From NCBI RefSeq assembly GCF_000428585.1, contig NZ_AUAF01000001.1:1-64000 (forward strand): DNA of 64,000 nt. Direction: 5' to 3'. Shown here piece after piece: positions 1 to 64,000 of the stretch (within the stretch, counting starts at the first letter, position 1; each line of letters starts with the position of its first letter). The position numbers and the translations under genes are program-made. A model generated the notes under the pieces. It saw nothing but the letters and a program-made list of their open reading frames with translations. It was not told the origin of the DNA and ran no database searches. The stretch comes from Zooshikella ganghwensis DSM 15267 (GTDB lineage: Bacteria; Pseudomonadota; Gammaproteobacteria; Pseudomonadales; Zooshikellaceae).

Positions 1-93
1 CCCTCGTTCACGTAATCGCTGGCCTTTAAGTAAATCATTAAAGGTATCATCAACCCAGCAATAAACTGCTATGATAAACTCTTCTACTGACAT
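1..93 (-). mobile_element. N-terminal end of a transposase gene, cut by the window edge
   Basis: Reading leftward from the ATG at 93-91 there is an open frame of 31 codons that runs off the window. It starts MSVEEFIIAVYCWVDD and continues with a basic stretch containing KGQRLRERG. An acidic/hydrophobic opening (EEFII..VYCWVDD) followed by RLRxRG is, from memory, the opening of IS982/IS4-like transposases. An AGGG-type ribosome site precedes the ATG. The catalytic part is outside the window, so neither the family nor intactness can be judged. The element end probably lies within about 60 bp upstream of the ATG, but no terminal repeat can be proved from one end. Confidence 0.55.
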
Positions 94-535
94 CCCCTGT
101 CCCTTTGAATTTGTTTCGGCAAAACAAAGGTTGGGGTCAGGGGTTGTCATTTCAAACTAATAAAAGTCGAGCATCGCGTTACCATAAGTATTTAATGTTG
201 AGGCGTTAAACCAAAAGACACATCAGTAAAAAAGATGCTAACGACTGATTACTGATATCTCAACCACTTCATCAATAACCAGGGCGATCGCATATAAATT
301 TTCCTTTAAAACCAAAACCACTTTTTAAAGCTCCATGTCCAAAGTCTGCAAAACACCCACCGAACACACCGTAAATCCTTCCCTGGATGCCTGATTCAAT
401 AGCTAATAGGCGTAGCTTATTATCTACCGTGTATTGAACTATTTTTAATAAAGGCACAGTCAACACAAAGTGAGGGTGTTTTCGTTACCTCAGAATAAGG
501 TAAAATCACTTGTTTAATCAGTAGACTTTAGTTTT
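94..535. other. Gap between the transposase start and the pterin synthase gene
   Basis: Bases 94-155 are probably the transposase leader and element end (a GGGGTCAGGGG-like run lies at 133-143). The remaining 380 bp show no convincing gene. A 64-codon minus-strand open frame at 272-466 has no recognisable motif and is not called. An AT-rich stretch just before 536 is suitable for a promoter, but no clear hexamer pair was found. Confidence 0.4.
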
Positions 536-1387
536 ATGGCCTCTTTATTTGTTGAACAGTTGACCGTTATAGACTTCTCCTATTTATGCCCTGAGCGTGG
601 TCTCGTTGGCGAAAGCTGGTTAGTCGACGTGGTACTTGATGGCTCACTTAATGAACAAGGTATGGTGTTTGACTTTGGTAATGTCAAAAAAGATATCAAA
701 CAAGCGATTGACAGCACTATTGACCATACACTGGTTGTTCCTTCAAAGTCCAAAGCGATACAGCTCGTTGATCATGGAGATATTCGTGAAGTAACGCTTG
801 AGACTTCCCAAAACGGTATCCTTCACTGTCAAGCACCTAATGCTGCCATTGTGCCAATTCCTGTTGATGTAATCACACCATCAACATTAAAGGCCGTTGT
901 TGAAGAGCATCTAAAAAGTGTGGTACCCGATAATGTGGACTCAGTATCTGTAAACCTATATCCCCAATCCATTCAAGAAGCCTATTATCATTACAGTCAC
1001 GGCTTAAAAAAACACCATGGCGACTGCCAACGTATTGCTCATGGACATCGATCGCCACTCAAAGTTAAGCTAGATGGTCAAACCAGTCCAAAGCTAGCAT
1101 CTCAGTGGTCTAAAAAATGGCAGGATATTTATCTTGTTACTGAAGCAGATATTTTGGATGAATTTGAAAATAAAGGCTTTACATATATCAAATGTGGCTA
1201 CCAAGCCCCACAGGGCTATTTTGAATTGACAATTAATAAAAAATGCTGTTATTTTTTCCAAACGGACACCACTGTTGAGCTAATAGCCCAACACTTAGCA
1301 CAAGAAATAAAAAAAGATTACCCTAGTCATCAAGTTACTGTTCATGCCTATGAGGGGTACAAAAAAGGGGCCATTGCTACTGCATAA
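536..1387 (+). CDS. 6-carboxytetrahydropterin synthase / PTPS-family protein, two-domain form
   Basis: This 283-residue protein belongs to the QueD/6-pyruvoyltetrahydropterin synthase superfamily. QueD enzymes convert dihydroneopterin triphosphate to 6-carboxytetrahydropterin for queuosine synthesis. The first half carries the family's FDFGxVK...ID...DH.L pattern (residues 45-66). The second half carries a zinc/catalytic-like motif: a His at 155, Cys164 and HGH at 169-171, followed by a late conserved Glu in HAYEGYKKG near residue 272. The protein is about twice the length of single-domain QueD, and the active-site elements are split between the halves. Long relatives of this kind exist in Pseudomonas, from memory. 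The ATG at 536 is the only sensible start. The gene stands alone, followed by a weak hairpin. Superfamily membership is fairly sure; the actual substrate is not. Confidence 0.75.
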   Translation: MASLFVEQLTVIDFSYLCPERGLVGESWLVDVVLDGSLNEQGMVFDFGNVKKDIKQAIDSTIDHTLVVPSKSKAIQLVDHGDIREVTLETSQNGILHCQAPNAAIVPIPVDVITPSTLKAVVEEHLKSVVPDNVDSVSVNLYPQSIQEAYYHYSHGLKKHHGDCQRIAHGHRSPLKVKLDGQTSPKLASQWSKKWQDIYLVTEADILDEFENKGFTYIKCGYQAPQGYFELTINKKCCYFFQTDTTVELIAQHLAQEIKKDYPSHQVTVHAYEGYKKGAIATA

Positions 1388-1454
1388 CCTATGATTGATT
1401 GTTCATTCTTTATCACATAACGCAACGCAATAAAAACAAAAATAAAGGTTTAAA

Positions 1455-1488
1455 GATGCCCTCAAAAATACGGATCACTGAGGGTATC
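1455..1488 (+). terminator. Possible terminator hairpin after the pterin synthase-like gene
   Basis: GATGCCCTCA (1455-1464) pairs with TGAGGGTATC (1479-1488) with one G-T wobble and a 14-nt loop. Only a poor T-run follows, so termination is a guess. Confidence 0.35.
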
Positions 1489-1722
1489 TTAGTGCTTTCA
1501 CTAAAACCTAGTCCGAACACAGAGCAGCTATTATAGCAAGCTATTCACACAACGAATAAATTAGTATTTTTGACTTTCTTATATCCAGTATTTAGCTAAT
1601 CTGATTAGTAAGTTATTTATGAGGTATTCAGTAGTTGTAATACCCTTTTGCAAAAAAAACGCTATGAGAAGGACAAACTTTAATTGCAAAAACAAAATAA
1701 AATATACTTATAACACAGGATA

Positions 1723-1755
1723 TACTTATTCAATTTTTACTTTGTTGAATAAGTA
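1723..1755. repeat. Perfect 11-bp inverted repeat in the 677-bp gap before bifA
   Basis: TACTTATTCAA (1723-1733) is followed by an 11-nt T-rich loop and its exact reverse complement (1745-1755). It lies about 230 bp upstream of the putative bifA promoter in a gap (1388-2064) that otherwise shows no gene. A looser inverted repeat of GAATTAATTCAT / ATGAGTTAATTC type lies at about 1846-1889. The role is unknown: an operator, an RNA hairpin or a mobile-element remnant are all possible. Confidence 0.6.
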
Positions 1756-1985
1756 GTTGAGTTTAATGAATTGCTTATTATCTCGGCTTTGGCCATTATT
1801 GAATACACATGACGGCTAAAAATAAGCTATTAGAAACAACGGGTTAGAATTAATTCATATCATGGTTTTCATTAGACATGAGTTAATTCAGGTTATAACC
1901 ACTAACAGTATTGCTTTACCTGCAATGCCTTAGCTTCTAAATGGCCAAAGTCGAGTATTATTACAAATCTAAATATTTAAGCGTT

Positions 1986-2014
1986 TTGACGAATGATAAA
2001 ACATTTCGCATACT
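1986..2014 (+). promoter_or_regulatory. Candidate sigma-70 promoter for bifA
   Basis: TTGACG (1986-1991) and CATACT (2009-2014) are separated by 17 bp and lie about 50 bp upstream of the bifA start. The -35 is near consensus and the -10 matches at four of six positions. This is by inspection only. Confidence 0.4.
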
Positions 2015-2064
2015 GGAAATGGTACAGACCCCAAGAACGTCACGTTGTAAAAGAGGGACTGTGA

Positions 2065-4110
2065 TTGGCTTTAACAATACCTAAAAGAGATCGGTTATCT
2101 GTTAAATTACTGCGCGTGGTGTTATTTTCTGCATTCCTCGTGGGTGTAGTCTTGAGTGTCGCGCAAATCGTTTTTGATGCATATAGCTCCGACGAGACCA
2201 TTGATAACCAAGCCTACGCAATGCTAGCTATGGTGCGTGATCCAGCTATTCAGGCCGTGTATAGCTTGGATAAAGAAATGGCATCACAGGTTGTTGAGGG
2301 TTTATTCGAAAACCAATCTATCCGCTATGCTGCCATCGGTCACCCAGATGAACCAATGCTGGCTGAAAAGCGTCGCCCCCTTATCAGCACACCTTACCGA
2401 TGGTTTACCGATAAAATCTTTAATACTGAGCGCACTTACAAAGTTAATTTATTTGGACGACTGCCCTACAGTGAATATTATGGTGATCTAATGATTACCA
2501 TTGATACTGCGCTTAGTGGCTCAGAATTTGTCAATCGCAGTATTATCATTTTTATGTCTGGTATTTTACGTGCCGTAGCCATGGCGACTGTACTCTATTT
2601 AATCTACACCATTCTATTGACGAAACCGCTTACCCGAATCATTGATAACTTATCCCATATTAATCCAGACCATCCTGGCCAAAAAAAGATTCCAATGCTT
2701 AAAGGCAACGAAAAAAATGAGATGGGAATTTGGATACGAACCGCTAATCAGCTTCTGGAGTCAATAGATCGCAATAACACCAAGCGCCAAAAAGCAGAAG
2801 CACACGTGCTTCGTTTAGCCCAATACGACTTTCTCACTGGGCTGCCTAATCGTGTTATGTTGCAAAAACAGTTACAGCGAATACTACAAGAAGCAGGTGG
2901 TAAAAACTGTCTGGTGGCCATTTTATGTTGTGGTATTGATGATTTTAAAGGCGTCAATGAACAGTTCACTTATAAAGTGGGTGACCATATTTTAATGGCA
3001 CTGGCAGACCGTTTACGTAACCAGCGAAGTAGCGTTCGTGCCGTTGGCCGCTTGGGTGGCGATCAGTTTGCTATCATCCAGGATAATATTGAACAGCCTT
3101 ATGAGGCTGCTGAACTAGCACAAAATGTGTTAAATGATGTAGAAGAGCCTTTTGTCATAAACAATGAACCCATTGCTATTCGAGCCACAATAGGGATCAC
3201 ATTATTCCCTGAGGACGGTAGCAATCCAGAAAAACTACTGCAAAAAGCAGAGCAAACAATGACACTGGCAAAATCGCGCAGCCAAAACCGCTTCCAGTTC
3301 TATATTGCCAGTGTGGATACTGAAATGCGTATCCGCAAACAGCTTGAGAAAGATCTGCTTAAAGCACTGGAAAATAAAGAGTTACACTTAGTCTACCAAC
3401 CTCAAATTGACTACACTACAAACCGTGTCATTGGTGCAGAAGCATTATTACGCTGGATTCACCCTGATAAAGGTTTTATTTCTCCTGATTTATTCATTCC
3501 ATTAGCCGAAAAGAATTTATCCATTATTCCCATTGGTGAGTGGGTGCTACAACAAGCCGCACAACAACTGCAGTTTTGGCATAATATGGGCTTTGAAGAA
3601 TTCCGCATGGCCGTCAACTTGTCAGCGGTACAATTACGCCAGGAGAATATTGAAGAACTTATTACTGAAACATTACAAAAATATTCTATCCCACCTTACT
3701 GTATGGAATTAGAAGTCACTGAAACCAGTATAATGGATGATGTATCACTAGCTGCAGCACGTCTTGAGAGTATCAAGCGGTCTGGGGTAATGATCGCTAT
3801 TGATGACTTTGGTACAGGCTACTCATCACTAAGCTACTTGAAAAAATTACCTTTCGATAAAATTAAAATCGACAAAGGATTTATGCAGGATGTTATTCAC
3901 GATGAAGATAATTCAGCCATTGTGAGAGCAATCATCCAACTAGGAAAAAGCTTGGGACTTAAAGTTATTGCAGAAGGTGTAGAAACCGAGGAGCATGAAG
4001 GCTATATTATCAGCCAAGGCTGTGAGGAAGGCCAAGGATATTACTATAGCAAGCCAGTTTCACCCGAACAATTTCAACAGTACGTAAAAAAAAACAACAA
4101 AGCAGCCTGA
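2065..4110 (+). CDS. bifA: BifA-like membrane c-di-GMP phosphodiesterase (degenerate GGDEF plus EAL)
   Basis: This 681-residue inner-membrane protein would hydrolyse c-di-GMP. Transmembrane helices at about 15-37 and 158-184 flank a periplasmic sensor region, followed by a HAMP-like linker (about 186-240), a GGDEF domain (about 250-410) and an EAL domain (about 425-675). The GGDEF signature reads GGDQF (331-335), so cyclase activity is unlikely. The EAL domain keeps EALLRW (459-464), DDFGTGYSSL (580-589) and AEGVE (636-640), as expected of an active enzyme. P. aeruginosa BifA has the same GGDQF, similar length and neighbouring genes (from memory), and it restrains biofilm formation and promotes swarming. 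The start is TTG at 2065, chosen because a GAGGG ribosome site lies seven bases upstream and no in-frame ATG is close. It appears monocistronic. Confidence 0.8.
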   Translation: MALTIPKRDRLSVKLLRVVLFSAFLVGVVLSVAQIVFDAYSSDETIDNQAYAMLAMVRDPAIQAVYSLDKEMASQVVEGLFENQSIRYAAIGHPDEPMLAEKRRPLISTPYRWFTDKIFNTERTYKVNLFGRLPYSEYYGDLMITIDTALSGSEFVNRSIIIFMSGILRAVAMATVLYLIYTILLTKPLTRIIDNLSHINPDHPGQKKIPMLKGNEKNEMGIWIRTANQLLESIDRNNTKRQKAEAHVLRLAQYDFLTGLPNRVMLQKQLQRILQEAGGKNCLVAILCCGIDDFKGVNEQFTYKVGDHILMALADRLRNQRSSVRAVGRLGGDQFAIIQDNIEQPYEAAELAQNVLNDVEEPFVINNEPIAIRATIGITLFPEDGSNPEKLLQKAEQTMTLAKSRSQNRFQFYIASVDTEMRIRKQLEKDLLKALENKELHLVYQPQIDYTTNRVIGAEALLRWIHPDKGFISPDLFIPLAEKNLSIIPIGEWVLQQAAQQLQFWHNMGFEEFRMAVNLSAVQLRQENIEELITETLQKYSIPPYCMELEVTETSIMDDVSLAAARLESIKRSGVMIAIDDFGTGYSSLSYLKKLPFDKIKIDKGFMQDVIHDEDNSAIVRAIIQLGKSLGLKVIAEGVETEEHEGYIISQGCEEGQGYYYSKPVSPEQFQQYVKKNNKAA

Positions 4111-4480
4111 AGAATGAAAACAACAATGGGTTAGAGCCATCTACCGCCAGCTAATAATATACAGTGATCTTCCATGGAGTGCTTCGTTGCCCTCACAAAA
4201 AATCACTATTTTTAGAGTCTCCCCAATGTCTTTCACGAAGTAAATACAGAATTTTATCTATTAAAGGCATACTCAAGCTTTACAGATGAACACTTCATGT
4301 TGTATACATCCTTAATGGCAAGAATCGCTACTGTAAGAATTTAACAGTTTACGACAAGCATCTTATACTTAAGTAAGTCTTTGGCACGGAAAAGCATAGT
4401 CTTCTTTTGTAGTACAACAGTGTTTTATTGTGATACCAAAAGCAGACTACCAGATATTTTACAGCTTGCTAGAAAATACC
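4111..4480. repeat. Gap after bifA containing one copy of a dispersed repeat (4197-4217)
   Basis: A 21-bp run at 4197-4217 (A6, then TCACTATTTTTAGAG) is identical to 12181-12201, the right end of the MITE-like element at 12064-12210. The sequence just before it is also loosely similar (TTCGTTGCCCTCAC versus TTTCTTGTTCTTGC). No matching left end was found, so this looks like a decayed or partial copy. The rest of the gap shows no gene. Confidence 0.55.
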
Positions 4481-5635
4481 ATGACAAACAAAAAAGCCGT
4501 TCTACTTTCAGGAATTTTATCCTCAATTACAGCTGTATTCACCATACCGCTACATGCTTTACAGTTGGGGGATGCAAGCCTCTTTTCCGTTATGAATGAA
4601 CCTTTAAAGTCCCATATTGAAGTGCTTCTACCTAACGATCGTGCAACACCGACTCACACTATCCATGCACGTCTAGCAAGTCAGCCGGCTTTCTACCAGG
4701 CAGGTGTTGAGCCAGTAACTATCTTACAACACTTGCGGTTTAAGACAGTTACTCACCCTAATGGCAAGGCATATATTGAAGTTTCCAGTACTCAACCTAT
4801 ACGCGAGCCTTTTCTCAACTTTGTGATTGAAACAGAATGGCCAACAGGACGTCTACTACGCCAGTATACTTTGCTGCTTGACCCGCCAGCACCAACGTCT
4901 ACACCACCGACCCTTGACCTTGATGCTACACAGTATCAGATAGCAGGCAGTTCATCAGAGTCCCAGACTAACAGTGCAGCCTCTCAACATCATCAGCCGT
5001 CATCTACACAAACAGAAACCTACACGATTAAAGCAAACGACACCTTGTGGGAAATCGCAAGAGATGTTCGTCCAAATAAGTCAATCAGTATTCAACAAAT
5101 GATGATTGCCTTACAGGCTCTCAACCCTCATGCATTTATCAATGACAACATTAATTTACTAAAACGTGGCAAAGTACTGCGTGTGCCCAACACAGCGCAA
5201 ATTGCTGTCATTACCCCACAAGAGTCATCGGAATTATTAGCAGCTCAGACAAATGATCCGAACACCTTGACGGCCCCTCCTTTAGATGCAACACATCAAG
5301 CCTCTCCAGTTGCTTCCAAAAGTTCAAATAGCGCTGACCGGCTTACTATAGTTACCCGTGTAGATCCAACCGCCAGAGGTAACTCAGCATCACAGACTCA
5401 TACATCAGAGATAGCTTACAACTCAACGCTAACAGTTACTCAAGAACAATTAGACAAAGCCAAGCGCGAAAATGATGAGCTAAAATCGCGGTTAAATGAT
5501 TTACAGGCACAAATTAATACATTAAAACGCTTATTAGTCCTAAAAGATGAGCAAATGGCGAGATTACAAGCTCGATTGGAAGAATTAGAGGCACCTGAAA
5601 CAGTACCTCAACAATCATTAACCCAAGTTCCTTAA
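4481..5635 (+). CDS. FimV-like periplasmic LysM protein
   Basis: This exported protein of about 384 residues has a FimV-type amino end. From the ATG at 4481 it begins with a signal peptide (MTNKKAVLLSGILSS... ending near HA), then LQLGDASLFSVMNEPL, which matches the conserved FimV opening (LGLG..L.S.LNEPL.A.I.L). A domain of about 100 residues rich in beta strands follows, then a Ser/Thr/Gln-rich linker, a LysM domain (ETYTIKANDTLWEIA... to ...GKVLRVPN, about residues 180-245) that should bind peptidoglycan, a second linker, and a coiled coil near the end (QLDKAKRENDELKSRLNDLQ). FimV proteins promote type IV pilus assembly and polar localisation. The long acidic and TPR part of true FimV is absent. 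A GTG at 4430 would add 17 residues before the signal peptide and is rejected. Confidence 0.7.
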   Translation: MTNKKAVLLSGILSSITAVFTIPLHALQLGDASLFSVMNEPLKSHIEVLLPNDRATPTHTIHARLASQPAFYQAGVEPVTILQHLRFKTVTHPNGKAYIEVSSTQPIREPFLNFVIETEWPTGRLLRQYTLLLDPPAPTSTPPTLDLDATQYQIAGSSSESQTNSAASQHHQPSSTQTETYTIKANDTLWEIARDVRPNKSISIQQMMIALQALNPHAFINDNINLLKRGKVLRVPNTAQIAVITPQESSELLAAQTNDPNTLTAPPLDATHQASPVASKSSNSADRLTIVTRVDPTARGNSASQTHTSEIAYNSTLTVTQEQLDKAKRENDELKSRLNDLQAQINTLKRLLVLKDEQMARLQARLEELEAPETVPQQSLTQVP

Positions 5636-5698
5636 TCTTTATCTTTGCCCTATAGAAAACCACGTTAAGGCACTAGCTAATAAAAATTGTGAAACTGG

Positions 5699-6304
5699 CT
5701 ATAAGCTTACGGTTTGGGTAGCAGCATTTTCAGACAAATCAGAACGCATCGCAAAGCTACCCATCACCAGCTTTATACCTGGCTCAAGTCTTGTCTCTTC
5801 CCGTTGATTACGTTGCATAACAAAATATATGGAGTGCGAAGGTGTTTGCATTCCACAATAATCACGAAGAAAAGCCTCCCGGGTATAGCCTTTAACCTGG
5901 TAAAACTCACGAACACACTGCACATTACCAAGTTCACTCTCTTTAATATCGTCTATCACTTCGAAGCGTTTTGACTCTATTGATGCACCAGGTATTTCAA
6001 GCTGCTTGAACGTATCAGAATAACCCTGTGCATAAGCCATGATGTTTATGGTGTCTTCATAAAGTGCACGTGGAATCTCCTGGTTACGTGACTCAATGTT
6101 TATATCAACACCTAATGAAAAAACACCTTCCAATGAAATCCACTGATGCTGTCCATCACTGTTCTGATAATCCACATCCCATGAAGCAGGATAACGAAAC
6201 GATATTCCATCCTGGCTAAACTGTGCTGTTTCTGTCGTATCCAACGTCATGTCACAGCCAGATATCATCAAACTACTTATGAGAAATGCTATTACTGTCT
6301 TCAT
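5699..6304 (-). CDS. Lipoprotein of unknown function
   Basis: The protein has about 201 residues with a lipoprotein signal: MKTVIAFLISSLMISGC, where ISGC is the lipobox and the Cys at about 17 is the lipidation site. Asp follows the Cys, which in Enterobacteria would favour inner-membrane retention; the rule is less certain in other groups. The mature part contains a segment resembling periplasmic proteins that handle mild sequence variation (FRYPASWDV), and two further Cys (in VQCVREF and DYCGMQ) could pair. No domain is recognised. The ATG at 6304 is preferred to an upstream TTG at 6316 because it gives a clean signal peptide. It is convergent with the FimV-like gene and divergent from the Fur-controlled imelysin gene, sharing a 264-bp upstream region with it. 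Confidence 0.7.
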   Translation of the reverse strand: MKTVIAFLISSLMISGCDMTLDTTETAQFSQDGISFRYPASWDVDYQNSDGQHQWISLEGVFSLGVDINIESRNQEIPRALYEDTINIMAYAQGYSDTFKQLEIPGASIESKRFEVIDDIKESELGNVQCVREFYQVKGYTREAFLRDYCGMQTPSHSIYFVMQRNQREETRLEPGIKLVMGSFAMRSDLSENAATQTVSL

Positions 6305-6477
6305 ATGAATAATCAATCAGTTATACAAACTACTTCACACATTACCTGATTAATCTTTACTATAGAATGAATTTTGAGACAAAACTCACCAAATGGATGT
6401 GACGAGGCGACAAATACCACCTTTATTCAAAACAGCTTAATAAAGTAGCACCATAACAAACTGACCATCTTTTAAAC

Positions 6478-6496
6478 GATAAGCATTATCATTATC
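6478..6496 (+). promoter_or_regulatory. Fur box upstream of the imelysin cluster
   Basis: GATAAGCATTATCATTATC matches 16 of 19 positions of the Fur consensus GATAATGATAATCATTATC. Further ATTAT repeats follow to about 6508, as in extended Fur sites. It lies 72 bp before the imelysin start. Imelysin-family genes are iron-repressed in several bacteria, which supports the call. Confidence 0.8.
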
Positions 6497-6568
6497 ATTA
6501 TAATATGTAAATCGTTATTATTATCTTTATATCTGAACACGATGTACTTCTTAAGGAGTGTACCCCGC

Positions 6569-7843
6569 ATGCTACGTCAGACAGTGCTTACCTGTTTACT
6601 TACGTCAGTAGTGGCCTTGCCACTATCTGTACAAGCCAAAACTGAAAAAGGTCAAACACCATCGCTAAAAGCCGTTGTAAAACAATATGCTGATTTAGCG
6701 TATGCAAATTACAGTGATGCGTTACAAACAGCTCAAGCACTGCACACAACAATCAATCAGCTAGCCAAAAACCCTAATGAAGACACGCTTAAACAAGCCA
6801 AACAAGCTTGGCTTAAAGCACGTATTCCTTATCAGCAAACAGAAGTATTTCGTTTTGGTAACAAAATCGTTGATGACTGGGAAGGCCAAGTCAACGCCTG
6901 GCCCCTTGACGAGGGGTTGATTGATTATGTTGATAATAAAAACTACGAACACGAGCTTGGCAACATTGGCGCGAGTGCCAACATCATTGCTAATACACAA
7001 ATCAAAGTCGGCAGTAAAACCATTGATGCAACAACCATTACTCCTGAACTATTAGCTTCACTCAATGAACTGGGTGGCTCCGAAGCTAATGTCGCAACAG
7101 GCTATCACGCAATCGAGTTTTTACTATGGGGACAAGATCTGCACGGCACGCAAGCAGGTGCTGGTGAACGCAAAGCAACGGACTTTATACCAGGCAAACA
7201 GTGTACAAACCAACATTGTGATCGTCGTGTGGCCTATCTTAAAGCAGCATCTACACTGCTGATCAGTGATTTAACCGAAATGGTCAACCAATGGGCACCT
7301 AAAAAGAACGACAATTATCGACATGAGTTACTCAACGAGTCACCTGAACAAGGCCTACGTAAAATGTTTTATGGTATGGGCAGCTTGGCTTTAGGTGAAC
7401 TTGCAGGTGAGCGAATGAAAGTCGCACTGGAAGCAAACTCACCTGAAGATGAGCACGACTGTTTCAGTGATAACACCCATAACTCCCACTACTTTAATGC
7501 TCAAGGTGTTAACAATATTTTCTTTGGCAGATACCAACGCACTGATGGTTCAAAATTAACAGGGCCTAGTGTGGCTGATCTGGTAAAAGCTAAGCAGCCA
7601 AAAACTGCTCAAGAAATTGAAAAGCTATTTAACGCGACTCAATCTTCGCTACAAGTGCTTGTTGATAAAGCTGAAAATGGTATGGCATTTGACCAAATGA
7701 TTGCCGCAAACAATAAACAAGGTCATACCATTGTGCGCAATGCCATTCAGTCACTGGTTGCTCAAACAGAAGGCATAGAAAAAGCCGCAAAAGTAATTGG
7801 CATTGATAACTTAAATCCAGATAATGCTGACCATTCGTTTTAA
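6569..7843 (+). CDS. Imelysin-family (IcmP/IrpA-like) periplasmic iron-regulated protein
   Basis: The protein has about 424 residues. From the ATG at 6569 it begins MLRQTVLTCLLTSVVALP...VQA, a typical signal peptide. This start is chosen because AAGGAG lies ten bases upstream at 6553-6558; an earlier ATG at 6542 would put that site inside the gene. The conserved imelysin motif is present as GYHAIEFLLWGQD (GxHxxE) near residue 180. Imelysin/IrpA proteins are peptidase M75-like, lie in the periplasm or on the outer membrane, and are tied to iron uptake; the proteolytic claim for the family is disputed. The gene heads a four-gene cluster behind a Fur box, and the same order (imelysin, di-haem protein, imelysin, DUF1513) is found in Pseudomonas as PA4370-PA4373, from memory. 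Confidence 0.88.
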   Translation: MLRQTVLTCLLTSVVALPLSVQAKTEKGQTPSLKAVVKQYADLAYANYSDALQTAQALHTTINQLAKNPNEDTLKQAKQAWLKARIPYQQTEVFRFGNKIVDDWEGQVNAWPLDEGLIDYVDNKNYEHELGNIGASANIIANTQIKVGSKTIDATTITPELLASLNELGGSEANVATGYHAIEFLLWGQDLHGTQAGAGERKATDFIPGKQCTNQHCDRRVAYLKAASTLLISDLTEMVNQWAPKKNDNYRHELLNESPEQGLRKMFYGMGSLALGELAGERMKVALEANSPEDEHDCFSDNTHNSHYFNAQGVNNIFFGRYQRTDGSKLTGPSVADLVKAKQPKTAQEIEKLFNATQSSLQVLVDKAENGMAFDQMIAANNKQGHTIVRNAIQSLVAQTEGIEKAAKVIGIDNLNPDNADHSF

Positions 7844-7883
7844 TTGAAAAAATATTGTTAATTAAAAAAGCTACTTATATACC

Positions 7884-7904
7884 CTAGCCCTGTTAAAGGG
7901 CTAG
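7884..7904 (+). terminator. Hairpin between imelysin and the di-haem gene
   Basis: CTAGCCC (7884-7890) and GGGCTAG (7898-7904) form a perfect 7-bp stem with a 7-nt loop, followed by TTATTATAA. It could be a partial terminator or a processing point that lowers expression of the downstream genes. Confidence 0.5.
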
Positions 7905-7934
7905 TTATTATAACACTAATGCAGTAAAACCACC

Positions 7935-9326
7935 GTGAAGCCTCTTATTACCCTTACCCTACTGTTACCATCTTTTTTTCTTAATGCTACGCCATCGACC
8001 AGTGATGTATATTCAGGTGGCAAGACAACAGTAAAAGATACAACCCATAATGCATATTCGCTACCCGCTGCTAATTTACCCATTACCCAAAAACTAGACT
8101 TTAGTGTGGGTAATAGTTTCTTTCGAAATCCTTGGGTACAAGCGCCCTCATCAACGACTGCCCGTGATGGTTTAGGCCCCTTATTTAATACAAATGGTTG
8201 TCAAAACTGTCACATTAAAGATGGGCGTGGCCACCCTCCTGAGCCTAATGACCATAATGCTGTTTCGATGCTTGTCCGACTAAGCATTCCCGCATTTACA
8301 GAACAACAACAGGCTCAACTAAAAAAGCAAGGCGTTATACCTGAACCAACTTATGGTGGACAACTACAAGACTTTGCCAATGCTCCTGTTCCCAACGAAG
8401 GTAAAATCAATATTACCTACACAGAACACATCGTATCTTTCGATGATGGGTATCAAGTCAGCTTACGCAAGCCTACGCTCACCATTACTGAACTTGGTTA
8501 TGGCAAGCTCCACCCAGCCACCATGATGTCAGCACGAGTTGCCCCACCCATGATTGGTTTAGGCTTGCTCGAAAGTATTGATGAAAAAACCATTCTGGCC
8601 CATGCCGATCCAGAAGATAAAAACCAGGATGGCATCTCTGGCCGCCCTAATTATGCTTGGGATCATCACTTACAAAGAACACAAGTTGGACGCTTTGGCT
8701 GGAAAGCCGGGCAGCCTTCATTAATGCAACAAAATGCGGCTGCCTTTAATGGCGACCTGGGCATTACATCGCTCATGTTTCCTCATGATGATTGTACTGC
8801 ACCACAAAAAGCGTGTAGCAAAGCACCATCAGGTGGAATACCTGAAGTTAGCGAAAAAATTCTTAAGTTTGTTGAGTTTTATACCCAACATTTAGCAGTT
8901 CCCGCTCGAAGAAATTCTAACGATCCATTAGTAATAAAAGGTCAAACGCTGTTTAATGACAGTGGCTGTAATAGTTGCCATATTCCCCAGTTAAAAACAG
9001 CTCACCGCCCTGAACGACCAGCCTTATCTGAACAAGTCATTTGGCCCTACACCGACTTACTGTTACATGATATGGGGGAAGGACTCGCAGACCAACGTCC
9101 AGAGTTTGAAGCTTCAGGTACAGAGTGGCGAACACCAGCACTGTGGGGTATTGGACTTACGAAAGCAGTTAATGATCATACCTACTTTTTACATGACGGG
9201 CGCGCCAGAAACTTAATGGAAGCTGTTCTCTGGCATGCTGGAGAAGCTGAACAATCAAAACAACAGGTATTAAAAATGAATGAAGAAGAACGAGCGGCAT
9301 TACTGGCTTTCCTAAACTCACTATAG
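7935..9326 (+). CDS. Periplasmic di-haem (DUF1111/DHOR) oxidoreductase
   Basis: This 463-residue exported c-type cytochrome has a signal peptide MKPLITLTLLLPSFFLNA and two haem-binding CxxCH motifs, CQNCH at 89-93 and CNSCH near residue 345. The segments GWKAGQPSLMQQNAAAF and LHDMGEGLAD are typical of the di-haem oxidoreductase family often labelled thiol oxidoreductase. The true reaction of the family is not established. The start is a GTG at 7935: the ATG at 7920 hits a stop at once, and only this start gives a signal peptide; no good ribosome site is visible. It sits between two imelysin genes in the Fur-controlled cluster, so a role in iron handling, perhaps redox of iron or of the imelysin partner, is inferred. 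Confidence 0.82.
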   Translation: MKPLITLTLLLPSFFLNATPSTSDVYSGGKTTVKDTTHNAYSLPAANLPITQKLDFSVGNSFFRNPWVQAPSSTTARDGLGPLFNTNGCQNCHIKDGRGHPPEPNDHNAVSMLVRLSIPAFTEQQQAQLKKQGVIPEPTYGGQLQDFANAPVPNEGKINITYTEHIVSFDDGYQVSLRKPTLTITELGYGKLHPATMMSARVAPPMIGLGLLESIDEKTILAHADPEDKNQDGISGRPNYAWDHHLQRTQVGRFGWKAGQPSLMQQNAAAFNGDLGITSLMFPHDDCTAPQKACSKAPSGGIPEVSEKILKFVEFYTQHLAVPARRNSNDPLVIKGQTLFNDSGCNSCHIPQLKTAHRPERPALSEQVIWPYTDLLLHDMGEGLADQRPEFEASGTEWRTPALWGIGLTKAVNDHTYFLHDGRARNLMEAVLWHAGEAEQSKQQVLKMNEEERAALLAFLNSL

Positions 9327-9372
9327 GGCCCCCCCCAACTCACAAGCCCTCAGAACATTACAGTTATCTACT

Positions 9373-9398
9373 CAAATACCACTTTTGGGTGGTATTTG
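9373..9398 (+). promoter_or_regulatory. Perfect 10-bp hairpin just before the second imelysin gene
   Basis: CAAATACCAC (9373-9382), loop TTTTGG, then GTGGTATTTG (9389-9398). It ends 17 bp upstream of the ATG at 9416 and has no T-run, so it is more likely an mRNA stability or translation-control hairpin than a terminator. Confidence 0.5.
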
Positions 9399-9415
9399 AT
9401 TATGAGTTTGACACT

Positions 9416-10462
9416 ATGAAATACTTACACTTCAATCATTATCGTCGCATATACTCTAAGTGTCTTTTAATAAGCTGCATCTTAATAGCATCACCACTAC
9501 GAGCTAACACCGATAGCTTAACTAAGCTCATTGAAACAACCTATGCCAACCTAACAACTCACGCAGAAACACTACATCAATCCAGCCAGCAACTTTGTAA
9601 ATCACCAGCTACACAACAACCAGCCCATTTAGTCACTAGCCAGCAGGCCTGGCGAGATGTTATGGGTGCCTGGATTAAAGCTGACATAATTAACTTTGGA
9701 CTGGTCGTTGATGAGAATATTGCTTGGCGTTTTCAGTTTTGGCCAGATAAAAAGAATTTAGTTAAACGCAAAGTCGAGCAGTTTTTACAACAACATTCCG
9801 ATGCCATTACTGAACAGCAAGTAGCTCAAGCCAGTGTAATTCTACAAGGACTTTCTTCGGCCGAGTATTTGCTCTTTGATCAAAATAGCCCCTCTGTCGC
9901 AGACAACAACCAACGCTGCCAACTCTTGGTGGCCATAACCAAAGTTCTCGTTAAAAATAGTCGCTATCTACAAAAACAGTGGAATAAACAACAGTTAAGC
10001 ATCAAAAATCAACATGATTATCTAGCGTTGGTCAGTAATGCATTAGCCTCTTACCTGGAAAAAACCTATAAAAAATGGTCCTTAGCCGTATTAAAAGAAA
10101 ACCCATATTTTGCAGAATCCTGGCGTAGCCAGCACTCAAATGAAAACGTCCAACAAAGCTTAATGGCTGCTAACCGCTGGTATCAACAGCTTATTCTACC
10201 TTATCTAAACGATACTAAAGCCAAGCAAGTTTTAGCGAAATCCCTTAGTACTAATTTCCAACAAACTATTACACAATTCAAAGCGTTACCAACGTCTTTA
10301 TTTAAGATGCTGCAAACAATCAAACAACAAGAAAAACAATCTGCAGTAAACCAATTACAAACAGCAACACAACAACTGCGTAGTTTAAAAAAACAAGTAA
10401 CTGTGGATTTGCCTCAAGCACTTGATGTTTTGATCGGCTTTAATGCAAATGATGGAGATTAG
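9416..10462 (+). CDS. Second imelysin-family protein
   Basis: The protein has about 348 residues. From the ATG at 9416 it starts with a basic stretch and a hydrophobic core (CLLISCILIASPLRA) that fits a long signal peptide. An upstream GTG at 9389 lies inside the hairpin stem and is rejected. The sequence shows the imelysin-like helical pattern, with QQAWRDVMGAWIKAD near the start (compare KQAWLKARIPYQ in the first copy) and GLSSAEYLLFD in place of GYHAIEFLLWG, so the GxHxxE histidine is missing in this copy. It is shorter and more divergent than the first imelysin. Position in the cluster matches PA4372 of P. aeruginosa, from memory. The two paralogues probably work together in the periplasm. 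Confidence 0.8.
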   Translation: MKYLHFNHYRRIYSKCLLISCILIASPLRANTDSLTKLIETTYANLTTHAETLHQSSQQLCKSPATQQPAHLVTSQQAWRDVMGAWIKADIINFGLVVDENIAWRFQFWPDKKNLVKRKVEQFLQQHSDAITEQQVAQASVILQGLSSAEYLLFDQNSPSVADNNQRCQLLVAITKVLVKNSRYLQKQWNKQQLSIKNQHDYLALVSNALASYLEKTYKKWSLAVLKENPYFAESWRSQHSNENVQQSLMAANRWYQQLILPYLNDTKAKQVLAKSLSTNFQQTITQFKALPTSLFKMLQTIKQQEKQSAVNQLQTATQQLRSLKKQVTVDLPQALDVLIGFNANDGD

Positions 10463-10464
10463 TT

Positions 10465-11613
10465 GTGTCATTTGAACAGCCCATCAATCGCCGTACTTTT
10501 TTGCAAAACAGCTTTTTTGGTTTATCCGCCTTTTGCTCACCCACATTGTCTGCTACTGAGCAGATACTCAATAAAACCACTAAAACACCACCTCTTCTTA
10601 GCGCAGCAAAAGACAATAAAGGCAACTACCGTATTTGTATTTTTTCACCGTGGCAGTCACAACTTTTTTCCTTAGCCCTCCCCCACCGCGCACATAGCAT
10701 AACACCACACCCAAACCAACCCATTGCAGTTTGTGTTGACCGTCGTCCTGGCCGACAGCTATACATATTTGATTATCAAAAACATCAGTTGCTCCAACAA
10801 CTAACCGCGTTACCCAATCACCATTTTTACGGTCACGGCGTCTTTAGTCATGATGGTGAATATTTCTTTACCACTGAACAGCACTGGCCAACCAGCCGCG
10901 GCCAAATAGGTGTATATCAAACCCATAACTTTAAACGAGTAGATACGCTCAGCAGTGGTGGTATAGGTCCTCATGAAATACGTCTACATCCACAACGCAA
11001 TCAGTTAATTATCGCTAATGGAGGCATACAGACCCATCCAGACTATGATCGACGTAAACTGAATATAGACACTATGGAGCCGAATTTAAGTTTAATCGAC
11101 TTAGCAAAAGGCGATGTACAACAGCAATGGACATTTAATCCCAAACAGTTGAGTATTCGACATTTAGATGTAGGTGAGGATGGATTAATAATTGTGGGTT
11201 TACAGTATCAGGGCGATCAAAGTGATATTGTGCCTCTAGTACTTTATCAGCAAGGTAATAGCGAATTACAGCCTATGCATACTGACGAAATCGGCTGGCT
11301 TCAACTTAATCAATATATTGCCAGTGTCTGTGTCATGACTCGTTGCAATACTGCGGCTATTACTGCACCACGAGCCAACAAAGTTACGTTTTGGGATTTG
11401 AAAACGAAGCAGCTACGAAAAACAATCTCCCTAATAGATGCTGCAGGCGCTATCGCGTTAAATGATCAGCTCTGCGCCATAACCACAGGGACAGGAGAAG
11501 TACATATTTTTGACTGTAAAACGGATATCAAAAAAGTACACACCACAAAATACAATAATATTGCCTGGGATAATCACTTAAATATTGCCAATGCAGTGCA
11601 TGAATCAGTTTGA
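10465..11613 (+). CDS. DUF1513 family protein, Tat-exported beta-propeller
   Basis: This 382-residue protein has a twin-arginine signal: NRRTFLQNSFFGLSAF at residues 8-23, ending near LSA. Export in a folded state through Tat is therefore likely, perhaps with a cofactor. The rest has repeating beta-strand blades (for example GHGVFSHDGEYFFTTE and GPHEIRLHPQRNQLIIANGG), consistent with a seven-bladed propeller of the DUF1513 family. The start is GTG at 10465, two bases after the stop of the previous gene, with GGAG seven bases upstream, so it is translationally linked to it. It closes the imelysin cluster. The function is unknown; co-occurrence with imelysins points to iron uptake. Confidence 0.82.
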   Translation: MSFEQPINRRTFLQNSFFGLSAFCSPTLSATEQILNKTTKTPPLLSAAKDNKGNYRICIFSPWQSQLFSLALPHRAHSITPHPNQPIAVCVDRRPGRQLYIFDYQKHQLLQQLTALPNHHFYGHGVFSHDGEYFFTTEQHWPTSRGQIGVYQTHNFKRVDTLSSGGIGPHEIRLHPQRNQLIIANGGIQTHPDYDRRKLNIDTMEPNLSLIDLAKGDVQQQWTFNPKQLSIRHLDVGEDGLIIVGLQYQGDQSDIVPLVLYQQGNSELQPMHTDEIGWLQLNQYIASVCVMTRCNTAAITAPRANKVTFWDLKTKQLRKTISLIDAAGAIALNDQLCAITTGTGEVHIFDCKTDIKKVHTTKYNNIAWDNHLNIANAVHESV

Positions 11614-11629
11614 TTCCTCCCGCAGCAGA

Positions 11630-11885
11630 AGAGCATCCTTGGTCTCTACTGCTAACGGTGCTCCCAGCACCCGCTCCACAAACAAATTCAAGCACTTCAA
11701 ACCTACATTGTGCGATACCCCAGCCACAAGCTAATATACCGTTGTCGTGCTTTTCTCCAATTAAAGCGTCAAAGATACGCCAGCAAGCTTGAGATGTTAA
11801 CGCGATCTTGATGGAGCCATTGAGGACTGTTTGTGAAACACGCGCTGGGAGCGCAGTACCCATTGCAGGCCAAGGATGGCCTTGT
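11630..11885. repeat. Two related ~50-bp segments in opposite orientation
   Basis: The reverse complement of about 11630-11680 and the forward strand of about 11832-11885 align over the core GTGCTGGGAGCACCGT / GCGCTGGGAGCGCAGT and then (GA or GG)CCAAGGATG. Translated, the two arms read similarly (FVERVLGAPLAVETKDALL and FVKHALGAQYPLQAKDGLV). The stretch between them shows no gene. This looks like a decayed repeat or two remnants of one coding repeat. It lies in an 816-bp gap without a called gene (11614-12429). Confidence 0.5.
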
Positions 11886-12063
11886 GATGGGTGTGGCGCA
11901 AATAGTCCTTAATGGCGAATTACACGAATACACCTCAAGATGTACACCTGCCCTAAAACACCTAAACGGCAAAAGTCACAGATACTCAACGAGAAAACCG
12001 TCACCATATTAAATCCATCTATAACATTTTGCTTTATACTTTACAGTTATTGACTGATCACTT

Positions 12064-12210
12064 TAAGAGCACCTCTAAAAATGAACCATTTTCCTAATAG
12101 CATTGCCAGCACTGTATTCGCCCCCTCATGTACTCCTTACTTCCCTGAGGCTCTCCGTGCCGAACTTTCTTGTTCTTGCAAAAAAATCACTATTTTTAGA
12201 GGCACCCTTA
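12064..12210. mobile_element. 147-bp MITE-like element
   Basis: The left end TAAGAGCACCTCTAAAAAT (12064-12082) and the reverse complement of the right end, TAAGGGTGCCTCTAAAAAT (12192-12210), match at 16 of 19 positions. The element has no coding capacity. The outer TAAG/CTTA may include a TA or TTAA target duplication. A second copy of the right end lies at 4197-4217. A parent insertion sequence is not present in this window. Confidence 0.6.
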
Positions 12211-12429
12211 ATTTTATTGTTAAATGTATTGACTCAAAAATTAAAGCGATAACAAGCATTAAAAATATTAACGAAGAGAGTAACGCTATTTCACTGAAAA
12301 GGTCATAGCTAAAAGCAGCTCACGACAGTTAACTGCTTTACAGTTGATTTATTTCGCCCACTCGATACATCACTGCTAAACTTTTAATATCACACAATAC
12401 CGATTTTATATAATAAATTGAGGTAGCTC

Positions 12430-14058
12430 ATGGGGTGGCTCAAGAAAAGCCTATTAGCAAAGGTTTATTTTATTCCTTTTTTAGTGGGCGCTATACTTCT
12501 TGCTCTGAGTGCTTTCAGCCTTTGGCAAACCAATAATGCATTAAAAGAGTACAATACTCTGATTAATGAAGACTTCTATCATAGCCAACAAATCGATTAT
12601 TTGAACTTGCTATTTAAAAGGCAAGTTCAAGAATGGAAAAATGTTCTACTTCGCGGACATGATAGTGGAGACAGGCAAAAATATTGGGTAAAGTTTGAAA
12701 GTCAACAACAAGAAATTCAACGTATTGTCAAAGAACTCATACCTCTTATTAACGAAAAATCAACAGCTAATGATCTAAATTCCTTTGCTCAAACCCATCA
12801 GCAGCTCTTTAGCAAATATCAACAAGCTTATAATACTTTTAATCAAGGTGATAATGATTATAAAGCCGCTGATAAACAAGTAAGAGGTATAGACAGAGAG
12901 CCTTCAGCATTACTAGAAGGGCTTCAAAAGAAATTAAGTGATAGCTCAAAATCAAAAAGTGCTTTACTTGCCTCAAGCAGCCTAACATTATCTAACAGCT
13001 TATTTATTACAACGCTTGTGGTGCTAATTTTTAGCCTCAGTGTTGCTTTCCTTTGGTTAAAAGCCTTATTAATTAAACCACTTCGAGCCTTATCAAATCA
13101 TCTTTTTGCATTAGAATCCGGCAACCTTGAATTTAACAGTGAACTTAAATCTCGCGAAGATGAACTTGGCCTAGTCTCAAAGTCAGTTATAAAACAGCAA
13201 GCCTCACTCAAAAATACAACTGACAGTTTAAAGGCTGTTTTACAAAGCTTAAAACAGTCTTCCCGTTCATTAAGTCATATTTCTCAGGATATTTCTCGCG
13301 GTATTAATGAACAACATTTGCGTACCGATCAGGTCGCTACTGCAATGAATGAGATGAGCGCAACCGCACATGAAGTTGCTCAACATGCGGCAAATGCTGC
13401 TGAAGCAGCCACTAATGCAGACAACTCTGCACAAAGTACAATGGGCATCATGAATAACACGATTGAAACCATCAATGATATGTCAAAAGAGGTCAGTAAT
13501 ACTTCGGATGTTATTCAACGTTTGGAAGAAGAATCAAAAAGTATTGGAACAGTGTTAGACGTGATTCGTGGTATTGCAGAACAAACCAACCTGCTTGCAC
13601 TTAATGCTGCTATTGAAGCAGCACGTGCAGGCGACCAAGGTCGGGGGTTTGCGGTCGTAGCCGATGAAGTTCGCACACTTGCCCAACGCACCCAGCAATC
13701 CACAGCTGAAATACAAGATATTATTGCTAATGTTCAAAATGGTGCCCATGATGCCGTTGCAGCAATAGAACGCGGTCGAAATCAAACAGCAGAAGGTGTT
13801 GAAAAAGTGACTAAAGCAGGTGAGTCATTACAAACCATCACCCACGCAGTAGAAGAAATTCGCGATATGAACCAACAAATTGCGACTGCAGCAGAAGAAC
13901 AAACCTCTGTCGCTGAAGATATTAGCCAAAACCTACATGAAATTACGGATATAGCATCAACTAACAGCAAAAACGCTGATAAAACTGCAGAAAACAGCCA
14001 TAATTTAGAAGACCTTGCCAAACAATTAGAAGAACTTGTTGTACAGTTAGCAAAATAG
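12430..14058 (+). CDS. Methyl-accepting chemotaxis protein
   Basis: This 542-residue chemoreceptor has transmembrane helices at about 9-30 and 188-212, and between them a periplasmic helical ligand domain of about 155 residues (MCP_4HB-like by pattern). A HAMP domain follows ([20 protein letters not shown]...) and then the long cytoplasmic signalling coiled coil. The highly conserved hairpin tip reads [19 protein letters not shown] followed by [18 protein letters not shown], where CheA and CheW dock. No C-terminal NWETF-type CheR tether is present. The ATG at 12430 follows GAGGT. It is a single-gene unit ended by the bidirectional terminator shared with groEL. The ligand cannot be predicted. 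Confidence 0.93.
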
Positions 14059-14085
14059 AAAATACATCAACCACACCTTAATACC

Positions 14086-14112
14086 AAAAACCCCCGCAGA
14101 GCGGGGGTTTTT
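14086..14112. terminator. Bidirectional terminator between the chemoreceptor gene and groEL
   Basis: CCCCCGC AGA GCGGGGG flanked by five A on the left and five T on the right. It works for both converging genes. Confidence 0.92.
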
Positions 14113-14135
14113 ATAGGTGCTTATAAAGCAGGCAA

Positions 14136-15785
<1,650 letters not shown>

Positions 15786-15854
15786 TTAGAACGTTAAGTG
15801 CAATTAACCGTAATATAAGCGTGTAATAAAACTGCGAATGGTGTAGTACTGTGC

Positions 15855-16148
15855 TTAGCCTTCCAATACACCATAGATGTCGCTTTCACTCATGATGATG
15901 AGTTCTTCGCCATCTACTTTAATGGTGTTGCTATCAGCGTATTTTCCAAAAACTACTTTATCGCCTACTTTTACGCTCAAAGGACGTACTTCGCCGTTAT
16001 CCAGTACTCGGCCGGAACCAACAGCGACAATCTCACCTTGGTTTGGCTTTTCAGCTGCACTACCAGGCAGCACGATACCGCCAGCAGTTGTCTTTTCTTC
16101 TTCTTGACGACGAACAACAACTCTTTCGTGTAACGGACGGATTTTCAT
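15855..16148 (-). CDS. groES: Co-chaperonin GroES
   Basis: This 97-residue protein forms the heptameric lid of GroEL. It shows [14 protein letters not shown] at the start, the mobile loop with [15 protein letters not shown] (about 21-35), and the normal end [11 protein letters not shown]. The start has a GGAGAG site. It is the first gene of the groESL operon, with a leader of about 185 nt from the heat-shock promoter. Confidence 0.98.
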
Positions 16149-16340
16149 TAATATCTCTCCAGTTTTTACCTATTCGCTGAGTTACGCTCAACAAGGTTGT
16201 CCAAGCGTGAACAGCTATTGGAGTAGCTATTCACCATCCCTTTGCCAGGGCGCCTGTTACTCACTCAAAGCAAGCTTAAAGCCTTTTGGAAAGTGCTTAA
16301 TTCATAAGCTTTACTTGAGTTCTAAAATTCGTGTGTCCAT

Positions 16341-16370
16341 TAATGGGGATCACAAAAAATAATTTCAATG
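16341..16370 (-). promoter_or_regulatory. Sigma-32 (heat-shock) promoter of groESL
   Basis: On the minus strand CATTGAAA (16370-16363) is followed after 14 bases by CCCCATTA (16348-16341). This fits the sigma-32 consensus CTTGAAA and CCCCATnT. It lies about 190 bp upstream of groES. No CIRCE (HrcA) inverted repeat was found. Confidence 0.85.
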
Positions 16371-16386
16371 GGTCCCACCAAAAAAT

Positions 16387-16854
16387 TTATTTTTTTTCCT
16401 CATTTGAACCTTCTCGATGGAATTCACCATCAATCACATCCCCATTTAAAGGACGCTCCCCTGTTTGCTGGTAATAGCTCTGTGAGGTGGAGGTATAAGC
16501 CATAAATTTACCCGACCGGAGCACTGCAGCAATCATTGCCCGTCGGGTAACTGGCAACAGACAGCAAAAACCAAATGCATCAGTCACAAAGCCAGGCGTT
16601 AATAACAAGGCACCTCCGACAGCCAGCACAATGCCTTCAAGCATTTCCTGAGCAGGTAACTCACCCGTTTGTAGCTTAGAGCGAGCACGCATCAGTGTGC
16701 TAAAACCTTGTTGACGTAAAAGATTAAGGCCAATAACCGCGGTTAATAACACTAATCCAACAGTTGGAAATGCCCCTATCCAGGAGCCCACTTTAATGAG
16801 TACCAGCATTTCAACAACCGGTACCACAATGAATAAAAGCAATAAAACGCGCAT
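16387..16854 (-). CDS. fxsA: FxsA family membrane protein
   Basis: This inner-membrane protein has about 155 residues and three to four hydrophobic helices in its first 110 residues. The family pattern is clear: VVEMLVLIKVGSWIGAFPT, GLNLLRQQGFSTL, and GALLLTPGFVTDAFGFCCLLP. FxsA in E. coli affects phage T7 exclusion; its normal role is unknown. The ATG at 16854 is preferred, with AGAGGGG just upstream; a GTG at 16866 is possible. It lies upstream of groES in the same direction, as in Pseudomonas, but groES has its own promoter. Confidence 0.88.
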   Translation of the reverse strand: MRVLLLLFIVVPVVEMLVLIKVGSWIGAFPTVGLVLLTAVIGLNLLRQQGFSTLMRARSKLQTGELPAQEMLEGIVLAVGGALLLTPGFVTDAFGFCCLLPVTRRAMIAAVLRSGKFMAYTSTSQSYYQQTGERPLNGDVIDGEFHREGSNEEKK

Positions 16855-17219
16855 GACCCCTCTCACTTACTAACTGTTAACGTGTGCAGCAATTAACCAT
16901 GGCATTGGCATAATGCATAGGGTGCTGTTTTGTTAAATGACGACGCTTTGCCCAAATTCAAGGGGTAAAGCTTAAATTATCGCAATGTTGGCCCACTATT
17001 TTGACCCACTATTGTTGTGATTGCTTGCTGAGCAGCTTTGGGCTAGGGCAACGATGCAAGGAAGATTAAGAGGTTTCACGGTACTCTTCTCTCTTCACTT
17101 GTCAACAAAGGTAGATGGCATCATAAAACATGCGTAGTATGACAGCCTGTTTACGGAGTAAATTTATCTATAACGAAGGATAACCCCATAAGAATAAACA
17201 AATTAAGGGAGTAAATACG
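16855..17219. other. Divergent intergenic region between fxsA and the dehydrogenase gene
   Basis: No gene is visible. It holds a promoter candidate for the rightward gene at 17099-17127 and a tandem CCCACTATT at about 16993-17011. Nothing else stands out. Confidence 0.4.
17099..17127 (+). promoter_or_regulatory. Candidate sigma-70 promoter of the short-chain dehydrogenase gene
   Basis: TTGTCA (17099-17104), 17-bp spacer, CATAAA (17122-17127), about 92 bp upstream of the ATG. By inspection only. Confidence 0.35.
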
Positions 17220-17981
17220 ATGGAACTAAAAAACCGCTCCATTATGATCACTGGTGGCGCCCAAGGCTTAGGAAAAGCTATGGCATTACACTTAGCGTCA
17301 CAAGGTGCGAACTTAGCTTTAGTTGATTTAAATGCAGATTTGCTGTCTCAAACTGCAGATGAATGTGAAAGCAGGGGCGTTAAGGTGACAATGCACACGG
17401 CTAATGTCGCCAACGAGACAGAAGTTATAGAAACTGTAAATACCATTGCACACCAACATGGCACGATTGACGGCCTTATCAATAATGCAGGGATTCTGCG
17501 TGATGGCATGTTGGTAAAGGTTAAAAACGGTGAAATTGTCAAAAAGCTCAGCTTAGAGCAGTGGCAGTCGGTGATTGATGTCAATCTAACAGGTGTATTT
17601 TTATGTGGGCGAGAAGTTGCTGCTCACATGATTGAGCATCAAACAGCCGGCGTCATGATCAACATTTCCAGTATTGCCCGCTCAGGTAATATCGGCCAAA
17701 CCAACTATGCTGCCACCAAAGCAGGCGTTATCGCACTAACCACCACCTGGGCCAAAGAGCTTGCTCGATACAACATCCGTTGTGGCGCAATAGCTCCAGG
17801 CTTTATCGCCACGGATATGACTGCGAGCATGAAACCAGAAGCTTTGGAGCGTATGACCAAAGCAATCCCCTTACAACGAATGGGTACTCCTGATCAAATA
17901 GCGCAAGCAGCTGAATTTATTTTCACCAACGATTATTTCTCTGGACGCGTTATTGAAGTGGACGGAGCCATGCGGCTATAA
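17220..17981 (+). CDS. Short-chain dehydrogenase/reductase (FabG-like)
   Basis: This 253-residue cytoplasmic NAD(P)-dependent oxidoreductase has the classical SDR motifs: TGGAQGLG cofactor loop (11-18), NNAG (88-91), catalytic Ser at about 150-151 and YAATK (Tyr163, Lys167). The end, FSGRVIEVDGAMRL, resembles 3-oxoacyl-ACP reductases. An insert of about ten residues after NNAGILRDGM (LVKVKNGEIVKKL) is unusual for plain FabG and typical of a Pseudomonas relative next to groESL. It has a good AGGGAG ribosome site. It is not in a fatty-acid gene cluster, so the substrate is uncertain. Confidence 0.88.
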   Translation: MELKNRSIMITGGAQGLGKAMALHLASQGANLALVDLNADLLSQTADECESRGVKVTMHTANVANETEVIETVNTIAHQHGTIDGLINNAGILRDGMLVKVKNGEIVKKLSLEQWQSVIDVNLTGVFLCGREVAAHMIEHQTAGVMINISSIARSGNIGQTNYAATKAGVIALTTTWAKELARYNIRCGAIAPGFIATDMTASMKPEALERMTKAIPLQRMGTPDQIAQAAEFIFTNDYFSGRVIEVDGAMRL

Positions 17982-18044
17982 CCTTCATGGCGCTTATGCT
18001 ATTGATTAGTTAGCCATCAAATAAGACATTAGGAAAGAAAACTA

Positions 18045-18092
18045 CTCCTGCCGACATGCTGTACCTCTAATAAAGTCAGGTGTCGGTAGGAG
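18045..18092. terminator. Inverted repeat between two converging genes
   Basis: CTCCTGCCGACA (18045-18056) and TGTCGGTAGGAG (18081-18092) pair over 12 bp with one G-T, with a 24-nt loop. Its place between convergent stops suggests a terminator, but there is no T-run. Confidence 0.35.
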
Positions 18093-18095
18093 GTA

Positions 18096-19112
18096 TTACC
18101 AGGAATAACCTAAGCCAACAGAAACAGCTGAATCCCGCTTGTGTTTTCCTTCATCAGGTTCGTTATCGTAGTCTAATTCATATTGCACGACAGCAGATAT
18201 ATTATAGGGCAACTTGTACTCTAAGCCTGTTTCACTCTCAAACAGTAGCTTATTCCCTTCTGTGCGAGGAATAAGTAACTCATGCTTGTGGAAAAAAGAC
18301 AGCTTATCAAGAAATACCGTGGCTTTTTCGTAGTCTGTTGCCCAACGAAATACATCTACATGGCTATCACCAGCATCACGATAGCGAGACCACACACGTG
18401 CCAAGCCACCTTCAACTGAAAAACGATGCAGTGGCGTATTGAAAAACTGGTAACCTAAACCAAAGCCTAATGTTGTACGTTCATTAAGGTTTTTCAAACC
18501 GTCTTCTTCATACGACAAATAGGTATTAGCAAACCAGTGCTCATCCAGAAAACGGTCGTAATTGTAGTTCGCTTCTAACTTGTCTTCTGTTAAACGCTCA
18601 TTTTTCTCTGCACGCTCTGATTCAAGCTCTAGACGGTGCCGGTTCATACCGTGAACCAGGTTTAAATTAAGATCCAGCTTCAGTTCTTTTGATTCCGTGT
18701 TCCCTTCCTTTAACTCAGCAAAAGCCAACGCCTTTCCTGAAAATTTAAAGGGTTTGGATTTTTTTTCTTGGGGGTACATTTGATCAATCCCCCGCAGCTC
18801 AGCAAACTCAATAACCTGCCCATTTCCTTGCTGTAATTTGTGGTTTTTTCCATCTGCCAGCAACTTGCCATGAATAGTTTCACCACTGTGCGTAAGGAGT
18901 GTTACAGGCTTTTTAGTTTCAATTTTTTTTACTTTGGACCAATTCAACTGAATAGTTGCATAAGGGGTTTTAATCACTAAAACTTCTTGATCAAGATACT
19001 TTATTGTACCTGAAATTTGGTCGCCATTACTGAGCTCAAGACTGTCTGCAAAGACAAAGCAAGACATACTCAGCAAACACGACACCAGAGTGCTTTTAAT
19101 TAAAAACTGCAT
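18096..19112 (-). CDS. DUF481 outer-membrane beta-barrel protein
   Basis: This 338-residue protein has a signal peptide (MQFLIKSTLVSCLLSMSCFVFA). A small beta-rich domain follows (about 23-105; SLELSNGDQISGTIKYLD repeats as HSGETIHGKLL), and then the DUF481 barrel with alternating strands, many aromatic residues and a C-terminal strand ending in VGLGYSW, where the final aromatic is the usual outer-membrane sorting signal. E. coli YdiY is a relative. The function is unknown; some members respond to salt or acid. It is a single gene, convergent with the dehydrogenase gene. Confidence 0.85.
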   Translation of the reverse strand: MQFLIKSTLVSCLLSMSCFVFADSLELSNGDQISGTIKYLDQEVLVIKTPYATIQLNWSKVKKIETKKPVTLLTHSGETIHGKLLADGKNHKLQQGNGQVIEFAELRGIDQMYPQEKKSKPFKFSGKALAFAELKEGNTESKELKLDLNLNLVHGMNRHRLELESERAEKNERLTEDKLEANYNYDRFLDEHWFANTYLSYEEDGLKNLNERTTLGFGLGYQFFNTPLHRFSVEGGLARVWSRYRDAGDSHVDVFRWATDYEKATVFLDKLSFFHKHELLIPRTEGNKLLFESETGLEYKLPYNISAVVQYELDYDNEPDEGKHKRDSAVSVGLGYSW

Positions 19113-19265
19113 TCGTTTACTAACACTATTACACTGATATTAAGGATTACTACTGATTACTACAGCGACACTTTTGGATGTCACCCTTGTCGGTCATAGA
19201 GTCTGAGTTAAGAATCATCTATGATGTTCAAGGTGAATGTGTATAAATGTCGATTAGAGCAATGT

Positions 19266-19586
19266 ATGGAAGTATCTAAACACGAGCGCATATGGCAGGT
19301 GGTCAGTATGATTCCTACGGGCAAAGTGGCTACCTACGGCCAAGTCGCCCGAATGGCTGGGCTAAAAAATCATTCCCGCATGGTGGGTAGTGTACTTAGT
19401 CAACTTCCCCCTCATTCCGGACTGCCTTGGCACCGGGTTATTAATAGCAAAGGGAGAATTTCATTTCCCCAAAACAGTCCACAATATAACAAACAGAAAC
19501 AATTATTATTAGCGGAAGGCATTAACTTTATTTCAGATAAGGTTTCACTTGCTAGCTATCAATGGCAAACTGAGGGGTGCGCTTAG
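19266..19586 (+). CDS. Alkyltransferase-like protein (ATL, YbaZ type)
   Basis: This protein of about 106 residues belongs to the O6-alkylguanine-DNA alkyltransferase fold, but the reactive-Cys motif PCHR is PWHR (residues 54-57, Trp55). Such ATL proteins bind O6-alkylguanine without repairing it and hand the lesion to nucleotide excision repair. The winged-helix DNA-binding part is present (GKVATYGQVARMAG, HSRMVGSVL). The ATG at 19266 is chosen because homologues begin shortly before IWQVV...IPxGKVATYG; an upstream ATG at 19221 would add 15 unrelated residues. Confidence 0.88.
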   Translation: MEVSKHERIWQVVSMIPTGKVATYGQVARMAGLKNHSRMVGSVLSQLPPHSGLPWHRVINSKGRISFPQNSPQYNKQKQLLLAEGINFISDKVSLASYQWQTEGCA

Positions 19587-19689
19587 CAAATGCTGTATAA
19601 TTTTTAAATTGTGTTAATAAGAATTTTCAAGGGTATTAATAATATTAAAATTATTATTAATACAATACATAAGTTGTTTTGGTTAATCA

Positions 19690-21003
19690 ATGAAAATGAC
19701 GCCTTTTTTCCAAGCGATTCTTAACCGTCGCATGCTGATATGCCTGTTTACGGGTTTAGTGTCTGGCCTGCCCCTATATATATTAATTTCCATGCTGCCT
19801 GCATGGCTTCGCACTGAAGGTATTGGCCTTAAAGAAATCGGCTTGTTAACACTGGTACAAATTCCTTATGCCTGGAAATTTGTCTGGTCACCGATCATGG
19901 ATGCCATCAAGCTACCCTGGCTGGGTTTACGTCGAGGCTGGATGTTAATTTCCCAACTGGCGTTATTGTTGTGTGTTTGTGGTTACGCATTTATTGATCC
20001 AACAGACTTAATGTGGGTCGCGATTATTTCCACAGCGACTGCCTTCTTTAGTGCCAGTCAAGATATCGTGATTGATGCCTATAGACGGGAAATACTACCT
20101 GACGAAGAGCTTGGCCTGGGTAACTCATTACATATCAATACCTACCGCCTCTCAGGTTTAATTCCTGGCTCTTTAGCATTGATCCTTGCGGATACTATGC
20201 CCTGGTCAACCGTCTTTTTAGTCATTGCATTATTTCTGCTTATTGGTATTGGCCTCACCCTGAGCATTGCTGAACCCAAGCACCAACTACCACCTCGCCC
20301 TACATTTCAATCTGCCGTTATTGAGCCATTCCATGAGTTTTTTACCCGCCATGGACTTCGCTATGCTTTAGCTGTTTTAAGTTTTATGGTGCTTTATAAA
20401 CTTGGCGATAACTTAGCGACGGCATTATCCACAGCCTTTTACTTAGACAAAGGCTACAGCCTGACGGAAATCGGGCTGATCGCTAAGCATGCTGGCCTTT
20501 GGCCAATGATTATTGGTGGTTTGCTGGGCGGATTAATTATGATCCGTATTGGCATCAATCGATCACTTTGGCTTTTTGGTCTTGTACAAATTGTCTCTAT
20601 TTTGGGCTTTGCCTGGCTAGCCGAAGCAGAAAAAAGCTTATGGCTACTTGCTCTCATTATCAGCTTTGAATATCTGGGAGTTGGGCTGGGTACTGCTGCA
20701 TCTGTTGCCTTTATTGCCAAAACAACCAGCAAAGCACATGCTGCAACTCAATTTGCTCTATTTACGGCATTAGCCGCTTTGCCGCGTACCACCCTCAACA
20801 CATTTAGTGGTTTTTTTGCGGAGTGGCTGGGTTGGACTCACTTTTTTATGTTCTGCACCCTGTTGGCTATTCCAGGCATGCTACTTCTCTTTTATATTGC
20901 ACCGTGGAATGGAGCCACGCGCTCAATCCCAAAGTACCCAATACCACCAAAAGATGAAGACTCATTAACCGCCAAGCCAGCTAATATTTCACAGTCAACC
21001 TAG
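19690..21003 (+). CDS. ampG: AmpG-family muropeptide permease (MFS)
   Basis: This 437-residue inner-membrane protein has about 12 transmembrane helices. AmpG imports GlcNAc-anhydro-MurNAc peptides from the periplasm for peptidoglycan recycling and so affects beta-lactamase induction. The family features are clear near the start: GLVSGLPLYILISMLPAWLR, PYAWKFVWSPIMDA, and SASQDIVIDAYRREIL (about 117-132). It lacks the extra helices of the 594-residue P. aeruginosa AmpG. The reading frame ends inside a 17-bp mobile-element end (21000-21016), which supplies the stop codon. The TAG follows SQST, so the natural C-terminus may have been altered. AmpD and AmpE genes are 6 kb away. Confidence 0.85.
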   Translation: MKMTPFFQAILNRRMLICLFTGLVSGLPLYILISMLPAWLRTEGIGLKEIGLLTLVQIPYAWKFVWSPIMDAIKLPWLGLRRGWMLISQLALLLCVCGYAFIDPTDLMWVAIISTATAFFSASQDIVIDAYRREILPDEELGLGNSLHINTYRLSGLIPGSLALILADTMPWSTVFLVIALFLLIGIGLTLSIAEPKHQLPPRPTFQSAVIEPFHEFFTRHGLRYALAVLSFMVLYKLGDNLATALSTAFYLDKGYSLTEIGLIAKHAGLWPMIIGGLLGGLIMIRIGINRSLWLFGLVQIVSILGFAWLAEAEKSLWLLALIISFEYLGVGLGTAASVAFIAKTTSKAHAATQFALFTALAALPRTTLNTFSGFFAEWLGWTHFFMFCTLLAIPGMLLLFYIAPWNGATRSIPKYPIPPKDEDSLTAKPANISQST

Positions 21004-21016
21004 GGCCTGTTAACAC
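21000..21016. repeat. Solo copy of the MITE terminal sequence at the ampG stop codon
   Basis: CTAGGGCCTGTTAACAC is identical to 26303-26319, the left end of the element at the ampE end. The TAG within it is the ampG stop. No matching right end follows; the next 26 bp are a terminator hairpin. Confidence 0.65.
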
Positions 21017-21017
21017 G

Positions 21018-21042
21018 AAGGGACAACTAAGGTGTGTCCCTT
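21018..21042. terminator. Hairpin terminator between ampG and yajQ
   Basis: AAGGGACA (21018-21025), 9-nt loop, TGTCCCTT (21035-21042). It lies between converging genes; the A and T runs are short, so efficiency is uncertain. Confidence 0.6.
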
Positions 21043-21065
21043 ATACTAAGCCACAAACTGAGCGC

Positions 21066-21548
21066 TTAGTCCCTAAAGTTATTGTACTGTAGTGGTAGAT
21101 CCAATTCAGCTTCTTTCAAAAGGCTAATAGCTTCTTGCAGGTCATCCCGTTTTTTCCCTGTCACTCTTACTTTATCACCTTGAATAGATGCTTGAACTTT
21201 CAGCTTTGCATCTTTAACTAACTTAACAATTTTCTTACTAATATCTTTATCAAGGCCTTGCTTTACCGTGATATCCTGCTTCACCTGCTTGCCTGAACCA
21301 TAATGGTCTTTCACCTCAAGACATTTTATATCGATGCCACGTTTAACCATTCTGGTTTGCAGTAAATCAATCATCTGCTGTAATTGAAAGTCCGCATCTG
21401 CAGTCAGAGATACTGTTTCATCCTGCAATTTAAAGGATGCTTCTACGCCTCTGAAGTCATACCGTTTATCCAGCTCTCGATTAGCCTGATCTACTGCATT
21501 ATTAAGTTCATGCAAATCTACCTCAGATACAATATCAAACGAAGGCAT
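21066..21548 (-). CDS. yajQ: YajQ family nucleotide-binding protein
   Basis: This 160-residue cytoplasmic protein is full length for YajQ. Conserved features are [20 protein letters not shown] at the start, RYDFRG (about 30-35), and [16 protein letters not shown]. Members bind nucleic acid and, in Xanthomonas and Pseudomonas, c-di-GMP, working with a LysR regulator. It is alone, with the response-regulator gene divergent; PAO1 has the same neighbours (from memory). Confidence 0.95.
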
Positions 21549-21920
21549 TAACTATTTCTCCATTCACTAAAAAATAAGAAAGGTTTACACACTTGGCCAT
21601 TCAGCAACTATCGTTCTAATAACATGTGCTATTCCATAAGTGGATGCAAGCCTATAAATAACGCATATATAACAGTAACTTGACTTTTACACAGCACTTA
21701 CAAAATAAAAGCAAAAATAGCTCCACCAACTAATGGTAAATTAGCTAAACTTAGAGCCAATACAATAATTTGACAGATATCACGGCCTGTTATTATATCT
21801 TAATAATCAGCTTTTCTGTCGAATTTCAGCAGTTTATGCTGCTTCTTAAGCTATTGTAAAACGAATACTCAAGCATTTTCTAAAGTAAACAACAATAAAG
21901 CGGTACATAAGAAGTATATT
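21549..21920. other. Divergent intergenic region yajQ / response regulator
   Basis: 372 bp, AT-rich. No gene, strong hairpin or repeat was seen; promoters for both sides are presumably here. Confidence 0.4.
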
Positions 21921-22901
21921 ATGGCGAACCTGAATACCCCTATCCTTGTGGTTGATGATGCAAAGTTCAGTAGCATTATGATAGGACGCGCTTTAACAGC
22001 TGCTGGTTTTAAAGATATTCGTTTTGCCAGTAGTGCTAACGAAGCCCTCAATCAACTTGAAAAGCGTGCTGCTAATATTTTGATTGCTGACTGGTTGATG
22101 CCTGAAATGGACGGACTTGAGCTTACAGATCAAGTGCGCATACTTGACAGTAACTCACATCACTTTACGTATGTCATGCTGCTTACTGCAAAAGAAGGTG
22201 TCAACGCATTAAAAGAGGCATTTGACCGCGGCGTTGATGACTTTATCAACAAGTCTGTAATGAATGACCAACTACTCCCAAGAATTTACGCCGCTGATCG
22301 TATTTCTTCTATGCAAAACCGTTTATTAGAAGAAAACAGACTACTTACTGATAATATGAATGTGCTTGAAAAGCGCAACTTGGTTGACCCGCTAACAGGT
22401 CTTGGTAATTTACGTTATTGCCTGCAACGATTAAGCGATGCGTTACGCCATGTAGAATCTCGTGAAGCAGCCTGTTGCTTACTCGTGGTTGCGTTACAAA
22501 ATGGCAAAGAGATTCAAAGTAAATATGGCCTTGCCATTTATCAAGAAATTATTCGTGGTATGGCACGACGATTACATCAGCTTATCCGGCCAATGGACAT
22601 TTTATCGCGTACTGGAGAAGAGCAGTTTGCGGTCATCACCACACATGATGATCTTGAAGCATTCAATGTGAAAGGCTTTAGACGACTTCATGCTGGGTTA
22701 AACCTAAAAGCATTCAAGACGTCTGTAGGCTACTTATCGATTAAAGTAGGCATCAGTATTTGTATAGCCGATAATAAACAAAAATTACCCACTCATGAAC
22801 AAATTTTAGTTATTGCCCGCAGTCAATTAGCAAAGTCATTTGAAACAGGTATGATCACGGTTACCCACTGGAAACCTGAGCTAATTGCCAACAAGTCCTA
22901 A
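21921..22901 (+). CDS. Response regulator with degenerate GGDEF domain
   Basis: This 326-residue protein has a receiver domain at about 5-125, with the acidic pair Asp12/Asp13, phospho-acceptor Asp57 in IADWLMPEMDG, Thr89 and Lys111. A helical linker precedes a GGDEF domain (about 150-320). The signature is TGEEQF (231-236) in place of GGDEF, and the DPLTGLGN motif at about 156-163 is kept, so the domain is probably not a cyclase and may bind nucleotide or partners. PA4396 of P. aeruginosa lies in the same place next to yajQ and panE, from memory. It is followed closely by panE, 10 bp from its stop. Confidence 0.85.
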   Translation: MANLNTPILVVDDAKFSSIMIGRALTAAGFKDIRFASSANEALNQLEKRAANILIADWLMPEMDGLELTDQVRILDSNSHHFTYVMLLTAKEGVNALKEAFDRGVDDFINKSVMNDQLLPRIYAADRISSMQNRLLEENRLLTDNMNVLEKRNLVDPLTGLGNLRYCLQRLSDALRHVESREAACCLLVVALQNGKEIQSKYGLAIYQEIIRGMARRLHQLIRPMDILSRTGEEQFAVITTHDDLEAFNVKGFRRLHAGLNLKAFKTSVGYLSIKVGISICIADNKQKLPTHEQILVIARSQLAKSFETGMITVTHWKPELIANKS

Positions 22902-22911
22902 CGGATACGCA

Positions 22912-23892
22912 ATGATCAAAATGAATACTGCCCACTGTGCTGAGCACTTCCAGGCAGCGCCTTGGTTTATTTTAGGTGGTGGTGCAATGGGGTGTTTGTG
23001 GGCTTATGATTTATCCCCAAACAGTATTATCCTGGTTAAACCTGAACGCTATCGTCACTACACAAGCGGCTCCACTAAATCCTTAATTACAACTCAGCTC
23101 GCTTATCAGCAAACGCCTTTTGCCTCCCCCAACACACGTAAATGTAAACTTGCCAATATACAAAATTACACTTCGCCTATTCTCAAACTTATCGTCACCA
23201 CAAAAGCACAGGATACAGTAGCAGCCTTAGAAACTATTCAGCACACACTCCATTCCCATGCCCATATACTACTGTTACAAAATGGTATGGGCAGCCAGCA
23301 AGCCGTTAAAAAACAATTCCCAGAGTATACACTCTGGTGTGGATCTACAACACAAGGCGCCTATACGACGGATTTCCTGCATGTGGTTCATGCTGGATTA
23401 GGTCAAACCTGTATTGGACCTTGGTATATAAGCACTGAGACTAACCCTCGATATTCAGCTATTTTTCAACAACAACTAATAACGCAGGGTCAGCAAGTAA
23501 TATTTATTGATGATATTCTTCCTCTTCTATGGCGAAAGCTGGCAGTCAATGCATGTGTCAACGGTCTAACTGTTTTATTTGAATGTAAGAATGGTGAGTT
23601 ACTTACTCATCCTAAACACTTAAAGTGGGTTAAAACGCTTTGCCAAGAGACGGCACAGTTTTTAGATTACAAGCGAATTGCCTACACAAAACCCCTGTTT
23701 CAACATGTTTGTCATGTTCTAGAGCAAACTGCTGAGAATTACTCTTCAACCTATATGGATGTTAGCCACCAGCGCTCAACAGAGCTGATGTACATCAATG
23801 GTTTTATCCTATCAGAAGCAAAGCGGCTTGGGTTATCATTACCTACACACACCACATTAATGGCGCAGTTGGCTGAAAAAGGTATATTTTAA
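22912..23892 (+). CDS. panE: 2-dehydropantoate 2-reductase
   Basis: This enzyme of about 326 residues reduces ketopantoate to pantoate with NADPH in the pantothenate/CoA pathway. The Rossmann loop is FILGGGAMGCLW near residue 20, and the C-terminal domain carries LWRKLAVNACVNGLTVLFECKNGEL (split here at LTVLF for length), the usual ApbA/PanE pattern with the catalytic Lys in LWRKLAVNA. The ATG at 22912 is chosen; an earlier in-frame start at 22885 would overlap the upstream gene. The N-terminal region is divergent, and some ApbA relatives act on other substrates, so the exact substrate is likely rather than certain. Confidence 0.78.
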   Translation: MIKMNTAHCAEHFQAAPWFILGGGAMGCLWAYDLSPNSIILVKPERYRHYTSGSTKSLITTQLAYQQTPFASPNTRKCKLANIQNYTSPILKLIVTTKAQDTVAALETIQHTLHSHAHILLLQNGMGSQQAVKKQFPEYTLWCGSTTQGAYTTDFLHVVHAGLGQTCIGPWYISTETNPRYSAIFQQQLITQGQQVIFIDDILPLLWRKLAVNACVNGLTVLFECKNGELLTHPKHLKWVKTLCQETAQFLDYKRIAYTKPLFQHVCHVLEQTAENYSSTYMDVSHQRSTELMYINGFILSEAKRLGLSLPTHTTLMAQLAEKGIF

Positions 23893-24016
23893 AGCTTGAA
23901 CTCAACTAGTTAATAACTATAGTCAGCTCTAAAAGAGTCCTTCGCAAAAGGTATTGCATCACTGAACTGCTATTCTATACCCAAAACGAAGGGTTTTTAG
24001 GGGCGGCCGTCAAGCG

Positions 24017-24109
24017 ATGAAGCCCCTGGGCAAGTTTACTTCTGTGAAACTTGCGGTAGCCACTTTAATTGATATAACAGCGCTGCTGGGCGGTTATATT
24101 AATAAGTGA
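24017..24109 (+). CDS. Possible small membrane protein (30 residues)
   Basis: An ATG at 24017 opens a 30-codon frame ending in TGA at 24107-24109. The peptide starts MKPLGKFTSVK, continues with a hydrophobic run (LAVATLIDITALLGGYI) and ends NK. The basic start plus a single helix of about 17 residues is what small membrane proteins look like. AGGGG lies about 14 bases upstream, which is too far to be convincing. It could equally be chance. Confidence 0.3.
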   Translation: MKPLGKFTSVKLAVATLIDITALLGGYINK

Positions 24110-24112
24110 CTA

Positions 24113-24153
24113 GGGTGGCAGTTAAATGCTCCTGCATAAACTGCATTCCCACC
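24113..24153 (+). repeat. Imperfect long hairpin upstream of the sensor kinase gene
   Basis: GGGTGGCAGTTAAATGC pairs imperfectly with GCATAAACTGCATTCCCACC around a short TCCT loop. It starts 3 bp after the small frame ends and has no T-run. It might be an mRNA control structure. Confidence 0.4.
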
Positions 24154-24275
24154 ATCCTTGGTAGTCAAGAGTGCTGACAACAAACCCAAAAAATGATTCG
24201 TGAAGGGTATATACAGTTAACTGTGCCTTTTCTGTGAGAATAATCAGTCTATTTTTCTAGGTATTTTCTATAACC

Positions 24276-26273
24276 ATGGCTAGTTTTCGCCGGTACTTAG
24301 CAAATGACTCTATCAGCGGCAAGCTGCTCACGCTGTTAATTTCAGTGACAGTGTCATTGGTACTTATTGCCTGTGGTGCATTAACCATCACAACCTATTT
24401 AATTTCTAAAGAGTACAATATCACCCAGCCCTTACACCAAATTGAAGCATTATTTGGTAACCCTGTATTAATTACCTATCTATTAGAATCCCCCGAGACA
24501 AGTAAGCCCTTTCTTGCCAACCTTAGCTCTCTTACCTCACTGCAGTCACTTAACATTCTTGATGCAAATAAAACATCGCTACTTTCTTATCAGAATACAG
24601 AGAGCCAGCCAGAACTCAGCACTGAACAAAGTCAGTTAGCGGTTTACCTACCTCAAAAAAAACAAGTCGTCACGTTGGTGCTTGCCGCCAAACCTTCTTT
24701 ATCCAACGTATTAGTCCTTGCTATCCATATTGCAATTTTAGCTATTATTGCTACGGCTGGCTTGATCTGTATCTTAGCTATACGTCGAGTGAAGCATATC
24801 ATTATCCATCCCATCCTCCACCTGATTGAGCAAGCACACACCATTTCAGACTATGACAACTACAACGTGCGTGCGACCAAGTTTAACAATGATGAAATTG
24901 GTATCTTGGCAACGTCATTTAATAAAATGCTTAATAAAGTACAGGCACGGGATCAACAACTGATCAATGCCAAAGATCAAGCAGAAAAAGCCAGCCAACA
25001 AGCACAAGCTCTTGCCCTGGAAACTCAAAGAACGAATAAAAAGCTGGCTTTAGAAGTTCAGGTACGCACTCATATAGAACAAAAGCTAACGGATTTAAAA
25101 AAATACTTAAGCGATATCATTGACTCTATGCCCTCCGCACTCATCGCTATTGAGCAATCCCAGCATATTCAACAATGGAACAAACAAGCCAGCACACTCT
25201 TTGGTATAACTGAAAATGACGCCTGTGGTAAGTCTGTCTACGAAGTGATTACCTGCTTAAAAAAACATCAGGATACCATTAGTAAGGCTTTAGCACTTAA
25301 TCAAGCCCAAACAATAGAAAAAGTTGCTATCAAACATCCCAGCCAGGAAGTGCATTATTTCGATATTGTTGTTTATCCCCTCACCTACTCAGCCTCAGCC
25401 AATAACTCATCTAAAAAAGGCGCTGTTATTCGGTTAGACGACATTACCCAACGTCTTTTTATTGAAGAAGCCATAGTACAAAATGAAAAAATGATATCCG
25501 TTGGTGGCTTAGCTGCTGGAATGGCTCACGAAATTAACAACCCATTAGGAGGGATAGTTCATAATGCGCAAAATATTCAACGACGCTTATCACCCAGTTT
25601 AATCAAGAACCAAGAGCTGGCCGCAAGACTGCATATTGATATTCAGTCATTGAACCAGTATTTAGAAGAAAGGGGTATATCTCGCTTTTTAAACAATATA
25701 CAAGATGCTGGACAGAGAGCATCTAAAATAGTCAATAACATGTTGCAGTTCAGCCGAAGAAGCAACCGTGTCCTACAACCCACTCAACTAAATACACTTA
25801 TTACACGCACACTTGAAATTGCCCATAGTGACTTAGCCATCAAACAAAGCATTGAACTTAATACTATAAAAATCAGAACCTATTTTGACCCTCAGCTGGA
25901 TAAAGTACCTTGTATTAGCAATGAAATTGAACAGGTTTTATTAAATCTCATCAAAAATGCTGCCTATGCTATACACCAGCGTTCAAGCCCTCTAACGGAA
26001 GGGTTAATAAATATAAAAACCGAGCGCAAAGAGCAGCAAGCACTTATTATTGTCGAGGATAATGGTGTTGGTATGACAGCTGATGTCAGAACCCGAATTT
26101 TTGAACCTTTTTTTACAACAAAAGAAGTAGGATCAGGAACAGGTTTGGGGTTATCGGTTTCTTATTTTATCATTACCAATAATCACAAAGGCAAGATGCA
26201 AGTCAGATCAACCCCTACAGAAGGCACACGGTTCACCATTAGTTTGCCCTTAGCAGCATCTATTGCAGCATAA
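24276..26273 (+). CDS. Membrane sensor histidine kinase with HAMP and PAS domains
   Basis: This 665-residue kinase has transmembrane helices at about 18-41 and 145-170, a periplasmic domain of about 100 residues, HAMP (about 170-225), a coiled coil (225-275), PAS (about 276-395) and a dimerisation/phosphoacceptor region with GMAHEINNPLGG, where His418 is the phospho-acceptor. The ATP-binding domain has NEIEQVLLNLIKNAAYA (N box), EDNGVGM (G1) and GSGTGLGLSVSY (G2). The H-box type and NNPLGG are typical of NtrB/DctB-like kinases. The partner could be the response regulator encoded 1.4 kb upstream, but no regulator is directly adjacent. PA4398 has a similar place (from memory). The signal is unknown. 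Confidence 0.9.
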   Translation: MASFRRYLANDSISGKLLTLLISVTVSLVLIACGALTITTYLISKEYNITQPLHQIEALFGNPVLITYLLESPETSKPFLANLSSLTSLQSLNILDANKTSLLSYQNTESQPELSTEQSQLAVYLPQKKQVVTLVLAAKPSLSNVLVLAIHIAILAIIATAGLICILAIRRVKHIIIHPILHLIEQAHTISDYDNYNVRATKFNNDEIGILATSFNKMLNKVQARDQQLINAKDQAEKASQQAQALALETQRTNKKLALEVQVRTHIEQKLTDLKKYLSDIIDSMPSALIAIEQSQHIQQWNKQASTLFGITENDACGKSVYEVITCLKKHQDTISKALALNQAQTIEKVAIKHPSQEVHYFDIVVYPLTYSASANNSSKKGAVIRLDDITQRLFIEEAIVQNEKMISVGGLAAGMAHEINNPLGGIVHNAQNIQRRLSPSLIKNQELAARLHIDIQSLNQYLEERGISRFLNNIQDAGQRASKIVNNMLQFSRRSNRVLQPTQLNTLITRTLEIAHSDLAIKQSIELNTIKIRTYFDPQLDKVPCISNEIEQVLLNLIKNAAYAIHQRSSPLTEGLINIKTERKEQQALIIVEDNGVGMTADVRTRIFEPFFTTKEVGSGTGLGLSVSYFIITNNHKGKMQVRSTPTEGTRFTISLPLAASIAA

Positions 26274-26302
26274 TTCACAAGGAGTATAAATCTCTCATGA
26301 TG

Positions 26303-26573
26303 CTAGGGCCTGTTAACACTATTTGAATATCACTGTTATGACGGTAAAAGCACTAATCTAGGCGCGAAGAGTGAAGTTTAGTTGTTCTAAATAAACAATG
26401 AGCAACAACGAGTAGTGCTTTTACCGTCATCACCCTTCGGGCCGTGATTATTTTTCCACCTAGCAGTGTTACAAGTCATTTATGTAGAATGACTACACGG
26501 CATTCCTTGTGCCTTGCTAAGCGAATAAATAGTCTACGGCAGTGGTGATTCAAATAGTGTTAACAGACCCTAG
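26303..26573. mobile_element. 271-bp MITE-like element inserted at the ampE 3' end
   Basis: The terminal inverted repeats are CTAGGGCCTGTTAACAC followed by TATTTGAAT on the left, and the reverse complement CTAGGGTCTGTTAACAC plus TATTTGAAT on the right: 25 of 26 match, with a further CAC nearby. Both ends carry CTAG, which may include the target duplication. Inside is a perfect 17-bp inverted repeat (26338-26354 and 26414-26430) with further nested pairings, giving a cruciform-capable core. No transposase is encoded. The right end enters the ampE reading frame. The ends recall IS5-group elements, but that is a guess. Confidence 0.8.
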
Positions 26574-27476
26574 GCTAAAATGCCAACCTATCACCAAAAT
26601 TGCCAAGCCTGCAGCCCATACTACAAGTGTCCTCATCAGCAGATCTCGGATAGCCATAAGCTCTTCAACTGCAAGCTGTTGTTGCTCTCGCCAATGATTT
26701 AGCTTTACAAACTCTTCCAAGTTCAGTGGCAGTGATAGTGCTTGGAGTCCACAGCGGGCAACAAACTCTCCTGGCTTTTCTGTCCAGTTTGCCCAAATAT
26801 GTCTTAACTCATGGTAAGCACCTGCAAAGTTACCTGAAAGGGTAAATGAAGCCGCTAACAGCCTGGCTGGCAACCACTCTAGTAAATAAAGACAGTCCCA
26901 GGCTATTGAAGCACGAACCAATGCAGGACTATGCTTTTCCATATAGTCAATATAAAGCGCATTCAGTCTATATAGCAATGCAGCCCATGGTCCTAATAAT
27001 ACAAACCAAAATACGACTGTAATTAATTGCTGTAGGGCATCATAAAACAATTGACGCCTTAAAAGAATGTATTGATTTTCTATACCTGTGACTTGCTGTT
27101 GAGCAAACTCTGGGAATATTTGTTCCGTTCGAATAAAAAGTGTTTCGGGGTTTGCTGTGCGCATAATCGCTAACACGCGATCAAGACGTTTTACAAACCC
27201 ATGCCGACCAAAACTATAAAGTAAAACTAGAACATTTAATAAAACTAAAGGCGCATTCCATAAAAAACCTTCAAGCAGCCAGGTTAAAGCCGCTAATCCT
27301 AGTAATGGAATGCTCCAGGCAAGACACCAAAGTCGTACATCAGGTACCAGCTTTACCTTAAACAAGCGCATCAAAAAACTTAACCACTGAAAGTACCAGC
27401 TGTCATGATGAATTGATTCTCGCCATCGCTTTAATTGACAGCACCCAAAGGCAATAAATATTTCCAAAAAAAGCAT
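26550..27476 (-). CDS. ampE: AmpE-like inner-membrane protein, C-terminus replaced by MITE sequence
   Basis: This 308-residue membrane protein has about four transmembrane stretches. AmpE is encoded with AmpD and modulates the beta-lactamase response to peptidoglycan fragments; its biochemical role is not settled. Recognisable AmpE features are the cytoplasmic GRHGFVKRLDRVL region, LFYDALQQLITVVFWFVLLG (about 150) and LYRLNALYIDYM. The last seven residues (LGSVNTI) and the stop are encoded by the terminal repeat of the MITE. The preceding helix (VVWAAGLAILVIGWHFS) seems complete, so only a short tail may have been lost and function is probably kept. It is 16 bp downstream of ampD. Confidence 0.85.
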   Translation of the reverse strand: MLFLEIFIAFGCCQLKRWRESIHHDSWYFQWLSFLMRLFKVKLVPDVRLWCLAWSIPLLGLAALTWLLEGFLWNAPLVLLNVLVLLYSFGRHGFVKRLDRVLAIMRTANPETLFIRTEQIFPEFAQQQVTGIENQYILLRRQLFYDALQQLITVVFWFVLLGPWAALLYRLNALYIDYMEKHSPALVRASIAWDCLYLLEWLPARLLAASFTLSGNFAGAYHELRHIWANWTEKPGEFVARCGLQALSLPLNLEEFVKLNHWREQQQLAVEELMAIRDLLMRTLVVWAAGLAILVIGWHFSLGSVNTI

Positions 27477-27492
27477 TGTCGCCTCGCTGGTT

Positions 27493-28071
27493 TTATTGTC
27501 CGTTTTTTGTCAGCAGCCGCTTATAATATTTCCAGTCAAACGCAGGTCCTGGGTCCGTTTTTCGTTCTGGAGCAATATCACTGTGCCCCACAATCCGCTC
27601 CATTGTAATACCAGGATAATACTTTATTAATGTTTGTGTTATTTTAGCTAATCGCTGATATTGAACACTTTCATAAGGCTGGTGATCAGTACCCTCAAGT
27701 TCAATACCTATCGAAAAATCATTACAGTTTTGTTGATCTAAGAATGCAGACTCCCCTGCGTGCCATGCTCTTTGATCAAAACGAACAAACTGAACTACAT
27801 TACCTTTCCGACCAATCAATAAGTGAGCCGATACTTTCAGGCTAGAGATTTCTAAAAAATAAGGATGATCACTGGGATTAAGCTGATTAGTGAAGAACTG
27901 ACGTATAAAGTCATTGCAGTACTGGCCTGGTGGCAACGAAATATTATGTATAACAAGTAAGTCAATAGTTACTGAGGCAGGACGACTGTTACAGTTTGGG
28001 CTTGGACAAAACATTGCCCCCTCAATGAGCCCATTTTCAATTGTTTCAAACACAACAAAGCCACCACACAT
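27493..28071 (-). CDS. ampD: 1,6-anhydro-N-acetylmuramyl-L-alanine amidase AmpD
   Basis: This 192-residue cytoplasmic zinc amidase cleaves the stem peptide from anhydro-muropeptides imported by AmpG and so keeps the inducer of AmpR low. Zinc and catalytic regions are visible: CPSPNCNSRP, LLVIHNISLPPGQ, HPYF, VSAHLLIG, DQRAWHAGES, NDFSIGIELEGTD and IVGHSDIAPERKTDPGPAFDW. The start is uncertain: ATG 28071 gives MCGGFVVFETIENG; a GTG at 28053 with GGTGG upstream would match the shorter Pseudomonas start. It lies between the DUF1631 gene (72 bp upstream) and ampE, likely one operon. Confidence 0.95.
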   Translation of the reverse strand: MCGGFVVFETIENGLIEGAMFCPSPNCNSRPASVTIDLLVIHNISLPPGQYCNDFIRQFFTNQLNPSDHPYFLEISSLKVSAHLLIGRKGNVVQFVRFDQRAWHAGESAFLDQQNCNDFSIGIELEGTDHQPYESVQYQRLAKITQTLIKYYPGITMERIVGHSDIAPERKTDPGPAFDWKYYKRLLTKNGQ

Positions 28072-28143
28072 GATTAGACATCATGTGTTAGGCTATCATA
28101 AGCAAAAATAAGATTCTCTCAAATATACCCTACGTGAATGATT

Positions 28144-30552
28144 TTAGACTTTCATTTTACGCAGGTTACCAATAACTGACTGAAGCGCTCGATCAAAAAG
28201 AAGGTCGTCATCTAGCAGCGTAATATTGCCATTTTCAATATCTAGCGCTAAATCTAAATGGGTTTTTTCAGCTACTTTAACACCCGTACGGTTAACAAAA
28301 ATATACTTACCATTAGGCTTAATATAGGCCGCTAGCTTAGCTCGATAACGATTTTCAGTTGATTGACCAAACTCTACCCAACTACCCACTTTCAATCTTT
28401 CTAGCTTCGCTAAACTGGCATCACTGACCAAGGGCTTTTGGTTATCTTGTAACTTATTACCTTCTGTATTAACCCTCATAGTGGCCATATTGGCTGTTTG
28501 CATTTGCTCAAGCGGCTGCCCACTTTCTGCTGACGTCATTGCTTGCCCCTTTTCATTATTATCTTGAGCTTGTTCAGCTTTTTGCCCTGTGGACTCAGGC
28601 GCAACAGGTAACTGTGGAGGAACTTCTGACACCACTTGTTGTTTAATTTGTGGTTGGTCATTGGCTACTGGGCTTACTTCAGTTTCTTGCGTTGGTCGAG
28701 GAGTCCTCAGGCTTTTGATCTGCAAATTTCTGATTTGCACAAAAAGCTCTTTCATATTGAAAGGATCATACGCAATACTGGTCAAACCTTCCTTGACCTT
28801 TTTCATTAAAGGAGGGACAAGTCTCAATAATTCTTTTCTCTCTTCTACACGCTGATGCGGTGTAATACTCCATAATAACTGGTCCATCGTTTTTACTGCA
28901 TCCTGCCAGGCCTCTGACTCCTCTCCCTCTTTAAGGTAAGCCAGAAACATGACATTACTCCATGCATCTGTCAGCAAGTTTGTGACAACTTCAGGTACTT
29001 GTCCTTTAACTAAACGCTCCTGTATCGTTTTATCAACAGTATCTCTAGCCACCTCAGATCTTGCTTTACCTTCTTCAGCATCTTTTGTGCGCTGCTCAAG
29101 AATACCTGCGCGATGACGCTCTTTTTCAAGGAAATGGGTAAAGTCATCTAATAGCTCTTTGAAAAGCTCAACATTATCAGTGAAATCATTAAGTATCCGT
29201 TGAACAATTTCATCCGTTTTTTTGTAAAGTGCTTGCTGAGCTTGATCATCATGCTCATCACAACCGAGTGCCGCAGCAGCCATCTCATTCAACAGTTTGC
29301 GGGCAGGGTGAGCGGCTTTGCAGAATACCGCCTTGTCAATGATAGCAACTTTCAGTATTGGAATTTGTAAGCGGCCAATGAGCGCCTTAAAGTTTTCAGG
29401 CAAGTTTCGATCATCAAGAATATACTCAAAAACCATTGATACCAGGTTGATTACATCCTCATCAACCTCACCAAGGGATTTATGCACTTGTTGCTGAACG
29501 ACACCTCGCACCTGTACAGCTAAATCCGTGTTCTGCATATCAGCCAGACGTCCTACTTGAAAAATTGGCTGATGCTGTAACTGAGAAAGTGCCGACATGA
29601 GTTGCCCATGATCGATCACAGGTTGATCAGATGCTATTGCTGGTTGAACCTGTGGGCGAAAATGACCCAATAACCCACGCAATTCATTAAAAAACTCTTG
29701 AGCCAGGTGATACTCAGTAGCCCCGTCCCCGCCAGCAGCTGAAAAGCCTGTGTCACCTCCAGCCTGGTCACTTGCTGAGGTTTGCGTCTTTCTGGATGAC
29801 GACAATGTTGGTCGCTGACCGGGTCTTCGCGCTGCCTGAGCTGATGTCAGGTGAGGCATTACACCTGCTGTTTTCAATAGGTTATTAGCATCACTGTAAT
29901 ACTTATCCAGCTCACCAAGCACATATTTTTCAAACAGCTTGAATATGACAAGCTTAATTTTGATTTCAGCATCAATGGATTTACAGGCGTGAACAAAAGC
30001 AGTACAGAGAGAGTGCGGACCAAGTGGATTATTTTTGTCATTTATAGTTTGCTGAGGAACTAGACTGTCAATACGGAGAGACAAGTGCATCAAATTCATG
30101 CTGACATCATGATTTAGCACTTTAGAAACCATTGTTTCAATAGCAACAGCTTCTTCTAAATCATCATTTTGTACCAAAGAAAGTGCATCAGCACTAAAGC
30201 TATCATAAGCGAGGGTCGCAGACTGGTCCTTAGCTTTAACAAGTTGAGTGAAGTTACGCTTATACTCTTCATGAAAGGTTGAAATAATAGAAGTACGCTT
30301 TAAACGAACCTCACGCATAGCCTCAAAAAATGCGTTTTGCTCTGCGTTACTGCCAGCACGATCAGCCCGCTCAAACAACACATCATCAACATTTTCAAAC
30401 AAGTTGCCTAGTGCACTACGTAAGTGATTGTTAAAGCTTTCAGAAAGCTGATTTAGAAGCGGTGAAAGTCTTGCATTCAATGCAGTTGAACCACCCTGAT
30501 TAGAAATCTTACTTATCGGTACAACTTTAGACTCATGGTTCATATTCTGCAT
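28144..30552 (-). CDS. DUF1631 family protein
   Basis: This large 802-residue cytoplasmic protein is mostly helical, has no signal peptide or transmembrane helix, and fits DUF1631. The N-terminal two thirds are acidic and helical (EAVAIETMVSKVL...; a Ser/Gly-rich linker lies near 250-275). A Gln/Pro-rich linker at about 630-710 precedes a compact C-terminal domain of about 85 residues (LKVGSWVEFGQSTENRYRAKLAA, then a strand-rich part) that resembles PilZ-type beta barrels in pattern only. Homologues have been mislabelled thymidine phosphorylase. It sits upstream of ampD as PA4523 does in P. aeruginosa, from memory. The function is unknown. Confidence 0.75.
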   Translation of the reverse strand: MQNMNHESKVVPISKISNQGGSTALNARLSPLLNQLSESFNNHLRSALGNLFENVDDVLFERADRAGSNAEQNAFFEAMREVRLKRTSIISTFHEEYKRNFTQLVKAKDQSATLAYDSFSADALSLVQNDDLEEAVAIETMVSKVLNHDVSMNLMHLSLRIDSLVPQQTINDKNNPLGPHSLCTAFVHACKSIDAEIKIKLVIFKLFEKYVLGELDKYYSDANNLLKTAGVMPHLTSAQAARRPGQRPTLSSSRKTQTSASDQAGGDTGFSAAGGDGATEYHLAQEFFNELRGLLGHFRPQVQPAIASDQPVIDHGQLMSALSQLQHQPIFQVGRLADMQNTDLAVQVRGVVQQQVHKSLGEVDEDVINLVSMVFEYILDDRNLPENFKALIGRLQIPILKVAIIDKAVFCKAAHPARKLLNEMAAAALGCDEHDDQAQQALYKKTDEIVQRILNDFTDNVELFKELLDDFTHFLEKERHRAGILEQRTKDAEEGKARSEVARDTVDKTIQERLVKGQVPEVVTNLLTDAWSNVMFLAYLKEGEESEAWQDAVKTMDQLLWSITPHQRVEERKELLRLVPPLMKKVKEGLTSIAYDPFNMKELFVQIRNLQIKSLRTPRPTQETEVSPVANDQPQIKQQVVSEVPPQLPVAPESTGQKAEQAQDNNEKGQAMTSAESGQPLEQMQTANMATMRVNTEGNKLQDNQKPLVSDASLAKLERLKVGSWVEFGQSTENRYRAKLAAYIKPNGKYIFVNRTGVKVAEKTHLDLALDIENGNITLLDDDLLFDRALQSVIGNLRKMKV

Positions 30553-31213
30553 CTCCGTACTAAACCAAGCACTACTTTGAAGTGATGCGTTACTTACTGA
30601 TTTGTTTCACTACATAAGCAAGTATAAGTTATTAGCGCCACATTCCCTGAAGTATCACGTACCTAACAAAGCAGGCTCTAACCCTCCTGATAGAATCATT
30701 TCCCGGACTAATAGGAGAAAAAAGTAAACTGCCTAGTCAATTATAGCGTTAATATTGTCGCAAAAAGATCACAAAAAGAAAATATTGGTGAATCAGTCAC
30801 ATTTTTGTAGGTTTTGTGTCATTTTCATGTCTTTACTTATTTAATCTAAACCATCAAAATGACATGTTTATTTTGATTTGCTATAACACTGGTAGATAAA
30901 AGGCCAAAGCAGCACGATAAGAGTTCATTCTGGTCACTGTAAGTAAAAAGTTTGTGTCTCCTAAATAAACCCTCCAAAAGCAGGCAAACACTTCACTATC
31001 TCTTATTTACAGCAATAAGCTATAAAAAAGACTTACGCTATTTCAAGTTTATATACCTTACAAGCTATCCTACCTACTCATCTATCTGCGTCAAACAAAG
31101 GATAAAAATACAACAAGGGAGCTACTGTGGTGTAAACATCCAACATATTTCATACTTTAAGCTATTTGTAATACTATAGAATTTGCGTTTTCGACAGTCT
31201 ACGAGAGCTTTTG
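30553..31213. other. Divergent gap between the DUF1631 gene and the broken protease gene
   Basis: 660 bp, AT-rich. An 8-bp inverted repeat ATCAAAAT / ATTTTGAT lies at 30853-30860 and 30870-30877. An open frame at 30952-31179 has a composition that looks accidental. Nothing convincing otherwise. Confidence 0.35.
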
Positions 31214-31732
31214 ATGCAAACCAACCCTCACAGTAAACTCGGCAAAGGCATGATGATTGCCGGTTGGGCAATTGCTTTACTAATATTGACGTAGATCTTT
31301 GCAAAGTTTGAGTCATCACAAAACAATCCTAACCAACAGCTTGAAGTCACCCAAACAGTGAATGGCGAAGTACAAGTTCATTTAAAACGAAATCGTTATG
31401 GTCATTACGTGCTGACAGGGCAAATAAACCAAAAAGATGTCGCCTTTCTGGTCGTCACTGGTGCTACTTACGTTTCAGTCCCTGAAGCTGTAGCAGAACA
31501 GCTTGGCATGATTAAGCAAGGACAAGGTTATGTTCAAACGGCGAATGGAACAGTAACTGTTTACTATTCAACCATCCGACAGCTCACTATTGGTGATATC
31601 GAGCTTTATGATGTCCCCGCTAATATCAATCCCCACATGGATGATGATGAAGTTCTTCTTGGTATGAGTGCACTTAAGCACCTAGAGTTTACTCAGCGTG
31701 GTAATACATTAATATTAAAAACCTCTTCATAA
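31214..31732 (+). pseudogene. Broken retropepsin-like (clan AA, TIGR02281-type) aspartic protease gene
   Basis: Read from the ATG at 31214 the frame encodes a membrane-anchored protein (MQTNPHSKLGKGMMIAGWAI...), but codon 27 at 31292-31294 is TAG. Downstream in the same frame it continues for 145 codons as a retropepsin-like domain: KRNRYGHYVLTGQIN, then FLVVTGATYVSVP, and later LLGMSALKHLEF. Homologues have FLxDTGATxVSIP; here the catalytic Asp codon is GTC (Val) at 31454-31456. A nonsense codon in the anchor helix and loss of the catalytic residue together say the gene is dead. The cytoplasmic remnant could start from a GTG at 31358, but would lack both the anchor and the active site. It lies just before nadC. 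Confidence 0.8.
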
Positions 31733-31804
31733 AGACATCCTGTTTTTCGCTCGCTATACTCTTGCCCATACTTTCTATTCATCACTAAATACCCTTAATT
31801 GGCT

Positions 31805-32644
31805 ATGTATTCCAATCAACAATTGCAAGACAGTATTGACCAAATCACCACTTTTGCCCTTGCCGAAGATATTGGCAATGGTGATATTACCGCAAACCTT
31901 ATTCCTGCTGACGAAAATGCAACAGCCACTATAATTTCTCGTGAAGATGCTGTTATTTGCGGACGGCCTTGGGTCGATGCCACATTCCATAAAGTGGACT
32001 CGACAATAAACACCCACTGGCAAGTCAACGAAGGTGAACACGTTACACCGAATCAGCTGTTGCTCACGGTATCTGGTCCTGCTCGCAGCATATTAACTGC
32101 AGAACGTACAGCTCTTAACTTTTTACAGACGCTGTCAGGCACTGCTACACGTTGTAGCCACTACGCCAAACTAGTAGCTCACACAGAAGTGAAACTACTT
32201 GATACCCGTAAAACACTTCCTGGCTTACGGCTAGCACAAAAATACGCCGTTGCCCAAGGTGGTTGTTTTAACCACCGCATTGGTTTGTACGATGCATTTC
32301 TTATAAAAGAAAATCACATTGCAGCTTGTGGTAGTATCTCCGCAGCTATTAAAAATGCTCAGGCTTTAAACTTAGGGAAAAACATTGAAGTTGAAGTGGA
32401 AAATTTAGATGAGCTGCATGAAGCCCTTTCTGCTAAAGCAGACATCATCATGCTGGATAACTTTTCAATTAGTGACTTACAGCAGGCTGTTTCCATCAAT
32501 AAAAAACAAGCGAAGCTTGAGGCCTCAGGAAATGTAAGCAAAGAAACCATTATAAGTATTGCAGAAACAGGTGTTGACTATATATCCATTGGCGATTTAA
32601 CCAAAAGCTGCCAAGCCATTGATTTATCAATGCGTTTTCAATAA
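31805..32644 (+). CDS. nadC: Nicotinate-nucleotide pyrophosphorylase (quinolinate phosphoribosyltransferase)
   Basis: This 279-residue enzyme of NAD synthesis converts quinolinate and PRPP to nicotinate mononucleotide, CO2 and pyrophosphate. Family motifs: [12 protein letters not shown] (near 18-29), [56 protein letters not shown] (in two parts GGCFNHR and IKENHI) and VEVENLDE, with IMLDNFS further on. The ATG at 31805 is preferred to TTG 31799; no clear ribosome site is visible. It is the left border of the accessory island that ends at pilA; the nadC-pilA pair is conserved in Pseudomonas. Confidence 0.96.
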
Positions 32645-32767
32645 CAAACTGTCTGCATACCACCAATCAGTCACTTTTTTAGCTACTATGACATCATAAT
32701 TTGACTGGTGTATTAAAAAAACCCTTCACTAAGGGTATATACTTTACACATCTCTTTTTAATCAGCG

Positions 32768-32786
32768 CTACCCATAATATGGGTAG
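32768..32786. promoter_or_regulatory. Palindromic element before galE
   Basis: CTACCCAT AAT ATGGGTAG is a perfect 8-bp inverted repeat, 33 bp before the galE ATG. Another hairpin, ACCCTT CACT AAGGGT (32721-32736), lies just upstream. Operator or leader hairpins are both possible. Confidence 0.4.
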
Positions 32787-32818
32787 TACTAACCAACGGT
32801 TTAAAAACAAAATATTCT

Positions 32819-33829
32819 ATGAAAAAAATCCTTGTTACTGGTGGCGCTGGCTATATCGGCAGCCATACGTGTGTAGAGCTACTTAATGCAAACTATGATG
32901 TCGTTGTTGTTGATAATTTATGCAACAGTAGTAGTGAAGCCCTTAATCGTGTTCAAAAAATTTGTAACAAAGAGCTTACTTTCATCAAAGCGGATATACG
33001 TGATAAAGAAAGCATGGAAAGAATCTTCAAAGAGCATTCTTTCTATGCCGTAATCCACTTCGCTGGTCTAAAAGCCGTTGGCGAATCAACTCAAATACCA
33101 CTGACCTACTATGAAAACAATATTACTGGCACGCTGAACCTCATCCAGGTAATGCAGCAACATAAAGTATATAACTTCGTTTTTAGCTCTTCTGCTACGG
33201 TCTATGGCGATCCTGCAAGCCTTCCTATCACCGAAGACTTTCCTCTTTCAGCGACAAACCCCTATGGTCGCTCAAAACTTATGATTGAAGAAATTCTAAG
33301 AGACCTTTATCAAGCAGAGCGTCATTGGAATTTAATAATACTACGCTACTTTAACCCTGTTGGCGCCCATAAGTCAGGACTCATTGGGGAAGATCCACAA
33401 GGTATACCCAACAACCTGATGCCTTTTATTTCGCAAGTAGCTATTGGTAAGCGTGAAAAACTTCATGTATTTGGCAATGACTATGATACAAAAGATGGCA
33501 CAGGGGTAAGAGACTATATACATGTGGTCGATTTAGCCAGAGGCCATGTTAAAGCGCTCGAAAAAATTCAGGAAAATCCTGGATGTAAAGCCTATAATTT
33601 AGGCGTAGGAACAGGCTACAGTGTACTTGAAATGGTCAATGCATTTGAAAAAGCCAGCGGTAAGCCTGTCCCATATGATATCGTTGCAAGAAGACCTGGA
33701 GATATCGCTGCCTGCTACGCCAATCCAGATTTATCAGCCAAAGAATTACATTGGAAGGCTGAGTTAGGGTTAAAAGATATGGTTGAGGATACCTGGCGCT
33801 GGCAGGAAGGTAATCCAGGGGGTTATTAA
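32819..33829 (+). CDS. galE: UDP-glucose 4-epimerase
   Basis: This 336-residue cytoplasmic epimerase interconverts UDP-glucose and UDP-galactose (and sometimes the N-acetyl forms). It shows [10 protein letters not shown] (7-16), [10 protein letters not shown] (123-132) and YGRSK with Tyr149 and Lys153, exactly as in E. coli GalE, plus the RYFNPVGAH and [12 protein letters not shown] motifs. Length matches the family. It is the first gene of the nadC-pilA island and, in composition, looks more like the core genes than the AT-rich genes after it. It probably supplies a UDP-sugar for surface glycans. Confidence 0.96.
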
Positions 33830-33988
33830 ATTCTAAATATTATGTTTTGAGGTGGCTAGCTGCCTCATTTCAAATAGCATCCTCTTTCCTATCTTCTCAA
33901 GTTTAACTTTCATAAATCCACATAAACAATTTTCTATATTATTACTAGCAAATAAATTAATAATGATTAATTTATAACTGGTCCTACT

Positions 33989-34771
33989 ATGAAACGAATA
34001 GAAGAAGTTTCACCCAAGGTAACTCCTGAGTTATACTCAAAGATATATGAATTTTGGAGCAATAATGTCAACAGTGAGAAGATCTATGGGAGTCTTGTTA
34101 CAAACAGTGAAAGAGGATCAGAGCAATATTTTCAGGAGCTAGAAAGCCAGCGTTACCGATCTCATAGACACTTATTACCTTGGATTCATAGTATGAAGCC
34201 AGGAAAAACTGTTCTTGAAATTGGTTGCGGCATAGGTCTTGACTCATATCAGCTAGTCAAGCATGGTATGAAACTAACTGCTATTGACCTGACTAATATC
34301 GCTATTGAAATAGCATCTAGTCGTTTTAAAGCATCAAATATTGAAGGAAATTTTTTTATTGGTGATGCAACAAGCCTCCAGTTCGACGATAATTCATTTG
34401 ATTACGTTTACTCTTTTGGGGTACTTCACCATGTACAAGACACAGAAAAAGCTATCATTGAAGTTTACAGAGTACTTAAACAAGGCGGAATAGCAAAAGT
34501 AATGTTATATAATCTACACTCATTAAATGAACTTATACATAGACTCACTCTTACACCCTTTGAAGATAAAAATGAACTTTGTCCTGTAGTGAGAAGATTT
34601 TCTAAAAAGGAAGCTTCGAGGCTTTTTTATAAGTTTAACAGAATTGACATAAAAAAAGACTTTGTATATGGTGAAGGATACGGCAGACTCTTCAAATACA
34701 CCCCACTCTGGCTATACAAGAAACTTTCTTCCATTGCAGGCTGGCATTTAATGATAACAGCATACAAATAG
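33989..34771 (+). CDS. Class I SAM-dependent methyltransferase
   Basis: The protein has 260 residues. The SAM-binding motif is VLEIGCGIGLDSYQLVKHG (about 75-93), followed by LTAIDLTNIAIEIAS, GDATSLQFDDNSFDYVYSFG, and VLHHVQDTEKAIIEVYRVLK, all standard for the Methyltransf_11 type. Substrate unknown. It is the only rightward gene of the AT-rich part of the island and faces the next gene, with 2 bp between their ends. A short helical extension of about 60 residues precedes the fold. Confidence 0.85.
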   Translation: MKRIEEVSPKVTPELYSKIYEFWSNNVNSEKIYGSLVTNSERGSEQYFQELESQRYRSHRHLLPWIHSMKPGKTVLEIGCGIGLDSYQLVKHGMKLTAIDLTNIAIEIASSRFKASNIEGNFFIGDATSLQFDDNSFDYVYSFGVLHHVQDTEKAIIEVYRVLKQGGIAKVMLYNLHSLNELIHRLTLTPFEDKNELCPVVRRFSKKEASRLFYKFNRIDIKKDFVYGEGYGRLFKYTPLWLYKKLSSIAGWHLMITAYK

Positions 34772-34773
34772 TT

Positions 34774-35457
34774 CTATATTTTCCTCATTGACCACAAAAA
34801 CCATCTATGAAAATACTTTTTTAACTTCCATTTTGCAAATGGACCTATCAATAAAACCTGTATAATTTGAAATATTGTTTTTTGTCGATACTCAAATGAA
34901 ATATATTTTTTTTTAAAGTTTGAGAACCCAACCTCACCAGATAAATCCCTTAAAAGTAATGGATCTAATGGCCTTTCATCTGGACTAAATACATTTAATC
35001 GCAGTAGATTATTTGACATAAAAATTTTATTTTGAATACAACTTCCATTTGGATCATACCCAATAATTCTTCCTGAAGAACGTAACACCCTATAACACTC
35101 TTTCAATAACTTGCATTCTTGCCCTGGTAAATGATGAATAAATGCAGCAGCAATAATTAAATCAAATGAGTTATTTTTAAAAGGCAATAATAAAGCATCT
35201 GCTTGAACTTTAGTGTGACCAGAATGCTTCAACATTGCGTATGATAAATCTAAACAAACAATCCATATTCCCGAAACATTTAGTAACTTTTTACTTGCAG
35301 CTCCTGATCCTCCACCAATATCTAATACATCCCCTCTTGAAAAATTTCCTATCCATTCCATAACCTCTACTTCATCTTTTCTTGACAAAACAGAATAGTA
35401 ACTATCACGATTAGTTTCCCAAAATTCTTTCTCTTTTGTATAGTAAAATTTTTTCAT
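34774..35457 (-). CDS. Class I SAM-dependent methyltransferase
   Basis: The protein has 227 residues. SAM motif VLDIGGGSGAASKKLLNVSG (about 40-59), then CLDLSYAMLKHSG, DALLLPFKNNSFDLIIAAAF and RVLRSSGRIIGYDPNG. It overlaps the upstream dehydrogenase gene by 4 bp (ATGA), so the two are co-translated. It is the last gene of the leftward run that begins after pilA. A role in modifying an island glycan is inferred from context only. Confidence 0.85.
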   Translation of the reverse strand: MKKFYYTKEKEFWETNRDSYYSVLSRKDEVEVMEWIGNFSRGDVLDIGGGSGAASKKLLNVSGIWIVCLDLSYAMLKHSGHTKVQADALLLPFKNNSFDLIIAAAFIHHLPGQECKLLKECYRVLRSSGRIIGYDPNGSCIQNKIFMSNNLLRLNVFSPDERPLDPLLLRDLSGEVGFSNFKKKYISFEYRQKTIFQIIQVLLIGPFAKWKLKKYFHRWFLWSMRKI

Positions 35458-37580
35458 ATTTTTTTATTTAAACTCATAAATGCATCCAGGGATATTTTTG
35501 ATGCCGAAAGGACATCCTCGGAATTAACATTCCCGCCATCTTTAATCATTTTACAAAAATAATTTATTTCCTCTTTATGTCCCATATCAGGCACAATTTT
35601 AATTTTTCTATAGTTTGAACTACCAACAGCATTAATTGACTTAAAGTTATTTATTGAATATGTAGTACCTCCTTGGTGTACCGTAATGAACTCTCTAGGC
35701 AATTTTTTATGTCCAAATGATAAGTACGTCAAAACGCCTATAGCTTTATTATCATAACCAACGGTAACACAAAAATTACACTGACTTTTAATATTCTCTG
35801 ATTCTTTTCTTAAATATTGAGCTTTAACCATTGAAGCTTTTTGATCAGTCAAGTAGTTCATATAATCAAAAAAATGCTCAGCCTCTCCTATTAGTCGCCC
35901 ACCACCTTCAAACTCATTCAGTGTCCAGTGATCTGATGGTATAACTGGTATATGAACTTGGTAATTAATAAAAAGTGGGAGGTTTGGGTCAAGCATACTT
36001 TTAAGTATTTTAGAAACTTTTGCGAATCTTCTATTATATCCGATCATTAGCATTTTATTTGACGAATTAATACTGGCTAATAACTCTTCATATTCATGAT
36101 AAGTTAAAGCTGCAGGTTTTTCTAAGAAAACATGTTTTCCTGCTTTTAATGACTTACATGCTAGATCAGCATGACTATTATGCCGTGTAGATATTACAAC
36201 TGCGTCTATATCGGGATCTGTTAAGGCATCATCTATATCTGTACTATTCAACTGTATATTATATTTATCGCATAACGAAATAGCATTAACACCAGAGCTA
36301 GAAATAACAGATTTTATTACAAAACTATTATTCTCATAAAAATATGGCAACAGTGTACTTCGCGCAAAGTTACCACAACCCAAAAATGCCAAAGTAATTT
36401 TACTTTTATTTATAACAGCGCCAATCCTAACAGTTTTCTTTTCAACTTGATTCAGATTACGAGAATACTTAATCAAAACAGAACAACCTTTATACTTATT
36501 GCTATATAAATCATTATACGCATCCTGTGCCGAATCAACTGGGTATTCACCTATTAAAAAATCATTAAGATTTATTTTGCCAACTGATATTTTTTTAATA
36601 AATTCCTGCAAATTTCTATGCTCAGTCCATCTAATATATTCATATGGATAATCAGTTCTACCTGCATTATAGTCAGGATCAAAACAACCAGGTCCATATG
36701 CCCTCGAAAAACGTATATCTAACTCGTTTAAGAAAAATGGCATTCTTTCTAAATCCATTTTTACAATTCCAACAAAAACAACTCGTCCTTGCTTCCTACA
36801 CATTTTCATTGCATTATTTGGTATAATACTTTTCTTTGATGAGGCACAAATTATAACAACATCCGCTCCATAACCTTGAGTAAGCTCAATAGCAGAACTA
36901 ACTGGATCAACATTACTAGCATTTATTGTAAAGGAGTTAGGACATGTCTTTTTAAATAAATCTATTTGCTTTTGTGCAATGTCAACACCAATAACCTCAC
37001 ATCCAGAGATTGATGCTAACTGAGCAGTTAAAAGTCCAACTAAACCCAAACCATAAACAATAACTCTATCGCCTATTTGAACTTCAGCTTTTCTAATGCC
37101 CTGTAAAGCAATTCCTCCTAATGTAACATAAGATGCATCCTTTAATGGGACATTATCTGGTACTTTTACTACATAATTTACTGTAGGAGCAACAATTTCT
37201 GCATGACCTTCTGCAGCAAAAGCAACTCTATCACCTGGTTTAAATTGAAATACATTACTTCCAACTTTTTTAACGATTCCAGAGCCACTATAACCTATCG
37301 CTCGCATCAACGTAGCTTCATCGTAAATAATATTTTTGACTATACTTGGACTATAACCAAGTATTAAATTTTTGACGGCATTCCTCATCCATGGATCATT
37401 AGCAATCTGTTTAATTAACTCAGGAAATGTTTTACTAAGTGTAGCACTTTCAGTTCCTGAGCTAACTAACGTATATTTTGTTTCAATTAATACCGAGTTA
37501 TCACCATACTTAGGAACTGGAACATCCTCAACAACTATTTTTCCCTTTTTATCAATAACACGTCTAAACACTTGCTTCAT
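35454..37580 (-). CDS. Bi-domain oxidoreductase: medium-chain dehydrogenase fused to a Gfo/Idh/MocA domain
   Basis: The protein has 708 residues. Residues 1-360 form a zinc-type alcohol-dehydrogenase-like domain (start PVPKYGDNSVLIETKYTLVS, cofactor loop VIVYGLGLVGLLTAQLA). Residues 390-705 form a Gfo/Idh/MocA oxidoreductase (ITLAFLGCGNFARSTLLPY; GKHVFLEKPAALTYHEYEEL, which is the usual EKP motif). Fusions of this kind occur in polysaccharide clusters and their sugar substrate is not known. It overlaps the following methyltransferase gene by 4 bp and the preceding one by 17 bp, showing tight coupling. AT-rich codon use is unlike the core genes. Confidence 0.85.
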   Translation of the reverse strand: MKQVFRRVIDKKGKIVVEDVPVPKYGDNSVLIETKYTLVSSGTESATLSKTFPELIKQIANDPWMRNAVKNLILGYSPSIVKNIIYDEATLMRAIGYSGSGIVKKVGSNVFQFKPGDRVAFAAEGHAEIVAPTVNYVVKVPDNVPLKDASYVTLGGIALQGIRKAEVQIGDRVIVYGLGLVGLLTAQLASISGCEVIGVDIAQKQIDLFKKTCPNSFTINASNVDPVSSAIELTQGYGADVVIICASSKKSIIPNNAMKMCRKQGRVVFVGIVKMDLERMPFFLNELDIRFSRAYGPGCFDPDYNAGRTDYPYEYIRWTEHRNLQEFIKKISVGKINLNDFLIGEYPVDSAQDAYNDLYSNKYKGCSVLIKYSRNLNQVEKKTVRIGAVINKSKITLAFLGCGNFARSTLLPYFYENNSFVIKSVISSSGVNAISLCDKYNIQLNSTDIDDALTDPDIDAVVISTRHNSHADLACKSLKAGKHVFLEKPAALTYHEYEELLASINSSNKMLMIGYNRRFAKVSKILKSMLDPNLPLFINYQVHIPVIPSDHWTLNEFEGGGRLIGEAEHFFDYMNYLTDQKASMVKAQYLRKESENIKSQCNFCVTVGYDNKAIGVLTYLSFGHKKLPREFITVHQGGTTYSINNFKSINAVGSSNYRKIKIVPDMGHKEEINYFCKMIKDGGNVNSEDVLSASKISLDAFMSLNKKI

Positions 37581-38352
37581 TCATCTTCCCTTTCTTTGCT
37601 ACCACTAAAACACCAGCACCTTTTTTTGGCTTACTCCACTGCCCAAACCAAGAAACAACGTTAATTACAGGAAATAATAATGCATAAAGTATTTTATTTT
37701 TTTCTTCCGCCTTGGTAATTAAATATGATATATTATTTGCCAATGTCTCTAAATACCCAAATGTATAATATGCCTCATTAACGTTAAAGCCAACTAACTT
37801 TACCTTTTTAATAATATCATCTAGTGTATATCCAGCTCTATAATGTCCAGGAACATTAAAGTTTTCTTTAAATTTAATAAACCATTGCCTTTCTAATGCA
37901 GGAACATGGAGTATCAATAAGCCTTCACTTCGTAATGAAGAGTAAATACTTGACAACCCAGCCATATCATCTTGCAAGTGCTCTAAATTATCAACAGAAA
38001 TAGCCAAATCAAAATAACCATTAAAAGGAAGTCTCGTTATATCTGCTAATACAAAAGATACATTTTTAATATTACATTTATCTATAATAATCGCATTCTC
38101 TACCAGTTTTTTTATTTCTATATCACACCCAACAACCATTGATTCAGGAAACTTTTTTGCTACCTCATAACAAAAAACTCCTCTACCACAACCCGCATCT
38201 AAAATTCTACTAAAACTTTTACCTTTGAATATATAAGGCAACACTCTTCGCAACCTTATTCTTAATCCAGATATTGGCACCCCAAAAACATTTATATACA
38301 CTTTCTCAATAAATCTAGCATTAGGATTTCTTGCAATATCTTTTCCTAACAT
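37564..38352 (-). CDS. Class I SAM-dependent methyltransferase
   Basis: This protein of about 262 residues has SAM motif ILDAGCGRGVFCYEVAKKFP (about 65-84), VVGCDIEIKKLVENA, and DLAISVDNLEHLQDD in the acceptor region. The ATG at 38352 follows a strong GAGGAG site seven bases upstream; a longer start at 38406 would read deep into the upstream gene and is rejected. It overlaps the upstream gene by 7 bp, with the ATG placed inside the last codons (TCATGTTAG), a typical coupled start. Substrate unknown; it is the third methyltransferase of the island. Confidence 0.83.
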   Translation of the reverse strand: MLGKDIARNPNARFIEKVYINVFGVPISGLRIRLRRVLPYIFKGKSFSRILDAGCGRGVFCYEVAKKFPESMVVGCDIEIKKLVENAIIIDKCNIKNVSFVLADITRLPFNGYFDLAISVDNLEHLQDDMAGLSSIYSSLRSEGLLILHVPALERQWFIKFKENFNVPGHYRAGYTLDDIIKKVKLVGFNVNEAYYTFGYLETLANNISYLITKAEEKNKILYALLFPVINVVSWFGQWSKPKKGAGVLVVAKKGKMNEASV

Positions 38353-39536
38353 GATTTCTCCTCGACGCGAGGGTAATAATACAAATAGCATGATAAAGCA
38401 AAACACATCCAGGCATTACACCACCTAAGCAAATTTATTTTTTTAGTATAGAACCTATTTTTTTGATAATAAAAAACACCTCTTCCTGAGTATAAATTAC
38501 TTAAAGTCCAGTTTAATATTTTATTTGTTAAATTAAAATATCTATCGTAGTGCCTAGAAAAACTAATAACTCCTTGAGCAGAGCCATGAATATCATAAGG
38601 AAGCTCTTTATCACTCATCCACTTTGGAGCTCCATCTATATTAAATAAGTTATCCGCGTAAAATGACAAACCAGCATAATACTCATCTTTGAAGCTATAG
38701 TCCTCCCTAGCATTCATGTAACTCCATAGTGCATCTAGTATAAATCCAGTATGATAATTATCATGTCTTATAGGTGACATTTCTTTCGGATCGGTATAAA
38801 ACCAAGAGCCTTTTTCTGTTTGCTGGCTAACAACATATTTGACTAATCTATCAGCCTCTTCAGTATAAAAACTTATATTGCTAAGTTTTTCATACTCAGC
38901 AACAACACTACCAATTAATATACTGACATCCATAACTCTCATTGTCATGGGCAAAGGCATATAACTAAGACATAATTCCTTTCTAGTATTTTTAAGTACC
39001 TGCAATTCATTAAAAAAAAATCTAATTGATTTTCTAACGGTTTTTAAGTATACATAATTATGTGTGACTTTATAAGCATGTAGAAAAGCATTACATACGA
39101 ATGCTGTAACAACAGCATTTGGTGTATTTTTTTTTGCATAGAACCCAAGGTCTTGCCAAGGGTACTGATATCCCCAGGACTGACATTCTTGATTGCACAC
39201 TGCTATTCTATCAAGCAGTAATAGTAAATCTTCAGCTTCTTTTAATAAATAGCTTTCATTCGTTTTCTCATATCTAAAAAGGAGAGACCTTATAAATAGA
39301 GAAATACCTTTCGGATTATAGGTCTTTGGTATTAACAAGAAAGGTCTTATATTTATTGGGAATCTCATTACAGCCTGTATACAAAAAATTCTTGACCATT
39401 TCGACCATCCAAGAGTACTCCTCAAAAATGGACTATTTAAGCCATCATGCTTATTATACCCCTTAAAGTCTTGACTTTTTGCATAGTCATAAGAAGCATT
39501 ATAAATATTTTCAACTTCTTCAACAGTAAATACCAC
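38346..39536 (-). CDS. Unrecognised helical-repeat (alpha/alpha toroid-like) protein of the glycan island
   Basis: The protein has about 396 residues and no signal peptide. Motifs that suggest a carbohydrate-active (alpha/alpha) toroid are DGLNSPFLRSTLG near the start, WGYQYPWQDLGFYA (about 125), SWFYTDP, YHTGFILDALWSYM (about 270) and DIHGSAQGVISFSRHYD (about 310). Proteins of this kind in glycan clusters are often mislabelled delta-aminolevulinic acid dehydratase (from memory); they resemble glycoside hydrolase or epimerase folds, and no catalytic residues can be assigned here. The start is GTG at 39536, one base after the asnB-like stop (TGAAGTG) with AGGAAGG upstream; TTG at 39560 is an alternative. 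Function unknown. Confidence 0.6.
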   Translation of the reverse strand: MVFTVEEVENIYNASYDYAKSQDFKGYNKHDGLNSPFLRSTLGWSKWSRIFCIQAVMRFPINIRPFLLIPKTYNPKGISLFIRSLLFRYEKTNESYLLKEAEDLLLLLDRIAVCNQECQSWGYQYPWQDLGFYAKKNTPNAVVTAFVCNAFLHAYKVTHNYVYLKTVRKSIRFFFNELQVLKNTRKELCLSYMPLPMTMRVMDVSILIGSVVAEYEKLSNISFYTEEADRLVKYVVSQQTEKGSWFYTDPKEMSPIRHDNYHTGFILDALWSYMNAREDYSFKDEYYAGLSFYADNLFNIDGAPKWMSDKELPYDIHGSAQGVISFSRHYDRYFNLTNKILNWTLSNLYSGRGVFYYQKNRFYTKKINLLRWCNAWMCFALSCYLYYYPRVEEKSC

Positions 39537-39537
39537 T

Positions 39538-41391
39538 TCACCCTTCCTCAAATAATTCAAGCCAAATGTGAGTACCTATAATCATATATAATATAAAATA
39601 GTGCCATCTATAACACTTAGCATTATTTGATTTTAATACCATTTCAATAAACTCATAATTAAATAACTTATATTTATTAACAGTCGATTTACTTAAATAG
39701 TACTTTGTTAGCTCAGAAAGCTGTCCTTTAAGCAAAGATGTAGGATCGAGCTGAAAACCACTTTTCTTTCTATTTATTATTTTTTGTAGCTCATAGCTAT
39801 AAATAGTATTCTTAAGAAAACCTTTTAGTTGATTATTAGGCAACAATATATTATTGCTCATCCACCAAAAGTTATTTTTCAGTGTTTGATCTAAAAAAGG
39901 CACTCTCACTTCAAGACCAAAAGCCATGCTACATCTATCTTCTTGCCATAACAAATCATTTACAAGTTTTGTTTTCCACTCAAACTCTTTCATCTCAAAT
40001 ATAATATCACTTTTACAAGACCAGTTTTCTTTCAACCATATAAATGCATTATCAAGTTTAGAATCAAGCATTCTCTCACCATATATTGTTTTTCTTCCAA
40101 CCTCACTATCCCAAATATTTCGCAACACACCATAAACAAATGCATTATCATTAATATTTTTGAAAATATTTACTATCCTATGAGAGTTACTCCAATAAAG
40201 CTTTGCTGGATTATAAAATATTCTGTTTATCACTTTTCCAGCATGCCTTAAAAACCATCCACCTAACTCTCTTGATTTATCTATATATAGCAACCATTTA
40301 AATGCGTTATACCCAAGAAATATTTCATCAGCACCTAAACCAGATAGTGTTACTTTCACATATTTTGATGCATGCCTTGCTAATTCATAACACTGTAGCG
40401 AGTTTACTTTTGGGCACTCTAAATGCCATATTAACTTTTTAAAATCTTCTGGTGAACATTCATTAATTTCTTCACAGAAATTATCTACTTTTAGAATCTT
40501 GGCAGTTTCCTTTGCATTTTCACTTTCTTTTGGATCATCACCAACCCCAAGCGTAAAAGTTTTAATTTTATATGGTTTGACCTCTTTGACCACTGATGTA
40601 ATAAGTGCTGAATCAATACCTCCAGATAGATAACATCCAACCTCAACATCCGAAACAGCATGTTGAATTACTGTTTTTCTAAAAATACTATTAAATGATT
40701 CATCTTTACCCTCTTCATCTAAAGATAATTTTACAATATTTATCTTATTATTTTTCCATATTAGAATTAATCCTGGCTTAAGCTGATAAATATTTTTAAA
40801 TAAAGTTTGGTTACTAGGAATATATCTAAAGTTCATAATCATGTGAAGAACAGACTCGGAAAGAATACCACGACTATTCTCTTTAGCAATAATAGCTTTT
40901 GCTTCTGAGGCAAAAACCACTGTATTATCACTCTCAATTTTAATAAAAAGAGGTTTTATTCCAAATGGATCTCTAACCAGCATGCCCAACTTTTGTTTAA
41001 TATCCCATAAAGCAAAAGCAAACATACCTCTCAACCGATTGAAGCCTTCTAAACCTTCCAAGTCATATAAATTCAAAATAACTTCTGTATCAGACTCTGT
41101 TTTAAAGTGCTTCCCTTTATTAATCAACATACTTCTAAGGTCTTTATAATTATAAATTTCCCCATTATACGTGATCAAATATTCTTTATTAAATGAGAGC
41201 ATAGGTTGATTTCCACCATCAATATCAATGATAGATAATCTTCTATGTGTAAAATAAGCACAATCAAGTATATAAAATCCTTCTCCATCAGGCCCTCGGT
41301 GGGAAATAGCCTTTGCCATTCTCTTCAAGCGCTCTTCACCACTTATTGGAGAATATGTCATTTTAGAAAACCAGCCAGCAATTCCACACAT
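39538..41391 (-). CDS. Asparagine synthase (glutamine-hydrolysing)-like amidotransferase
   Basis: The protein has about 617 residues. It starts MCGIAGW at 41391, so Cys2 can be the glutaminase nucleophile; the frame opens upstream at 41409, but removal of Met1 from the true start is required for activity. Domain 1 (about 1-200) is the class II glutaminase with RRLSIIDIDGGNQPM and the ESDTEVIL motif. Domain 2 has the ATP-binding SGGIDSALITS (about 250) and SGLGADEIFLGY. In glycan islands such paralogues (WbpS-like) amidate sugars or acids in place of aspartate. The ATG sits one base past the stop of the upstream gene, so it is co-translated with it. Confidence 0.82.
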   Translation of the reverse strand: MCGIAGWFSKMTYSPISGEERLKRMAKAISHRGPDGEGFYILDCAYFTHRRLSIIDIDGGNQPMLSFNKEYLITYNGEIYNYKDLRSMLINKGKHFKTESDTEVILNLYDLEGLEGFNRLRGMFAFALWDIKQKLGMLVRDPFGIKPLFIKIESDNTVVFASEAKAIIAKENSRGILSESVLHMIMNFRYIPSNQTLFKNIYQLKPGLILIWKNNKINIVKLSLDEEGKDESFNSIFRKTVIQHAVSDVEVGCYLSGGIDSALITSVVKEVKPYKIKTFTLGVGDDPKESENAKETAKILKVDNFCEEINECSPEDFKKLIWHLECPKVNSLQCYELARHASKYVKVTLSGLGADEIFLGYNAFKWLLYIDKSRELGGWFLRHAGKVINRIFYNPAKLYWSNSHRIVNIFKNINDNAFVYGVLRNIWDSEVGRKTIYGERMLDSKLDNAFIWLKENWSCKSDIIFEMKEFEWKTKLVNDLLWQEDRCSMAFGLEVRVPFLDQTLKNNFWWMSNNILLPNNQLKGFLKNTIYSYELQKIINRKKSGFQLDPTSLLKGQLSELTKYYLSKSTVNKYKLFNYEFIEMVLKSNNAKCYRWHYFILYMIIGTHIWLELFEEG

Positions 41392-41392
41392 A

Positions 41393-42421
41393 TCAACTAG
41401 CTTTCTCAACTATAATATCTGCAACAAACTGAGCAACATCTATCGTATCATTCAAAAGCTGCTCTCTCTGCCTTTTAAAGTAGTTAATATCCATCTTCAA
41501 AATTTCATCCATATTATTCTTTATCAAATCCCATGATATATTATTGATATTCTTTACTAGTCTATATTTATTTTCTTGCTCATCCGTGTATCCCCTTCCA
41601 GTAGTCGCTGCATATATAGAAGGTACACCCAATACAGCGGCTTCAGATGAGACTGTTGCGCTTTCACCAATAACTAAGTCAGAGTAAGCTAAAACATGGT
41701 GCATTTCACTAACCACACCATTATACCTATAATCATTTAAATCACTAGGTAATTTTTCCTCGGAAGATATAATAATATTATAATTATCATTATATTTTTC
41801 CATCATTTTTTCCAATATTTCATAATCCCACCCAATCTCACCAATATCATGATTAGCCTTCCAGGAAACCAACCTGATAAAAATATTTTTTTTATTTTTT
41901 TTAATACCATTTTTTATAGCAATATCAATATTCGGCCTAAAATAATTTGGATGCAAATATGAAAGTTCGTGGTAACCATTATATCTGATATTTCCTTTAG
42001 GCAGCCATGAATTATAGCAATTAGGTGTTATAACATAAGATGCAAAAGGATAAGTAATTAAGTTTTGTAATTTGGCATTTTCCGTATCATAAAATACTAA
42101 TGAAGGTGTTTTTGTTATTTTTCCTACATGCGCTATGAAAGTACCCCCAATCGCAGCCATTGCATTTGGACGTATTTTTTTTACGAAATCATAAAGCTTA
42201 TAGTTTCTTTTAAATAACTCTAAAACTAATGAACCAACACCTCTACTACCCTGAGAAGAAAGTATTGTGTGCTCAAACCCCAACTGATCAAGTAAACTTG
42301 TAGTGACATCCTTATCTCTACTTGTAAAGAAAACTTCACAATTTTTTTTTAAAAGCTTTTTTGCAGGATTTTTAAAAAAATGAATATGTGCAGGATGGTT
42401 TATATCAAATAATATTTTCAT
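41393..42421 (-). CDS. DUF354 family protein (GT-B-like fold)
   Basis: This 342-residue cytoplasmic protein has the DUF354 start MKILFDINHPAHIHFFKN and FYDTENAKLQNLITYPFA, VITPNCY, and IGESATVSSEAAVLGVPSI, which is like the nucleotide-sugar binding region of GT-B enzymes and UDP-GlcNAc 2-epimerases. The exact reaction is unknown; family members occur in archaeal and bacterial glycan loci. It overlaps the upstream glycosyltransferase gene by 4 bp and the following gene by 3 bp. Confidence 0.78.
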   Translation of the reverse strand: MKILFDINHPAHIHFFKNPAKKLLKKNCEVFFTSRDKDVTTSLLDQLGFEHTILSSQGSRGVGSLVLELFKRNYKLYDFVKKIRPNAMAAIGGTFIAHVGKITKTPSLVFYDTENAKLQNLITYPFASYVITPNCYNSWLPKGNIRYNGYHELSYLHPNYFRPNIDIAIKNGIKKNKKNIFIRLVSWKANHDIGEIGWDYEILEKMMEKYNDNYNIIISSEEKLPSDLNDYRYNGVVSEMHHVLAYSDLVIGESATVSSEAAVLGVPSIYAATTGRGYTDEQENKYRLVKNINNISWDLIKNNMDEILKMDINYFKRQREQLLNDTIDVAQFVADIIVEKAS

Positions 42422-43296
42422 TTTTTTGTATTTCTATATAGCAACATTGTTATTTGCTCAGAAACCAACCCAACCAAAAAAACTAAAAAACTATTACTAA
42501 TTAACACGGCACCCATATTTGTGAATGATCCATATAAAATATATGTAAATATATAGTACAAAACACCTATATTAAAATATATCAAGCTGACGGGGAAAAA
42601 AATTTTTAAAGGTGAGTAAAGCATACATATTTTAAATATTATAAGCAAAAATCTAACACCATCTCTTATAATATTTATATGACTTTTCCCTTCTCTTTTT
42701 CCCACATAAATTCTTTCGTATCCAACTGAATACCCTGATCTAAAAAATGCTATTGTACATGTAGTTGGGTATGAAAATCCATTAGGATAAAGATCAATAA
42801 ATTCACTAATTTTTTCTGTCTCAACAACTCTAAACCCTGATGTTAAATCTTCTACGTGATGACCTACCACCCATGAGCTAAACTTATTGTAAACAGTATT
42901 AGCTATCATTCTAAATATATTTGCCTGATGCAGTCGACTCCTTGAACCCACAATCATATCAAAGCCTTGTTCAAACTTATCTATTAATTTTGGGATGTCT
43001 TCAGGTCTGTGCTGCCCATCAGCATCCATTATTATAACATTTTTAGTTAATACTTTTCTTAAGCCACTTTTTACAGCAGCACCATTACCAGATGAATACT
43101 TTTTCTTTATCTCTTTAACATTATTTTTTAGGCAAATTTCGCTTGTATTATCAGTACTACCATCATTAATTACTAGTATTTCAAAACTATCTCCTCCCAA
43201 CACTCCTTTTAATTTTGGCAGTAATATACTGAGATTTAATGCCTCATTTTTTGCTGGCATGAGGATAGTGTATTTTTGCTCATCAGGATTCAACAT
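42418..43296 (-). CDS. GT2 glycosyltransferase, dolichyl-phosphate-mannose synthase-like, with C-terminal membrane helices
   Basis: The protein has 292 residues. The GT-A fold starts YTILMPAKNEALNLSILLPKL, then VINDGSTDNTSE, MDADGQHRPED (the DxD motif), and FDMIVGSRSR. The end has two hydrophobic helices (PLKIFFPVSLIYFNIGVLYY and a second near 270). This is the layout of DPM/GtrB/ArnC-type enzymes that load one sugar onto a polyprenyl phosphate at the inner membrane. The sugar is not known. It overlaps the membrane protein gene by 14 bp, so donor-making and donor-using enzymes are probably co-translated. Confidence 0.82.
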   Translation of the reverse strand: MLNPDEQKYTILMPAKNEALNLSILLPKLKGVLGGDSFEILVINDGSTDNTSEICLKNNVKEIKKKYSSGNGAAVKSGLRKVLTKNVIIMDADGQHRPEDIPKLIDKFEQGFDMIVGSRSRLHQANIFRMIANTVYNKFSSWVVGHHVEDLTSGFRVVETEKISEFIDLYPNGFSYPTTCTIAFFRSGYSVGYERIYVGKREGKSHINIIRDGVRFLLIIFKICMLYSPLKIFFPVSLIYFNIGVLYYIFTYILYGSFTNMGAVLISNSFLVFLVGLVSEQITMLLYRNTKK

Positions 43297-45136
43297 TATT
43301 CAACTCTTTTTTAAATTCATTGATTAATCCACTAAAAATACCAAATTTACTCATGCTATAGCTTTCAATTTCTAGCATAACCTCTCTTGCTTGTTGTGTA
43401 TGCCCATTTATGATTAGCGACTGAACATATTTCAAACCTATAAAAATTTTGTTAAAACCTACCTGCCTTTCGTAAGCAACCTCTAAGTAATACATATATT
43501 TTTTTATATCATTCATTGATAAATATAGCTCTGCTAGTCTAAGAGGCATCCCTCTGTAATCTAACGCTCTTCCATCAATATCAATTCGATTTAGCATATA
43601 ATTTACGATATCTTTATTGCATTTTTTCTTTAACTGTAATTTTGTTAGTGACTCAATAGCAGTTAATAGATACATATACTGTTGTGAGCTGCTAAAATCC
43701 AAGCTTCCAATCAATTCTTTTTTAACTATATTTTTTTTGTAATCGCAATCAATGCCTACGACATTTATTATATATCCAGCCAAATACCTTTTATGGTACA
43801 TCATACTATTTAGTGTTTTTAAGGCCATATCATGATTATTTCTTCTTAAATAGTAATTTGTCATATATGAAATCGCTCTTGGGGATTGAGGATTTCTTTC
43901 ATATTCCTTAATAGTAAAGCTGTCTAATGATGACCAAGCATATGCTCTTGTAGCGCAGACCAACGACAAGAAAAAAATATAACAAATAACCAATATATAA
44001 AAACCAATTCTGTTATCAAGATTCGACAAAGAGTATACCATTATAAAAATGATACCAATTGAAGGAAAGTAATTCCTATGCTCAAAGTACATTTCAAGGG
44101 CAAAAACACTAGACTCCATACTTATAGAAATCAAATAAAAAAACCACCCAAATAAAACCACTTTATTTTTAAAACTTAAAACAGAAATAAGAACAAAAAT
44201 TAAAAACTTAATCAACACCTGCTTATCATCTAAAAAATTATTAACTATGGTATAATTATCAAAGAAGAGACCCAAGTTTCTCTCCAATGGAAATACTACA
44301 TTACACAAATATCCAAAAACCACATTTATCTGCGTCATTAAACGCTGAACATAATCAAACGACTTGTATTTATATGAATAAATTGTAAAATAATCCCATC
44401 CAATTACTAACCCCACCCCTCCACAAATCACAAAAAAAAGCAACACAACAAAACCTTCTCGCCTTAACAAGCAACTCCATTCTATATTTCTTTGTTTTAC
44501 AGAAATCAACTCCAAAAACAAAACAACCGGAATAATTACAAGACCATTCTCTTTGCTTAAAACAGCAAATAAAACCAGAACACCCACAATTAACAACTTC
44601 AAAAAACCGAAACTTTTATTCTCCACATAATACAAATAATACAATAGAGCCATAAGCATAAAGAATGTAGATAAAAGATTCATCCTTTGAACAACATACA
44701 TAATTCCTGACAAATGGAGAGGGTGAATCATCCAGATGACAGAGGATATTACTGATACTACATATGCTTTTTTAATATCTAGCAAATTACAGAGCTTCAC
44801 CAACACTAAATACAATAGAAAACTATTAGCGATATGTATTAACAAGTTAAAAAACTTATAGTAAGAATAATCATCTTTACTAAAATTGTAACTTACTATA
44901 AAACTCAATACAGAAATTGGCCTTAACAATGGGCCAGACTCATTTGTCAATGAAACATCAAGAAGAGAAACATCAGGATTATCAAGGAGAGACAATGAAC
45001 TTAAATTAGGCTCATCATCAAGAAGAAGGAAGTTACTTATTGCAGGTTTATATAAAATATATGTATAAATTGGTGATAAAAAAAACACAAAAAGCAATAC
45101 TTTAACTTTATGTTTCTCAAAAAAAAATTCACCCAT
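43283..45136 (-). CDS. TMTC-like GT-C membrane protein with TPR-like tail, candidate pilin glycosyltransferase
   Basis: The protein has 617 residues. About ten transmembrane helices fill residues 12-410, followed by a soluble C-terminal region (about 420-610) with TPR-like helical repeats (NYYLRRNNHDMALKTLNSM, LYLSMNDIKKYMYYLEVAY, SLIINGHTQQAREVMLEI). The first loop carries LLLDDEPNLS and GPLLRPISVLSF, and further on HPLHLSGIMYVVQRMN and AVLSKENGLVIIP are the pattern of TMTC/GT-C proteins, which move a sugar from a lipid-phosphate donor to Ser/Thr of exported proteins. It starts 96 bp after pilA and follows a hairpin that could weaken transcription into it. TfpW and TfpO of Pseudomonas occupy the same place. 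The pilin as target is inferred. Confidence 0.75.
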   Translation of the reverse strand: MGEFFFEKHKVKVLLFVFFLSPIYTYILYKPAISNFLLLDDEPNLSSLSLLDNPDVSLLDVSLTNESGPLLRPISVLSFIVSYNFSKDDYSYYKFFNLLIHIANSFLLYLVLVKLCNLLDIKKAYVVSVISSVIWMIHPLHLSGIMYVVQRMNLLSTFFMLMALLYYLYYVENKSFGFLKLLIVGVLVLFAVLSKENGLVIIPVVLFLELISVKQRNIEWSCLLRREGFVVLLFFVICGGVGLVIGWDYFTIYSYKYKSFDYVQRLMTQINVVFGYLCNVVFPLERNLGLFFDNYTIVNNFLDDKQVLIKFLIFVLISVLSFKNKVVLFGWFFYLISISMESSVFALEMYFEHRNYFPSIGIIFIMVYSLSNLDNRIGFYILVICYIFFLSLVCATRAYAWSSLDSFTIKEYERNPQSPRAISYMTNYYLRRNNHDMALKTLNSMMYHKRYLAGYIINVVGIDCDYKKNIVKKELIGSLDFSSSQQYMYLLTAIESLTKLQLKKKCNKDIVNYMLNRIDIDGRALDYRGMPLRLAELYLSMNDIKKYMYYLEVAYERQVGFNKIFIGLKYVQSLIINGHTQQAREVMLEIESYSMSKFGIFSGLINEFKKELNNVES

Positions 45137-45189
45137 TTTTGATACTATTAAGAACTTTATACTAATTAAATTTAACTTTAATAACCATT

Positions 45190-45220
45190 AAAACTACCCC
45201 CCCAGGCTAACTGGAGGGGT
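45190..45220 (-). terminator. Attenuating terminator after pilA
   Basis: On the minus strand CCCCTCCAG, loop TTAGC, CTGGGGGGG with one T-G pair (45219-45197), followed by TAGTTTT. It would reduce transcription from the strong pilin promoter into the downstream membrane gene. Confidence 0.75.
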
Positions 45221-45232
45221 TACCTAACCTAA

Positions 45233-45649
45233 TTAAGAGTCACGACAGGTAGCAGGTAAATACTTAGCGTCAATAGTCCCTTTTTCACAATCCCAGCTAA
45301 CTGCTCCGCTAGAAAAAGCAGGTGTAAGAGTAAAAGTACCTCCACCAGCAGCAGTTTTCATTGAAACTGTTATCACTCCAGCTCCTGAAATTGATACACT
45401 TGTAACAAACTCACTAGTTACTGTTGCTCCAATTCCAGCAGTTGCGTTGCTACTAGGGAAAGTTCCTTCAGAAAGACGATACTCTGACACTGCAGTTTTT
45501 GCTGCTGCAGCCATATTTAAACCTTCTGTCACCTTTGCACGAATGGTATAATCCTGATAGGCAGGTATAGCTACCGCCGCCAAAATACCAATGATCGCAA
45601 CCACGATCATTAATTCAATTAAGGTAAAACCTTGTTGCATTTTTTTCAT
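45233..45649 (-). CDS. pilA: Major type IVa pilin
   Basis: This 138-residue prepilin has the short leader MKKMQQG, cut by PilD before Phe8 ([14 protein letters not shown]), with the conserved Glu5 of the mature protein. The remaining alpha1 helix and beta sheet end in a disulfide loop between Cys121 and Cys135, and the last residues are CRDS, so the protein ends in a serine. Group I P. aeruginosa pilins are O-glycosylated on a C-terminal serine, so this residue is a candidate. GGAGGAG lies before the ATG. It is transcribed divergently from pilBCD and reads from a sigma-54 promoter. Confidence 0.97.
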
Positions 45650-45705
45650 GTGAAGCTCCTCCGATCAAATCCTATTCACTTGAATAGTCATAGTACGGAT
45701 GTGAG

Positions 45706-45721
45706 AGCAATGCCAATGCCA
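45706..45721 (-). promoter_or_regulatory. Sigma-54 promoter of pilA
   Basis: On the minus strand TGGCATTGGCATTGCT fits TGGCACGnnnnTTGCW with exact -24 GG / -12 GC spacing. Transcription would begin at about 45696, giving a leader of about 47 nt. P. aeruginosa pilA is RpoN- and PilR-dependent in the same way. Confidence 0.9.
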
Positions 45722-45849
45722 ATTTTTTTAGTTAGTACACACTCACCCCATTAGCATTAACATACTGTATATTTCTCAAAATTTAACATGTTTACTAATA
45801 CAGATTGATGTCAGGTTCATTTTTAATCAGTTACCTTCATCACCACTTA

Positions 45850-45866
45850 GTGACAAAATTTGTCAC
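45850..45866. promoter_or_regulatory. 17-bp palindrome in the pilA/pilB intergenic region, possible PilR site
   Basis: GTGACAAAATTTGTCAC is a perfect 8-bp inverted repeat around one A. It lies about 130 bp upstream of the pilA -24 box, a normal enhancer distance, and contains two inverted TGTC units, the motif reported for PilR sites in Pseudomonas. It also overlaps a TTGTCA (45860-45865) with TATATC 16 bp on, so it may touch a pilB promoter. Confidence 0.55.
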
Positions 45867-45961
45867 ATACTTTATGTTAATTATATCTCTTATATAGATT
45901 TTTACTTTTCGATCTATACTTTTCGTATCCTTCATCAACTAGAAACAGTAGTAACTATTCC

Positions 45962-47671
45962 ATGTCCAGAATCATGCTTACCGGTCTTGCGAAAAGACTT
46001 GTTGATGACAATCTTCTTGACGAAGAAACGGCACAAGGCGCTTATCAAGAAGCTTCCAAGCAGAAAATTCCTTTTGTTACTCATTTAGTGCAGTCAGACT
46101 TAGTCAAACCCTTGGATGTAGCTCGACTAGCCTCTGAAGAGTTTGGCTCCCCGTTAATGGACCTTAACAGCTTTGACTTTGAAATAGCGCCTAAAGATGT
46201 TGTTGATGAAAAGCTTATTCGCAAACACCATACAATTCCGCTTTATAAGCGCGGTACTCGGCTTTTTATTGCAGTATCTGACCCGACTAACTTAGCCGCG
46301 CTGGATGAAATTCGTTTCAATACTGGACTTAATATCGACTCTGTACTGGTCGAAGAAGATAAACTCAATACAGCCATCGAAAAGTTTCTTGATAATACAG
46401 ATGATGGCTTATCGGACCTTGATGATGAAGGCTTAGAAGATCTTGATATTAGCTCAGTCGATGATGATCAAGACGATAAAGGGCCAGCTGCCAGTGAAGC
46501 TGATGATGCTCCCGTCGTTAAGTTTGTCAACAAGATGCTGCTTTCAGCCATTAAGGGTGGCTCATCCGATTTACACTTTGAACCTTATGAAAAAACCTAC
46601 CGGGTTCGCTTTCGTACTGATGGTGTATTACATGAAACAGCAAAACCACCCATCAGCTTAGCCCCACGGATTTCATCACGCTTAAAAATTATGTCATCGA
46701 TGGACATTTCTGAGCGCCGTAAGCCTCAGGATGGCCGTATTAAGATGCGAATATCCAAGACTAAGTCTATCGACTTTCGTGTGAATACCTGTCCAACCTT
46801 GTGGGGTGAAAAAATAGTACTACGTATTCTTGATCCTACCAGCGCCCAAATGGGCATCGATAGCCTAGGATATGAAGAAGCTCAAAAAGAGCTTTATATG
46901 AATGCTCTTATGCAACCACAGGGTATGATTTTGGTTACCGGGCCTACAGGGAGTGGTAAAACCGTATCGCTTTATACCGGCCTCAACATTCTCAATACCG
47001 TAGAACGTAACATTTCAACTGCAGAGGACCCAGTTGAAATCAACCTTGAGGGGATTAACCAAGTTAACGTCAACCCCAAGCAAGGAATGGACTTTGCCCA
47101 GGCATTACGTGCCTTCTTGCGTCAAGACCCTGATATTATCATGGTGGGTGAGATTCGAGATCTAGAGACTGCCTCGATTGCGATCAAAGCTGCCCAAACA
47201 GGGCACATGGTAATGTCCACATTGCACACCAACAGCGCTGCTGAAACGTTAACCCGCCTACTTAATATGGGAGTACCCGCTTTTAACCTTGCAACAACTG
47301 TTAATCTAATCATCGCCCAACGCCTTGCCAGAAGATTGTGCAGCAACTGTAAGCAGACCATTGATGTTCCAGAGAAAACTTTACTGGAAGAAGGCTTCAC
47401 TCCTGAACAAGCAAAATCTGCTGTACTTTATGGCCCCAGCGCTAAAGGCTGTGAAAAATGTAATAAAGGTTATAAAGGCCGTGTTGGTATTTATGAGGTA
47501 GTGAAAATAACCCCCGCTTTATCAAGAATTATTATGGAAGAAGGTAACTCGATACAAATTGCAGAAGTTGCTGACAAAGAGGGCTTTAGTAATTTACGCA
47601 AATCTGGCCTGTTAAAGGCCCTCCAAGGGGTTACCAGCCTAGAAGAGGTTAACCGCGTTACTAAGGATTAA
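45962..47671 (+). CDS. pilB: Type IV pilus extension ATPase PilB
   Basis: This 569-residue cytoplasmic hexameric motor drives pilin polymerisation. It has an N-terminal MshEN/T2SSE-N domain (about 1-150) and an acidic linker. The ATPase core has GPTGSGKTVSLY (Walker A, about 327-334), EDPVEINLEGINQV (Asp box), FLRQDPDIIMVGEIRDLET (Walker B) and GHMVMSTLHTNSAAET (His box). A C-terminal zinc motif follows, CSNC (about 460) and CEKC (about 497). Full length. It opens the rightward run pilB-pilC-pilD-coaE-yacG, with an unusual 349-bp gap before pilC. No strong ribosome site is seen. Confidence 0.97.
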   Translation: MSRIMLTGLAKRLVDDNLLDEETAQGAYQEASKQKIPFVTHLVQSDLVKPLDVARLASEEFGSPLMDLNSFDFEIAPKDVVDEKLIRKHHTIPLYKRGTRLFIAVSDPTNLAALDEIRFNTGLNIDSVLVEEDKLNTAIEKFLDNTDDGLSDLDDEGLEDLDISSVDDDQDDKGPAASEADDAPVVKFVNKMLLSAIKGGSSDLHFEPYEKTYRVRFRTDGVLHETAKPPISLAPRISSRLKIMSSMDISERRKPQDGRIKMRISKTKSIDFRVNTCPTLWGEKIVLRILDPTSAQMGIDSLGYEEAQKELYMNALMQPQGMILVTGPTGSGKTVSLYTGLNILNTVERNISTAEDPVEINLEGINQVNVNPKQGMDFAQALRAFLRQDPDIIMVGEIRDLETASIAIKAAQTGHMVMSTLHTNSAAETLTRLLNMGVPAFNLATTVNLIIAQRLARRLCSNCKQTIDVPEKTLLEEGFTPEQAKSAVLYGPSAKGCEKCNKGYKGRVGIYEVVKITPALSRIIMEEGNSIQIAEVADKEGFSNLRKSGLLKALQGVTSLEEVNRVTKD

Positions 47672-48020
47672 GCAAATAGGCGCTAAAAACATGAAATGGT
47701 TGGCATTAATAGATTTTTGGCCTCCTTATTAGTATTCGCAATAACGATTAATAGGCTACACTAATAATGCGAACTATTTCATATAAATAATTTTAAATGG
47801 TTACTCCGAAGCAAAGATATACAGTCCTTATGAAAGCACTATGGCTCATAGAATGCAGCAACAAAATTATGACTATTGTGCTTGGATTTACATAGTACTG
47901 TTACATTCATGTTATGAGTTAAAAATAAACTTTTGCACTTCCGCCGTTATCGCCCAATACTTTCTATAATTCTTACTCTTCGGGTCATTGGCGTAGACTC
48001 AGCCCAAGGAACAGATCATC
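47672..48020. other. 349-bp gap between pilB and pilC
   Basis: The gap is much wider than the usual few bases between these genes. It holds the 92-bp inverted-repeat element listed separately. The remaining 240 bp show no gene; a promoter for pilC may lie here. Confidence 0.45.
47691..47782. mobile_element. 92-bp hairpin-forming element between pilB and pilC
   Basis: The left end (47691-47712, ATGAAATGGTTGGCATTAAT...) and the reverse complement of the right end (47761-47782, ATGAAATAGTTCGCATTATT...) match at 19 of 22 positions. The size and lack of coding capacity fit a small MITE or a repeated palindrome unit. No second copy was noticed in this window. Confidence 0.5.
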
Positions 48021-49238
48021 ATGGCAACCAAAGCAGTAAAAGTAGCTTCCTTTACTTGGGAAGGAAAAGATAAAAAAGGTCGTAAGACTAAAGGCGAAAT
48101 ACAGGGTGCCAATTTAGCCACCGTTAAAGCCGAGTTACGAAAGCAAGGCATCGTCCCTACTAAAGTACGAAAAAAAGGGATGACGATTGGCGGCAAAGGC
48201 AAAAGCATCAAGCCTTTAGATATCGCTGTTTTTACTCGACAACTCGCAACAATGTTGCGTGCTGGTGTCCCTTTAATTCAATCTTTTGAAATTACTGCCG
48301 AGGGAGCCGATAACCCGAATTTAAGAGACTTGCTCAATAATATAAAAAATGAAGTGGCTGGGGGTAACACGCTAGCGGACTCACTCAGAAAGCATCCTAA
48401 GTATTTTGATGATTTATACTGTAACTTAGTCGCATCAGGGGAGCAATCGGGTAGCCTTGAGTCACTGTTAGCAAGGATAGCAACCTATAAGGAAAAAACC
48501 GAGTCTCTTAAGATGAAGGTTAAGAAAGCCATTCGCTACCCCATCGCTGTAGTTGTCATCGCTATAGTTGTTACTGCCATTCTACTTGTTAAGGTGGTTC
48601 CTCAGTTCCAAGAAGTATTCCAAGGCTTTGGTGCTGATTTGCCCGCCTTTACTTTGATGGTCATTAACCTCTCTGAATTTATGCAAGCTTATTGGTACTA
48701 TTTTCTTATTGGCATCATTGCTTTTGTCTTAATAACTAGCAAGGCATTAGAAAAAAATAAAGGCCTTAGGGACGCAAGAGATAGAATGGTCCTAAAGCTT
48801 CCCATTATGGGTGATATTTTGCACAAGTCAGCCATGGCCCGCTTTGCACGAACACTTTCAACCACTTTTGCCGCGGGTGTGCCTTTAGTTGATGCTTTAG
48901 ACTCTGTTGCTGGGGCTGCAGGTAATGTGGTGTTTTATGATGCAACGAAGCAAATTAAAGAGGATGTTTCATCGGGTATGCAGCTTCAATTTGCCATGAA
49001 AAATACGGCTATTTTCAGCAATATGGCAGTGCAAATGGTCTCCATTGGTGAAGAATCAGGAGCATTAGATGAAATGCTGGATAAAGTCGCCAGCTACTAT
49101 GAAGAAGAAGTGGATAATGCAGTGGACGGCTTAACCAGCCTGATGGAGCCATTAATTATGTCTGTGCTAGGGGTGCTTATTGGTGGACTTATTGTCGCCA
49201 TGTACCTACCTATATTCCAGTTAGGCTCTGTCGTCTAA
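48021..49238 (+). CDS. pilC: Type IV pilus inner-membrane platform protein PilC
   Basis: This 405-residue protein has two T2SSF domains (about 70-193 and 273-396) and three transmembrane helices. Clear family sequences are FTRQLATMLRAGVPLIQSFE, KKAIRYPIAVVVIAIVVTAI (first helix), ARTLSTTFAAGVPLVDALDS and IGEESGALDEMLDKVASYYE. It links the PilB motor to the growing pilus. It is followed by a terminator-like hairpin and then pilD. Confidence 0.97.
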   Translation: MATKAVKVASFTWEGKDKKGRKTKGEIQGANLATVKAELRKQGIVPTKVRKKGMTIGGKGKSIKPLDIAVFTRQLATMLRAGVPLIQSFEITAEGADNPNLRDLLNNIKNEVAGGNTLADSLRKHPKYFDDLYCNLVASGEQSGSLESLLARIATYKEKTESLKMKVKKAIRYPIAVVVIAIVVTAILLVKVVPQFQEVFQGFGADLPAFTLMVINLSEFMQAYWYYFLIGIIAFVLITSKALEKNKGLRDARDRMVLKLPIMGDILHKSAMARFARTLSTTFAAGVPLVDALDSVAGAAGNVVFYDATKQIKEDVSSGMQLQFAMKNTAIFSNMAVQMVSIGEESGALDEMLDKVASYYEEEVDNAVDGLTSLMEPLIMSVLGVLIGGLIVAMYLPIFQLGSVV

Positions 49239-49273
49239 TCCCCATTTTTTATAAACTAACTGTTTTAATTATC

Positions 49274-49297
49274 AAGGGCAGCTAAGCTGCCCTTTTT
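49274..49297 (+). terminator. Terminator-like hairpin between pilC and pilD
   Basis: AAGGGCAG, loop CTAAG, CTGCCCTTTTT (49274-49297) is a classical stem plus T-run. It suggests that pilD-coaE-yacG are transcribed partly on their own, or from read-through. Confidence 0.8.
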
Positions 49298-49335
49298 CCT
49301 GTTGATAAGCCTCACTTGCTCCTGTAGGAAAATAA

Positions 49336-50208
49336 ATGAGCATTCTTGAATATTTAGCTTATAGCCCAACAGCGCTCTTAATTACTTTGTTAATTGTTGG
49401 GCTAATCGTAGGTAGTTTTCTAAACGTTGTCATTTTACGTTATCCCATTATGCTGCAACGTTTATATGAGTGTGAGTGTCGTGACCTACTCAAGCTATCC
49501 CATGAAAGCAATCATGAAACGTTTAACTTAATTGTACCTCACTCTCACTGTCCATCATGCAAAACCCCCATAAAACCCTGGCAAAATATTCCTGTATTAA
49601 GCTACTTATTACTTAAAGGAAAGTGCGCTAAATGTAGTACATCAATAAGTATCCGTTATCCACTAATCGAGCTTTTAGCAGGTTTACTTGCCTTGTTAAG
49701 TGGCTGGTACTTTGGTTTTTCATTAAACACCCTTGCTGCTTGCTTGCTACTATGGGCACTTTTGACTTTAACAATAATAGACTTCGACCATCAAATTCTC
49801 CCGGACGCTATTACTTTACCTTTGCTCTGGATGGGTCTACTGGCCAACTTTCATTGGCAACTATTTACCACCATTGATCAAGCACTGTGGGGAGTTATTG
49901 CTGGCTATTTAACCTTATGGAGCGTTTATTGGCTTTTCAAACTTCTCACCCAAAAAGAGGGCATGGGCTATGGAGATTTCAAGCTACTTGCGATGCTTGG
50001 TGCCTGGCTTGGTTGGAAAATGTTACCCTTAATTATCCTAATGTCATCATTGATCGGTGCTATTGTGGGCGGACTACTCATTCTTTTTAAAGGTCACGAC
50101 CATCAAGTTCCCATTCCTTTCGGCCCTTACCTAGCCGGTGCAGGGGCTGTAGCACTTTTTTGGGGCGAAACAATTGTACAACAGTATTTTCAGCTAGCAG
50201 GCTTTTAA
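49336..50208 (+). CDS. pilD: Prepilin peptidase / N-methyltransferase PilD
   Basis: This 290-residue inner-membrane aspartic protease cuts the pilin leader after Gly and methylates the new Phe. The N-terminal cytoplasmic domain has two CxxC pairs (CPSC and CAKC, about 76-100). The catalytic aspartates are in IDFDHQILPDAI and GMGYGDFKLL. About eight membrane helices. Its substrate, the pilin with leader MKKMQQG, is encoded 4 kb upstream. Two bases separate its stop from coaE. Confidence 0.97.
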   Translation: MSILEYLAYSPTALLITLLIVGLIVGSFLNVVILRYPIMLQRLYECECRDLLKLSHESNHETFNLIVPHSHCPSCKTPIKPWQNIPVLSYLLLKGKCAKCSTSISIRYPLIELLAGLLALLSGWYFGFSLNTLAACLLLWALLTLTIIDFDHQILPDAITLPLLWMGLLANFHWQLFTTIDQALWGVIAGYLTLWSVYWLFKLLTQKEGMGYGDFKLLAMLGAWLGWKMLPLIILMSSLIGAIVGGLLILFKGHDHQVPIPFGPYLAGAGAVALFWGETIVQQYFQLAGF

Positions 50209-50210
50209 TA

Positions 50211-50807
50211 ATGTTTATTGTGGGTCTTACTGGTGGAATTGGCAGTGGTAAAAGTGCTGCCACCGATTTTTTCAAGCGACAAGGCATTCACATTGAGGAT
50301 GCAGATCAGGTTAGTCGAGCATTAGTTGAAAAGGACTCTCCCGTTCTTTGTCAAATTGTTGAGCATTTTGGTAGCTCTATCCTAAACATCGATAGCAGTT
50401 TAAACCGTCGAAAACTAAGAGAAATTATTTTCCAAGATAAACAAGAGCGACAATGGCTAGAGCAGCTTCTTCACCCACTTATTAATCAGAAAATGCTAGA
50501 CAACTTACACAGTGCGTCTTCCCCCTACGCCATAATGGTTTCTCCTTTACTGTTAGAGACAGGACAACAGAAGCTAGTAGATCGAGTGCTTGTTATTGAT
50601 GCTGACGAAAGTGCTCAAATTGAGCGCGTTTGCGAACGAGATCACCATGACCCTAATCAGGTTAAAGCCATTATCGCTACTCAACTTCCTAGGAATAAAC
50701 GGCTAGCGATGGCGGACGATATTATTGATAATAGTGGCAATCTAGAACAGCTTTATACAAAGTTAGCGAGTCTTCATCAAACCTACTTATCAAAGGTGAA
50801 ACCATGA
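50211..50807 (+). CDS. coaE: Dephospho-CoA kinase
   Basis: This 198-residue enzyme performs the last step of CoA synthesis, ATP-dependent phosphorylation of dephospho-CoA. The ATG at 50211 gives [15 protein letters not shown] with the P-loop at 8-15; a longer start at 50160 would overlap pilD. Other motifs: [22 protein letters not shown], and a C-terminal DDIIDNSG. As in many Pseudomonads it lies between pilD and yacG. Confidence 0.95.
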
Positions 50808-51040
50808 CGCTCAAGGTCAACTGTCCAACATGCCACAAATCCATGGAATGGAAGACGAGTAATCCTAACCGCCCATTTTGCAGCGACCGTTGTAAACTGA
50901 TTGATCTGGGATGTTGGGCCGCCGAGGAACATAAAATTCCTGGTAGCCCTGTCTATGCAGATACCTTATCTGAGCAAATGGAGGATACCACTGGTGACCT
51001 GAGTAACGTTCACCCATTATTCTCTAATCATCGCCAATAA
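50804..51040 (+). CDS. yacG: DNA gyrase inhibitor YacG, zinc-binding
   Basis: This 78-residue protein has four Cys that bind zinc (CPTC near residue 6, and CSDRC near 27-31). The end [20 protein letters not shown] is the YacG signature. In E. coli it binds GyrB and lowers gyrase activity. Its start overlaps the coaE end by 4 bp (ATGA). Its end overlaps the converging Nudix gene by 13 bp. Confidence 0.95.
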
Positions 51041-51981
51041 GCGCGAATACTGGCTATGCCCTGAGCACCTCGTGACCAAGCCAGAGACAGCTGCTCCTGA
51101 GTCATACCACCTAGCCAGAACACAGGCATAGTGGCTTGTAGCGTTAACATTTCGCACTCATCATTCGACAAAGGAATAGCATCAGGGTGGCTTGGTGTAT
51201 GAGTCACAGGGGATAACGTAACTAGATCAACACCAAGGATCTCTGCTCGCTTAAGCTCTTCTTCATTATGGCATGATGCGGCAAGTAAATAACCTGACTG
51301 TTTGAATGGCTCAATATCAGCCATAGATACCTGTTTTAACTGTTGTGCAGTTAAATGTAATCCTTTACCTCCCAGTTGATAAATAGACTGGGGATAGCCT
51401 TTTAGTATTAACTGGCATCCCGCGGTTTCACAAAAAACCAGTAACTCTGAGGCAATCGCTAAATAATTCTGTTCGCTAAGCTGGGGGGCTCGAAACTGAA
51501 TGAGACAATATCCCTCACCAATTAGTCTTTTTACTTCACTAAACAATTCATTTTGGTCAGTAAAGTCTCCTGTAATGACATATTCCGAAGGTAGTTGGAT
51601 AGCACGAATAATTGGCTTATTAGCGGCAGGAAATGTATAGGACCAAAGTGCTTCTTTCGCTACCCACTGAATTGGTTGCCCTTCTAACCCAACAGGTTCT
51701 CCCGATAGGTGGTTTACATACCACACATCGAGCATAACAGACTTATCACCATAATCATGTTTAATTACTATCAACCTTCTAGAAGGCTTAACAATAATAT
51801 TTAATTCTTCCTGACACTCTCTTATCAATGCTTTAGTAACATCTTCACCAGCTTCAACTTTACCACCAGGAAATTCCCATTTATCTCCTTGATGTTGATG
51901 AGAAGCACGCTTGGCAATGAGCACTTCACCTGATGCATTAACAATGACAGCAACAGCTACATGAACAGACTTGCTAACCAT
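51028..51981 (-). CDS. Nudix hydrolase (MutT-like) fused to a thiamine-phosphate-synthase-like domain
   Basis: This protein has about 317 residues. Residues 5-135 form a Nudix domain with the full box [24 protein letters not shown] (shown here as GGKVEAGE...RECQEELNI), as in MutT, which removes 8-oxo-dGTP. Residues 140-317 resemble ThiE ([52 protein letters not shown]). Important ThiE residues cannot be checked without alignment. Such fusions replace MutT next to secA in Pseudomonas. The ATG at 51981 is preferred; GTG 51993 is an alternative. Confidence 0.9.
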
Positions 51982-52078
51982 TAAGTTTTGCACTCCCCAT
52001 TAACCCAAACTTATTCTTAATAAGCCAGTTATCCTCATTCTTTCCCAAACCTCAGCTTATTGAACAAAAGTAAAACAT

Positions 52079-52109
52079 AAAAAAAGGCGACATAATGTCG
52101 CCTTTTTTT
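52079..52109. terminator. Terminator after secA
   Basis: GGCGACA TAA TGTCGCC flanked by seven A and seven T (52079-52109). It ends the secA transcript on the minus strand and would also work on the plus strand. Confidence 0.92.
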
Positions 52110-52122
52110 ATGTTTTGGTCAA

Positions 52123-54822
52123 CTAACCCAATCTACCATGACACTGTTTGTACTTTTTACCCGATCCGCATGGACAAGGTGAATTACGACCTACTTTCTT
52201 TCCTTCACGGGTATAAGGTTTATTAGACTCAATATCCTCAACGCCGGCTTCAGCTAATGCTCCACCTTGTTCGTGCTCATAACGCATACGTTGGGCCATT
52301 GCTTCTCGACGCTGACGCTCAACCTCTTCTGTATTGTCATCTTGACGTACTTGCACATGTGTCAGGATTTTAATGGTTTCATGAGCAATATCTTGCAACA
52401 TTTGCTTAAACAGCTCAAAAGCTTCTCTTTTATATTCTTGCTCAGGGTTCTTCTGTGCATAACCCCTTAAGTGAATTCCTTGACGCAAGAAATCCATTGT
52501 TGACAAATGCTCTTTCCACTTATCATCTAAGACCCGAAGTAGCATCTGCTTCTCAAACATACGCAACACTTCTGATCCTGTTAATTCTTCTTTAGCTTTA
52601 TACTCATCGATCAAAGTTTGCGCAATTTTTTGACGCAGAGGCTCCTCATGAAGTCTTTTATCTTCATCTAACCACTGCTGTATAGGGAGCTTGACATTGA
52701 ACTCAGATGTTAAGTGCTCTTCTAGACCTTTAACATCCCACTGTTCAATTAAGCTTTGGGGAGGGATAAACTGATCTACTACCGAAGTTAAAACCTCATG
52801 ACGATACTCATCAATGATTTCTGTTACATCATCAACCTCAAGAACTCTATCTCTTAAACCGTAAATATAGCGACGCTGCTCATTGGCTACATCATCATAT
52901 TTCAGCAGAGCTTTACGAATATCAAAGTTTCGACCTTCTACCTTGCGCTGCGCCTTTTCGATAGCATTTGTGACCATTCGATGTTCTATGGCTTCACCTT
53001 TTTCCATTCCCAGAGCTTTCATAAAGCCTTTAACACGATCTGATGCAAAGATCCGCATTAAATTGTCTTCAAGAGAAAGGTAAAAGCGAGAAGAGCCTGG
53101 ATCACCTTGACGACCTGAGCGACCTCTAAGCTGGTTATCTATCCGGCGAGACTCATGACGCTCGGTAGCTATAATATGCAAACCACCAGCTTCCAATACC
53201 TGTTTATGACGCTCCTGCCACTCTGCTTTAACTTTTTCTATCTCCTGCCCAGAAGGATCATCTAACTGGGCAACTTCAGCCTCCCAGTTTCCTCCAAGCA
53301 TAATATCCGTACCACGCCCAGCCATATTGGTTGCAATGGTTACCGCACCTGGCTTACCAGCCTGGGCAATAATTTCAGCCTCCCGAGCATGAAACTTAGC
53401 ATTAAGCACTTCATGAGGGATCTTTGCTTTGGTTAATGCTTGAGAGACTTTTTCAGACGACTCAATTGATGCTGTGCCCACCAAAACAGGTCTTTTATTA
53501 GCAACACACTCTGTGATATCAGCAATAATCGCACTGTATTTTTCTTCAATCGTCAAATACACCAGATCGTTATGATCTTTACGAATCATTGGTTTGTGTG
53601 TAGGAATAACAATAACATCTAAACCGTAGATCTGCCGAAACTCGAAAGCTTCTGTATCTGCAGTCCCTGTCATACCTGATAGTGTTTGATATAAGCGGAA
53701 ATAATTCTGAAAAGTTGTAGAAGCTAGTGTTTGACTTTCACTTTGAACATGTAAGTTTTCTTTTGCTTCTAGAGCCTGGTGCAAGCCTTCTGAAAGGCGT
53801 CGACCAGGCATTGTACGACCAGTGTGTTCATCAACAAGCAACACCTGACCATCTTGCACAATATAGTCGACATTTTTATGAAAGATTGTATGAGACTTTA
53901 ATGCAGCATACACATGGTGTAGTAAGTTGAGGTTTTGAGCAGCATAGAGGTTATCACCTTCTTCTAGCAGATTAGCTTGAACTAATAACTCCTCCACATA
54001 CTGGTGTCCCTGCTCTGTCAACTCAACTTGACGTGTTTTTTCATCAAGCGTGAAATGACCTTCGATAGCCTCTTCCTGTCGTGTCAACTTTGGTGCTAAT
54101 TTATTAATCGCAATATACAGCTCAGAACTTTCCTCTGCTGCCCCAGAAATAATCAGAGGTGTTCTTGCCTCATCAATTAGAATGGAGTCAACTTCATCAA
54201 CAATGGCAAAATTAAGTCCCCGCTGAAACTTATCTTCAATACTGAATGCCATATTGTCACGAAGATAGTCAAAACCAAACTCATTGTTGGTGCCATATGT
54301 TATATCCGATTGATATGCTGCACGCTTTTCCTCAGGTGTTTGACCTGGAACCACTGCCCCCACAGAAAGTCCCAAGAACTCATAAAGCGGTTGCATCCAG
54401 CTAGCATCACGACGAGCAAGATATTCATTTACAGTGACAACATGAACGCCTTTACCTGAAAGCGCATTTAAGTAAGCGGGTAATGTAGCAACTAGTGTCT
54501 TACCCTCACCTGTACGCATTTCAGCAATATTACCCTCATGCAGTGTAATTCCACCAATCATCTGCACATCGAAGTGACGCATTCCCATAACGCGCTTACT
54601 TGCTTCACGCACTACCGAAAATGCCTCAGGTAATAACTTATCGAGTGATTCGCCTTGCTCTATACGCTGCTTAAACTCTACAGTTTTTTGCTGCAGCTGC
54701 TCATCAGACAGCTTCTGTAAGCCCTCCTCCTGGGCATTAATCGCTTTGACAATTTTTCTCATACGCCGCAATTGGCGATCATTTTTACTACCAAAAACTT
54801 TTCGGACTAAGGGGGCTAACAT
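52123..54822 (-). CDS. secA: Preprotein translocase ATPase SecA
   Basis: This 899-residue motor drives proteins through SecYEG. The order of domains is normal: DEAD motor 1 with [20 protein letters not shown] (near 102-121), the preprotein cross-linking domain, [15 protein letters not shown], motor 2 with [15 protein letters not shown] and [13 protein letters not shown], the helical scaffold, a flexible linker and a C-terminal zinc finger ([13 protein letters not shown]) that binds SecB. Length matches the family. Downstream of the M23 gene by 127 bp. Confidence 0.99.
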
Positions 54823-54949
54823 AATGCTCAGCTATATAAAAAGGTTGGACACATTCCCAAGGTGGGGATTCCATAGAGATAATAAAAGGGTAATGTTACC
54901 GCTAAATCTACACTATTCGAAACTCAGCACTAACAGTGAGCTAAATAGC

Positions 54950-55891
54950 TCACTTTCTGGTCAGCATATTTCTATCTATGTAGCCAGAGGGGTTAACCCT
55001 GCGCCCACCTTTAAACACTTCAAAATGAACGTGAGGGCCTGTAGATCGACCAGTACTTCCAACAAGCGCTATGGACTGACCTTTCTCAATGATGTCTCCA
55101 ACATCAACCAGTAGCGCACTGTTATGAGCATAAAGTGTAACTAAGCCTGCTCCATGGTTAACTTCCACCACATTTCCATACCCATTCTTGCGGCCAGAAA
55201 AGGTGACTACGCCAGAAGCTACAGCAAGTACATTTTCACCATGCTTTGCAGCAAAGTCGATTCCGCCATGAAATGACCGGCGCCCCGTAATAGGATCCGT
55301 ACGATAGCCAAAACGAGAGGAGATAAAGCCTTTAAGAACGGGTACACCTTTTACTAAAAATTCTTCTGAAAGCTTTCTGTTTGCCAGTAGGTCTTCGAGA
55401 ATTTCTAGTTGAGTTTCACGGCTTTCAATTTTACCAATTAATTGATCCATTAACTCAATAAAGTCAGGAGCAGTATAGGCTTGATCTATATCCTGAGAGG
55501 AGGGACCACCCACAGCGGGAGGCTCTGAAAAGTCAAACTCACCATCATTAAGCTGGGCCATAGTCGTTAGACGCTCACCTAAAGCATCTAGCCTAACTAT
55601 ACGGCTTTGCAGTTCTGACACTCGCAAGGCTAATGAGTCAAGCTGAACATTAGCCTGCTTTTTTAAGTGTTCTATTTCTTGTTTCTGCAGCGCAATTTGA
55701 TGCTGCCACTGTTTTGCTGTTTTAGCTGTTACGACAACTTGTGAGCCCATTTGCATGACACAATAAGTTATCCATGCACTAAGCACCACTAACGATGCTA
55801 AAAACAGAATACTGGCAACAAGAATCGTTGAAAACCGCACATTGACCGTTTTCGACTGTCCATGGCTGCGCCTAACGACGATAATATTCAT
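54950..55891 (-). CDS. Membrane-anchored M23 (LytM) peptidoglycan peptidase
   Basis: The protein has 313 residues. One transmembrane helix (about 22-48) anchors it in the inner membrane, then a coiled coil (about 60-95) and an extracellular linker lead to a C-terminal LytM domain (about 195-295). The zinc motifs HGGIDFAAK (HxxxD) and GPHVHFEVF (HxH) are complete, so it may be active as an endopeptidase, unlike EnvC/NlpD which are degenerate. It lies between lpxC and secA as in P. aeruginosa (from memory). Confidence 0.9.
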   Translation of the reverse strand: MNIIVVRRSHGQSKTVNVRFSTILVASILFLASLVVLSAWITYCVMQMGSQVVVTAKTAKQWQHQIALQKQEIEHLKKQANVQLDSLALRVSELQSRIVRLDALGERLTTMAQLNDGEFDFSEPPAVGGPSSQDIDQAYTAPDFIELMDQLIGKIESRETQLEILEDLLANRKLSEEFLVKGVPVLKGFISSRFGYRTDPITGRRSFHGGIDFAAKHGENVLAVASGVVTFSGRKNGYGNVVEVNHGAGLVTLYAHNSALLVDVGDIIEKGQSIALVGSTGRSTGPHVHFEVFKGGRRVNPSGYIDRNMLTRK

Positions 55892-56415
55892 TATGTTTTG
55901 CGTTCTACCTGGATCTTAGCGGTCTAAAGTATCAATCCTATTAACGACTAAGTAAAAACCTGCCGTATTTTCTAACTCCCTTAAATTGACCACTTTCCAA
56001 TAATTGAAAACTAAGTATAGTTGTTTTCATACGTAATGTAGCTAAAAACTATACATAAAGTAACAGTTTAGCTGACGAATTTAACATCTGACTGCAATTC
56101 ATTCAACTATTGACCTGAAAGAAATACAGAATTTACTGTTAATTTACTTTTGAGGACTCGCTTATGAAAACACTTTAACCCAACATAAACACTCAGCATA
56201 CAAGAGCGCTTTATCTACTTTAAAACCTAGTTACCAAAATACTTGAATCCTGTTTTTGGTGCAAAAATTCTAAGGCGAGTCTGTGAATAACTCGAAAATT
56301 TCGAGTATATCCTTGCAACCACTGTTTTAAGTTATCCCTACACCCACCCAGTATTAACCACATCAAAATACGTAAATTCACCTAACAAACAAATAATAAA
56401 TGTTATTTTAAGGGA
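55892..56415. other. 524-bp gap between lpxC and the M23 peptidase gene
   Basis: No gene of useful length, repeat or strong hairpin was found. In related genomes a DUF721 (DciA-like) gene often sits around here (from memory); it is not seen. Promoters for the M23-secA unit are presumably here. Confidence 0.4.
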
Positions 56416-57330
56416 TTACACAGCAGCTACTGGACGCATATAAGATATGGGAGCTGTCGATGGGTCATCAAAAGTCACCATTTCCCAAGCATCTTGGTGA
56501 GAAATGAGCTTTCTCAATACTTGATTGTTTAATGCGTGACCTGATTTATACGCACGAAATTCTCCAATAAGGCTATAGCCAAGAAGATATAAATCACCAA
56601 TTGCATCAAGCATTTTGTGTTTAACAAATTCATCTTCGTAGCGCAGACCATCTTCGTTAAGAATACGATAATCATCAACCACAATTGCATTATCAACACT
56701 ACCACCAAGAATAAGATTCTTAGATCGAAGATACTCAATATCACGCATAAACCCAAAAGTACGGGCTCTTGCTACTTCTTTCACAAAAGAAGTACTCGAA
56801 AAATCTATACTGGCTTTCTGAGTTCTACTCCGAAATACCGGATGATCAAAGTCAATCTCATAAGTTACTTTAAAGCCATCGAACGGCAAAAAAGTTGCTA
56901 CTTTGTCATTATCTTTAATGGTAACTTCACGTTTGATTCTAATGAATTTTTTGGGTGCATTCTGTTCCATGATTCCTGCAGATTGTAACAGAAATACAAA
57001 TGGTCCAGCGCTGCCATCCATTATAGGAACTTCATGAGCACTCACTTCAACATAGGCATTATCGATGCCCAATCCAGCCATAGCAGAAAGAAGATGCTCA
57101 ACAGTGTCTACACGAATTCCATCACTGTTTATCAAAGAGGTGCACAGTGTAGTATCACCAACATTCTTTGCTTTTGCTGAAATTTCCACCACAGGATCTA
57201 AGTCAGTGCGACAAAAAACAATTCCTGTGTCAACCGGTGCAGGTTTTAATGTTAAATAGACTTTCTCTCCAGAATGAAGGCCGACACCTGTTGCTCGGAT
57301 TATATTTTTTAACGTTCTTTGTCTGATCAT
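56416..57330 (-). CDS. lpxC: UDP-3-O-acyl-N-acetylglucosamine deacetylase LpxC
   Basis: This 304-residue zinc amidase catalyses the committed step of lipid A synthesis. The ATG at 57330 gives the usual start [20 protein letters not shown]; a longer frame to 57390 is rejected. Zinc ligand His79 is in [10 protein letters not shown], and the second cluster is in [17 protein letters not shown], with the late active-site His in LNNQVL...HQ region less certain. Follows ftsZ by 100 bp, as in most gammaproteobacteria. Confidence 0.98.
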
Positions 57331-57430
57331 AATTAACGCCGCTTTGTCAAAATCCTGCATAGAGTTACACAGAGCCGGCGATTGTACCAAAGTTGTTCTT
57401 TATCACCAACTTTTCGCGAACAACGCCAGG

Positions 57431-58597
57431 CTAATCTGCTTGTCTTCTTAAAAAAGCAGGAATATCTAAGTAATCCATATTATCCGAGTTACGAGCTGCG
57501 TCAGGCTTGACAGCCTTTGTTGATGAACTTTCTGCAGCAGCTTGCTTACGCATGACCGTAGGCTTATCCAGTTTATTGTAGTCTAACGTACCGTCACTTT
57601 TCGTATTATCTACAACTTTAACTGGCTTTTCTGAACTTACATTCTCACCTAAGCCTGTAGCCACTACAGTGACTCGTAACTCATCAGACATATCGGGGTC
57701 TATCACAGTACCGACTACTACGGTAGCATTTTCGGATGCAAACTGCTCTACAGTATTACCCACTTCTGAGAACTCACCCAAAGAAAGATCGAGACCTGCT
57801 GTAATATTTACCAAAATTCCTCGAGCCCCATGTAAATTGACATCTTCCAGTAATGGGCTACGAATTGCTGCTTCTGCAGCTTCAACGGCTCGATTAGACC
57901 CTGTTGCAGAACCCGTTCCCATCATAGCCATTCCCATTTCAGACATGACGGTACGTACATCTGCAAAGTCAACATTAATCATACCTGGGCGTATAATTAA
58001 GTCTGCAATACCTTGCACAGCTCCCAGTAATACATCATTTGCTGCACTAAATGCAGAAAGTAAACTGGCATCTTTACCAAGCACTGGCAGTAGTTTTTCA
58101 TTAGGAATAGTAATCAGTGAGTCAACATTATCTGCCAACTCAATCATCCCTTCATTGGCAATAGCCATACGCTTCTTGCCTTCGAAAGGGAATGGCTTAG
58201 TAACAACGGCTACTGTCAGAATTCCAAGCTCTCTAGCAACTTGTGCAACTATAGGTGCAGCACCTGTTCCTGTTCCACCACCCATGCCAGCTGTAATAAA
58301 GACCATATCAGCACCAGAAAGCACTTCAGCAATACGGTCTCTGTCTTCAATAGCTGCATCACGGCCAACATCAGGATTGGCTCCAGCCCCCAGCCCTTTG
58401 GTAATAGCGGTACCTAACTGTAATAATGTCTTTGCATGTAAATGCTTTAATGCTTGGGCATCTGTGTTTGCACAGATAAAATCCACCCCATCCACATGCT
58501 TACTTAACATGTGGTTTACAGCGTTGCCACCTCCGCCACCGACGCCGATGACTTTAATGACCGCGTTTTGCGGTACATTATCGACTAACTCAAACAT
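57431..58597 (-). CDS. ftsZ: Cell division GTPase FtsZ
   Basis: This 388-residue tubulin homologue forms the Z ring. The nucleotide motif is GGGTGTGAAP (near 107-116), the T7 loop is NVDFADVRTVM, and the C-terminal conserved peptide DYLDIPAFLRRQAD binds FtsA and ZipA. Full length. It is 73 bp after ftsA and carries its own AGGAG ribosome site. Confidence 0.99.
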   Translation of the reverse strand: MFELVDNVPQNAVIKVIGVGGGGGNAVNHMLSKHVDGVDFICANTDAQALKHLHAKTLLQLGTAITKGLGAGANPDVGRDAAIEDRDRIAEVLSGADMVFITAGMGGGTGTGAAPIVAQVARELGILTVAVVTKPFPFEGKKRMAIANEGMIELADNVDSLITIPNEKLLPVLGKDASLLSAFSAANDVLLGAVQGIADLIIRPGMINVDFADVRTVMSEMGMAMMGTGSATGSNRAVEAAEAAIRSPLLEDVNLHGARGILVNITAGLDLSLGEFSEVGNTVEQFASENATVVVGTVIDPDMSDELRVTVVATGLGENVSSEKPVKVVDNTKSDGTLDYNKLDKPTVMRKQAAAESSSTKAVKPDAARNSDNMDYLDIPAFLRRQAD

Positions 58598-58670
58598 AAC
58601 CCTCTCCTTTCTATCGCTTCACATCTGTTTTGCGTAAGGTTGTAGTCCACACCCCAGGTTCTCGTCATTA

Positions 58671-59906
58671 TCAAAAGTTACCCTGAAACCACTGTTTAAC
58701 CCGCATGAGGATCCCTTCTTGTGATTCCCGAATAGGCACACTTAACTGGCCTTCCTTTTGATGTTTAATGCCATACATTAATAATCCGACACCTGTTGAA
58801 TAGATCGGGTTCTGTACAACATCAGCCAAACCTTTCACATTTTGTGGAACACCCAGTCGAACTGGCATATGAAATATTTCTTCTGCCAACTCAACGGCCC
58901 CTTCCATTTTTGCGGTTCCTCCTGTTAAAACAATGCCCGCAGCAACAAGGTCTTCAAAACCACTACGGCGCAACTCTGCTTGGACTAGCGTAAACAGCTC
59001 ATCATAGCGAGGCTCTACTACCTCCGCCAACGCTTGACGAGATAAGTCCCTTGGTGGCCTATCACCCACACTTGGCACTTTTATCATTTCTTCAGCGCCA
59101 GCCAACTGTGTTAATGCACAGGCATACTTAATTTTGATTTCTTCAGCATGCTGAGTTGGGGTTCTTAGGGCCATAGCAATATCATTTGTAACCTGATCAC
59201 CCGCAATAGGAATAACCGCAGTGTGTCGAATAGAACCCTCAGTAAAAATGGCAATATCTGTCGTGCCCCCACCGATATCAACCAAACACACACCAAGCTC
59301 TTTTTCATCATCAGTCAAAACGGCATAGCTAGATGCCAATTGTTCAAGGATTATGTCTTCTACATCCAAACCACAGCGTCGAACACACTTCTCGATGTTT
59401 TGTGCTGAATTTACTGCACATGTCACCAGATGCACCTTAGCTTCCAGACGCACCCCAGACATTCCTAACGGTTCTTTCACACCTTCTTGAGTATCAACAA
59501 CATACTCCTGAGGTAATATATGCAATATTTTTTGGTCTGCAGGAATGGCTACCGCCTGTGCAGCATCAATAACCCGCGCAATATCTGCAGTCGTCACTTC
59601 TCTATCACGAATAGCTACAATACCGTGAGAGTTAAGGCTACGAATGTGACTACCCGCGATACCTGCATACACAGAGTGGATCTGGCAGCCAGCCATTAAT
59701 TCTGCCTCTTCAATAGCACGCTGGATGGACTGAACGGTAGACTCAATATTAACCACCACTCCCTTTTTAAGACCACGAGAAGGATGTGCGCCAATACCAA
59801 TTATCTCCAGTGAGCCTTCATCATTAAGCTCACCAACAATGGCCACTACTTTAGAAGTGCCAATGTCTAGTCCCACAATCATTTTTCCGCCAGTTGCAGC
59901 AGCCAT
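58671..59906 (-). CDS. ftsA: Cell division protein FtsA
   Basis: This 411-residue actin-like ATPase tethers FtsZ to the membrane. ATP-binding motifs are VGLDIGTSKVVAIVGEL at the start, CLVDIGGGTTDIAIF (about 205) and GIVLTGGTAKMEG (about 335). The C-terminal amphipathic membrane helix is MRVKQWFQGNF. Full length. Confidence 0.99.
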   Translation of the reverse strand: MAAATGGKMIVGLDIGTSKVVAIVGELNDEGSLEIIGIGAHPSRGLKKGVVVNIESTVQSIQRAIEEAELMAGCQIHSVYAGIAGSHIRSLNSHGIVAIRDREVTTADIARVIDAAQAVAIPADQKILHILPQEYVVDTQEGVKEPLGMSGVRLEAKVHLVTCAVNSAQNIEKCVRRCGLDVEDIILEQLASSYAVLTDDEKELGVCLVDIGGGTTDIAIFTEGSIRHTAVIPIAGDQVTNDIAMALRTPTQHAEEIKIKYACALTQLAGAEEMIKVPSVGDRPPRDLSRQALAEVVEPRYDELFTLVQAELRRSGFEDLVAAGIVLTGGTAKMEGAVELAEEIFHMPVRLGVPQNVKGLADVVQNPIYSTGVGLLMYGIKHQKEGQLSVPIRESQEGILMRVKQWFQGNF

Positions 59907-59965
59907 TCAATCAGACCTTCTTACGCCAACTATTTTCATACTTTCATATTCATTAAATACGACGT

Positions 59966-60769
59966 TTAACCACGTTGTTCTCGCCAAGCAACTGCAACAC
60001 CATTTGAATAACGAACATCAACAGATTTAATTCGTTGCTTTTGCGTTTGCAACTCCGCTTTATAAATCAGCGCAAAACGTTGCATTTTTTCTAAAAGATC
60101 ATCTCTCCCCAGCAAAATCTTTAACCCATTTACTTTTAACGTCCAACTACCCCGTTCACTTTGTTGTAGTGATACAATGTTTAGTTTTATAGGCCTCAAC
60201 TGTTGACTGATAGAATGGTATTGCTTCATCATTTCTAATTGAGTACCTTTAGGTCCTACCAAATGTGGTAACCCTTCAAACCCACTAACATCATCTGGGG
60301 TAAAACTTTCTCCATTAGCGTTTAATAAAGAACGTTGATTCCATCGTGCTACAGGTATTTGTTCAATTATATGGACAGCAAGCTGGTCAGGCCAGAGTCG
60401 CCGTATAACGACAGTTTCTACCCATGGTAGCTGCTCTAATGCTATCTGTAGCTTTTTTATCTTTAAACTAAAAAAACGTTGCTCAAGAAAAGGTTCTATT
60501 GTCTGCTGAACATGCTGCTCTTTTAATGCAGCAAATTTACCTTGCACCTTTACTCTAGCTATAGGTTGATTTACTTTTTTTTCAATGTAAGGCCAAGTAT
60601 ACCCCCCTATAAAAATAATACCGCATAATGCCAATAGTTTCCCGACGATTTTTAGATAAAAAACGAACGCACGGCTTCCTTTTTTATTCGAAGTATTGCG
60701 GCTTGCTCCACGCGTTTTTTTTCGTCTACCTCTCACATTGACATCACTGTAACCATACACGTCAAGCAT
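59966..60769 (-). CDS. ftsQ: Cell division protein FtsQ
   Basis: This division protein has about 267 residues and links FtsZ-ring and septal synthesis via FtsB/FtsL. It has a basic cytoplasmic tail (RGRRKKTRGASRN), one membrane helix (about 40-62), the POTRA domain (VNQPIARVKVQGKFAALKEQ onward) and the FtsQ domain. The ATG at 60769 is chosen over a TTG at 60796. The gene starts 31 bp after ddlB and ends 59 bp before ftsA. Confidence 0.93.
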   Translation of the reverse strand: MLDVYGYSDVNVRGRRKKTRGASRNTSNKKGSRAFVFYLKIVGKLLALCGIIFIGGYTWPYIEKKVNQPIARVKVQGKFAALKEQHVQQTIEPFLEQRFFSLKIKKLQIALEQLPWVETVVIRRLWPDQLAVHIIEQIPVARWNQRSLLNANGESFTPDDVSGFEGLPHLVGPKGTQLEMMKQYHSISQQLRPIKLNIVSLQQSERGSWTLKVNGLKILLGRDDLLEKMQRFALIYKAELQTQKQRIKSVDVRYSNGVAVAWREQRG

Positions 60770-60800
60770 TATCGCTTTACCCAAACTGTTTGGCAAATAA

Positions 60801-61739
60801 TCAACTTTTGGAAGTCGCTAAAATAGACATCACCAGCTGGTTAAAATCGATTCCCGCCACTTTAGCTGCTTTAGGAACCAAACTATGTGTTGTCATGCCT
60901 GGTATTGTATTGACCTCCAATAACCAAAAATTGTTCGATTCATCTTGCATAATGTCGACACGTCCCCAACCTTCACAGTCCAAGGCAGAAAATGCTTCAA
61001 GTGCAAGCTTTGTCAGCTGCTTACGCTGCTCATTTTCAAGCTCACATGGGCAAATATACTGAGTATCGTTTGTAGTATATTTTGCCTCATAGTCATAAAA
61101 CTCTCGTGGTGTTTTTAACTCGATGGCAGGCAATGCCTCACCATGCAAAATCGTAACGGTAAACTCTCGTCCTGTTACCCAGGTTTCCGCTAATACCTGT
61201 TCATCAAACTGATAGGCTTTTTTAAGTGCACTCTGCAACTCTTCACAACTTTTTACTTTTGTCATGCCAACACTAGAGCCTTCATGCACAGGCTTTAAAA
61301 TACACGGCAAATCAATTGTTAAAGATTGTGACTCACCTTTTCGAAATAATTGATAAGGTGGTGTTGGCAAGCCCAATCCCTGCCAGACTAATTTTGATCG
61401 AAACTTATCCATAGCGAGAGCACTGGCTAATACCCCTGAACCTGTATAGGGAATATTAAACATTTCCAGCAATCCCTGGATGGTACCATCTTCTCCAAAG
61501 CGACCATGCAAGGCGACAAATGCCCTGTCAAATGTCTGCTGAGATAATTGCTGACGTAGATTTTTTTCGTCTACATCCAATAAAAAAGCATCGAAACCTT
61601 GTTGAACCAATGCATTATAAATTGCTTGCCCAGTGAGTAATGAAATCTCCCGCTCAGCTGTATGCCCGCCATAAAGCACAACAATACGGCCAGCTTCTTC
61701 AGGTGTGATCACTGCTTTTGCAACATCTATCATCGCCAC
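60801..61739 (-). CDS. ddlB: D-alanine--D-alanine ligase
   Basis: This 312-residue ATP-grasp enzyme makes the D-Ala-D-Ala dipeptide of peptidoglycan. Family motifs: VLYGGHTAEREISLLTG (about 21-37), LHGRFGEDGTIQGLLE, KPVHEGSSVGMTKVK and EVNTIPGMTTHSLVP. The start is GTG 61739 or ATG 61733; AGAGAG lies four bases before the GTG, so that start is slightly favoured. The gene begins 1 bp after the murC stop. Confidence 0.97.
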   Translation of the reverse strand: MAMIDVAKAVITPEEAGRIVVLYGGHTAEREISLLTGQAIYNALVQQGFDAFLLDVDEKNLRQQLSQQTFDRAFVALHGRFGEDGTIQGLLEMFNIPYTGSGVLASALAMDKFRSKLVWQGLGLPTPPYQLFRKGESQSLTIDLPCILKPVHEGSSVGMTKVKSCEELQSALKKAYQFDEQVLAETWVTGREFTVTILHGEALPAIELKTPREFYDYEAKYTTNDTQYICPCELENEQRKQLTKLALEAFSALDCEGWGRVDIMQDESNNFWLLEVNTIPGMTTHSLVPKAAKVAGIDFNQLVMSILATSKS

Positions 61740-61740
61740 A

Positions 61741-63198
61741 TTACTCTCTGTTTTTTATTTGCCCAACAAATAAATTGTGCTGTGCTAATTCACTCGCAAG
61801 ACCACCAATATCACCCGCGCCTTGTGTTATAACAATATCACCAGGTAACAAAACATCATCTAAAATAGAAGCAATATCGTCTCGATGTTTAACATAAATT
61901 GGCTCTACTTTTCCCCGTTGACGAATACTTCGACATAAGCTTCTACTATCAGCCCCAGGAATTGCTTTTTCTCCTGCGGCATACACCTCCATTAAGAGCA
62001 AAACATCAACTTCAGATAAAACGTCAACAAAGTCCTCATATAAGTCACGTGTTCGAGAAAAACGATGAGGTTGATAAATCATCACTAAACGCTTTTCTGG
62101 CCAACCATTTCGTATTGCATTAATCGTGGCTAATACTTCTCGCGGATGATGGCCATAATCATCAACCAGCATAACTTCACCATCAGCCACAGGGTAATTA
62201 CCATATATCTGAAAACGTCTACCCACGCCTTGAAATTGCATCAGCGCATGACAAATATCTTCATCAGCAATGCCTTCATCCTGTGCAATAGCAATGGTTG
62301 CAAGGGCATTTAATACATTATGTCTACCAGGCATGTTGAGACAAATATCCAGTGACTTACCTGATGGGCACACTGCAGTAAAACTTGTTTTTTGCCCAAC
62401 CTGGCTTATGTTGACAGCCTGGTAGTCCGCCTCCTCAGTACAACCATAGGTAATAGTTGGTCGTTTAACCAATGGTAGTATTTCCTGCACAACAGGATCA
62501 TCCGTACATAATACTGCTAATCCATAAAAAGGCAGGTTATGCAAAAAGTCGACAAATGTTTTCTTTAGTTTTTCAAAGTCACCTTCATAGGTAGACATGT
62601 GGTCTGCATCAATATTGGTGACGACCGCAATCATTGGTTGCAAATGCAAAAACGAAGCATCTGACTCATCAGCTTCTGCAACCAGGTATCGGCTTGCACC
62701 TAACTGAGCATTAGTGCCTGCAGAATTCAATTTACCTCCAATGACAAAAGTAGGATCAAGCCCGCCCTCTGCAAGTACTGATGAAATTAAACTCGTTGTG
62801 GTGGTTTTTCCATGTGTTCCAGCCACTGCAATTCCATGCCGATAACGCATTAATTCTGCTAGCATTTCAGCCCGAGGTACGATTGGAATACGAGCTTCTT
62901 TTGCTGCAATCACCTCAGGATTACTTGCAGCTACAGCACTGGAAACAACAACAACATCGGCATTGATAATATTTTTTTGGTGATGGCCAATCGCTATATC
63001 AACACCTAACTGTTGTAAATGCTCAACCGTTGCTGACGACTTAATATCTGAGCCAGCAATTTCATAGCCCTGATTAAGTAAAACTTCAGCAATGCCACAC
63101 ATACCAACACCGCCAATTCCAACAAAATGAATACGCTTTATTCGACGCATTTCTGGAATAGCGAACATGGGTACTGGTTTATTTAACGTACTAGCCAC
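61741..63198 (-). CDS. murC: UDP-N-acetylmuramate--L-alanine ligase MurC
   Basis: This 485-residue ligase adds the first amino acid of the peptide stem. It has an N-terminal Rossmann domain ([17 protein letters not shown]), ATP loop [16 protein letters not shown] (near 125), and C-terminal [15 protein letters not shown] and [13 protein letters not shown]. Its start overlaps the murG end by 8 bp. Confidence 0.98.
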
Positions 63199-64000
63199 CT
63201 TTTACAACCTCCAAGCAATGCCCTACCACTTCATTTGTCGCATCCGGCCTGGCTAACGAACGGGCAGCATTGGCCATTTGAGTCAAACGCTCTTTATTAG
63301 TCATTAATTGCGTTAATAATAATTGCACATGATCTTGAGTAAATGCTTGCTGCATAACCAACTCTGCGGCACCATGACTTACTAAATAATGTGCATTTTT
63401 AGTCTGATGATCATCAACAGCATAGGGAAAAGGTACTAGAATTGAAGGCACACCAGCATTTGCCACCTCAGCAATAGTTAACGCCCCTGCGCGACAAATA
63501 ACAAGATCCGCCCACTGATAAGCAGCCCCCATATCTTCAATAAATGCCTCAATTTTACCTTTCACACCATATTGGTTATACAGTGCCTGAGTTTGCGTTA
63601 AGTTTTTTTTGCCTGTCTGGTGCCAGATTTCAATAGACTGCTTTTGTTGTAGTTCTGCAATAGCAGATGGCACTACTTCATTTATAGCAACAGCCCCCAA
63701 ACTCCCACCTAACACCAGCAGTCTAAAAGGACGCTCATTAGACTCTGTTTCATGTATTTTTTCCTGAGGAACAATATTTTTTCTTACTGGATTACCTGTA
63801 CAATAAACTTTACGCAAACTTGCAAACGTACCAGGAAATGCCTCAAGTACACGTGTAGCAATTCGTGAGAGTAAACGATTAGTAAATCCAGCAATGGCAT
63901 TTTGCTCATGGATAACCAGTGGTATACCAAGTAACTTTGCTGCCACTCCACCTGGCCCGGCAACATACCCACCCATACCCACAACACAATGTGGCTTCAA
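63191..64000 (-). CDS. murG: UDP-GlcNAc:lipid I GlcNAc transferase MurG, 5' end outside the window
   Basis: The 269 residues seen are the C-terminal three quarters of this peripheral inner-membrane enzyme that makes lipid II. The frame continues past the right edge; the internal [18 protein letters not shown] is not the true start. Further motifs: [46 protein letters not shown] and [16 protein letters not shown]. About 85-90 N-terminal residues are missing. Confidence 0.98.

Follow-up and report, generated by a model that had tools for sequence, protein, structure and literature searches.

A 265-bp MITE at the 3' end of ampE in Zooshikella ganghwensis, with terminal repeats that stop translation in three frames and a core of paired hairpins

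Introduction

The closest described mobile elements belong to the IS427 group of the IS5 family, which generates 2-bp repeats (PMC3281130); in one member, ISPsp10, ORF2 has no stop codon of its own and takes one from the target TAA (PMC4133298). The element described here resembles that group (e.g. ISPsp10 and the Paracoccus IS427-group elements) in its TA duplication, in the two overlapping ORFs of its putative mobile partner and in the use of a stop codon supplied by the target, but differs from it in lacking a transposase and in having a core unrelated to the insertion sequence. The 2-bp TA duplication of the group is present; no partner with matching ends was found in the same genome, which is a draft assembly, and the core is not of the deletion-derived type.

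Other short repeats invite comparison. QMITE1 and QMITE2 of Coxiella burnetii are likewise multicopy MITEs, located at the 3' end of functional genes and supplying the stop codon or the last residues (PMC5896051). The target repeats of QMITE2 are given as 7-9 bp in a review (PMC10969869), against TA here, and by description these are other families; a class-wide conserved core is not reported in the accessible part of the Coxiella account (PMC5896051), whereas one is present here. The Rickettsia palindromic elements (RPE) are likewise palindromic repeats and end up as segments of host proteins (PMC10969869), but their in-frame insertions lie within ORFs and translation passes through them, whereas the Zooshikella element ends the ORF. 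TIMEs (Tn3-derived MITEs) are likewise about 262 bp long, have a conserved predicted RNA fold and are believed to be mobilised in trans (PMC4133298); unlike the present element, they carry Tn3-type 38-bp ends and make 5-6 bp duplications. We analysed a window of 64,000 nt, the whole stretch of DNA under study, from Zooshikella ganghwensis DSM 15267, in which an element of this general kind lies at the 3' end of ampE.

Results and Discussion

Anatomy of the element

The boundaries of the element proper were set by comparison of its copies (Table 1). The first-pass annotation of the window had described a non-coding element of 271 bp. Its non-coding nature stands, as no gene lies inside it and the longest stop-free stretch is 48 codons, but its length comes down to 265 bp once three target bases are removed from each end: the outermost C (left) and G (right) of 26303-26573 are host flank, outside the TA duplications. 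The 26-nt terminal inverted repeats (26303-26328 / 26548-26573) were reproduced exactly as annotated, with 25/26 positions matching (96%), a pattern expected by chance 0.01 times in the window. The nested inverted repeat is likewise real and was only taken too short: annotated as a perfect 17-bp repeat, it spans 24 nt with 92% complementarity (26335-26358 / 26410-26433), and direct reading gives a perfect core of 18 bp. The element strand folds at -117 kcal/mol (z about -12 against shuffles).

Table 1. Positions of the element, its parts and the adjoining genes in the window.
Feature	Coordinates	Strand	Basis or remark
Solo relic of the same terminal repeat	21001..21016	+	Its TAG serves as the stop for an MFS (AmpG-like) gene of 437 codons
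Sensor histidine kinase gene	24276..26273	+	Convergent; end 32 bp from the element
TA target duplication, left	26304..26305	.	YTAR targets of other copies; flank bases unlike on the two sides
Non-autonomous element (MITE), 265 bp, no gene	26306..26570	+	Copy comparison, ends, frames
Left terminal inverted repeat GGGCCTGTTAACACTATTTGAAT	26306..26328	+	Three-frame stops when read inward
Left hairpin arm	26325..26442	+	Matches covariance model R1, 127.8 bits, E 1.5e-28
Right hairpin arm, homologous to left arm, inverted	26443..26545	-	Left-arm profile match
Right terminal inverted repeat GGGTCTGTTAACACTATTTGAAT	26548..26570	-	Encodes GSVNTI + TGA of ampE
TA target duplication, right	26571..26572	.	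YTAR targets of other copies
ampE, 308 codons with insertion-derived tail (304 before insertion)	26550..27476	-	
ampD-like N-acetylmuramoyl-L-alanine amidase gene, upstream of ampE	27493..28071	-	

Copies and target sites

The window's own genome (G000), a 414-contig draft assembly of 5.8 Mb, holds 20 full-length copies including the one at ampE, the other 19 being 84-97% identical, together with many partial copies; about 80 family ends (81 distinct ones) were collected. The first-pass annotation had proposed a genome search and would have given up its reading if no other copies turned up; with 19 further full-length copies and these ends, that objection falls. The targets in this genome are YTAR and the TA is duplicated; since the flank bases to the left and right vary independently of each other, the duplication comprises the TA alone and does not extend to four bases. 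Copies in genomes of a related genus (G002-G004) are 84-88% identical. A search of plasmids found no copies of the element, and with a copy from another genus as query the plasmid matches were limited to two partial ones, and phages gave none.

The element therefore has the marks by which MITEs are known: it is short and without a transposase gene, has terminal inverted repeats and a target site duplication, and is multicopy and dispersed. A further mark, ends in common with an autonomous element, is provided by IS5-family elements of three other genomes (G004, G287 and G191) and not by its own. The earlier description as MITE-like is supported by the further genomic copies, by the TA duplication and by an empty site in a relative.

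The insertion at ampE

The gene was identified as ampE from a Pfam match that barely exceeds the cut-off (21.5 bits against 21), a sub-threshold NCBIfam match and the adjoining AmpD-like amidase. When the flanks in the window are joined at one TA, an open frame of 304 codons results; it ends in FSLAS*, and the TA lies 8 nt ahead of its stop. A relative of the same genus (G001) lacks the element at ampE; its AmpE has 304 aa, is 90% identical and ends in FSLAT*. With the element in place the frame reads CTA GGG TCT GTT AAC ACT ATT TGA (L-GSVNTI-stop), and since the insertion lies 8 nt before the stop, AS is replaced by GSVNTI. The right repeat had been credited with the last seven residues (LGSVNTI) and the TGA; it does supply the TGA, but only six residues, the leucine codon CTA being made up of the host C and the TA duplication. 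The claim that the element fixes a new AmpE C-terminus was borne out by the comparison with relatives proposed along with it, in that the relative with the empty site has a different, shorter tail.

The AmpE C-terminus is not conserved among relatives, and the AmpE proteins of the related genus end without a GSVNTI tail; loss of AmpE function through the tail swap therefore appears unlikely. The change in ampE is a minor tail swap. It is very probable that the 265-bp MITE inserted by transposition at a CTAG, 8 nt ahead of the ampE stop, that GSVNTI replaced AS, and that the insertion was tolerated as others are at gene ends. In this account the copies, the target, the empty site and the old and new frames are read directly from the genomes, and an IS5-family mobiliser is the part that we infer. 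The MITE would have entered the CTAG site with duplication of the TA; translation of ampE would then have continued for six codons into the right terminal repeat and ended at the TGA there, at the cost of the ancestral AS.

The terminal repeat as a translation stop

Both terminal repeats, when read inward from the TA, present a stop in all three frames: at once (TA+G), after R-A/V-C, or after G-P/S-VNTI. Sixteen ends are entered by an ORF of at least 80 codons, and these ORFs finish exactly at TA+G in 13 cases, at SVNTI-stop in two and at RAC-stop in one. One of the SVNTI-stop cases is ampE; the other is an ORF of 359 codons from the same contig (L071, G000:C1:107716-107735), which has no Pfam match and takes from another family end the same tail as AmpE. 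Nine of the ten adjoining genes scanned are supported by Pfam, with domains of a gspM-like protein, an ABC ATPase, Mut7-C, a glycosyltransferase, two acetyltransferases, a glutamate-racemase-like protein, a sigma-54 regulator and an MFS transporter. The terminal repeat supplies a stop codon generally, and ampE is not a special case in this.

Where the target is a YTAR stop codon in frame, TAG is rebuilt from the duplicated TA and the first G of the element; the in-frame TAR is already a stop, and the protein is therefore unchanged wherever the empty site can be read. Insertion at a gene 3' end would thus leave the protein intact or alter only a few residues, and for this reason such insertions would be tolerated and retained. 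Among the 22 copies in the Zooshikella genome with both ends, seven lie exactly in a stop codon, two within the last 8 nt and none inside a gene. Against a null of those YTAR sites in these loci that are not internal to genes (n=236), the stop-codon excess is significant (7/22 vs 16/236, p=0.0013), as are both classes (stop codon plus last 8 nt) together (p=0.0001); an alternative null drawn from the window gave similar values. In 54 copies of other genera the stop-codon excess was not significant (6/38 vs 21/187, p=0.29). We take the gene-end bias as tolerance combined with a target that coincides with stop codons, and not as proof of a targeting mechanism.

The same bias could be read as co-option: the element would serve ampDE and other genes as a 3' hairpin (a terminator, an mRNA stabiliser or an RNase III site), and selection for that benefit would account for its position at their ends. 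The very stable fold, the overlap of 9/22 copies with the last codons of a gene and the location bias shared by the Coxiella QMITEs (PMC5896051) are in keeping with this. It is nevertheless improbable: no intrinsic-terminator match was found in the region, genes enter the element from either end with no orientation rule seen, most copies of other genera lie elsewhere, and tolerance alone accounts for the bias.

A candidate mobiliser

An insertion sequence of ~808 bp is present eight times in the genome G004; it has GGGCCTGTTAACACTA ends, a TA duplication and two ORFs, which match DUF4096 and DDE_Tnp_1 and are assigned by NCBIfam to the IS5 family. ORF2 has no stop of its own, and all eight copies (L134-L141) use a TAG formed with the target, as VNRP-TAG or VNRL-TAG. 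Similar insertion sequences are present in G287 and G191, and the ends of the one in G287 match 15/16 element ends of that genome. The element and the IS5-family insertion sequences have 16-19 bp of their ends in common. The full-length insertion sequence with the same ends that the first-pass annotation had suggested looking for is thus present in related genomes, as the eight copies in G004 attest, and was not found in the element's own draft assembly of 414 contigs, where a search for a transposase with matching ends came back empty. The IS5-family genes of that genome were considered as mobiliser and rejected, since their ends differ (GAAGGTGTC). Separately, many contig ends of this genome (e.g. 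L164, L177 and L188) are assembly breaks caused by a multicopy IS5-family insertion sequence that has GAAGGTGTCTTAAAAATC ends and TA-like targets. We infer that the element was moved by an IS5-family transposase of the IS427-like, two-ORF type that recognises GGGCCTGTTAACACTA ends; such an enzyme would act in trans.

Many MITEs are internal-deletion derivatives of insertion sequences, and the common ends of 16-19 bp would fit an element that arose from an IS5-family insertion sequence in this way, its core being what was left over. The core, however, shows no similarity past the ends to any of the three insertion sequences that have these ends (best E 0.21), and its length and structure are kept over dozens of genera, with compensatory change at 74/95 pairs, which makes such an origin very unlikely. 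As judged from these comparisons, the core is not a remnant of an insertion sequence.

The paired-hairpin core and its distribution

The reverse complement of the right arm matches the profile of the left arm with E down to 3e-12 (1.5e-9 for the window's own copy), and shuffled controls gave no matches; the element is therefore an inverted pair of one hairpin, its core consisting of two homologous hairpins of ~110 nt. In several genomes the left-arm model detects both arms, one on each strand, and the pair is more symmetric there (e.g. G599:C48:26311-26535 and G554:C27:35282-35506). Covariation was assessed in 26 copies from many genera, all in one orientation: 95% of cells pair, and 74 of the 95 pairs have changed on both sides. 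None of 500 shuffles reached any of the measures, and slid versions of the pairing collapse. The asymmetry between G-U and A-C, by which RNA might be discriminated from DNA, is dominated by three positions. Element length is 263-267 bp in 16 copies measured and about 265 bp in most copies read.

Palindromes can self-correct, and pairing might accordingly be kept by copying errors (template switching between the arms) without selection on structure. The finding that two-sided changes far exceed one-sided ones (352 cells) speaks for such a process, which we consider less likely than not: the loop sequences are conserved too, two G-U pairs are retained in 22-23 of the 26 sequences, and most copies read are still close to 265 bp long.

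A search with a covariance model of the left arm found the hairpin in 79/390 sampled genomes (35/142 genera) of the order and in 59/369 sampled genomes (51/272 genera) of the class Gammaproteobacteria. No Rfam family matched the element near its gathering score, all matches being of chance level, and a literature search for the element's sequence words, covering open-access papers, returned nothing relevant. One copy (L295, G147:C112) adjoins a cobalamin riboswitch (Rfam 40.1 bits, above cut-off; 90-252), which lies mostly outside the element.

The core fold probably serves the element itself, in DNA folding, transposition or a structured transcript, and not AmpE with its variable tail. We tentatively suggest, at somewhat less than even confidence, that the copies represent an undescribed class-wide mobile family: an inverted hairpin pair of ~265 bp with a core selected as a folded molecule, IS5-family ends without derivation from an insertion sequence, and a three-frame translation stop.

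Implications

New in this analysis are the three-frame stop of the terminal repeat and the TA+G junction that rebuilds a stop codon at YTAR targets. The interest beyond ampE lies in the three-frame stop in the ends and in a structured core, present class-wide, that does not descend from an insertion sequence. MITEs are usually viewed as decayed insertion sequences with arbitrary cores; a core kept by base pairing over some 80 sampled genera of Gammaproteobacteria raises the question of what the fold does. The pile-up at gene ends has a simple reason, in that translation always stops no more than seven codons into the element and the protein is unaltered when the target is a YTAR stop codon. 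The remark on the target-supplied stop of ISPsp10 (PMC4133298) thereby becomes testable as a general rule for YTAR-targeting elements.
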